From Planctomycetota bacterium (GTDB lineage Bacteria; Planctomycetota; UBA1135; GCA-002748355), in contig JAJRTL010000042.1 of NCBI GenBank assembly GCA_024278315.1, positions 1 to 43,361 on the forward strand: a stretch of DNA of 43,361 nt, given 5' to 3'. Every line of letters starts with the position of its first letter. Position 1 is the first letter of the stretch. The position numbers and the translations under genes were made by a program. This document shows positions 1 to 43,361 of this stretch, piece after piece. The notes beneath the pieces were generated by a model that was not told the DNA's origin, did no database searches, and worked only from the letters and a program-made list of their open reading frames with translations.

Positions 1-1
1 A

Positions 2-298
2 GCCGGTGAAGACTTCCAGGCGCGTGAGGCCCTGGAGCTCCGCAACAAGGCTCGAGCCTTGATCCAGGGTACCGATCAGGTCCTGGCCTCTGGAGGTGAT
101 GAGGCCTTGGCCCCAGAGCAGGCCTATGCGGTCAAGAAGGCGCTCAAGAAGCTCAAGTCACTAGTGGCCGGTGAGGACATCGCCGCGCTGCATGCAGCCG
201 TGGACCGACTCGGCTCGCTGACCATGCAACTCGCCGATGAGATGATCGGAGCTTCGGTCCGCAAGGCCCTCTCGGCTTCCGGAGGAGATCAGGGATGA
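2..298 (+). CDS. hscA: Hsp70-family Fe-S assembly chaperone HscA, C-terminal fragment (truncated by window start)
   Basis: Frame open from base 2; helical Hsp70 C-terminal tail (LALKKLKSLVAGEDIAALHAAVDRLGSL-like lid) directly upstream of and overlapping an isc-type ferredoxin. Confidence 0.75.
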   Translation, partial: AGEDFQAREALELRNKARALIQGTDQVLASGGDEALAPEQAYAVKKALKKLKSLVAGEDIAALHAAVDRLGSLTMQLADEMIGASVRKALSASGGDQG

Positions 299-633
299 GT
301 GCACCCGTAGACGTCTTTTTCGAGGATGAGGACAAGCACTGCCAGGCCGTCGCAGGAGAGAGTCTCCTGGATGTGGCCCTGAGAGAGGGCATCGATCTGG
401 ATCACGCTTGTGGCGGCGTCTGCGCCTGTTCCACCTGTCATGTCAAGGTCGTCACAGGAGAATCACTCCTGAGCGAGTCCGACGAAGACGAAGAAGACCA
501 GCTGGATGAAGCCAGGGGACTGGCTCTGAACTCGCGCCTGGGCTGTCAGGCACGTATCCTGGATGGTGCCGAAGGGCAGATCACGGTCCAGATCCCGGAC
601 TGGAACATCAATCTGGCCAAAGAACCCCACTGA
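295..633 (+). CDS. fdx: isc-type 2Fe-2S ferredoxin
   Basis: CGGVCACSTCH cysteine cluster, DWNINLA C-terminus, ATGA overlap with hscA. Confidence 0.92.
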   Translation: MSAPVDVFFEDEDKHCQAVAGESLLDVALREGIDLDHACGGVCACSTCHVKVVTGESLLSESDEDEEDQLDEARGLALNSRLGCQARILDGAEGQITVQIPDWNINLAKEPH

Positions 634-655
634 CCTCCCCACGTTCTGATTCAGC

Positions 656-1396
656 GTGAATCCCAGGATCCAAAGACTCGAACTCCGTTTTGCCAGTTCC
701 TGGCCGAAGGCACGCTATCTGGTCGCGGCTCTGGTCCTGGAGGGAAGTCTGGTCGCCATGTCCTTCCTGATTTCTGGTGCTGGCTCTCCGAGCGCTCACG
801 CCCTCTCCCAGGGACTGCAGATCGAATCCACCAGGCAGAAGGCCGTGGAAGCCATGCAGGAGGTTGAAGAGGTGCAGGATCCTGTGCCTGTCGAGGATCT
901 TGTCCGAGAAACGCCCGACCTGGACCTGACTCGTTTCCACATTCTGGACTCACCACCCCTGGAAACGGAGCGCGACGCCCCCCTCGAGCTCAAGGATTTT
1001 GTGCCCCCTGAACTTCCACCCGAGCTCTGGCTCCGCCCCATCCTTGCCCCCCCAGAAGAAGAGCTCGAGAGTCTGGCCAAGCCTCCGGTCACCCCCAAGA
1101 AAGAAACTCCAAGCGAGGCCTCCACGGCCCAGGTTCGATTGGAACCCCTCGAGGGGCAGAGTCCCAAGCCCCTGTATCCGGCCCGAGCCGTGCGCCTGGG
1201 ACTCGAGGGCAGCGTCCTCTTCCGGATCCATGTGGACCATGAGGGCAAGGTCAGCAAGTTGGAGATCGAAGAGCTTGCCTGCCCACAGATCCTCTTGCGC
1301 GCTGCCAAGAAGGCCCTCCTCCAATGGAGATTCCAGGGCGGCCCCGGCGTCTACGAAAAACGGATCGTGTTCAGCCTCGTAGACCGGAAGCCCTGA
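656..1396 (+). CDS. TonB-family energy transducer
   Basis: GTG start, N-terminal TM, Pro/Glu-rich spacer, C-terminal TonB fold (LYPARAVRLGLEGSVLFRIHVDHEGKV...). Confidence 0.85.
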   Translation: MNPRIQRLELRFASSWPKARYLVAALVLEGSLVAMSFLISGAGSPSAHALSQGLQIESTRQKAVEAMQEVEEVQDPVPVEDLVRETPDLDLTRFHILDSPPLETERDAPLELKDFVPPELPPELWLRPILAPPEEELESLAKPPVTPKKETPSEASTAQVRLEPLEGQSPKPLYPARAVRLGLEGSVLFRIHVDHEGKVSKLEIEELACPQILLRAAKKALLQWRFQGGPGVYEKRIVFSLVDRKP

Positions 1397-1401
1397 CGCC
1401 C

Positions 1402-3603
1402 CTAAAAGTTGGCCTGGAGCGTCAGGATGACGTTCGTTCCCGGTTCGTTCTGGCCGCTGTCGAAGATGCGGAAGTCCTTGTTGGCGATGTTCTCGATCGA
1501 CAGTGCAGCCGTGAGCGGCTCCGAGATCCGTACGGTCCCACGCATGCCGTAGATCGTATAGCCTGGCAAACCCGTAGGTGGAATGCGCTGCGTGTTGCGC
1601 TTCTCGGCCTCGTTGTAGTCCGACTTGTCGATACCCCCAACGATGCGCGCGAAGACTTCGAAGCGATAGTCACCCGAAGGATGCATCCACCGGAAACCAA
1701 GCATTCCTGATGCCGGCGGTAGCCCTTTGGGACGGATCCGAGGGTCGTCGTTGGGATCGGCGCGATCCTCCAGAGCGCGGACATAGTCAGCGAAGCCAAA
1801 CACTTCCCACTGATCCAAGCCGTCGAGGAATCCCAGGTTGGCGTGCCCTTGGATCTCGAATCCCGTCCAGTATGCCGAACCGACATTGGCCTTGGTCACT
1901 TCGACAATACCACCCGGCAGGATCGTTCCGGTCGGCTGCCGGCGGATGAGGTCCTTGCCCTCCGTGTAGTAGGTGTTGAGTTCGAACCCATAGAGTCCAT
2001 CGTCAAAACGCGTCCCGAGCTCGAAGGTGAGGTACTTCTCTGGATCGAGTCCCGGGGAGGGAATCTCCTGATCTCCAGACAGCGCCACATCGAAACGTGT
2101 CAGGTCCGACAGGTTGGGAGCACGGAAGCTCTGGGAGAGTCCGGTGAAAACCCGCCAGGTCTGGCTCGGCTTGAAAGTCAAACGGGCCTGGCCAATCAAG
2201 GCACTCCAGTTCTCCCTGATCGGCCCGATACTACCGGTTCCGGTGGGATCCACCTTCTTGGCATCGGCAGCAATGTAGTTGTAGCGGGCCCCCACCCCCA
2301 GGTCCCATTGCTGGGAAAGAGGGATCGCCCCATCCGCATAGAGCCCGAACTGGTTGTAGGTGGAATCATCGGCAACCGGTCCACGAGGTCTTTGGACCCG
2401 GAGACTGCCATCGGCGTTGTACTCACGGAAATAGGAGTCCACGAACTCGAGGTAGATGTCCGTGCCGTACGTGAGTTGCCAGCCACCGAAGTCCTTCGTG
2501 AGCCTCGCCAGGATCCCCACCTGATTGTCGGTCACGCCCTGCATCCGTCGTCGACTGTTGGACCGGGTGCGGTCCTCGTCTTCGTCGAAGCGCTGGTAGG
2601 AGAGGCTCAGCCAGAGATCGTCGGCCACTCCACTATCCAGCTCTCGCATCCACTGGGCATAGACCAGATCCCTCTGCTGGTCGATTCGACGATCGAAGTC
2701 GGATCCCGCAGTGGTTCCCCGCCAGCTCTTGGAGAAGACGGTGGAGTGTGTCCGACGCCCACCCTTGGGGTTGGTGTGCTGGTAGGCGATGCTGAGATCA
2801 CCCCCGAAGGCTTTCATCACGTATTTGAGATCCACGTCGAACTCGGTGTAGGACGAATAGGGAAGCCTTCCCAGCTCCTGCCCCGCGATGATGTCGCCGA
2901 AATCCTTGTAGGTGATCCCGTAGTGGAATCCCAGGTCTGCTAGCGGCAAGCCACCTTCGGCCCGGACCACGAAAGACTGCTCTGCGGAACCGAAACGCGT
3001 CAACAATCGCTGTGTCGGTAGACTCCGATCCTCTCGCGACCATCGAGAGGGTCCGAGCGAGAAGGCCTGGGCCGTGCCCGAGACGGCATCCGAACCATAG
3101 AGGACCGAGCTCGGACCGCGCACGATCTCCAATCGTTCGAGGGACCAGGCATCGACCGTGTTCCAGTACTCGACGTTCCCGGCTCGCCAGGTTGAGTTGT
3201 TGATCCGGATGCCATCGACCAGCAGGAGAGTGTGCCTCCCATTCTGCCCACGGATCTTCGGGCTGCCCTGGGCGGAACCTGTCTTCTGGACCGAGACCCC
3301 TGGGCTGAAGAACAGCGCATCCGGCAGGGCGCGGCTCTGATTCCACAAGCGGATCGAACGCTCGTCCAGAGATTCGATGGCCCTTGCGGAGTCGAACGCG
3401 TTCTGGGGACTACGGGTTGCCGTGACGAAGAGCGTGTCCTTCTTCGTCCCCGTTTTCTGAACATCCACCTGCGACTGATTCGCAGCGAGTCTTCCCTCGT
3501 TGCTTTTCTTGTCGGCAGGTTTGGCCTGAGCGGTCTGGGCTGCAGCCGCAGGGGCCAAGAGCATCGTGAGAGAGAGAAAACGAAGCGTGGTCAGTTCGAA
3601 CAT
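1402..3603 (-). CDS. TonB-dependent outer-membrane receptor
   Basis: Signal peptide, TonB box-like DTLFVTATR, plug domain (RGQNGRHTLLLVDGIRIN...RLEIVRGPSSVLYGSDAVSG), C-terminal aromatic residue (QANF). Confidence 0.93.
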   Translation of the reverse strand: MFELTTLRFLSLTMLLAPAAAAQTAQAKPADKKSNEGRLAANQSQVDVQKTGTKKDTLFVTATRSPQNAFDSARAIESLDERSIRLWNQSRALPDALFFSPGVSVQKTGSAQGSPKIRGQNGRHTLLLVDGIRINNSTWRAGNVEYWNTVDAWSLERLEIVRGPSSVLYGSDAVSGTAQAFSLGPSRWSREDRSLPTQRLLTRFGSAEQSFVVRAEGGLPLADLGFHYGITYKDFGDIIAGQELGRLPYSSYTEFDVDLKYVMKAFGGDLSIAYQHTNPKGGRRTHSTVFSKSWRGTTAGSDFDRRIDQQRDLVYAQWMRELDSGVADDLWLSLSYQRFDEDEDRTRSNSRRRMQGVTDNQVGILARLTKDFGGWQLTYGTDIYLEFVDSYFREYNADGSLRVQRPRGPVADDSTYNQFGLYADGAIPLSQQWDLGVGARYNYIAADAKKVDPTGTGSIGPIRENWSALIGQARLTFKPSQTWRVFTGLSQSFRAPNLSDLTRFDVALSGDQEIPSPGLDPEKYLTFELGTRFDDGLYGFELNTYYTEGKDLIRRQPTGTILPGGIVEVTKANVGSAYWTGFEIQGHANLGFLDGLDQWEVFGFADYVRALEDRADPNDDPRIRPKGLPPASGMLGFRWMHPSGDYRFEVFARIVGGIDKSDYNEAEKRNTQRIPPTGLPGYTIYGMRGTVRISEPLTAALSIENIANKDFRIFDSGQNEPGTNVILTLQANF

Positions 3604-3670
3604 CGACTCCTGTCCTGGTATTCAGTAACGATCGAGAAGCCTGCCGCGAACGGCCGGAAGCTCAGCCGGT

Positions 3671-5506
3671 TCACCACTCCAGGATCTTTTTCAGGTCCCT
3701 CGCATCCGGCGCACGAAGACGGTAGAGAAGCCCATCATTGCCATTCACGGCCAGGACTCCAGCCTCCTCCTCGGAGAGCCTCAGCGTGGCCACGGGCCCC
3801 TCCTCTTTCTCAGGAGGGCCCTGATAGAACTCCAGAGTCCCTAGCGTCTGCGCACTCGCCAGACGTCGCGCCGCCTCGCCCAGTTTGACCTCGCCAAGGA
3901 TCTCGCGAGCCACCAGCTTGCGGAGGGTGTCGAAGACCTCGTCCATGTCCTCGCTCGGCTTACCGTCCAGCAACCAGCCCTTGGCGTCGAATCGAGCCAG
4001 GACCGGCTTCTTGTCCGGTCGCGAGAGGCGGATATGGAGAATGGGGCGTCCGGGCGGGTATCGGAAGGCGACCGGTTGCACGTAGCGCCACCAGGCCTTT
4101 CCCAGCTTGTCGAATCCGGGACAATCCAGACGGAAGACAAGATCAGACTCCGTCGTGGTGCCGAAGAACCGGCCGGCGCTGCCCTTGGCGATCTTCACGG
4201 AAAACGTGGAACGGCGGTTGCCTGGAATAGGCGTGAGCTTGACCTCGACATCGGGCTGGGCCAGGAGGCGTTGCGCCTCGAGGGCCTCTGCACCCTCTGC
4301 CAATCCCAGGATCTTGCATGTCTCGAGGGCTGCGAACAGCTCGTTGTTCCTCCGTGCATCAGAGGCCACCACACGAGGCGAGATCATTTTGAAACCAGCT
4401 TGAGGGCGTTGGTTCTCGAGCACGAGGATCTGGCCGCGCTTCGTCTCGCTGGCCAGCGAGGACACCTCCACCTGAATCTTCCAGGCTTCGATCGGTGACC
4501 AGGCCCAGAGAGCCGTGGAGATCAGGGTCTGGGGTGGCGTGGTTGCCAGGACACGAAAGGTTCGATCATCCACGAGCATGAGGGACGGCCGCCCCTTCTT
4601 CTTGGCAAACACCCTTCCATCCGGGCCACGAATGATCTCGACATGTTCCTTGAAAGAGGAGTTCTCCATCTCGATCGTCAGCCAGGGCTTGTACTGCAGC
4701 TTAGGCCCCAAGGCGGCCGCATCGGACTTCTCGACAGGAAGGAACTCCTGGATCCGCACCGACAGGAGCCCCCCGAGCCAGTTCGCGAAGACCTGCCGGT
4801 TGATGGGAGTCTGGTAGGGCAACTCCAGGTAGTAGCGACCGTTCTTTCTCTTCTGGATCCTGACCTCTGCCTTCTCGCCTTCATCGTCGAGGCGTACGAC
4901 ACGAAGCGATCGAATATCGTTGGGACCTGAGACGAACAGGATCTTGTTCCGTAGCTCCTCGGGATTGGTCTCCATCAACTGGTCGAAGCCCTTCGGAACC
5001 AGATACAGCGCCCCGTCCATGCGCACGAACAATGTCTGCAGCGGCTGACCGCCTGCCGCATCCATCAGCGCATACCCCTCATCACCGATCCAGACCTCGA
5101 TCTCCCGATCATCCGTTCCCAAGATGTACTTCCCACGGGGAGCATCGAGACCGGACTCCTTCAACATCTTGTCTGTGATCTTGTCAGCAGCCGCAAAGAG
5201 CCGCCGTTCCATGCCATCGATCTGTCGGAGGAAACTCCTGAGATGAGCGGGGGCAGCCTCGTCCTCGTTCGGGACCGTCATGCGCCATGGAATGGAACCG
5301 AGATCGAACGCGTATCGCTTCTGTTCGTCCACGAAGTTTTTCACTTCGATGCGCGTGGGTTCGACACCGTCCAGCGCCACCAGGAATGGTTCAACGGCCA
5401 AGGGGCCCGCGGGAGCAGGTGAATCCCGCTCACCGCGAGTGAGCAGATAGACCCCACCCAGACCCAAGAGGAGCAACAACAGGAAAGGGAGTGTGCGGGA
5501 GTTCAA
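3671..5506 (-). CDS. DUF4340 domain-containing protein
   Basis: N-terminal TM (LPFLLLLLLGLGGVYLL), DUF4340-like repeats, downstream of and overlapping a GldG-like gene. Confidence 0.8.
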   Translation of the reverse strand: MNSRTLPFLLLLLLGLGGVYLLTRGERDSPAPAGPLAVEPFLVALDGVEPTRIEVKNFVDEQKRYAFDLGSIPWRMTVPNEDEAAPAHLRSFLRQIDGMERRLFAAADKITDKMLKESGLDAPRGKYILGTDDREIEVWIGDEGYALMDAAGGQPLQTLFVRMDGALYLVPKGFDQLMETNPEELRNKILFVSGPNDIRSLRVVRLDDEGEKAEVRIQKRKNGRYYLELPYQTPINRQVFANWLGGLLSVRIQEFLPVEKSDAAALGPKLQYKPWLTIEMENSSFKEHVEIIRGPDGRVFAKKKGRPSLMLVDDRTFRVLATTPPQTLISTALWAWSPIEAWKIQVEVSSLASETKRGQILVLENQRPQAGFKMISPRVVASDARRNNELFAALETCKILGLAEGAEALEAQRLLAQPDVEVKLTPIPGNRRSTFSVKIAKGSAGRFFGTTTESDLVFRLDCPGFDKLGKAWWRYVQPVAFRYPPGRPILHIRLSRPDKKPVLARFDAKGWLLDGKPSEDMDEVFDTLRKLVAREILGEVKLGEAARRLASAQTLGTLEFYQGPPEKEEGPVATLRLSEEEAGVLAVNGNDGLLYRLRAPDARDLKKILEW

Positions 5507-7083
5507 GCGCGTCGCCTCCAGAAGAGCGTGAAGAAGGCCATGCCCAGGAAGAACAGAGGCAGGAGGATGACCAGGAAGGTCTTGATCCGAGTGAGGCCTT
5601 GCAAGGAAACCTCCAGCCTGCTTGCCCGATAGTCGCGCGAGCGGACGGTAACGAGGCGATCACGCTTCACCAACCAGTTGACGACATTGAGAGCGAAGTC
5701 CCGATTGCCCTCATAGAATCCTCCGGCTTGACCTGGCAACCCCATGATGAGACAGAGCCCAGAGACCAGGGCAAATCGCCCCTTCTTCTCGAGTTCGATC
5801 GTCGCGGCAACGGTCTTGGGGCCTACGAGTCCACCCGCAACTCCTGGGTGATAACTGAAGCGTGGTTTGTTCGGCGAAAGTGATTCAAGAAAGGTGTACC
5901 GATTACTGTGCAGAAGGAAGTCCGCGAAGAGCCCGCCAGGTCGTTTGTCTGCGAATCGGATCTCGCGCGCCTGGAAAAGATCCACATAGCGCTGGCTCTT
6001 GGCCATGGGTTTGGTCACGGGATGGTTGCGATTGAGGCCTCCTCGGCGGATCTGCAGAATCCGACACTTGGGGTCGCGATACCGAACCTCTCCTCCCGCT
6101 GGATCGGGGAGTCCGTTCAAGACCATGGAACTTCCGAGTGACAGCCCCAGGGGCTGTAGGAGTCCGCGGTGGGAGACCTGCGGTGCGCCTTGCCGCGCCT
6201 CGTTCACGTCATAGCTGACGGTCATCAGCACCCGCCCGCCCGACTCCATGTAGACACGAACACGTTCCAGCGAGTCCGGACGTAGTTCGTAGCCCGGTTG
6301 GATCAGGAACAGGACGTCACAATCCTCGGGGACAGCTTCATTCTCGAGATCGACCAGGGCATGCAGGAAACCATTGTCGGTGAGATCCCTGACGAAGCTC
6401 GACATGGGAGGTGATTCAGGCCGCAGGCTGTTCTGGCTCGTCACCCAGTAGATCTTCAGGTCCTCTTCACTCAGCAGCTCCTTGAGAGCCGAGGCCAGAG
6501 CCTCTTCACCTTTGTACGCACGCATCACGGGCCGACTGGCCTGCCCCGGATTCTTCGGCCCCTGGCTATCCGGGTTCTGGATGTCAGCGAGGTCCGAACG
6601 GAAACGGCCATCGGCTGTCTGCATCAAGAGGGAGAGTGTCCGCTTGCGCTTTCCATACCGCAGACGAATGACGTTGAGACCCTGCATCGGCCCCCCCCGC
6701 TTCACAGCCTCGATGTTCCTCATGTAGTCGAGATGTTTGAGGCGAACCTTTTCGCCCCCCAGATAGGAGATACGCCCGAGCAGAGTCTTGGTCAAGCCGA
6801 GCAGGCTCTCCTGCAGGCCATACTCGTCGGCGTTCCGGGGAACGAAGAGCGTATCGATCTCCAGGATGCTGTTCTTTTCTCGGAGCGAGGCGATGAGTTG
6901 TTGGGTCGCCGGTGAGATCGTGAACTGCCCACCAGGACTCAAATCGAAGCTGGTTCGGAGTTGCGGGCGCGTGAAGATGTAGTTGGCGAAGGCCCAGATC
7001 AGGAGAGCCACCACGATGCTCGCCAGGACCGATGCTCCGATCATGGCCCGGCGCCCCCTGCCGAATCCCTGCTTCATCGCCAT
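5503..7083 (-). CDS. GldG-like ABC-associated membrane protein (start moved to ATG 7083; listed ORF is over-extended)
   Basis: N-terminal TM, YIFTRPQLRTSFDLSPGGQFTISPATQQLI, C-terminal TM; ATG overlaps the end of the permease gene. Confidence 0.85.
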   Translation of the reverse strand: MAMKQGFGRGRRAMIGASVLASIVVALLIWAFANYIFTRPQLRTSFDLSPGGQFTISPATQQLIASLREKNSILEIDTLFVPRNADEYGLQESLLGLTKTLLGRISYLGGEKVRLKHLDYMRNIEAVKRGGPMQGLNVIRLRYGKRKRTLSLLMQTADGRFRSDLADIQNPDSQGPKNPGQASRPVMRAYKGEEALASALKELLSEEDLKIYWVTSQNSLRPESPPMSSFVRDLTDNGFLHALVDLENEAVPEDCDVLFLIQPGYELRPDSLERVRVYMESGGRVLMTVSYDVNEARQGAPQVSHRGLLQPLGLSLGSSMVLNGLPDPAGGEVRYRDPKCRILQIRRGGLNRNHPVTKPMAKSQRYVDLFQAREIRFADKRPGGLFADFLLHSNRYTFLESLSPNKPRFSYHPGVAGGLVGPKTVAATIELEKKGRFALVSGLCLIMGLPGQAGGFYEGNRDFALNVVNWLVKRDRLVTVRSRDYRASRLEVSLQGLTRIKTFLVILLPLFFLGMAFFTLFWRRRA

Positions 7084-7889
7084 TTGCGGGACTCCACGAC
7101 GCGCGTCGTCAAGAAGAGGAAGAGGAGGCTGGTTGACACGTAGAAGAACACGTGTCCCGTATCGATGAGACCGCGGAAGAACCAGGAGCCCAAATGTTGG
7201 ATCACGGAGATCTGCTCGATGACCATGGGGAGAAGGGAAGAGTCGACGGTGGTCTGGTCTCCTGCCAACTGTGGCGGAAAGACCATCAAAGCATAGGCCG
7301 CCAGCATCGAGGCCAAGGAGGCCAGAAGTTGATTGTCCGTGAGCGAGGAGGTGAAGATTCCAACGGATACGAGGAGAGACCCCAGAAGGAACAGTCCCAG
7401 ATAGCCCACGCTCACCTGCGTCAAGGACAGCTGAACGTCCAGGAAAAGTGGACTCTGGAGCACCAGAAGCAACAACATCGTGGGGAGCCACAGCAGGGCA
7501 AAGAAGAGCAGACTGCCCAGATACTTGCCGATCACCACCTCATGATCCTGGATCGGCGAGCTCATGAGAAGCTCCAGGGATCCCGTCCGCTTTTCCTCGG
7601 CAAAGGCCTTCATCGTGAGGAGCGAGGGCAGGAGGACGACGGCCCAATAGGTCGAGCTTCCCGCAAGGTATTGCATGCCGAACACATCGGCATCGCCTCC
7701 ATCGCGGAGCGCCAAGACCAGGTTATAGGTCTCGATACCCCGATAGAGGTAGAAGAAGAAGAGGATCAACCAGGATGTAGGGTTCACCAGGAAGGACCAG
7801 AGTTCCTTCCTGGTGAGGATCCAGAGCCGGGACAGGGCTGAAGCCCGGCCGGACGGGAAGTCGATCGAGGGGCGCGCAAGCTCCGTCAT
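7074..7889 (-). CDS. ABC transporter permease, GldF-like
   Basis: Multiple TM, RKELWSFLVNPTSWLILFFFYLYRG, EEKRTGSLELLMSSPIQDHEVVIGKY motif. Confidence 0.9.
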   Translation of the reverse strand: MTELARPSIDFPSGRASALSRLWILTRKELWSFLVNPTSWLILFFFYLYRGIETYNLVLALRDGGDADVFGMQYLAGSSTYWAVVLLPSLLTMKAFAEEKRTGSLELLMSSPIQDHEVVIGKYLGSLLFFALLWLPTMLLLLVLQSPLFLDVQLSLTQVSVGYLGLFLLGSLLVSVGIFTSSLTDNQLLASLASMLAAYALMVFPPQLAGDQTTVDSSLLPMVIEQISVIQHLGSWFFRGLIDTGHVFFYVSTSLLFLFLTTRVVESRKWR

Positions 7890-8854
7890 GCTTGGACTGC
7901 CTCCTCTTCCAAGGTCAGCGAAGCAAAGAGCTCTTCGAGACCCGGGGCATGCAGATGAAGACGTCGCAAGGGCAACTGCCTCTCCTTGATCCGGCGATCC
8001 AGCAGGTCCAATGCCTGGTCATGGAATCGATCCTCACCGTCCTCACCACCGTGGAGATGGACTCTCACGTCGATCCACGACGAACCGAGTTGCTTCAGGA
8101 TGGGCTCGTCCTTGAGTGGGAGTCCCTCCAGAAGGGATGGTAGCGTGTAGGCGTCGGTCCGGACCTCCATCTGGAGTTCGGGATCGCCGTGCAAGCGCGC
8201 GATCTCTTCCAGGCTCCCGTCGGCACGCTTGCGACCGCGATGGATGAGCACGATGCGGTCACAGACGTCCTCCACGTCGGAGAGGATATGGCTGGAAAAC
8301 AGGACGGTGTGCTGCCATTGCAGAGCTCGAATGAGGTCGCGGATCTTGGCCCGCTGGTTGGGATCGAGGCCCGAGGTCGGCTCGTCGAGGATCAGCAGGG
8401 GTGGATCGGAGACCAGGGCGTCGGCCAGCCCCACGCGTTGGCGATATCCGCGCGAAACGGCACCGATGAGCTTGCGCCGCATCTCGGTGACCCCGGCCTT
8501 CTCCATGGCCTCGTCCACGGAGCTGCGGACTTTCCTCCGCGGCACCCCCTTCATCGCGGCCCGGTACCGAAGATACTCCTGCACGCGCAGGTCCGGATAG
8601 AGAGGCACATTCTCAGGGAGATAGGCAAGGCTGGAACGGACATCGAGGGAATTCGACAGCACATCCAGCCCGGCCACGTGGACCTGCCCCGAACTGGCTG
8701 CATGGAACCCTGTCAGAATCCGGATGGTGGTCGTCTTTCCTGCCCCATTGGGACCCAGAAAGCCCACGATCTCCCCTTCAGCCACGCTGAAGCTGAGACG
8801 GTCCACCGCCCGAAAACTGCCGTAGTCCTTGATGAGATCCTGGACTTCGATCAT
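7886..8854 (-). CDS. ABC transporter ATP-binding protein, GldA-like (start chosen at MIEVQDLIKDYG)
   Basis: Walker A GPNGAGKTT, Walker B LLILDEPTSGLDPNQ, H-loop; 4-nt overlap with the permease. Confidence 0.94.
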   Translation of the reverse strand: MIEVQDLIKDYGSFRAVDRLSFSVAEGEIVGFLGPNGAGKTTTIRILTGFHAASSGQVHVAGLDVLSNSLDVRSSLAYLPENVPLYPDLRVQEYLRYRAAMKGVPRRKVRSSVDEAMEKAGVTEMRRKLIGAVSRGYRQRVGLADALVSDPPLLILDEPTSGLDPNQRAKIRDLIRALQWQHTVLFSSHILSDVEDVCDRIVLIHRGRKRADGSLEEIARLHGDPELQMEVRTDAYTLPSLLEGLPLKDEPILKQLGSSWIDVRVHLHGGEDGEDRFHDQALDLLDRRIKERQLPLRRLHLHAPGLEELFASLTLEEEAVQA

Positions 8855-8994
8855 CTCCCTATCCCTATTCACCACGCTCGACGATGGTAACGCCCACAAT
8901 CCAGAGGGCAAGCCTGGCTCGTCGTACAGCGAAACGCGGCCCCCAAGGAGACCGCGCTGGATAGGATCGCTGAGATCAGCGAGGAACGGGTTGG

Positions 8995-10398
8995 CTAATC
9001 GAGGTCGAGGCGCATGGTTCCGGTCATTTCGAAGCGGAGCTTGCCTCCGACTGCCCGGAATCCCAGGGCCTGCATCGAGGCCTGGAGTCCCTTGAGGCTC
9101 GGGGTCGACGGGATGGGCAGTGCCACAGCACCGGGGATCGTGGCCGAGGTCACGAAGGCAATCTGCCCCAGGTTCATGCCGATGACTCCCAGACCCGGGA
9201 CCAGAAGGCCCCCACGCCCACCGCCAAGGAGGAAGACGCCCCCATAGCCGAAGGTGCTCGCGCGACTCAGCGTGAAGATGGCCGTCTTGCCCTGGGCCCA
9301 GTTCTTGACGCTCATGGACAGATCGGCAACCTCGTGGAGACCGATGTCGGGGATGACCGAGCTGTTCCGGTCCACATCCACGGCACGGTTGCTACCAAAC
9401 CAATCGTTGTCCATGTTGGGGAGCCCGAGTGGGTATCCAGCTTCCAGGCAGGGCGAACCCTTGGCCTGATGGAAGTCTCCCTTGGCCGGATTGACCAACT
9501 TGGGATCGATGACCCTGTTGGTCTTGGACAGGGTCTTGTAGGCGAAGTTGGTCAAGCAGTTGAAAGCAATGTTGCTCTCGATGACGGTCTTGGTGTCCTT
9601 CTTGGCATCCGGAAAACCCTTGTCGCAAGCGATGGCGATGTTGTTGCAGATCCACTTCACGGGATTGGTCGTCTTGCTGTTCCATGAGATTCCATGGCCC
9701 AACTTGAGATTACCGATCGTCGAGAGTCCGTAGATCACATTGTTGTAGACAGCAATGCGCTCCCCGTTGCCGGGCACACCCGTAACACGAACGCGGACAG
9801 CGACAGGCGTCCACTTGGCCGGTTTCTTGGTGTGACGGAAGAGATTGTCGTGGACGGAGACATCGTATCCACCCCAGACGATGATGGAGCTCAGTGTGTC
9901 CACGAACTCGTTGTGATGGATATTGATCTTCTTGACGGCTCCGTTCACGGAGATGGCACCCGTTCCCCATGCGCCGGCCTTTTCGTCGCAGTTGCGGAAG
10001 GTGAGGTTGTGGATCTCGATGCCGCTGGTGGCACTGAGCTGGATGGAGAGGAATCCCCACTGACCACCCTGGCCGTTGAAGTCGAGAATGCACGTGGCTC
10101 GATCCGTGCCGACGATCTCGATGTTCTGTGCACCTCGCAGAGCGATGTTCTTGGTCTTCTTGAGCGTGGCATCCCAGAAATCGCCCGTTGTGGCTGGACC
10201 GTAGACTCCTGGCATGACATGGATCACGGCATTGGTCTTCTTGGCCAAGACGCCCTTGGTGAAGGTCTTGTAGGGCATGGCTTTCGTGCCCGGATTCGAG
10301 TCCTTGCCGCTCTTGGCGTCGACATAGATATGGGTGACCTGCGCTTGGACAGTCAGCGCAAGCAGAAGCGTGGCAGTCAGGCTGCTGATGATCTTCAT
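8995..10398 (-). CDS. Secreted right-handed beta-helix (DUF1565-like) protein
   Basis: Signal peptide MKIISSLTATLLLALTVQAQ, IYVDAKSGKDSNPGTKAMPYKTFTKG, parallel beta-helix repeats; ORF upstream of 10398 judged non-coding. Confidence 0.82.
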   Translation of the reverse strand: MKIISSLTATLLLALTVQAQVTHIYVDAKSGKDSNPGTKAMPYKTFTKGVLAKKTNAVIHVMPGVYGPATTGDFWDATLKKTKNIALRGAQNIEIVGTDRATCILDFNGQGGQWGFLSIQLSATSGIEIHNLTFRNCDEKAGAWGTGAISVNGAVKKINIHHNEFVDTLSSIIVWGGYDVSVHDNLFRHTKKPAKWTPVAVRVRVTGVPGNGERIAVYNNVIYGLSTIGNLKLGHGISWNSKTTNPVKWICNNIAIACDKGFPDAKKDTKTVIESNIAFNCLTNFAYKTLSKTNRVIDPKLVNPAKGDFHQAKGSPCLEAGYPLGLPNMDNDWFGSNRAVDVDRNSSVIPDIGLHEVADLSMSVKNWAQGKTAIFTLSRASTFGYGGVFLLGGGRGGLLVPGLGVIGMNLGQIAFVTSATIPGAVALPIPSTPSLKGLQASMQALGFRAVGGKLRFEMTGTMRLDLD

Positions 10399-10580
10399 GG
10401 TAGAGACCTTGGGTTGTGCATCGGGCTCCAGATCCTCTCCGGAGAACCCGAGCAAGACGAGGAAGTAGGCATATGAGACCGAGAGTTTGCCGCAGTGAAC
10501 GAAGGGAGTCAATCCGGTCAAAGGACCCAATTGCGCCAGGGATCCACCTTCGCGGAGTACCCGCGGGATCACAATCTGTT

Positions 10581-10595
10581 AGGGCGCAGCGCCCT
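10581..10595. repeat. Inverted repeat AGGGCGC-A-GCGCCCT
   Basis: Perfect 7-nt arms read directly; lies between the dnaK terminator and the beta-helix gene. Confidence 0.5.
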
Positions 10596-10619
10596 TATCT
10601 GCCATTGCCGCGCCTGTTC

Positions 10620-10667
10620 AAAACGCGAACGGGCTGACCAGGATCCCTGAAGGTCCTGATCAGCCCG
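10620..10667 (-). terminator. Putative intrinsic terminator of dnaK
   Basis: CGGGCTGA-C-CAGGA / TCCTG-A-TCAGCCCG stem followed on the minus strand by TTCGCGTTTT. Confidence 0.75.
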
Positions 10668-10695
10668 TCTCGTGGAGGAACCGATGGGAAGGAAG

Positions 10696-12708
<2,013 letters not shown>

Positions 12709-12768
12709 TTAGAGAAGGTGTACTGCCCCAGGGGGCCGCCTCGTATGCCAGCTTGTCAGGCCGGAGGG

Positions 12769-14214
12769 TCAGCTTTGCAGAATGTCGCCCTCCTGGTCCT
12801 CCGCCGATGCACCGGGCCGAAGCAACTGGGGCTTACGAAGGACCCACAGATAGGCGAGGAGCAAGCACCAGGTGACCAGGAGGATCAGGAACCAACAGAC
12901 CGCCAGGCCGCCTGTGGCACCCGACAGATACCAGGAGAAGAGGAGAGGTTGGAGAAGCAAGCCGAAGAAGACGAGATCCAGCATCATCGGCAGGAAGCTG
13001 CGCCCCACTCCGTTCATCGACCCGGCCAGGACCAAGGAGGCCGTCGCCGCTGGATAGGCGAAGGCCAGATACGCAAAGTACTGACGCCCCACCTCCATCA
13101 ACTCGGGGCTCGGATCCTCGCTGAAGAACCGGAAGATCGGATCCGAGTAGAGGTAGAAGACGAGCCCAACAGCGAGCGAGAGACATCCTGAGAGCAGGGC
13201 CGTGGTCCGGGCGATCTGCAGGCAGCGACGGAGATTCCCGGCGGCACTGGTCTGAGCGACCATGGCCGTCGCCGCACTGGCCCAACCCACCCCTGCAAAG
13301 AGGACGAGGGTGTCCAATCGGATGGCGACCGAGAGCGCGCCATGGGCCGCCCGACCCATCAGGCCACCACCGATCAGGGTGATCGAAAGGACGAGGGCCG
13401 CGCGTGCCAGCATCTGGATGGTCTGGAAGATACCGATCGCCGACATCCTGTGGAGGGAACGCCGCAGGGGTTGCGGCAGCTGCCATCCCGGGCGTAGAGG
13501 TGATCCGGATCGAGACAACACCCAGAATCCTAGGACACAACCCAGGAGCCTGGCGGCGACCGTGGCCCAGGCCGCCCCTGCGACTCCATAGGCCGGGATC
13601 CCCAGTGGCTCGTAGCCGAAGATCAGGAATACGTCGAGCACGATGTTCAATGCATTCGTCCCCACGAGGAGCACTACCGTCCAGAACGCATTTCCCGCCG
13701 CACGTAGAATCCCGGTCACATGCATCAGCCCGAACATCGTCACAGTTCCGAGACTCATGATCTCGAGATAGCGGGTCCCAAGGAGCAGGCTCTGGCCACG
13801 TGCTTCCAGCAACAGGACCGACGGCGCTGCCAACCACCAGGCCAGTCCTCCCAGGAACAGCCCTGTCAGCAGCATGAGCCCGAAGGACAGATTGGCCTCT
13901 CTCCTCGCCCGCTCTTCCTGCTTGCGTCCAACAGTCTGGCCCACGAGCGCGACAGCGCCGACGGAAATGCCATTGCCGAGGATCATCGGGAAGAAGTTGA
14001 GCGTACTCCCCAGGTGCACACCGGCCAGGGCATCTTCGCCGAGCCTGCCCACCAGGACCAGATCCACGAGGTTGAACAGCGCCTGGGAAGCCATGGCGAG
14101 GGCCAAGGGCAAGCCGAAGGCCAAGACGCCGCGCAGAACCGGGCCTTCACTCAGGTCTCTCTTCAAGCTCGGGGTCTCTTCTCTTGGGGCCTGGGGATCG
14201 TGGCCATCCAGCAT
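12769..14214 (-). CDS. MATE family efflux transporter
   Basis: 12-TM protein, FGLPLALAMASQALFNLVDLVLVGRLGEDALAGVHLGSTL. Confidence 0.92.
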   Translation of the reverse strand: MLDGHDPQAPREETPSLKRDLSEGPVLRGVLAFGLPLALAMASQALFNLVDLVLVGRLGEDALAGVHLGSTLNFFPMILGNGISVGAVALVGQTVGRKQEERARREANLSFGLMLLTGLFLGGLAWWLAAPSVLLLEARGQSLLLGTRYLEIMSLGTVTMFGLMHVTGILRAAGNAFWTVVLLVGTNALNIVLDVFLIFGYEPLGIPAYGVAGAAWATVAARLLGCVLGFWVLSRSGSPLRPGWQLPQPLRRSLHRMSAIGIFQTIQMLARAALVLSITLIGGGLMGRAAHGALSVAIRLDTLVLFAGVGWASAATAMVAQTSAAGNLRRCLQIARTTALLSGCLSLAVGLVFYLYSDPIFRFFSEDPSPELMEVGRQYFAYLAFAYPAATASLVLAGSMNGVGRSFLPMMLDLVFFGLLLQPLLFSWYLSGATGGLAVCWFLILLVTWCLLLAYLWVLRKPQLLRPGASAEDQEGDILQS

Positions 14215-14236
14215 AGAGACCTGTCAGGCGGAAGAG

Positions 14237-14725
14237 CTAGCGGATTCCCTGCCCCACATACCGATAGGCGGCCGCCAAGACCCGACGTAGCCCCTTGCCC
14301 ACGGGATCCTTCTCCACCTTGGCGATCAGTACCAGGTCTGCGCCATGCTCCTGGGCACGCCCCTTGAGATGGGTCTTGGCAGTCTCCCACTTGAATCCCT
14401 CGCGACCCGCCCCCATCGCTACCTCGATCAAACCCAGGAAGACGAGGTTTCCCAGGGCGAGATCGGGAGCCTCACGAACCAACACGACAGGATGATCACC
14501 GCCCAGCGCAGAGGCCTGTCGTCCAGAAGACTTGAACACGGACCACGCACCTTTCAGCCGCTTGTGATCCAACTTCTCACGCCGTCGATCACGATCTCTA
14601 AGGAGGGCCTCTGCGACGGAAGCCGGCTGGGTGGCCATTGGGGCCTGGGGTGGCGCGGAAGGCTCCGAAGGAGACTGACAGCCGAAAGCCAATGGAAGCA
14701 GCCAATAAGGGAGGGTGGATCTCAT
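14237..14725 (-). CDS. Small lipoprotein of unknown function
   Basis: Lipobox LAFGC; 4-nt overlap with the secretin gene. Confidence 0.7.
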   Translation of the reverse strand: MRSTLPYWLLPLAFGCQSPSEPSAPPQAPMATQPASVAEALLRDRDRRREKLDHKRLKGAWSVFKSSGRQASALGGDHPVVLVREAPDLALGNLVFLGLIEVAMGAGREGFKWETAKTHLKGRAQEHGADLVLIAKVEKDPVGKGLRRVLAAAYRYVGQGIR

Positions 14726-16980
14726 TTCTCCTCTCCCCGAGCCGAGGTCCGTTTCTTCTCCAGGGCCTCCTGTGCGTCAGCCAGAAGACGATACAAGGCG
14801 CGAACGCGCGGGTCTCGACGATCCAGACCATATCCCAGCCCCTTCCCCAGAGTGGCACGTGCCTCCTCGAGCTGTCCCGACTGGATCTGGAGGTAGCTCA
14901 GATTGCCAAAGACCTCTGCGGGTGGTTCCGCTTTCCGGACCTGCTCCTCCAGGAGTTCCCGTGCGGTTTTGTCCTGACCTGTGGCCATCATCGCAGCTGC
15001 GAGATTGTTGGCCGTGATCGCGTTGGCGGAGAGCAGATAGGCGTGGCTCAGGTCCTTGACCGCGGCCTCGGCGGATCCGACCTGGAACTCGAGACTTCCC
15101 CTGGCCTCGAGGACCATGGGGTTCTTGGGATCGGTGACTCGCGCACGTTCCAGATTCCGGCGTGCTTCCAGGTAGCGACGCTCCCTGACTTGAAGGAGAG
15201 CTGCGAAGACGAGAGCATCCACGCGTTTCGGATCGAGATCGGCTACGTCCTGCAGGAGACTCATGGAGTTGGAAGTCTCTCCCAGGAGCCATGCCTTGCG
15301 GGCACGCCGCGCCTTGAGATCGGCGAGTCCTTCTCGGGTCACCGTCAGGGATTGGCCTTCCTTCGCGGGGGAGGATTGAGGCTTGGCGGTGATCCGGATG
15401 CCGGGGCGATCGCCAAATCCAGGCTTGCCCGCCAAGAATCCCTTTTCCCAATCCATCCCTCTATCGCTATTCATATCCAGAGGACCCCAGAGGAAGGGTC
15501 GCGCGGTGAGCACGAGTCGATCCCGTCCTCTCTTGTTCTCCTCCTTGATCCAGGCCGTATCCAGGATGCGTGGGACGAGAGTGAACATGAGTTCGACCTC
15601 CTCCTTCTGCTGGATCTGCTTGCGGAAGAGATAGCCCAGGAGGGGGATATCCTGCAGGAAGGGGATCCCCTCCGTGTCTTCGAGCTTGCGCGTCGTCCTG
15701 AGGCCGCCCAGCACGATCGTCTGTCCATCCGCAACCCGGACTTGCGTCATGGTCTCACGCGTATCCAGGATCGGTTCGGTGAGGGCTCCATCCGGGGTCG
15801 AGACCGTACCCGTGATCTCCACGACGCGTGGGTTCACGGCGACCGTGATGAGCCCGTTCTCGCCGATCTGGGGAACGACTGTCACAGTGATGCCTGCTTC
15901 CACGAAACGAACACTGTACTCCGTCCGTGGACCGCCTCCGGCATCGATGACATCCCTTTCGATGACCGGAACATTGCGCACCAGCCGAATGCTCGCTGGC
16001 TTGTTGTTCATCGTCGAGACCCGCGGGCTGGACAGGATCTGGACCTGTCCCTGCTTTTCGAGGGCATCCACGAAGAGGGACCACTGATTCGGCTTGAGGA
16101 TGCCAACGTTCATCGCCGAGGCCCCGGAACGCAGGGTCTGGTTGACCATGGCTCCGCCGGCCAATGTCCCGAGGTTGTTGGTCTGGAACATCCCGGGCAA
16201 GAGCGACCATTCGACACCCAGACGGAACTCGCTGTTCAAAGACACCTCGAGGAGTCGCGCCTCGATCGAGACCTGGGCAGAGAGTCGCGGAACCGTCAGG
16301 TTCAGGTAGTTGCGGACCCTAGCCACGACGGAGGGCGCGCCCTCCACTTCGATCGTTCCCGCCAGGGGATTGATCAGCAAGGAGGCCTGTGCCTCTGCAA
16401 TCTTCTCGAGATCCTCCTGGATCCCATCCCAGGTGGAAAGGTCATCCCCTCCCAATCCACTTCCTCCGGAGGATCCTCCCCTAGAAGTGGTTCCACCTCC
16501 TGATGCCGAACCGGAGGAGCCGCCGATCTGCCGCGGATCTTGACCCAACAGATCCACGTAGAACGTCTCACGCTCCTTGGTCCTGACCCTGAGGAACTCA
16601 CCATCCCATTCGTAGGCGAGGTCCAGCGTTCGCAAGAGGGTCTCGAATGCCTTCTCGACCGTGCTCCCCTTGACGTCGAACGTGGCCGTTCCCTGAACGT
16701 CGGAATCGACGAGCAGGTTGATGTCGGAGTCCTTGAAGAGCGAAAGGAGGACGTCACGGATGTCGGCGTCCCGTCCCGTCAAGGTCGCGAGAGGCGTGCC
16801 AGGGCGTCCGGAAGTCTGGAGACTCGGAAGGGGCAGTACGAGCATCGGTCGGAACGGATCCGGCTCGGGTTCCGCCGAGTGGGAGAGTTGCGGTTTCTCC
16901 GACTGCTGCTGTTGCATCGTGCACGACATGGAGCACAGCACCAGGACGAGAAGAAGACTCTGCTTGGCCGTAGGGTTCAT
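14722..16980 (-). CDS. Secretin lipoprotein (T2SS GspD / MSHA MshL-like) with C-terminal TPR extension
   Basis: Lipobox MSC, STN-like N-domain, Gly/Ser linker, secretin domain (VPVIERDV...ETMTQVRVADGQTIVLGGLRTTRKL...GIPFLQDIPLLGYLFR), then TPR-like helices. Confidence 0.93.
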   Translation of the reverse strand: MNPTAKQSLLLVLVLCSMSCTMQQQQSEKPQLSHSAEPEPDPFRPMLVLPLPSLQTSGRPGTPLATLTGRDADIRDVLLSLFKDSDINLLVDSDVQGTATFDVKGSTVEKAFETLLRTLDLAYEWDGEFLRVRTKERETFYVDLLGQDPRQIGGSSGSASGGGTTSRGGSSGGSGLGGDDLSTWDGIQEDLEKIAEAQASLLINPLAGTIEVEGAPSVVARVRNYLNLTVPRLSAQVSIEARLLEVSLNSEFRLGVEWSLLPGMFQTNNLGTLAGGAMVNQTLRSGASAMNVGILKPNQWSLFVDALEKQGQVQILSSPRVSTMNNKPASIRLVRNVPVIERDVIDAGGGPRTEYSVRFVEAGITVTVVPQIGENGLITVAVNPRVVEITGTVSTPDGALTEPILDTRETMTQVRVADGQTIVLGGLRTTRKLEDTEGIPFLQDIPLLGYLFRKQIQQKEEVELMFTLVPRILDTAWIKEENKRGRDRLVLTARPFLWGPLDMNSDRGMDWEKGFLAGKPGFGDRPGIRITAKPQSSPAKEGQSLTVTREGLADLKARRARKAWLLGETSNSMSLLQDVADLDPKRVDALVFAALLQVRERRYLEARRNLERARVTDPKNPMVLEARGSLEFQVGSAEAAVKDLSHAYLLSANAITANNLAAAMMATGQDKTARELLEEQVRKAEPPAEVFGNLSYLQIQSGQLEEARATLGKGLGYGLDRRDPRVRALYRLLADAQEALEKKRTSARGEEK

Positions 16981-16992
16981 GTACAGGTGGGA

Positions 16993-17016
16993 TAGGGGGT
17001 CGGATCCTGTCCCCTA
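16993..17016. repeat. Imperfect 24-nt palindrome TAGGGGGTCGGATCCTGTCCCCTA between gspC/pilP-like gene and secretin
   Basis: Read directly; 11 of 12 positions pair if two wobble pairs are allowed. Confidence 0.55.
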
Positions 17017-17032
17017 CCTGATCGGCCCCTTC

Positions 17033-17581
17033 CTAGCGGGGACTCAAGGCAAAGAAGAGCTTCTTGCCGCGGTACATGGTCTGGATTCCCCTGTCCAGAA
17101 TCTCGACAATCTTGCCGGCTCGCGTCAGATCTCCAACGCCCAGGATCTGACCATCCACGAGAACCCTGGAAGATCGCTCCGTCTTGAGGATCAGACGGAC
17201 CTGGAGCTCTGGGATCGGTTCCTCTTCGTCCTGTTGGATACGTGTTTCGAGGACCTCCGCGGATTCGCTCAGCTCCTGGATCAATTGGATGCTGGCGGCA
17301 CCGCCGGGAGCAGGATGCGGCTCCAGTCCGATCCAGGTGAAAGGATCGGGGATCTGCCGCGCCTCTCCGGTATAGGAGCCATATCGGCTCAACAGGTTGG
17401 TCGGGGACTTGAACCCTCCGTATCGGTGAAGCTCCTCGACCATGGGCACCTCACCCTCGGCCAGTGAGCTCAATTTCTCGGTGAGCAGGGGCCCCACACT
17501 CAACCACAAGGAGAATCCAAGGAACCCCATGGCGAGTGAGAGCTTCCAGATCGCGGTCTGCTTCTTCGGGGAGTCAGTCAT
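17033..17581 (-). CDS. GspC/PilP/MshK-like assembly protein
   Basis: One N-terminal TM, C-terminal small beta domain (VRLILKTERSSRVLVDGQILGVGDL), position between PilO-like gene and secretin. Confidence 0.6.
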   Translation of the reverse strand: MTDSPKKQTAIWKLSLAMGFLGFSLWLSVGPLLTEKLSSLAEGEVPMVEELHRYGGFKSPTNLLSRYGSYTGEARQIPDPFTWIGLEPHPAPGGAASIQLIQELSESAEVLETRIQQDEEEPIPELQVRLILKTERSSRVLVDGQILGVGDLTRAGKIVEILDRGIQTMYRGKKLFFALSPR

Positions 17582-18081
17582 CGGTTGCGGACTCCGATCT
17601 TGTGGAAGAGGATCAGATCCAACTCGAATCCCGTACGCTCCTCCCGGCCAGCAAAGACCCGGACTTCGTCGAGGATCGGAAGCCTTGCGTCTGCTTCCAG
17701 AATGGCGAAGAACCTGGCGATCTGCCCGGCCTCTCCCTTGCCGCGGATCTCGTACACCTGCTGACCGGGCTCCTGTCCCTTCGGGACGTTGATCTGGTCA
17801 CAGGTGATACCTGCAATGCCCACGGCGACCTCGATCTGGCTCAGAAACTCGGCCACTCCCGGATCCTCGGGAAGTCTGGGAATGTCCTCCTGCGTGGATT
17901 CCCTCCCTTGCTGACTCCGCAGGACCTCGACACGATTGATCTCTCTACGGAGATCCTGATCGAGTGTTTTCACCTCCAACTCTCCTGCCACCCAGCGGGT
18001 CAGCCCCACTCCGACCAGTCCACTGGCGGAGATGGGCAGCAAGACGAGAAACAGGGCATAGAGTCTCCGAGGCAGCTTCAT
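17578..18081 (-). CDS. PilO/GspM/MshJ-like protein
   Basis: N-terminal TM, coiled coil, ferredoxin-like C-terminal domain; ATGA overlaps with both neighbours. Confidence 0.65.
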   Translation of the reverse strand: MKLPRRLYALFLVLLPISASGLVGVGLTRWVAGELEVKTLDQDLRREINRVEVLRSQQGRESTQEDIPRLPEDPGVAEFLSQIEVAVGIAGITCDQINVPKGQEPGQQVYEIRGKGEAGQIARFFAILEADARLPILDEVRVFAGREERTGFELDLILFHKIGVRNR

Positions 18082-19493
18082 CCGTCCTGCCTCCATCGAG
18101 CCAGGATCAGGAAGTCCAACCAGGCCTCTTCGCCTTCGAAGCGCTCGACGCGTTCCCTGACTTCCACCAGGAACTCGAGTTTCTGCAGACTCTCTCGATA
18201 GGCCTTGACCAGATCCAGAGACCCAAGTCGATCCAGCCCCGAAGCTCTGCCCCTCACATAGAGGGCCCCATCGGGCTTGACGCTCATCTCCGCCAGATGG
18301 ATACCGGTGGGCACGTTCTTGCAGAACTCAGCCAACAGGAGACTGAGCGGGCGTCGAGATCCCAGGACCGCTCGCAGACGGGCTCTCTCCTCACGCGCTT
18401 CGATGGCATCCAGATCCTCCGCGATTCCCTCTCTCTCCGAACGGAGGTCTTGGAGCCGGCTCCGGTCTTCCTGGATCCTCTCCTGGATCTCGGCCCCTCG
18501 CTGCATCACCCACCCTGAACCCGCGAGCAACACCAGGGAGAGACAAGCGGAAAGTGAGGTCCACAGAACGAGCTTCTTGTCGAGCCTTCTTGGTCCTCCT
18601 CGCACACCGAAGATCGATATGGCGCCACCAGCGACAAGGCCATGCAGAATACCCTGCGTCGACTGCGTCAAGTTCCCTTCAGGGCTCTCGAAGAGTGGAG
18701 GTGCCGCTTCGAGCAGTGGCAACTCGCCTCGGATCTTCTCGACCTGCTCCTCCGACAAGTCGAGATCCGTGCTCAGCACGATACTCTCGGGGCGAGCCTT
18801 CCCCATGTCCCCGAGATAGTCGAGATTCCAACCCATCTCCATCGAGAGTTGATCGATCCAGAATCCATTCTCGGGGCCGCCCCCCTGATCATCGAGGCCG
18901 GGCGCAAGGATGTGGCGTCGCTGTGTGATGACGCCTCGTTCGAGGTAGACGAACCGGATGCGACCTGCACCATGCCCAAGGAACAAGGTGGCATCGGGCA
19001 ATGACCTCGGAAGCAGTCTCACAGCTGCTTCTTCCACACTTGTCAGGGAGTGGATCTCGAGACCTTCCCGCTTCAACGCATCCTTGATCGGACGCAGGCT
19101 GTTCTCAGGCAAGGCCACGACCGCATGCCGCCAGGCTCCCCGGCCAATCTTCTCAAGCTGACGTGCCCCCAGCAGGACCTGATCCTCATCGGGAACCGAA
19201 CCCAGGCGACGGGCCTCCCGCTTCATCACGGTCTTCAGGTCGGTGAACTCGAGTCTAGGGAGTTGAAGATCAAAATGTAGGAAGTTGGGGTCGCTCAGGA
19301 CGACATGGACGAAGGCTCCATCCTTGTCCTGGTCCTTGAGCACATCGTGCATCGCAAAGACAAGGGCGGACCCCTCCATGCTCGGCAAGGCGACTCGCCG
19401 ATGCAGCAGGACCTGGATTTTTTTGCGACGCACTTCCGCAACGGCAAGACTCAGCGAGCCCTCGTCGATCTCGAAAATGAAGTGCTTGGCCAT
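18078..19493 (-). CDS. GspL-like protein (PilM actin-like domain fused to PilN-like TM domain)
   Basis: PilM-like N-terminus, single TM near residue 315 (LVLWTSLSACLSLVLLAGSGWVM), PilN-like tail (PLSLLLAEFCKNVPTGIHLAEMSV). Confidence 0.75.
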   Translation of the reverse strand: MAKHFIFEIDEGSLSLAVAEVRRKKIQVLLHRRVALPSMEGSALVFAMHDVLKDQDKDGAFVHVVLSDPNFLHFDLQLPRLEFTDLKTVMKREARRLGSVPDEDQVLLGARQLEKIGRGAWRHAVVALPENSLRPIKDALKREGLEIHSLTSVEEAAVRLLPRSLPDATLFLGHGAGRIRFVYLERGVITQRRHILAPGLDDQGGGPENGFWIDQLSMEMGWNLDYLGDMGKARPESIVLSTDLDLSEEQVEKIRGELPLLEAAPPLFESPEGNLTQSTQGILHGLVAGGAISIFGVRGGPRRLDKKLVLWTSLSACLSLVLLAGSGWVMQRGAEIQERIQEDRSRLQDLRSEREGIAEDLDAIEAREERARLRAVLGSRRPLSLLLAEFCKNVPTGIHLAEMSVKPDGALYVRGRASGLDRLGSLDLVKAYRESLQKLEFLVEVRERVERFEGEEAWLDFLILARWRQDG

Positions 19494-19499
19494 GGAGTC

Positions 19500-20165
19500 T
19501 CAGGTACCCAGATCGTCAGCGGTGAAGAAGTTCCTGTCGGCTCCGGCTGAGCGCAGTTCGAATGTCGCTGCGTCCAATCGGAATGAGGTTCCGAATCCAT
19601 CTCGCTCGTATGCGGTCCCCAGACCGAGGTTCACCCGATCCAGAGACCAGGTTCCCGTCAGACTCCCTCCAGACTCCAGGAAGTTGGCCAACTGTTCGAC
19701 GATGACGCGCATCCTCTCCCTGGTTTTTCGGTTTCCAGGCGGGGAACCATGAACGACCACGGCAATATCGTCCGCCCCACTGCTGTCGTCCTTGCCATCG
19801 GGACCACGGCTCCAGACCTGCGCCTGGTCCGGACTGCTCGAAAGCGTGTAGAGATAGGATCCCTGCCCTGACCATGAATCCTTGATGGCGGTTCCCTGTA
19901 CACCTGGCTGGAGATAGACGGCAAAGAACCCTGCTGCCTGCAAGGACGGAGGAAAGCTCCCCTTGTCATAGTAGTAGGCATCCAGTGCTTGCGTGATCTC
20001 GGCGAGTTCGGCACGCACTTCACCCGACTTGCGGTGGTCGTGGAGTTTCACGAAGAGTGGAGTGGCCGTTCCGAGCAGGATTCCCAGCACCGCCATGACG
20101 ACGATCAGTTCGATCAGTGTGAACCCCTCGGCATCTTCGGTTCGTCCGCGTCGTCTAGAAGTCAT
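19500..20165 (-). CDS. Type II secretion/type IV pilin-like pseudopilin
   Basis: GFTLIELIVVMAVLGILLG prepilin signal; GPDGKDDSSGADDI motif; ATG overlaps the upstream stop. Confidence 0.88.
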   Translation of the reverse strand: MTSRRRGRTEDAEGFTLIELIVVMAVLGILLGTATPLFVKLHDHRKSGEVRAELAEITQALDAYYYDKGSFPPSLQAAGFFAVYLQPGVQGTAIKDSWSGQGSYLYTLSSSPDQAQVWSRGPDGKDDSSGADDIAVVVHGSPPGNRKTRERMRVIVEQLANFLESGGSLTGTWSLDRVNLGLGTAYERDGFGTSFRLDAATFELRSAGADRNFFTADDLGT

Positions 20166-20970
20166 CCTTGCTGTTCCTCCTTCCGTCTCGACCTGCGCAA
20201 GTGAACCCGAAGTCATCGGCGAGCAGATCGCGGCCGAAACCGTCCTGCCCCCGACTATCGTTCAGTCCCAGATAGCCCAAGAGACCATTCCGCCCGGTCG
20301 CGCGGTTGTAGGTCCTCCCCGTGCGTGCCTTCTTGATGATCTTCCGTAGTGCCTTCTCGTCGTCCCGGATGGCTTTGTCGAGGATCTTCTCTTCGCTCCT
20401 CGCCACGTAGATGCGACGTCTCATGGCCAGACTTCTCGTCATCAGACGGTTCCGGACCTCTACCCGCTCCTTGGCCGTCAGCGACTTGGGGCTGAGGTAA
20501 TCGGAGCGATACGCAAGCGCTCGAAGGATGCGCAGCCGGTTTCGAGTGAGGCCCCGCGCAGGCTGCCGGTTGAGGCGTGTCTCGATGATGTCGTCAGGAC
20601 TGTTCAGGATTCCATCCCGCCCACGTGACTGGACGACGAGCAGGTCCCCACGGTTCTGATAGACGATCTCCTGGATGGGCAGGAAGGGATCCCTCTTGGC
20701 ATGTGTGGGATAGTTGCCGGCGCTCTCTAGCTCAGCCATATCGACGGGGTAGATCCCGCTGATTCGGTAGACGTCCTCTGCTCCACTCGCAAGACGCTGG
20801 ACCCTCAATTCTCCGATTCCCTGTTTGGCTCGAGTCTCCCGCCCGAGCAGGCTCGGAAACTCAATGGCGGCCGCAAGAGCCACAAGGGCCAGGAAGATGA
20901 GGATGCTGATGAACACAACACCCTCCTGTCCTTCCTCTCGTTTCCCGGATGTGGATCCTTCTACAATCAT
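20155..20970 (-). CDS. Pseudopilin-like protein, possibly GspK-type (no Glu+5)
   Basis: EGQEG-VVFISILIFLALVALAAAIEF N-terminus, C-terminal GRDGRRNSKDDF motif, operon context. Confidence 0.6.
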   Translation of the reverse strand: MIVEGSTSGKREEGQEGVVFISILIFLALVALAAAIEFPSLLGRETRAKQGIGELRVQRLASGAEDVYRISGIYPVDMAELESAGNYPTHAKRDPFLPIQEIVYQNRGDLLVVQSRGRDGILNSPDDIIETRLNRQPARGLTRNRLRILRALAYRSDYLSPKSLTAKERVEVRNRLMTRSLAMRRRIYVARSEEKILDKAIRDDEKALRKIIKKARTGRTYNRATGRNGLLGYLGLNDSRGQDGFGRDLLADDFGFTCAGRDGRRNSKDDF

Positions 20971-22238
20971 TGCCCCAGACCCTTCATGGCTGAATAGAGC
21001 GTCGTGATGATGATCGCTGCCACCGTTCCGATGATGAGGCCAAGCACAATCGTGATGGCAGGCTCGAGCATCGAGATGGCCTTGGCGACTGCGGCCTTGG
21101 CCTCGCGTTCGTATTTTGTAGACAACCTCTGAAAGGAGAGAGGCAGGCTTCCTGAGTCCTCACCTATGCGCAACATGGACAGGGCCAATGGAGGGAAGAC
21201 CTTCTCCTCGCTCATCGCCTCGGTCAGGCTCGTGCCCTCCATGATCTTCTCCCGGACCTTGGCGAAGCCCCTTCGCATCGGTTCGAGGCTCAGGGAGTTC
21301 TGAGTCAGCTCGAGGCAATGGTGGATGGTGACTCCCGATCCCAGAAGCACATTCAGGTTGCGACAAGCCTGCGAGAGATTGAGGGTCTGAACGATCTTCC
21401 GGATGATCGGCACGCGCACGAAGAAGGAGACCAGTGCGACCCGTCCACGATCCGTCCTGGCCATCATCCAAACGCCGGTCAAGAGCGCGAATGTCCCCAG
21501 GATCACGAAGAGGACGTTGTCCGCCACGATCGATGAGACCGCGATGAGCGCTTTGCTGGCCGCCGGCAGGTTGTCGCTCACCTTGCTGAGAATCCCCGCG
21601 AGTCGCGGAATGACGAAGGACAGCAGGAAGAGTACGAGCCCATAGGCTGCAGCGAGTACGATGCAGGGATAGATCAGTGCGTTTCTTGCAGTGGTCCTCA
21701 ATGCCTCTCGCCATTCGATGAAGTCACCCAAGGCGCCAAAGGCCTGATCCAGGCTTCCGGATTCTTCTCCCGATGCCACCAGCGAGCTGTAGAACTCATC
21801 GAAGCTGCGCGGGTGCGCTCGTAACGAAGCCGCCAGGGGTTCACCCTGGGTCACCGACTCAGCCAGGGATTCATAGACCCTACGAGTCTTCTTGTCCTCC
21901 TCCTGGGCGATGAGCGCCTCCAGCGTGGTGAGGACGGGTACGCCGCTCTCCAAAGAGGTCTGCATGGACTGACTGAAGGCCAACAGGTTTTTGGACGAGA
22001 GGCGGATCCTGGATCCGTGTTCCGCCAGGCCTTCTTCGGTTCCCGAGTCGGGGCCGGCCAACGAAAAGGTCGCCTCAGCCTGATCGGGCTCGGCGGCGTT
22101 CTCCTTGATGGCCCTGGCTTTGAGCATAAACTCACCCTTCTCGCGAAGGGTGTCATGGAGTTCCTGCTCGTCGCCGGCGTCCAGGACAGCCGACGCCGAC
22201 TTGCCATCCACCCCCAGGACTGTGCACTGATAGCGCAT
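20967..22238 (-). CDS. gspF: Type II secretion inner-membrane protein GspF
   Basis: Two T2SSF domains, C-terminal LGLIIGTVAAIIITTLYSAMKGLGQ. Confidence 0.95.
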   Translation of the reverse strand: MRYQCTVLGVDGKSASAVLDAGDEQELHDTLREKGEFMLKARAIKENAAEPDQAEATFSLAGPDSGTEEGLAEHGSRIRLSSKNLLAFSQSMQTSLESGVPVLTTLEALIAQEEDKKTRRVYESLAESVTQGEPLAASLRAHPRSFDEFYSSLVASGEESGSLDQAFGALGDFIEWREALRTTARNALIYPCIVLAAAYGLVLFLLSFVIPRLAGILSKVSDNLPAASKALIAVSSIVADNVLFVILGTFALLTGVWMMARTDRGRVALVSFFVRVPIIRKIVQTLNLSQACRNLNVLLGSGVTIHHCLELTQNSLSLEPMRRGFAKVREKIMEGTSLTEAMSEEKVFPPLALSMLRIGEDSGSLPLSFQRLSTKYEREAKAAVAKAISMLEPAITIVLGLIIGTVAAIIITTLYSAMKGLGQ

Positions 22239-22258
22239 GTTCTGGGTCGTCCTCGTCC

Positions 22259-22897
22259 TTACTGACGCTGGTGGAGGATGATGCCGATGTCATCGGCACG
22301 GAAATCATCCGTGGAGCGAGCTTGCTGCCTGGTGTCGATGCGCCCATTGGGCCCCGCCGAGAGCAGCATGACGCGCTTGTAGTTGGTTGCGTTTCCGTCC
22401 CATGCCGAGCGAACCAGCATGATGTATGGCCGACCCCATGGATCCAAGGGAGTGCCGTCGGTATATGGGCCGCGCCAGGCGACTTCCCCAGTCGTCGGAT
22501 AGGCCGCTGCGACCGTGGCCTTGGGTGTGTTCAGCACCAGTTGGTTGTCCATGGTATCCCCCTGCGCACCACTGGCCCAGGTGATCCATGCATGTGTCGA
22601 CAGCCAGGGATTGTTGGCGGCCGTGATCGGCGTCGGCCCGCTGGTCAGCACGTAGAGCCGATTGTCGACTCCAGCTGCATCGCGTGCCGGCCAGACACTC
22701 GTGTTCGAATAGAACATCTCCACGCCTGCCGCGAGGGTCTTCACCTCACTCTGTGCACGGGCCCTTCGGCCATCTTCGACGTATCCGCTGATCATGGGTA
22801 CTGCAATTCCAGTCAGCAGAAGGACAACGGCAATCACAACAACGATCTCAACGAGCGTGAAGCCTTGATCGGCGCGCTCTCGGCTTTGATGGGCCAT
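22259..22897 (-). CDS. GspG-like major pseudopilin
   Basis: GFTLVEIVVVIAVVLLLTGIAVPMISGYVEDGRRARAQSEVKTL; C-terminal AGPNG...ADDIG. Confidence 0.88.
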   Translation of the reverse strand: MAHQSRERADQGFTLVEIVVVIAVVLLLTGIAVPMISGYVEDGRRARAQSEVKTLAAGVEMFYSNTSVWPARDAAGVDNRLYVLTSGPTPITAANNPWLSTHAWITWASGAQGDTMDNQLVLNTPKATVAAAYPTTGEVAWRGPYTDGTPLDPWGRPYIMLVRSAWDGNATNYKRVMLLSAGPNGRIDTRQQARSTDDFRADDIGIILHQRQ

Positions 22898-23086
22898 AGC
22901 AGTTCCTTCCCCCTTGGGTTCTCTTGGTGAGACAGACTGTCGAATCCTGCGACACTGTCCAACTCTTCATCGGACCCAGGAGAAGGATGCTTGAGGGACA
23001 ATCTGGGTGCTTGGTAACGCCCTTGGCAAGGAGGATTTTTGGCTCCAGCCCCCAAGTTCCGGCACATGGATGTCGATCCTAGGTAG

Positions 23087-24775
23087 ATGCTGACCCACTC
23101 AGAGACGCTTGTACTCCGCGTTGCGGAGGCCACGGGAGAAGAGGCTACGACTCTCCAACTGCTGTACGAAGAGGCAGGAAGGAAGGAGAGGGAGTTCTTC
23201 TCCCGGCTGGTGGAGCGCGAGCTCATCCAGGAAGAAGCCTGCTATCGGATCTGGGCAGAAGCACTGGACATGAGCTACCACTCCTTGTCCTCCCGAGAAC
23301 TGGCACCCTCCCTCCTACACAGGTTGCCTCTCCAGATCGGGCAGCGCTATGGTGCCGTGATCATCGATGAGGGCGAGGATTGGATCGAGGTCGCACTTTC
23401 CCACCCCTTCGACCGTGAGGCACAGGCCACGATCGAGAGGGTCACGAGCAAGAAGGTCCGCCCAGCGATCAGCTCGCCTCACGCCATCCAGGTCGCGCTC
23501 GCCAGACAGGCCAAGGGTCGAAGTGGCATCGAAGGCCTCCTGGCCAGCTTCGATTCGGATGGCGGAAAGAACGAAGCCTTTGCCAACGCGCAGGCACTCA
23601 AGCAGATCACCGGAAGCGATGGTGTCGTCCAACTCGTGGACTACCTGCTGGAGGAGGCTCTGCGCCAGAAGGCCAGTGACATCCACCTGGAAACAACAGG
23701 CGACCATCTCCGTTGTCGGTACCGCATCGACGGCGAGCTGGAGACGGTGCATCGCTTCCCGCTCGATGTCCAGGCACCCTTGGTCTCACGCATCAAGGTC
23801 ATGTCCGGCCTGGACATCTCGGAGAAACGAAAACCCCAGGATGGGCGATTCATCCAGGGCGGAGACAGCGGCGCAGTCGAATTGCGTGTATCCGTCCTCC
23901 CTACCGTGAATGGTGAGAAGATCGTCTTGCGCATCCTGGACAAGGGCGGCGCCTTGTTGGATCTCGACCACGTCGGTTTCAGCGATCGCAACCTGATGGC
24001 CTTTCGCAAGGGCATCCACTGCGCAAACGGTCTCGTGTTGATCACTGGCCCCACAGGCAGCGGCAAGACCACCAGCCTCTATGCGGCCCTGACCGAGATC
24101 AACGAAGACAGGATCAACATCATTACGGTCGAGGACCCGGTGGAGTACGAACTCCTGGGAACGGCTCAGGTGCAGGTCGACCCCAAAGCCGGCCGTACCT
24201 TCGCCGGAACGCTGCGAAGCATCCTCCGCCAGGATCCAGATGTGGTGATGGTGGGCGAGATCCGCGACGCCGAGACAGCCACGATCGCGATCCAAGCAGC
24301 CCTTACAGGACACCGGGTCTTCTCGACCCTGCACACCAACGATGCTGTTGGGGCGATCTATCGCTTGCTCGACATGGGAATCGAGCCCTATCTGTTGGGA
24401 CCAGCCCTGCGCTGCGTCACGGCGCAACGTCTGGTATCCAGGGTCTGCCCCAACTGTTCGGCGCCTCATGAACCTGAGGACCATATCCTTCGAGCCCTAC
24501 GCTGGCCCGAGGGACTGCCGAAGACCGGTATCCGCTTGGGAAAAGGATGCGAACTCTGCCGGAACAAGGGACGCTTGGGCCGCATTGCCCTCCACGAGGT
24601 CCTCTACCTCGACAGTCATCTGCAGGGGGCGGTCACGAAGGCGGTCGATGATGACCAGTTCGTGGAGATGGCCAAGCAATCCGGCCATCGGAGCTTGTTG
24701 GTCGACGGTCTCAAGAAGGCGATGCAGGGGCTGGTGGTTCCCGAGGATCTGCTCGGGATCGTCCGCGTCGACTGA
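23087..24775 (+). CDS. gspE: Type II secretion / type IV pilus assembly ATPase GspE
   Basis: T2SSE N-domain, Walker A GPTGSGKTT, CPNC...CELC zinc motif, IALHEVL. Confidence 0.95.
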   Translation: MLTHSETLVLRVAEATGEEATTLQLLYEEAGRKEREFFSRLVERELIQEEACYRIWAEALDMSYHSLSSRELAPSLLHRLPLQIGQRYGAVIIDEGEDWIEVALSHPFDREAQATIERVTSKKVRPAISSPHAIQVALARQAKGRSGIEGLLASFDSDGGKNEAFANAQALKQITGSDGVVQLVDYLLEEALRQKASDIHLETTGDHLRCRYRIDGELETVHRFPLDVQAPLVSRIKVMSGLDISEKRKPQDGRFIQGGDSGAVELRVSVLPTVNGEKIVLRILDKGGALLDLDHVGFSDRNLMAFRKGIHCANGLVLITGPTGSGKTTSLYAALTEINEDRINIITVEDPVEYELLGTAQVQVDPKAGRTFAGTLRSILRQDPDVVMVGEIRDAETATIAIQAALTGHRVFSTLHTNDAVGAIYRLLDMGIEPYLLGPALRCVTAQRLVSRVCPNCSAPHEPEDHILRALRWPEGLPKTGIRLGKGCELCRNKGRLGRIALHEVLYLDSHLQGAVTKAVDDDQFVEMAKQSGHRSLLVDGLKKAMQGLVVPEDLLGIVRVD

Positions 24776-24806
24776 GTCGCCCCAAGCAAGGCTCTCGGGG
24801 CCAGGT

Positions 24807-26267
24807 TCAGATGCTGCGAACCATCTCTTCCACCAGAGCCACGCCAAAGCCTGTGCCACGGCCTTGATGACTGGACGGGCCGGCCAGGTCGATGTGGCAC
24901 CATCTGGCCTTGGTGTCATCCAGGTGTGCAAAGACGAACTGTGCAGCACAGGCACTCTGTGCGTTCATCCGGTTCTTGACGCTGTTGCGCATGTCGGCCA
25001 CCGGGCTTGTGAATTCACTCTGGTAGAATTCGGGAGCGAAAGGCAAGGGGTGACAGAGGTCGCCAGACTTGCGACCGGATCGAATGCACAGATCCTCGAG
25101 ATCCTGATCGTTGCTGACGATGGCTGCGTGCAGGTTTCCGGTGGCGACGAGTTGAGCACCCGTCAGGGTGGCTGCATCGATGACCACATCCGCCTTGAGC
25201 TTCCGTGACGCGTAGCTCACGCCATCGGCCAGCACGAGTCTTCCTTCGGCATCGGTATTGTTGATCTCCACGGTCTTCCCCGAGTGCATCTCGAGGATGT
25301 CGTCCGGCTTGTAGGCACGGGGTCCGATGGCATTCTCGGCGAGACACAGCAGGAGTGTGACGCGGTGCTTGCAAGCCGTGGAGGCCAGGGCGTGGAAGGC
25401 ACCGAGCATCGCAGCCGCCCCACCCATGTCTCCCTTCATGCCGGACATACCACCTTGGATCTTGATGTTGAGTCCTCCCGTGTCATAGGTGATGCCCTTG
25501 CCGACCAGAGCAACGTGCTGATTCCGCGCCTTGCCCGGGTCGTAACTGGCGATCAACAGCCTGGGAGCTTCCAGAGCACAGCGACCCACTGCGTGGATGC
25601 CTCCCAAGCCCTCCTTCAGGAGAGCCTCTCCTTTGATCTCCCGGATCTTGACTCCGGTGAGTCCACGCAACCATGCGCGAGCCTCCTTGGCCAAGGCCCC
25701 TGGGTGCATGTCCGTGGGCGGACTGTCCACGAGGCGGCATGCCTGCCGGGTGGCCTCCATGATGGCCTTGGACTCCTTGCTGATCCGCAAGACCTTCCCC
25801 TTGGGATCCAGGACGAGAAGGGTCAGCTTCGAGGCACCCTTCTTCTTCGCACTCTTGCGGGAGAAAAGAGGCAGGCATCGAACGATCGCGTTGAGCCAAG
25901 GTGTGATCTGTTCGGCATCCTCGACAAGAAGAAGTAGCGCTGCTTTCTTACGGCTTCCGAAACCAGAACCCGCAAAGAGACGACGGAGACTCTCGGCGCG
26001 TGCGGGGCTGTTGTATCGGCTGCCTTCGGGCGGCAGCAGGCCCAGGCTGACCTTGGCTGGATCACCTTCACAGAGCGCCGATTCGCCGGCCCCCATGTTG
26101 CCAGGATCCAGGTCGGCCAGCAGCCGGGTCACGGCGCCTGAGAGGGCCTTCGGGAGATCCCTGCCAAGACGGGCCTTGGTCACGGTCTTGCCCGAGCCCA
26201 GGACCAACAGCGATGAGTTTCCCTTGGTGAGGGAAGAGAGTGATGTGGCGAAGTGAAGACGAGTCAT
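24807..26267 (-). CDS. pepA: Leucyl aminopeptidase (M17)
   Basis: VGKGITYDTGGLNIK and NTDAEGRLVLAD signatures; start set to ATG 26267. Confidence 0.93.
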   Translation of the reverse strand: MTRLHFATSLSSLTKGNSSLLVLGSGKTVTKARLGRDLPKALSGAVTRLLADLDPGNMGAGESALCEGDPAKVSLGLLPPEGSRYNSPARAESLRRLFAGSGFGSRKKAALLLLVEDAEQITPWLNAIVRCLPLFSRKSAKKKGASKLTLLVLDPKGKVLRISKESKAIMEATRQACRLVDSPPTDMHPGALAKEARAWLRGLTGVKIREIKGEALLKEGLGGIHAVGRCALEAPRLLIASYDPGKARNQHVALVGKGITYDTGGLNIKIQGGMSGMKGDMGGAAAMLGAFHALASTACKHRVTLLLCLAENAIGPRAYKPDDILEMHSGKTVEINNTDAEGRLVLADGVSYASRKLKADVVIDAATLTGAQLVATGNLHAAIVSNDQDLEDLCIRSGRKSGDLCHPLPFAPEFYQSEFTSPVADMRNSVKNRMNAQSACAAQFVFAHLDDTKARWCHIDLAGPSSHQGRGTGFGVALVEEMVRSI

Positions 26268-26332
26268 GCCTTGCAGTATGCCCACAGCCCACCGCAGAGG
26301 CGATTTCATTTCCTGCGGCGAAGCCTGCCCTG

Positions 26333-26378
26333 AAAACGCGAAGAGCCCCGCCCCCACCGAAGGGAGGAGCGAGGCTCT
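26333..26378 (-). terminator. Putative intrinsic terminator of the CC-motif protein gene
   Basis: AGAGCC...GGCTCT GC-rich hairpin followed on the minus strand by TTCGCGTTTT. Confidence 0.7.
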
Positions 26379-26431
26379 GTCATCGATCCCTCACCAGTTC
26401 GTCGCGGGGAGGGATGGGTCTGGCTCAGGAA

Positions 26432-27529
26432 CTACTGACCGATCTTCGAGGCCTTGGGCGAGTCGCAGCAGCTGCCCTGAGCCTTCGCACCATCCTTCTT
26501 GGATCCCTTGGGGGCATTGAGGGCAGTCGTAGAGGCCTTCAAGAGCGCGCTGGCGGAAGCCAAGGCCTTGCCGCTGGCCTCGCAGGCCTGGCTGGTCAGG
26601 GAGCTCTTCCCGATCAGGTCCGCGTGCTTCTTGACGAGACCGCTCGTGGAGCAGGAAAGACCCGCATGGACCTTGCTGATCTCGGTGTTCTGAGCGGTCA
26701 CGGAGGCCATGACCATCTTGGGGAGCTGCAGTCCCTTGGAGCTCAGGAGCTTCATGTCCGACTGGAGCTGCTTGCGCAGCTTGGGATCGATCTTCTGAAG
26801 GTCCTTGTTGGCGAGGGCCCAGGAGTCGGTCAGCTTCTGGGCAGCAGCGTAGATCGCTGGAGTCTTGGGTGCACTCTCGCCCGCTCCGCAGCAACCGCCT
26901 TGTGCCTTGGCAGTCGCCTTGGCACCGCCGCTGGCAGCATCATCGCAACCCGCTTCGTCACCACAACCGGCCTGTGCAGTCTTGGCAGCCTTTGCCTCTT
27001 CTGCTCCACAGCATCCGCCGGCCTTGGCGGCCTTGGTGTTGCTGGAGAGGATCACGCGTGCCGCATGGAGACTCTTGGCATTGATGGCGCGCAGATTCCC
27101 AATGGCCTTCACTTCAGCCATGAGATCCTTCGCCAGAGCGGGGTCACAGTTCTCGTGCTGGGCCACGCGCGTCAGATTCTGGCTAGCATCGGCATACAGC
27201 TTGTCGAGCATGACGATCGTCTTGCCCAGACGGCTCCCGTAGGGGCAGGTCTCATTGAGGCGAGAAAAGGCAGCGGCGACGGCCTTCTTGTCGGCGGAAT
27301 CCAACTTCTGAAAGATGGCCACCTGGCTCGTCGCAGTTTTTGCATCCACTTTCTGCCCACTCTTCGACGCGCCCTTCGACGCAACTGCGCCGCTCTCGCA
27401 GCAAGCGCTCTTGGCGCCCGCATCCGGGCATTCAGCCTCTGCCTTCTGGCCCTCTGCCTTCTGGGCAGAGACCGTGGCAACGAGAACGAGGGGTAGCAGA
27501 CTGGGAAGAAGGGTACGAAGAATCTTCAT
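26432..27529 (-). CDS. Secreted Ala/Lys-rich protein with repeated CC motifs
   Basis: Signal peptide MKILRTLLPSLLPLVLVATVSAQ; motifs SACCESG, GGCCGAEE, AGCGDEAGC, GGCCGAGE, GSCCDSP. Confidence 0.8.
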   Translation of the reverse strand: MKILRTLLPSLLPLVLVATVSAQKAEGQKAEAECPDAGAKSACCESGAVASKGASKSGQKVDAKTATSQVAIFQKLDSADKKAVAAAFSRLNETCPYGSRLGKTIVMLDKLYADASQNLTRVAQHENCDPALAKDLMAEVKAIGNLRAINAKSLHAARVILSSNTKAAKAGGCCGAEEAKAAKTAQAGCGDEAGCDDAASGGAKATAKAQGGCCGAGESAPKTPAIYAAAQKLTDSWALANKDLQKIDPKLRKQLQSDMKLLSSKGLQLPKMVMASVTAQNTEISKVHAGLSCSTSGLVKKHADLIGKSSLTSQACEASGKALASASALLKASTTALNAPKGSKKDGAKAQGSCCDSPKASKIGQ

Positions 27530-27630
27530 CTGGTGGCTCCAAGGCAGCATGATCGAGGGGTGCCGGCCTTGCCGGCAGAAATTCCAGTCAGAGATTCTAG
27601 GGGTTCTTCCCCCATTGCACCACCAGCCAA

Positions 27631-28230
27631 TTGCCTAGCGACCGATCCAAGCGCAGCCCCACTTGCACCCGTTGTGGCCTCCTCGAACAGGATTGTGTCT
27701 GCCAGGATCTGCAATCCGTGGATCCTGCCCTCGATATCCGGCTTCTCATCCATGTCACAGAGTCCTTCCGGCAGTCCAATACCGGGCGAATGGCCCACCT
27801 CCTGCTCCGGGGGAGCCGGATCATCGACTACGGCGCCAGGGACCAGCCGCTCACACGGGCCCGCCTGACCCCAGAGGGCCGGACGGGATTCCTCCTCTAC
27901 CCAGGCCCTCACGCGGAAATTGCCAGGCCAGAGGCCCTGGCAGGACTGGAGGACCCCTATCTGATCGTCCTGGATGGAAGCTGGAGCCAGACCCGTGCCA
28001 TGTATCAACGCAATCGGGCTTTGCATGGTCTCCGCAAGCTCTGCCTCCCTCCGGGGCCCTCACCAAGGTGGCAACAGCGACGACCGCCAGCCCCCAATCA
28101 CTACTGCACTCTGGAAGCCCTGATCCACCTCTTGGACGCCTTGGGCCAGTCCGATCTTTGCCCCCCGCTCTGGGACGCCTTGGAACTTGTGCAAGGGCGA
28201 CTGGCTCGCCAACGAGGACGGCAGAAGTAA
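27631..28230 (+). CDS. DTW domain protein (tRNA aminocarboxypropyltransferase-like)
   Basis: TTG start; CTRCGLLEQDCVC zinc motif, LDGSWSQTRAM DTW-type motif. Confidence 0.88.
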   Translation: MPSDRSKRSPTCTRCGLLEQDCVCQDLQSVDPALDIRLLIHVTESFRQSNTGRMAHLLLRGSRIIDYGARDQPLTRARLTPEGRTGFLLYPGPHAEIARPEALAGLEDPYLIVLDGSWSQTRAMYQRNRALHGLRKLCLPPGPSPRWQQRRPPAPNHYCTLEALIHLLDALGQSDLCPPLWDALELVQGRLARQRGRQK

Positions 28231-28237
28231 CCGCAGA

Positions 28238-29335
28238 TCAACGAATTTGGATCCACTTGAGAGACTCCTTCTCCCAGGAGGGGTAGCCGGATGGAGGATC
28301 CTCCTCCTTGTCGGAGGCGAAGATTGCCCAGAACGCCAGGCCCACGGCATCCAGGGTCAACGTCACCGGGGTCAGCAGGGTCTTGAAGACCAGTGAGTCG
28401 CTGACCGCGCCCTTGGTCGTCCGGTACTCCCGCTCGAAGAAATCCAGCTTCGCTTGGGGAAGGGCACGTCGAACCTCGCCGTCCCATGCGAAGTCCTCGG
28501 GCATCGGAAGCACCCGGAACTCCTCGGTGAACTCCCAGAGCCTGCCTCGGAGACCCTTCGACCACTTGAGATTATGCTGGAGCATCAGGTATTCGAGAGC
28601 CACGGCCACGTAGACGAAGCGCCCTTCGTCGCTTGAGAATCTCCGCGCCAGCAGGCGGACCTTCGACTCCTTGCCTACGAAGCCAGTGATCTCCGACAGA
28701 GCCCGAACCACCTCGGCATCCCCCAAAGCTCTGCCATCGGGCCCCATCCAAGCCATGGGGGTCCAAGAGCTCTGCCCTGCCCTGTCAGGCCTTCCTGGCA
28801 AGCGGAAATCCTCGATGAAATCATCGACCAGGGTCTGCACCCTGGGTTCGAACGGCTCCGAGACCGACATGGAGGTCTTCTGGCGGAGTGCGGTTGGGAC
28901 CTCCGCAGACTCCATGAGGGCAACCGAGGGGCCCGAGGTCGCAGTTCCCTTGAGTCCGATCCAGGCCACAGTTTCTGCTGGCGCCACCGAGCCCTCGAAG
29001 CGATGCGTCAAGAACTGGAGGCTGGCTTCAGCAGGTTCCAGCATCTCCCGAATCCCTGGCTTCAGAAGCAGGAACAGCGGGGAGGTCTTCTCGGTTGGAG
29101 GCTTGTTGGAGACCAGAAGGACCTGTTTGGGCTCATCGTCCTGGCCGAGAACATGGTAGTCCATACGAAGGACCGGTTCTCCCCGATAGATCCCCGCGAC
29201 CCATGAATCGACCTGACAGTGACGGGTCTCGACGAGTTTCGAAACCGGGTCGGTCAACAAGGAGCCGCGCCACAGCTCTGGTGTCAGACAGCACGTTTGC
29301 AGGGACAGCAAGAGCATGACGACCAGCCGGAACAT
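28238..29335 (-). CDS. Putative lipoprotein of unknown function (start moved to ATG 29335)
   Basis: MFRLVVMLLLSLQTCCLTPELW signal/lipobox-like; ORF upstream overlaps the aspartoacylase-like gene in another frame. Confidence 0.7.
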   Translation of the reverse strand: MFRLVVMLLLSLQTCCLTPELWRGSLLTDPVSKLVETRHCQVDSWVAGIYRGEPVLRMDYHVLGQDDEPKQVLLVSNKPPTEKTSPLFLLLKPGIREMLEPAEASLQFLTHRFEGSVAPAETVAWIGLKGTATSGPSVALMESAEVPTALRQKTSMSVSEPFEPRVQTLVDDFIEDFRLPGRPDRAGQSSWTPMAWMGPDGRALGDAEVVRALSEITGFVGKESKVRLLARRFSSDEGRFVYVAVALEYLMLQHNLKWSKGLRGRLWEFTEEFRVLPMPEDFAWDGEVRRALPQAKLDFFEREYRTTKGAVSDSLVFKTLLTPVTLTLDAVGLAFWAIFASDKEEDPPSGYPSWEKESLKWIQIR

Positions 29336-29354
29336 CAGACCTCCTCGCGTATCG

Positions 29355-30557
29355 TCATGAGGATCCTCGGGATGACCGCGGGCGCAAAGAATCGTTCTCC
29401 CGGCGAGCCCAACGTCTTGTGAACTGCATGCCACCATCCACCTTGCGCTGACGGCGATAGCCCAGAAGGTGGAAGAGGCGCAGGGTGAGACCTTGAGCGA
29501 CCCAGGATCGCACGATGAGGGTCGACTTCTGATGCGGATGGAGTCGGAGGCCAGGCAAGAGGGCCAGCAGTCGGGTGTTGCCGAGCACCCGGAACCAGGA
29601 AGAGATGCGGAGCCAGAACCGATGCACGGAGGTGGCCAGGAAGTAACCGTCCTCGCCCAGGCCCTGATAGAGGGGCAACAAGACGTAGGCCTCGTGCGGA
29701 GCGAAGTAGACCTGCTCGTGATCCCGGCCGAGCCGTGTTCCCCCTGCCACCAGCTGAAAACTCTCGAATCCCGGCTCCATGACGAATCCATCTCCCGCCA
29801 GGAGCGCCCGCCGCTCACGAATCTGGAGGATCGGCGGCAATCCCCCTGCGGCCCTGCGCAGCGTTTCCCGAAAGGGTTCGAGGTCGCATCGGTCCCTGGG
29901 AATCGCGCCGGCTTCCACCAGGAGGATCCAGATGGCAGCCTCCAGGTTGTCCACCGCCTCGGTCGTGTCGTGCTTGCCGCCTTCGATCGCCAGTCCAGCG
30001 ATCCCGCGCTCATTGAAGAATTCGAGGACGGCGCCATCGATACACTCCTCAAGACCAAGGATCATCGGAATCGGAACCGAGAGTGCGAGACGTCGGTTGT
30101 CGAGGGTGTCGCCGAGGCAAGTGAACGGCGCCCCCATGGCCGAACTCGTATGGAGATCCACGAAGAGGAAGGAACCCCCTCTCTCCTGCAGAGCCTGTTG
30201 GAAGATCCGGATCAGCTCGCCCTGCTCCCCATCCTCCGAGCGGTCACCCGGGTCACCACCATCGAGAATGTCTCGGATGCGATGAGGCTCCCAAGCACGA
30301 TTCAGATCCCGATCCAGGAACCGCTGTCCCCGCTCCAGAGCAGCGAGGTTGCCAGCGAGAGCATGGAATCGCCCGTGGTACTCCAGGCCACCTCGACCGA
30401 GTCGTCGCAGCACCCGCGTGAGTGCAGCGAGGCCCGCCGGTTCGTTGCCGTGGATTCCGCCCAGGAACAGGACGGTCGGTCCTTCCCTGCCTTCGTCATG
30501 GCGGCCCAGGACCCGGGAGAGACGAGGCGTCTCAGGGTCGGTCTCGATCATCTCCAT
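29355..30557 (-). CDS. Succinylglutamate desuccinylase/aspartoacylase family hydrolase
   Basis: Zinc motifs GGIHGNEPAG and VDLHTSSAMG, AIEGGKHD; start set to ATG 30557 just after the upstream stop. Confidence 0.88.
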   Translation of the reverse strand: MEMIETDPETPRLSRVLGRHDEGREGPTVLFLGGIHGNEPAGLAALTRVLRRLGRGGLEYHGRFHALAGNLAALERGQRFLDRDLNRAWEPHRIRDILDGGDPGDRSEDGEQGELIRIFQQALQERGGSFLFVDLHTSSAMGAPFTCLGDTLDNRRLALSVPIPMILGLEECIDGAVLEFFNERGIAGLAIEGGKHDTTEAVDNLEAAIWILLVEAGAIPRDRCDLEPFRETLRRAAGGLPPILQIRERRALLAGDGFVMEPGFESFQLVAGGTRLGRDHEQVYFAPHEAYVLLPLYQGLGEDGYFLATSVHRFWLRISSWFRVLGNTRLLALLPGLRLHPHQKSTLIVRSWVAQGLTLRLFHLLGYRRQRKVDGGMQFTRRWARRENDSLRPRSSRGSS

Positions 30558-30559
30558 CC

Positions 30560-32491
30560 TCACGCGCGGCCGACCTGGGTCTCTTCTCGGAGATGACGCT
30601 CGAGCAACTCGGTGGCCACGCGGGCGAGATCCCGTTCGGCGATGACACCCACCAGTTGTTTCCCTTCGACGATCGGAAGACAGCCGACCTTCTCTCGCTG
30701 CATCAGTTCGATGGCTTCCAACGTGGGGGTGTCGGGCCCAACAGTGACAGGATCCAATCTCATGATGTCCCCGATCGTGGTCGTATCGGAGCGGCCCTCC
30801 TTGCCCTTGCTGATGAGGCGCAGCAAGGCACGATGTGAAACCAGTCCGACCAGCTCTCCCTCCTCGTTCTCCACGAGAATATGCCTCAGGTGGGCCCAGT
30901 CCATGAGGTGCGCTGCAAGATCGACAATGTCCTCTGATCGAACCGTGAACACATCCGTGGTCATGAACTGTCCTACGTACTGGTAGCTGTGACGCCACCC
31001 GCCGGACTCGTCCAAGGTGGCAATCGGCCACTCGTGTACGGGCTTCTCACTGTCCTGACGCCGCAGGGAAGCCAGTGCCAGCGTTCGCATCTTCTGATCC
31101 AGCGTGACGCTCTCGGGCATGCCTGCAAGAGACTCGAACGCCCATTGGGATCCGGTCCGGCCCAATCGAACGCGTTCTTCGATGACATCCAGATACCGCG
31201 TCACATCATGGGCATCGATTCCGTGGCTCAGGAGACCCTCTCTCGCCCGAGGCAGCAACTCGTTCAGGATGAGACTCGAGGCCGGATGCTGATGCCCACC
31301 TACCCACGTGAACTGGGCCTGGAGACCCAGCCTTGCTGCGGCGACGAAGTTGGCCTTGGCGTCCGAGAACTTCAGGACCTTGCTGATTTCGCCATGTTCA
31401 TCGCCGAGCGCAGACATGAGCCCGAAGAAGAAGGCCGCGTTGGCCATCTCATCCATTTTGGTCGGTCCGGCGGGGAGCACACGGTTCTCGATCCTGAGAT
31501 GTGCCTTGCCCTCGAAGACGCCGAAGCAGGCGCGATTCCACCGATAGATCGTGCCGTTGTGCAGACAGAGTGCACGCAATCTGGGAATGCCGCCATCATC
31601 CAGGATGGCTTCGGGATCCTCGTCGAAGTCGGCGCCAAACATGACGCGGAATCGGGCGATGTCATCCTTGAACAGATCGAGTACAGAACCCCTGAACCAA
31701 TCTTCACCAAAATGGACCCTGGGCCGCGACCCGCGTGCCACCTGCGCCTTGGCACGCGTATCGACGGTCTGCTGGAAAAGCGCAACGCGCGTCTCGTGCC
31801 ATAGCCGATGTCCCAGCAACGTGGGAGAGTTGACCGCCGCCGCCCAGACCGGTGCGGTGATGGCCTGGGCGAGGTTGTAGAGAAAAGCGAACTCCTCTGG
31901 GCCCACCTGGAAGTGGATCTGGAAGCTCGTGTTGCAGGCTTCCAGCATGACGTTGTCATGAGTCGTGTTGAGGTCGTCCACTCCTTTGATGGCAAACTCG
32001 AAGCGTCCTTTACGCGCCCGGCACATCGCTTCGTTCAGCGCGAAGTAACGCCGTATGGGAGTCATGTTGTCGAGGCCAAGATCCTTCTTGGACAGTGTGG
32101 GCAGGATGCCGGTGAGCAGGATTTCGATGCCTTCCTCCTCCGCCGCGAGCCGCGCCTTGCCTACCAGCTCCCGGAGTTCGCCCTCCATGTCGCTGAGACA
32201 GGTGCCCTGGAAGCGCTGGGGCGTCAGGTTGGCCTCGAGATTGAATCGGGCCAGCTCGGTCGTGAATCGATCATCGTCGATCCGCTGCAGCATCTCGACG
32301 GCCTTGGGGGAGGCTCGACCGATGCGATCGATCAGAAAGAGCTCCTGCTCGGCGCCGATGCGACGCACGCCCGACTCGATGAGATTCTCGTCCAGGAGAC
32401 GTTCCAGGGCACGCACATCCGCAAGCAGAGCCCGACTGAAGGATCGGAGCTTCTCTTCGCTGAATTCGGCCTCTAGGTTGTGTTCTCCCAT
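30560..32491 (-). CDS. GCS2-type glutamate-cysteine-ligase-like protein fused to two CBS domains
   Basis: GAEQELFLID, FELEANLTP-like, GHRLWHETRVALFQQ; C-terminal MTTDVFTVRSEDIV...LVGVIAERDLARVA CBS pair. Confidence 0.85.
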   Translation of the reverse strand: MGEHNLEAEFSEEKLRSFSRALLADVRALERLLDENLIESGVRRIGAEQELFLIDRIGRASPKAVEMLQRIDDDRFTTELARFNLEANLTPQRFQGTCLSDMEGELRELVGKARLAAEEEGIEILLTGILPTLSKKDLGLDNMTPIRRYFALNEAMCRARKGRFEFAIKGVDDLNTTHDNVMLEACNTSFQIHFQVGPEEFAFLYNLAQAITAPVWAAAVNSPTLLGHRLWHETRVALFQQTVDTRAKAQVARGSRPRVHFGEDWFRGSVLDLFKDDIARFRVMFGADFDEDPEAILDDGGIPRLRALCLHNGTIYRWNRACFGVFEGKAHLRIENRVLPAGPTKMDEMANAAFFFGLMSALGDEHGEISKVLKFSDAKANFVAAARLGLQAQFTWVGGHQHPASSLILNELLPRAREGLLSHGIDAHDVTRYLDVIEERVRLGRTGSQWAFESLAGMPESVTLDQKMRTLALASLRRQDSEKPVHEWPIATLDESGGWRHSYQYVGQFMTTDVFTVRSEDIVDLAAHLMDWAHLRHILVENEEGELVGLVSHRALLRLISKGKEGRSDTTTIGDIMRLDPVTVGPDTPTLEAIELMQREKVGCLPIVEGKQLVGVIAERDLARVATELLERHLREETQVGRA

Positions 32492-32535
32492 GGTGCAGGC
32501 TTGGGTGACCTTTCTTGGAGGATAGCAGAACCGGG

Positions 32536-33471
32536 ATGAGCTTTGGATTCCTTTCGACCCCTGTCTGGTTCTCTTCTGCGGCTGCCCTGGGCGCTTCCTT
32601 CACCTGGGCAGCCTCGAGCCTGCTCTTCGCGCGTGCCGCGAGGACGCTGGGCGCGCTCCGGGTCAACCTCCTCCGTCTCCTGATTGCGACGGTCCTCGTG
32701 CTCATCGCCCACCGGATCCTGGAGGGGCAGTTCCTCGCCACCCAGCTCGGCAGCGAAGCGATTCTCTACTTCGTGGCCTCAGGTGTCGTCGGGCTGGCAC
32801 TCGGCGACCTCTGCTACTTCCACTCCATCGCCGTGCTGGGTCCACGAAAGGGAAGCCTGCTCATGGCCACAGCTCCCATCCAGGCGGGCATCCTGGGATT
32901 CGTGATGCTCGGGGAGCACCTGTCCCTGTTGGCTTGGGGAGGCATCCTTGCGAACGTAGGCGGTGTCTGCCTGGTCCTGGCCGACCGACAGACCACGGGT
33001 GCCTGGGATGTCGAAGTCCGCCCTGCGGCCAAGAGAGTCGCCCTCGTGGCCGGGCTCTTCGGTGGTCTGGGGCAAGCGCTGGGGCTCGTGCTGGCCAAGA
33101 AGGGCCTCGACCTGTCGGCGGACGCGCATGGCAACCCCCTCAATGCCCACGCCATCCGGATGATTGCCGGGCTGCTCCCGGTGCTCGCCTGGACCCTCCT
33201 GAAAAAACGTCCCGCACCCGTTCCCCCCGCTCACAGGAAGGCGGCGATGACGGCTCTCTGCATCGGATCCTTCCTCGGGCCCAGCCTGGGCGTCTGGCTG
33301 AGTCTGGTCGCCCTGCAGAGCAAATCCACGGGTGTGGCCGCGGCCCTCCTATCCCTGGCCCCCATCATGGTCATCCCGATGGTGCGGTTCTCCCACGGAG
33401 AGAGAGTCGGGGTCTACGGAATCCTGGGCGCGCTACTGGCGACCTTCGGGACGATCCTGCTTCTCGTCTAG
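32536..33471 (+). CDS. DMT superfamily (EamA) transporter
   Basis: 10-TM pattern, two EamA repeats (ASGVVGLALGDLCYFHSIAVLGPRKGSLLMATAPI). Confidence 0.9.
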   Translation: MSFGFLSTPVWFSSAAALGASFTWAASSLLFARAARTLGALRVNLLRLLIATVLVLIAHRILEGQFLATQLGSEAILYFVASGVVGLALGDLCYFHSIAVLGPRKGSLLMATAPIQAGILGFVMLGEHLSLLAWGGILANVGGVCLVLADRQTTGAWDVEVRPAAKRVALVAGLFGGLGQALGLVLAKKGLDLSADAHGNPLNAHAIRMIAGLLPVLAWTLLKKRPAPVPPAHRKAAMTALCIGSFLGPSLGVWLSLVALQSKSTGVAAALLSLAPIMVIPMVRFSHGERVGVYGILGALLATFGTILLLV

Positions 33472-35160
33472 TCGCTGCACGCGTCGTGGATCGGCGCGGA
33501 CCCAGACTTCCTGGAGTCCCTCGGCCAGCTGGACCAACAAGCTCTGCGATCGCCCTTCACCCTCGACCTTCTTCACCTGCGCCAGCGATCCGCGAGACAG
33601 TCGGACCCAGTCTCCCCGGTGGAATCCCGCCTCTTCATCCCTCGCTGCCTGACTCTTCGTGCCGTCGGCATCGCGCGGGGCGAACTGCTCCTCTCGGTAG
33701 GAATCCCGATCCACACAGGCATCGCAATGACCACAGGGGGGCTCGGGGGCTTCGAGGTCGAACCAGCGGGAAAGCCCCACCCAACGACAACTCTCCTCAT
33801 CCTTCACGAAGCGCAGCAGCGCCAACAGGGACTGCAGATCAGCCTTCTTCTTCTCACCGGTGGCAAAGAACTCCGGCAACTCCGAGGGATCGAGATCGCT
33901 CAGGATCTCGAGATCTCCGGTATCGAGACTCCCCCGGGTGAGGCCCATCACCTCGAACCACCGAAGGCACTGGGAGACACGCTGATCGCCACGATTCTTG
34001 ACCAGGAGTTCTTCGCGGAGATCACCCAGATCCTTCGTCATTGCACGCTCGCCCCAGGACTCGAGCGTCTCGAAGACTTGCACGAGGTAGTCGAGACTTG
34101 GATTCGCCCAGTCCACGAAGTTCTGTTGGATCGCCAGATCCTCTTCCAGATAGAAGAGCTCGCACCATGCAGGCTGGCCGTCTCGCCCCGCCCTGCCGAT
34201 CTCCTGGGTCCAGGCCTCGATCGTCCGTGGGATCTGCGCGTGCAGCACGAAACGGATATCGGCCTTGTCGATCCCCATGCCAAAGGCATTCGTCGCCAAG
34301 ACGACCATGTGTTTCGTTTTCATGAAACGCTCCTGCATGGATCGTCTTTCTTCTGGTGAGAGCTTCCCGTGGTACACGAGGCTCGGGATGCCCATCCGGG
34401 CCAACTCATCGTGCAAGGCTTCGAGGTCCTTGATGAGGGCCGAATAGACGATTCCGGGCCCCTCCAAGGACCGGATGCGCTGCGCCAAGGCATGCAGCTT
34501 CTCATCCTTGTCCTGCACGATCTGGATCGTGAGGAAGAGGTTGGCACGGTCGATGCCGGTCCGCAGAATGAGCGGATCCACCAATTCGAGGTTCTGGCAG
34601 ATGTCGCGAGCGACAGTGGGTGTGGCCGTGGCCGTCAGGGCCAAGGTCGGGGGACTGCCGAGGAGTCGTCTGTAGCGTCCCAGTCTCGAATAGTCTGGTC
34701 GGAAGTCGTGTCCCCATTGACTCATGCAATGCGCCTCGTCGACAGCCAGACGGGTCACGCACAATGAGGGAAGAGCCGCCAAGAAATCGGGCCTGCGAAA
34801 TCGCTCGGGCGTCACGTAGAGCAGGTCATAGAGCCCGCGCTTCGCATCTTCGAGTCGTTGCGCCCGCTGCTTCCCCGTGAGCGAGCTGTTGATGAAGCTG
34901 GCCCGGATGCCGCGCGCGCGCAAGGCGTCGACCTGGTCCTTCATCAAGGCGATGAGAGGACTCACGACCAGGGTTATACCCTCCAGGCAGAGAGCCGGAA
35001 GCTGATAGACGAGGCTCTTGCCCGCCCCCGTGGGCCAGGTGATGAGCAGATCCCTGCCCTCCAGCACTGCCGCCACGGCTGACTCCTGCTGACCCCGCAA
35101 CTCCCGAATCCCGAAGCATTCCTCCAGGACCTCCTGCACTCTCGGCTCATCGACTCCCAT
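33433..35160 (-). CDS. recQ: ATP-dependent DNA helicase RecQ
   Basis: WPTGAGKSLVYQLPAL, VDEAHCMSQWGHDFRPDY, zinc site CRWVGL...PPCGHCDAC. Confidence 0.95.
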   Translation of the reverse strand: MGVDEPRVQEVLEECFGIRELRGQQESAVAAVLEGRDLLITWPTGAGKSLVYQLPALCLEGITLVVSPLIALMKDQVDALRARGIRASFINSSLTGKQRAQRLEDAKRGLYDLLYVTPERFRRPDFLAALPSLCVTRLAVDEAHCMSQWGHDFRPDYSRLGRYRRLLGSPPTLALTATATPTVARDICQNLELVDPLILRTGIDRANLFLTIQIVQDKDEKLHALAQRIRSLEGPGIVYSALIKDLEALHDELARMGIPSLVYHGKLSPEERRSMQERFMKTKHMVVLATNAFGMGIDKADIRFVLHAQIPRTIEAWTQEIGRAGRDGQPAWCELFYLEEDLAIQQNFVDWANPSLDYLVQVFETLESWGERAMTKDLGDLREELLVKNRGDQRVSQCLRWFEVMGLTRGSLDTGDLEILSDLDPSELPEFFATGEKKKADLQSLLALLRFVKDEESCRWVGLSRWFDLEAPEPPCGHCDACVDRDSYREEQFAPRDADGTKSQAARDEEAGFHRGDWVRLSRGSLAQVKKVEGEGRSQSLLVQLAEGLQEVWVRADPRRVQRLDEKQDRPEGRQ

Positions 35161-35208
35161 GAGGAAAGCCTATGGGATGCCACAGAGCCCTGCTTGTGAA
35201 AAAGAAGA

Positions 35209-35236
35209 GGGACCGCCAATCCCCACCGGCGGTCCC
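35209..35236 (-). terminator. Terminator-like hairpin in the recQ leader (attenuator or small-RNA end)
   Basis: Perfect 9-bp stem GGGACCGCC/GGCGGTCCC; minus-strand tail CTCTTCTTTTTC. Confidence 0.65.
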
Positions 35237-35273
35237 TCCAGGTGCCTCTACACACCCAAATCACTCTATCTCT

Positions 35274-35325
35274 CTCCCCGGGGAGCAATCTCACCTGCCC
35301 TCCGGAGCACCCACTACCGCGCGGT
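35274..35325. promoter_or_regulatory. Three perfect palindromes: CTCCCCGGGGAG, CTCCGGAG, ACCGCGCGGT
   Basis: 35274-35285, 35300-35307 and 35316-35325, read directly. Confidence 0.4.
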
Positions 35326-35391
35326 TTCCGCCTGGAGTCCGCAGCGCTTTTGAGAAATACAGGGCGTGCCCCACCTTCAAGGCGGCATTGC

Positions 35392-35422
35392 TTGACAGAA
35401 CCCTGGTTTTGGCAAGTAATTA
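35392..35422 (+). promoter_or_regulatory. Candidate sigma70-type promoter for the ECF sigma/kinase operon
   Basis: TTGACA, 17-19 nt spacer, AGTAATTA; 40 nt upstream of the ATG. Confidence 0.4.
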
Positions 35423-35461
35423 CGCATGGATGGGCCCACCCTCTTGGAAGGAAGACCAACG

Positions 35462-36049
35462 ATGAGCGACGATTTCCGGACCGAACCCACTCGGATGCTT
35501 AGAGATCTGAGTAAGGGACACAAGCAGGCGGCTGAAGAACTCATGCCTTTGGTCTACACCGAGTTCCAGCGGCTCGCACGCAAGCAGCTGAGCGGTGAAG
35601 GAGACGGACACACCCTGCAGCCCACAGCCCTGGTCAACGAGGTCTACCTCAAGATGATCCAGCAGGATCGCGTGGACTGGAAAGGCAAGACGCACTTCTT
35701 TGCGATCGGAGCGCAGGCCATGCGTCGCATCCTGATCGACCACGCCAGGAAGCGAAACAGGATCAAGCGCGGGGGAGATCGCGCAAGGGTCGAATTCGAT
35801 GCCGACCTGGCACTGTCACCGGGCAAGGACGAGGACCTGCTGGCCCTGGAGGATGCCTTGGAGAAACTCGAGAAACTGGATGAGCGCCAAGCGAGGATCG
35901 TCGAGCTCAGATTCTTCGGCGGCTTGACCGTAGCGGAGGTGGCCGAGGTCCTCGAAGTCAGCAAACGGACCGTGGAATCGGACTGGACCATGGTGCGCGC
36001 CTGGCTCAGGAGGGAGCTGGTGGAGGGAGAGGACGAGACGAAGCCGTGA
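35462..36049 (+). CDS. ECF sigma factor, TIGR02999/Sig70-X6-like
   Basis: GHTLQPTALVNEVYLKMI, ILIDHARKRNRIKRGG, ELRFFGGLTVAEVAEVLEVSKRTVESDWTMVRAWL. Confidence 0.93.
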   Translation: MSDDFRTEPTRMLRDLSKGHKQAAEELMPLVYTEFQRLARKQLSGEGDGHTLQPTALVNEVYLKMIQQDRVDWKGKTHFFAIGAQAMRRILIDHARKRNRIKRGGDRARVEFDADLALSPGKDEDLLALEDALEKLEKLDERQARIVELRFFGGLTVAEVAEVLEVSKRTVESDWTMVRAWLRRELVEGEDETKP

Positions 36050-38388
36050 GTCCGGAGCAGCACGCCAGGGCCAAGGAGCTCTTCGGAAAGGCCCAGGGTC
36101 TGAAACGATCCCAGGTCGAGGACTTCCTCATGGCCGAGTGCCCAGACGACGACGAAGTGCGAGCCGAGGTCATCTCCCTCCTCGAGTTCGATCATCCCGA
36201 GACCATCCTCCTGGAATCCCAGAAGGATCCCGCGAGTGAGGCCCAGGTGCCTTCGCCCCTCCCACATGCAAGCACGGTGCATCGCATGGCCGGTCGCTTT
36301 CGGCGCAAGGAGAACCGACTCAAGCTCTGGGCCGTCCTGGCCTTCCTCGGCATCGTATCCCTGGGGACGCTCACCTACAGACACGTCCTGAGCGCCACGG
36401 ATCAGATGTTGAGGAGCCAGATCGAGAGCCTCCTCAACTCCACGGTCAGTGCGCTCGAGATCCTCTTCCGCGAGGAGCGGGACAGGCTGGACAGCTGGGT
36501 GCAGATTCCGACTCTGGTGGATGCTTCCGAGGAGATCCTCAATGTAGGGAGGCAAGACAATTACTCTGAATCGGCGCTGAGCGCTTCTCCAGCACAGAAG
36601 AGGATCCACGAAATCCTGGATCCATTGGTCGGCCGAAAGGAGTATCTCGGATTCGCACTCCTCTCCCCCTCCGGGCACTTTCTAGCCGGCACGAACGACC
36701 TCTTTCGTGACCGTATCGGAAAACTCGTCAAGGAACCCGCTTCGCGTTTCCTGAGTCCGGTCCTCCAGGCTCCCAAGGGCAAGAGTGGCGCCCAGCTGGT
36801 TCGTCCCCTCCCCCCTGGGCAGGGCACGAGAGCCGGTGCTGCGGCTGCCGCTGAGCTGCTTCCATTGAACTTCTTGACCGTATGGGCGAAGCTTGCCAGA
36901 TACACTCCCGAGACCCAAGAGGAGAAGATCTTCGGTCTACTCGTCCTGCTGATCCGTCCAGAGGTGGATTTCAGTCGACTCCTGGTCGGTGCCCGAGTGG
37001 GAGAAACCGGAGAGACCTATGCCTTCGACGCGGATGGTAATCTCTTGAGCGAGAGCCGTTTCGTCGGAGACCTGGCCGCATTGGGGCTCCTTCCAGAGAG
37101 GCCCGAAGGCAAGAAGCCTACGGCCATCTTCACGGTCAAGATCCACGATCCCGGTCGGGCCTTGAGCCCCTCATCGCCTCTCGAGGAGAAGGTGGAAGGA
37201 CTGCCTCGCACCAAGATGTTGCGCCTTGCAGTGGGCAAGAAGAACGAGAAGGGCCGATCGAGCCTCGAGACCTACCGGGACTATCGCGGACAGGAGGTCG
37301 TAGGCGCCTGGATTTGGTTGAAGCGTTACGGCTTTGGACTGGCCACGGAGATCGACCAGGCCGAGGCCTTCGCCCCGGTCTTCTGGGTGCGCTGGGCCTT
37401 CCTCCTCCTGTTCGGTCTGCTCTTGGCCGCCTTGGTCTTCGTCCTGACGACTTCGTTCTCGGTCCTGCGCATGGAGAAGAATATCGACGAAGCCAAGCAG
37501 ATCGGTCCCTACGTCCTGGAGAAGAAGATCGGCGAAGGCGGCATCGGTGAGGTCTATCTTGCCAAACATGCCCTGCTGCGCCGCCCTACAGCCATCAAGC
37601 TCCTCAAGAAGCACAGCTTCAACGACGAGACCCTCAAGCGCTTCGAGGTAGAAGTGCGAGAGACCAGCCGGCTTACACATCCCAATACGGTGGAGATCTA
37701 CGACTACGGCCATACGCCCGTGGGTACCTTCTACTACGCCATGGAGTATCTGCCCGGCTTGACCATGGCCGATCTCATCAAGCAAGAGGGACCCATCGAA
37801 CCGAGGCGCGTCGTCCATCTCCTGGATCAGGCCTGTGCGTCCCTGTCGGAGGCGCATAGCAAGGGGCTGATCCACCGGGACATCAAGCCCCAGAACATCA
37901 TGCTCTGCGAACGCGGTGGGATCTATGACACGGTCAAGGTCCTGGATTTCGGTCTGGTCAAGAACGTGGATGCCTCCCAGGACGTCCAGCACACGGCTCC
38001 CGACCAGCTCGGTGGGACCCCGATGTACATTGCTCCTGAACGCATCAGGGACCCGAGCCAGAACAGCGCACTGACCGACCTCTACGCAGTCGGCACGGTG
38101 GCCTTCAATCTGCTCACGGGTCGCAATCCCTTCGACGCCGGAACCAGCGTCGAAATCGTCTATCAGGTCATGCAGAAGGAAGCGCCGATGGTCAACGACA
38201 TCGCGGGCATCCAGGTGCCCGATGCCCTCAATCGACTCGTGGCCAGTCTCATGTCCAAGCTCCCCGAAGATCGCCCCCAGAGTGCGGATCAGCTACGGCT
38301 GGACCTCGCAGCCCTGGATCTACCAGCCTGGACCTTCGAGGACGCACGAGCCTGGTGGCAGAAACACGAGGCGGCTAGCAGCTCGTAG
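36046..38388 (+). CDS. Transmembrane Ser/Thr protein kinase with N-terminal extracytoplasmic dCache-like sensor
   Basis: GTG start in GTGA overlap; TM, GETGETYAFDADGNLLSESRF and YRDYRGQEVVGAWIWL Cache motifs, TM, kinase IGEGGIGEVYLAKH...HRDIKPQNIM...LDFGLVKN...GTPMYIAPE. Confidence 0.93.
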   Translation: MSPEQHARAKELFGKAQGLKRSQVEDFLMAECPDDDEVRAEVISLLEFDHPETILLESQKDPASEAQVPSPLPHASTVHRMAGRFRRKENRLKLWAVLAFLGIVSLGTLTYRHVLSATDQMLRSQIESLLNSTVSALEILFREERDRLDSWVQIPTLVDASEEILNVGRQDNYSESALSASPAQKRIHEILDPLVGRKEYLGFALLSPSGHFLAGTNDLFRDRIGKLVKEPASRFLSPVLQAPKGKSGAQLVRPLPPGQGTRAGAAAAAELLPLNFLTVWAKLARYTPETQEEKIFGLLVLLIRPEVDFSRLLVGARVGETGETYAFDADGNLLSESRFVGDLAALGLLPERPEGKKPTAIFTVKIHDPGRALSPSSPLEEKVEGLPRTKMLRLAVGKKNEKGRSSLETYRDYRGQEVVGAWIWLKRYGFGLATEIDQAEAFAPVFWVRWAFLLLFGLLLAALVFVLTTSFSVLRMEKNIDEAKQIGPYVLEKKIGEGGIGEVYLAKHALLRRPTAIKLLKKHSFNDETLKRFEVEVRETSRLTHPNTVEIYDYGHTPVGTFYYAMEYLPGLTMADLIKQEGPIEPRRVVHLLDQACASLSEAHSKGLIHRDIKPQNIMLCERGGIYDTVKVLDFGLVKNVDASQDVQHTAPDQLGGTPMYIAPERIRDPSQNSALTDLYAVGTVAFNLLTGRNPFDAGTSVEIVYQVMQKEAPMVNDIAGIQVPDALNRLVASLMSKLPEDRPQSADQLRLDLAALDLPAWTFEDARAWWQKHEAASSS

Positions 38389-38401
38389 ATGGGTCCCGGA
38401 A

Positions 38402-40732
38402 TCAATCGAAGCCGATCTGGCGGCTGACCTTCTTGGCGTACTCGGTGATCTTGTCGCGAGGCATCAAATGCAGCTGCGCATAGAGGTTCGAGTCGGGCCG
38501 ACGCGCACCCGGTGCGCCCTCCTGATCCCAGAGTTCGACCATGCGTCGCAGGACCTCCTGGAAACCCTGGCTGTGCGGGCCGCTGCGGGGACCGCCGGGG
38601 TCGGGAAGGAAACTCGTCAGATGTGCGAGACCGAGCCTCGGGTTGGCGCCATGGGCGATGGCCGCGCACTCGGCGCGACCTTCGGCCTGGGCGAGGATGT
38701 CGCTGGCCGAGAACCCTCCCCGCAGGGCCATGCCAATGGCAGGGAAGGGGTGGTTCATGACCGGGAGCATGCGATGTGCTTCGACGAGATGGGCACGTTC
38801 GTGACGGCGTAGCAGGCCGAACACCTGTCGCCAGAGCTCCTCATGGTCCCCCTTCACCTCGGCAACGGCCATGGCCGTGATCTTGCGATCCACCTGGCAG
38901 GGCCTCGAAGGTGACAGGGCGGGGACATCCGGTGCCGACTCGTCCAGGATGTCCGCGAGACCTTCCTTGGCCATTGTCTCACTGCTGTCCAGCAAATCCC
39001 GCCACCAGGCTCGGACCATCTGCAGATCGAGAAGGTAGTGGTGCCAAAGTGCGACACCAGCAGGGTCCATCATCCCACCTTCTTCCAGGTTCGTGAACCG
39101 CTTGTTCTCGACCAGGATCTCCCGGCATTCCCATTTCAGGGGCAGAGAAGCGGAGCGGCGCAGTCGCGTTTCACCCAACTTCCGGGCAATCAGGAACTGG
39201 ACACCTTTTCCCAGCCCTTGTCCCACGATGAAGTATCGGTTGTAGCGCGCAAAGAAGCTCGGAAGACCGGGACCGATGGGATCCATGAAGGAGAGCCCCA
39301 GCACGGGAAACTGATGGATCCTCGGTTCCCCCACCCGGTCCTGGCCAAAGATCTCCACCGACACCTTGCGGGCCTCGGTCAAGAAGCGCTGCAGATCCCA
39401 GTCCTTGATTTCAGGTCTGCGCAACAACTCCACGAGCTCGGCTTCGAACCGCAGGAAGCGAGCCCCTGCATCCAGGATGTGCTGGAGTGCGGCAGCCCCG
39501 TGGTAGGTCCGGGAATAGAACCGCCCCAGCACCTGGGCTTCATCCACCCATCCCGCATCCTGCAGGATACGGAGACTCGCGACACAGTCCTCCACCTTGG
39601 TAGGACATCCCTTCTGTCCACGGAGTGGACCATCCAGGAGAGCGGACATGCGCTTGGCCTCGAGGTTGTCCCAGCCCTTGCGTACGAAGGCAGGGAGCGA
39701 GGCTTCGTAGACATCGATCGCATCTCCCAAACGCCCTTGATCCAGCATGAGGAGAATCAGGACTTCGCGGCTGGTCATGAGATGGCCAGCTCGCAGGACC
39801 GAGTCCGTCGACCGGGGCGACCGCGCCGCTTCGCTGAGCCACTCCTCGGCCAGGTGGACGCGCCCCTCTGCCAGGGCCAGCTCGGCCATGACGAGACTGC
39901 CACCTGACTCGAGGAGGATGGACTCCAGGAGAGGATGGGCTTCGATGTGACGCAGCACGGCGCGCCGGTGCTTGCTGGTGCTTGCGGAGGCGAGCACCGA
40001 CAGAAGCCCCAGCTGCTTCGGTCCCCGGTCCATCGTGTGGATGAGATCCCGCAGACGCCCACTGCCCTGCTGGTAGAGCAGCAGGGACAGGATCGCACTC
40101 TCCGGGTGCTTTTCTGCATCCTTGCGGAGAGCGGGAACCGCCTTCTTGGCTTCGGCAGGCGAAGAGAGGGACTGGAAGTAGAGCACCCAGGTCTGAGGCC
40201 AGGACTTGGAGCTCTTGAGCAGGCGGCGGAGCACCTCCCGGGCCCAGGCCTTTTGACCGGGGTCCGTCGAGAAGCTGCGACACCAGGCCAGGCCATAGAG
40301 GATCCAATAGGAATCGGGATAGTGGCGGTAGGCCTCGTTCAGCGATTCCACCTTCTCCTCGAAGTTGGAGAGCAGCCTCGTGGCCAGATACACGGGCTCC
40401 GGATCATCGGGAAAGCGCTCTCGCAGCTCCTCTGCCTCCTGCCAGACCCGGGCCATGCGGCCCCGTTCGCGCAGATAGTCCTGATGCAATCTCCAGGCCG
40501 GCACGAAGAGAGGCTCCTGTGCGATCAAGCGACGAACGATCTCCTCGGCCTCTTCGTCCATGCCCTGACCACGGAGGAACTCCGCCTTGAGGGCGGACCG
40601 GTAGAGAGGTTTCCATCGGTGCTCGACATCCAGACGGAGCGAGGGGGTGGGCACCCAGGCCTGGCTGCTCGTGCCGGAATGGCAAGCAGAGGCAACGAAC
40701 AGGAACAGAACGAATTGTGGGCAGGATCTCAT
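38402..40732 (-). CDS. Large TPR-like lipoprotein with HERAH (HExxH) motif
   Basis: Lipobox VASAC; TPR-like helices; HERAHLVEAH...GRAECAA. Confidence 0.7.
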   Translation of the reverse strand: MRSCPQFVLFLFVASACHSGTSSQAWVPTPSLRLDVEHRWKPLYRSALKAEFLRGQGMDEEAEEIVRRLIAQEPLFVPAWRLHQDYLRERGRMARVWQEAEELRERFPDDPEPVYLATRLLSNFEEKVESLNEAYRHYPDSYWILYGLAWCRSFSTDPGQKAWAREVLRRLLKSSKSWPQTWVLYFQSLSSPAEAKKAVPALRKDAEKHPESAILSLLLYQQGSGRLRDLIHTMDRGPKQLGLLSVLASASTSKHRRAVLRHIEAHPLLESILLESGGSLVMAELALAEGRVHLAEEWLSEAARSPRSTDSVLRAGHLMTSREVLILLMLDQGRLGDAIDVYEASLPAFVRKGWDNLEAKRMSALLDGPLRGQKGCPTKVEDCVASLRILQDAGWVDEAQVLGRFYSRTYHGAAALQHILDAGARFLRFEAELVELLRRPEIKDWDLQRFLTEARKVSVEIFGQDRVGEPRIHQFPVLGLSFMDPIGPGLPSFFARYNRYFIVGQGLGKGVQFLIARKLGETRLRRSASLPLKWECREILVENKRFTNLEEGGMMDPAGVALWHHYLLDLQMVRAWWRDLLDSSETMAKEGLADILDESAPDVPALSPSRPCQVDRKITAMAVAEVKGDHEELWRQVFGLLRRHERAHLVEAHRMLPVMNHPFPAIGMALRGGFSASDILAQAEGRAECAAIAHGANPRLGLAHLTSFLPDPGGPRSGPHSQGFQEVLRRMVELWDQEGAPGARRPDSNLYAQLHLMPRDKITEYAKKVSRQIGFD

Positions 40733-40744
40733 AGAAGCGCGATT

Positions 40745-41884
40745 CTAACCTTCCGAGTCGCCAAAACGGGGGTAGCCACCGAAAAGCAGGCAATCTCCCA
40801 GTGGGCGGCTGTAGGAATCCTCGAGGTAGACCGCAGATTCCATCTGAGCCAGGCCGGTTCCGGCAATGGGGGCCAGGGCCTCGAATCCTCCAATGAGTTT
40901 TGGCGCCAGGATCGTCTCACATTGATCCAATAACTGCGCATCGAAGAGCTGCCCCAGGAGTTTGCCTCCGCCCTCGACCAGCAGACGGCGTATCCCGAGT
41001 CCCCTCAGATGACGCAGAGCCGACCTGAGATCCAGCTGCCCGGCCACTTCTGGTACCGGGTGGATCCGAAGACCCATCTGCTCCCGCTCCCTTCGTCGCT
41101 CGGGAGGACAGGTGTCGGCAGCCCAGAGCCAGACCTCCGAGTCCGCCGCTCGTGCCACCAGGCGACTCGAAAGCGGGATCTCGCAGCGAGGGTCCAACAC
41201 GATGGCGATGGGGTCCGCCCCCACGACATGCCTCACATCCAGGCTCGGATCATCGGTGAGGACGGTGCCCATTCCTACGAGCACCGCATCAGCTGCTGCG
41301 CGCAACTCGTGCGCATGGCGCAGGGCTTCCTCACCACTGATCCAGCGCGACGAGCCTGTCCGGCTCGCGGTCTTGCCGTCCAGGGTCATGGCCCACTTGG
41401 CCTGGACCCAGGGGCGATCCAGCACAAGCCCCCGCTCGAACTGCGTCAGCAGTCCTTCGAGGACAGGGAAGTCGTACGGACCCTCGACCTGGATGCCGCA
41501 GCCGCGGAGGACCTCGAGACCGGCACCGCGATGCCTGGGGTCGGGATCCAGGGCTCCTACGAAGACCCGCCTGATCTTTGCCTCACGAATCAAGCTCGTG
41601 CAAGCCGATCGGCGCTTCTCCGCACCTGCGACCGTACCGGGTTCGCTGGAGCAGGGTTCGAGTGTCACGACCAGGCCATCCACTGTATGACCAGCGCTTT
41701 GTGCATCGAGCAGTGCGGCTTCCTCGGCATGGGCCCCGCCAAAGCGCGCATGCCATCCGCGTCCCACGATGTCTTCCCCCTGCAAAGCCAGGGCGCCCAC
41801 CATGGGATTGGGTTCGACCAGGCCTTGTCCCAGCCTCGCCAGGTCGACAGCTTCTGGGAACCAGGACTCCAGTTGCGGGTTCAT
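40745..41884 (-). CDS. ribD: Bifunctional riboflavin biosynthesis deaminase/reductase RibD
   Basis: NPMVGALAL, HAEEAAL, TLEPC, AMTLDGKTASRTGSSRWISGEEA; ATGA overlap with miaB. Confidence 0.93.
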   Translation of the reverse strand: MNPQLESWFPEAVDLARLGQGLVEPNPMVGALALQGEDIVGRGWHARFGGAHAEEAALLDAQSAGHTVDGLVVTLEPCSSEPGTVAGAEKRRSACTSLIREAKIRRVFVGALDPDPRHRGAGLEVLRGCGIQVEGPYDFPVLEGLLTQFERGLVLDRPWVQAKWAMTLDGKTASRTGSSRWISGEEALRHAHELRAAADAVLVGMGTVLTDDPSLDVRHVVGADPIAIVLDPRCEIPLSSRLVARAADSEVWLWAADTCPPERRREREQMGLRIHPVPEVAGQLDLRSALRHLRGLGIRRLLVEGGGKLLGQLFDAQLLDQCETILAPKLIGGFEALAPIAGTGLAQMESAVYLEDSYSRPLGDCLLFGGYPRFGDSEG

Positions 41885-43269
41885 GCGCTCAGGATGCCTT
41901 CGTCGCCAGCGTCGCGCGAATCCATCGTGAACCGCTCCTCATCCACGAGCTGCCCCATCATCGAATGGGACATGGCCTTCTCGATGCGCACCGGCAGGTA
42001 GCAACCCACCTGTTGCGGCCCCACTCCCTCCAGGTGGACGATCCTGTGATGCGCCGTGCGCCCCTGGAAGCGGCCTTCGCCCTTCTTGCTGGGACCTTCC
42101 AGCAGGATCTCGACGACCTTGCCGACCAAGGCCTGGTTCTTTTCCAGGCTGATCCGATTCTGGATCGCAAGGAGATCCTGATTCCGTCGGGCCTTGATCT
42201 CTTCGCTGACATCGTCTTCGAAGTAGTCATCTGCCACAGTCAAAGGCCGCGGCGAATACTTGAAGACGTAGCTCTGGGAGAAGCGCACCTCTTCCATGAG
42301 ACTCTTGGTCAGCTCATGGTCCTCTTCTGTCTCCCCCGGGTAGCCAACGATCCAATCGCTGGCGAATTCCATGTCGGGGATGAGCTCCTGCAGGTCCCGG
42401 ATCCTGGCCAGGTATTTCTCCCGCGTGTAGAGACGCTTCATACGCTGCAAGATCTCGTTGCTGCCGGACTGGGCAGGGAGATGGAAGTAGCGCGAAACCC
42501 GGGGCAGTTCGGCCATGGTCTCCATGAGCTCGCGGGTCAAGAAGTTAGGATGGCTGGTGATGAACTGGATGCGCCGCAGGGAAGGGATCGCATGCAACTC
42601 CCGGAGCAGCTTCGAGAGATTCTGCTTGTCGGGAAGGTCATGACCGTAGGCATTGACCGTCTGCCCCAGGAGTGTCACTTCGGTGACGCCATCTCCGACC
42701 AGGGCCTCCACCTCCGGCAGGATCTCCGCGATGGGCCGGCTCACCTCGACCCCACGCGTCGCCGGCACGATGCAGTAGGTGCAGGGCATGTTGCAACCGC
42801 GGATGATGTTGACGTACGCCTGGGCGCGGTTGGGTCTCTGCTTGACATCCCGCAGGACGAGATCCCCACTCGCGCCGTCTCCTGTCTGCACGAGACCTTC
42901 TCTCTTTTCCCGGATCTCTGCGATGTACTCATCAATCTTGCCGAAGTCCATGGTGCCGCAGACCCGATCCACGTGGGGCATACGGGTCCGCAGGTAGATC
43001 TTGTGCTCCTGCGCCATGCAACCCAGGACTCCGATCAAGAGCTCGGGCTCCTGCTCCTTGCGCACCCGCAGGGCACCGAGTTTGCTCCAGACACGGTTCT
43101 CCGCATGATCGCGAACCGAACAGGTGTTGAAGAGCAGGATGCCGGCCAGGGCCTCATCCTCACAGGGTTCGTAGCCAGCCTGCACCAACTTGCTGGCCAC
43201 CAACTCGGAGTCCAAGAGGTTCATCTGGCATCCATAGGATCGAAGGTGGAATTTCTGGGAGGAGTTCAA
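41881..43269 (-). CDS. miaB: tRNA-2-methylthio-N6-dimethylallyladenosine synthase MiaB
   Basis: YGCQMNLLDSE, radical SAM CNMPCTYCIVPATRG, TRAM domain tail. Confidence 0.97.
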   Translation of the reverse strand: MNSSQKFHLRSYGCQMNLLDSELVASKLVQAGYEPCEDEALAGILLFNTCSVRDHAENRVWSKLGALRVRKEQEPELLIGVLGCMAQEHKIYLRTRMPHVDRVCGTMDFGKIDEYIAEIREKREGLVQTGDGASGDLVLRDVKQRPNRAQAYVNIIRGCNMPCTYCIVPATRGVEVSRPIAEILPEVEALVGDGVTEVTLLGQTVNAYGHDLPDKQNLSKLLRELHAIPSLRRIQFITSHPNFLTRELMETMAELPRVSRYFHLPAQSGSNEILQRMKRLYTREKYLARIRDLQELIPDMEFASDWIVGYPGETEEDHELTKSLMEEVRFSQSYVFKYSPRPLTVADDYFEDDVSEEIKARRNQDLLAIQNRISLEKNQALVGKVVEILLEGPSKKGEGRFQGRTAHHRIVHLEGVGPQQVGCYLPVRIEKAMSHSMMGQLVDEERFTMDSRDAGDEGILSA

Positions 43270-43330
43270 AGATCGATGCTCGGGGCTGGCGCTCTGGGGG
43301 ATCCGGGAAAATTGGGAGCGAGGATTCTAA

Positions 43331-43360
43331 CGGAGCGACAGCACGCTGTCGCCCGCTCCG
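43331..43360. repeat. Inverted repeat / hairpin GCGACAGC-AC-GCTGTCGC with flanking CGGA/TCCG
   Basis: Read directly; at the window edge, about 60 bp upstream of miaB. Confidence 0.5.
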
Positions 43361-43361
43361 A

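Follow-up and report, generated by a model that had tools for sequence, protein, structure and literature searches.

A planctomycetal ECF sigma factor paired with a dCache receptor kinase whose N-terminal tail is a predicted sigma-docking domain

ECF sigma factors bind RNA polymerase (beta' clamp) through an acidic DAED motif. In two members of group ECF43, EcfP of Vibrio parahaemolyticus and EcfK of Xanthomonas citri, other residues take the place of this region 2.2 motif, and a Thr among them is phosphorylated by the neighbouring kinase, which restores the negative charge for RNA polymerase binding (PMC8999054, PMC13147305). EcfP is activated by Thr phosphorylation by its neighbour PknT (PMC8999054), and PknS is the kinase that phosphorylates EcfK (PMC13147305). 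Other kinase-linked ECF groups retain acidic residues at the DAED position (PMC8999054). An EcfK T51A variant remains functional (PMC13147305), so the region 2.2 Thr need not be the sole switch. PknS also possesses an 83-residue N-terminal segment, conserved in Xanthomonadaceae and possibly functional, for which three to four helices are predicted and which is invisible in the crystal (PMC13147305). Ser/Thr receptor kinases with a dCache domain have been noted in Cache surveys (PMC4822843, PMC9540692). As for class I anti-sigma domains, their helices 1 and 3 lie on the last sigma4 helix and their fourth helix on sigma2 (PMC7406223).

The window, i.e. the whole stretch of DNA that was analysed (43,361 nucleotides, contig JAJRTL010000042.1 of the Planctomycetota assembly GCA_024278315.1), encodes a sigma-kinase pair that is probably of the EcfP/PknT and EcfK/PknS kind. 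As the original prediction had it, an ECF sigma factor gene overlaps a Ser/Thr kinase gene by GTGA; the kinase is intact, and both genes are matched by profiles. Their features are as follows:
35462..36049, forward strand: ECF sigma factor of the TIGR02999 (Sig-70_X6) / PF07638 type, 195 aa (profile matches)
35618..35629, forward strand: QPTA (residues 53-56) in place of the region 2.2 DAED (alignment, literature)
35624-35626, forward strand: Thr55, predicted phosphosite (aligns with the EcfP/EcfK phosphosite)
35831..36031, forward strand: sigma region 4, with predicted tail-contact residues D140, Q143, T176 and R184 (charge co-variation)
36046..36049, forward strand: GTGA overlap of the kinase GTG start and the sigma TGA stop (sequence)
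36046..38388, forward strand: receptor Ser/Thr kinase, 780 aa (open reading frame, profile matches)
36046..36210, forward strand: three-helix tail domain, residues 1-55 (profiles A2/A5, AlphaFold2, PknS match)
36319..36375, forward strand: transmembrane segment 1, residues ~92-110 (hydropathy)
36376..37365, forward strand: extracytoplasmic dCache-like sensor, residues ~111-440, about 330 residues (homologue profiles, AlphaFold2)
37366..37473, forward strand: transmembrane segment 2, residues ~441-476 (hydropathy)
37510..38286, forward strand: Hanks-type kinase domain, residues 489-747 (Pkinase match, motifs, structure match to PknB)

The sigma gene starts at the ATG at 35462, preceded by a good Shine-Dalgarno sequence (GGAAGGAAG, 35446-35454), and stops with the TGA at 36047-36049; an alternative in-frame ATG at 35426 has no Shine-Dalgarno sequence. 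A consensus sigma-70 promoter was sought 5' of the pair and was not found. The pair is flanked on the opposite strand by genes that encode, according to their translations, a RecQ-type helicase (33433-35160) and a TPR-like protein (38402-40732). The claim that no anti-sigma factor is visible stands as far as genes are concerned, as no separate anti-sigma gene adjoins the pair among the neighbours read from their translations, but it overlooked a conserved sigma-linked domain in the kinase tail. Full-length relatives of the kinase are found in several phyla, and those accompanied by the same sigma type occur in Planctomycetota and Acidobacteriota genomes. The arrangement is therefore not due to chance, and the expected conservation of the pair is borne out.

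The sigma factor belongs to PF07638 (E 2.7e-60, 203.9 bits, cut-off 21.1) and to TIGR02999 (E 5e-65, 218.8 bits, curated cut-off 126.15). At the place of its QPTA motif, the canonical ECF sigma factors aligned from its own genome read TAED, AVED and DLDD. The absence of DAED is shared with EcfP (STTA), and the position of the Thr, third in the motif, is shared with EcfK (QATE). An uncharged DAED replacement that includes a Thr, an adjacent STPK and no adjacent anti-sigma gene, which characterize ECF43, are all found in the window; the family resembles ECF43 in being devoid of acidic residues at this site, a likeness of motif and gene context. A conserved Ser/Thr in sigma region 2 was also anticipated, and Thr indeed occupies the position of Thr55 in 149 of the 151 readable relatives and in 168 of the 171 sigma factors paired with a tail-bearing kinase. 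Since QPTA takes the place of the acidic DAED that contacts the beta' clamp, the window sigma factor would be off by default until Thr55 is phosphorylated. The phospho-switch reading of the pair is well supported by these alignments: the part of the original prediction that concerned a kinase-controlled sigma switch gains support from the loss of DAED and the conserved Thr, in a pair that is itself conserved, while its treatment of the kinase tail as featureless is not. What counts against this explanation is that no kinase was recognised alongside 40 of the 155 sigma factors of the family. The source genome is a draft; searched by profile, it contains three more close sigma factors of the TIGR02999 type, and classical kinases adjoin two of them. 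A second TIGR02999-type sigma factor with QPTA in the same genome (L002:1498-2094; G000:C319:3922-4461) has no kinase recognised within its 3.5 kb locus and could rely on a kinase encoded elsewhere.

The order predicted for the kinase (cytosolic tail, transmembrane segment, dCache, transmembrane segment, C-terminal kinase) agrees with hydropathy, profiles and AlphaFold2. In brief, (i) residues 489-747 match Pkinase (E 5e-46), the catalytic motifs GEGGIGEV, AIKLL, HRDIKPQN, DFG and APE are intact, and the model of this domain matches the structure of PknB, with Foldseek returning kinases only; (ii) the region between the transmembrane segments scores below the Pfam cut-off for dCache_1 in the window protein itself (E 5e-4, 20-23 versus 45 bits), which is thus not a member by that profile, but dCache_1 is matched by 10 of 13 homologues (best 4e-13); and (iii) the AlphaFold2 model of the TM-Cache-TM-kinase part (mean pLDDT 82) has a double PAS-like fold between the two transmembrane segments. 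Outside the membrane lies a divergent dCache, for which no useful match was found among PDB sequences. This protein and the dCache Ser/Thr receptor kinases of the surveys have in common that an extracytoplasmic dCache is linked to an STK output, although the members of the family collected here are mostly devoid of tail and sigma factor, so that sigma coupling concerns a subset. The neighbouring kinase of EcfK is likewise an adjacent transmembrane Hanks kinase, but PknS is built as tail-kinase-TM-periplasmic TPR whereas the window kinase is tail-TM-dCache-TM-kinase; PknT also differs from it in sensor and layout.

The first residues of the kinase form a domain of their own. AlphaFold2 predicts a compact three-helix bundle (helices 3-16, 21-31 and 36-49, pLDDT ~93), with pLDDT falling beyond residue 49 and no confident fourth helix. 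This domain is present in neither Pfam nor NCBIfam, a Foldseek search returned nothing significant, and comparison with known anti-sigma domains (Pfam, NCBIfam, Foldseek) revealed no resemblance in sequence or fold. In the PDB, its profile identifies a single convincing chain, 9EED_A, which is PknS (residues 6-57, E 1.6e-11). The match lies ahead of the PknS kinase domain, and PknS thus shares the N-terminal three-helix domain of the window kinase. A candidate stand-alone tail protein (L120) was rejected, as the contig ends there. Natural sigma-tail fusions, sought for a one-chain model of the complex, were rejected as well; the long upstream frames are GC-rich open frames.

The tail also heads classical tail-kinase-TM proteins and is found in 113 of the 154 genomes of the window's order, with up to 40 copies per genome in this order and 42 in genome G345. 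Of the 216 distinct kinases that carry a tail, 178 lie next to a TIGR02999-type sigma factor gene, which is upstream in the same orientation in 166 cases and divergent in 12; 34 tail kinases have no sigma gene nearby, which counts against a general link. Among the 66 distinct members of the dCache-kinase family, the tail is present in 11, all of which have a sigma gene in the locus, directly upstream or overlapping in 10 of them. None of the 55 tail-less members has one, and for 52 of these the available upstream sequence spans at least 800 bp. This 11-versus-55 count represents far fewer independent events, because many rows are close relatives and about four changes on the tree suffice to explain the trait. 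Two additional tail-bearing dCache members, L243 and L245, are also accompanied by a sigma gene. As a module, the tail goes with the sigma factor and not with the kinase layout: it lies ahead of the kinase domain in the classical tail-kinase-TM proteins and ahead of the sensor in the receptor-like layout.

Some loci of the family deserve mention. At L176 / L247, a tail-bearing dCache kinase has its sigma gene ~1 kb downstream and not upstream. At L243:1519-3817, tail and dCache share a frame that adjoins a sigma gene, and the kinase domain continues in another frame, owing to a frameshift or an assembly error. A widespread family of dCache Ser/Thr receptor kinases that lack the tail and have no nearby sigma gene is encoded in Planctomycetota, Myxococcota, Gemmatimonadota and beta/gammaproteobacterial MAGs (L027, L029-L034, L036-L040, L042-L043, L045, L047 and others).

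The tail and the sigma factor vary together in charge. Across 174 sigma-kinase pairs from 75 genomes, three combinations of alignment positions (sigma/tail) carry opposite charges: R167-E35 (r=-0.62), Q126-K4 (-0.60) and R159-D43 (-0.53); the most extreme r in 2000 re-pairings was -0.41. All three sigma positions fall within region 4, and their partners lie on helices 1 and 3 of the tail. The equivalents in the window are R184-E41, Q143/D140-K10 and T176-D49, and the predicted sigma-contact residues of the window tail are K10, E41, S44 and D49. The same correlations are seen when the 54 pairs of the window's order and the 120 pairs from elsewhere are taken separately, in the 12 divergent pairs, with one pair per genome (75) and with the richest genome left out. 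Specificity was assessed by leaving one genome out at a time: with positions learned on the other genomes and tested within each genome with at least three pairs, cognate sigma-tail partners scored 108, against 61 +/- 6 for random within-genome partners (z=8.1), and four re-pairing controls, including same-charge, sigma-kinase-domain and tail-kinase-domain ones, gave z magnitudes of ~1. These statistics support both a contact of the tail with region 4 of the sigma factor and the specificity of that contact for the cognate pair. Because the tail follows the sigma factor and co-varies with region 4, the kinase most likely binds its own sigma factor directly, through tail and region 4; the tail may also hold the sigma factor inactive.

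Taken together, we regard it as probable that the window encodes a kinase-activated ECF system of the EcfP/PknT-EcfK/PknS kind, in which a dCache receptor serves as the kinase and its tail docks on region 4. The sigma factor, with QPTA instead of DAED in its sequence, would by analogy with EcfP be made inactive. Tail helices 1 and 3 would then bind sigma region 4 and keep the cognate sigma factor tethered to the membrane, close to the kinase domain. To judge from the architecture, a ligand of the dCache sensor would activate the C-terminal kinase domain through transmembrane segment 2. As in EcfP and EcfK, the kinase would then phosphorylate Thr55 and supply the missing negative charge, and the sigma factor would bind RNA polymerase and leave. 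With the sigma factor held by region 4, its region 2.2 would stay accessible to the kinase, which agrees with a phospho-switch in that region. The dock would present the sigma factor to its own kinase and perhaps hold it inactive.

What the dock does beyond this presentation can be read in two ways. The tail could be a substrate-docking motif only, one that raises the local sigma concentration for phosphorylation with no inhibition, a reading to which we give slightly less than an even chance. It agrees with a sigma factor predicted to be inactive alone (QPTA), and, with up to 42 tail kinases in one genome, cross-talk would be avoided by a specific dock, which fits the pairing specificity observed within genomes; however, since region 4 is the DNA-binding surface, docking there should also hinder function sterically. 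The tail could instead be a built-in anti-sigma domain: once docked on region 4, it would block contacts with the promoter -35 element or the beta flap and sequester the sigma factor until phosphorylation releases it, the kinase being both brake and activator. Like the class I domains (RseA, RskA, RsiW, ChrR), the tail is a small helical bundle, and its co-variation maps to helices 1/3 and sigma4: its predicted contacts lie on the last sigma4 helix and on helix 4.1, where class I domains bind with their helices 1/3, and membrane tethering would sequester the sigma factor. On the other hand, the tail is fused to a kinase, resembles no known anti-sigma domain in sequence or fold and, given the drop in pLDDT after residue 49, has no predicted fourth helix for sigma2; moreover, a brake seems unnecessary for a sigma factor that already has no acidic motif. 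This reading appears rather unlikely. Its extension, that the tail is an ECF anti-sigma domain of a novel class, borne by the sigma factor's own activating kinase and holding region 4 only, with region 2 exposed, is doubtful too. If it were true, a single receptor would sequester its sigma factor and then free it by phosphorylating region 2.2, a device that ECFs paired with kinases would share in Planctomycetota, Acidobacteriota and Xanthomonas.

It is improbable that the co-variation reflects joint inheritance of the gene pairs and not contact, an explanation already largely refuted. Pairs do duplicate and move together, and raw mutual information, significant for sigma-tail, is also high for the sigma-kinase-domain control, owing to clade effects; as this control was significant too, raw mutual information was not used as evidence of contact. 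A distance-based mirror-tree comparison gave no signal (r=0.04), with saturated distances, which is a point against the proposed docking. Only the charge-complementarity tests separate the tail from the kinase domain. Indeed, their signal is one-sided, in that only opposite charges are associated (the distribution of sigma-tail r ends at +0.27 on the positive side), it is limited to region 4 and helices 1/3, the kinase domain encoded by these very genes does not show it (r never below -0.33 for sigma columns against 81 charged kinase-domain columns), and it survives the use of one pair per genome. Least probable is mere co-transcription of a kinase that has other targets and a sigma factor regulated transcriptionally, which would suit the fact that most dCache kinases of the family have no adjacent sigma gene (the 52 of 55 tail-less loci with sufficient upstream DNA) but leaves aside that exactly the sigma-bearing members carry the tail, that the charge co-variation is specific and that the phospho-acceptor Thr is conserved.

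Neither ECF sigma factors activated by kinases nor dCache receptor kinases are new as kinds; their combination in one conserved receptor layout is. Also new is the evidence, drawn from sequence comparison, that the N-terminal kinase segment appears to be a specific sigma-docking domain; searches of the open-access literature turned up no report of such a function. Docking by the tail would account for the PknS segment that crystallography does not see. It also addresses the separation of signals in bacteria with dozens of paralogous kinase-sigma pairs, to which the tail and its mapped charge pairs offer a concrete and testable answer that names the residues for rewiring. The dCache version constitutes a natural experiment, with the kinase domain beyond the sensor and the tail still with the sigma gene. 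The genomes G345 (L332-L361) and G053, with ~40 tail-bearing kinases each, are suited to tests of pairing specificity among paralogues.
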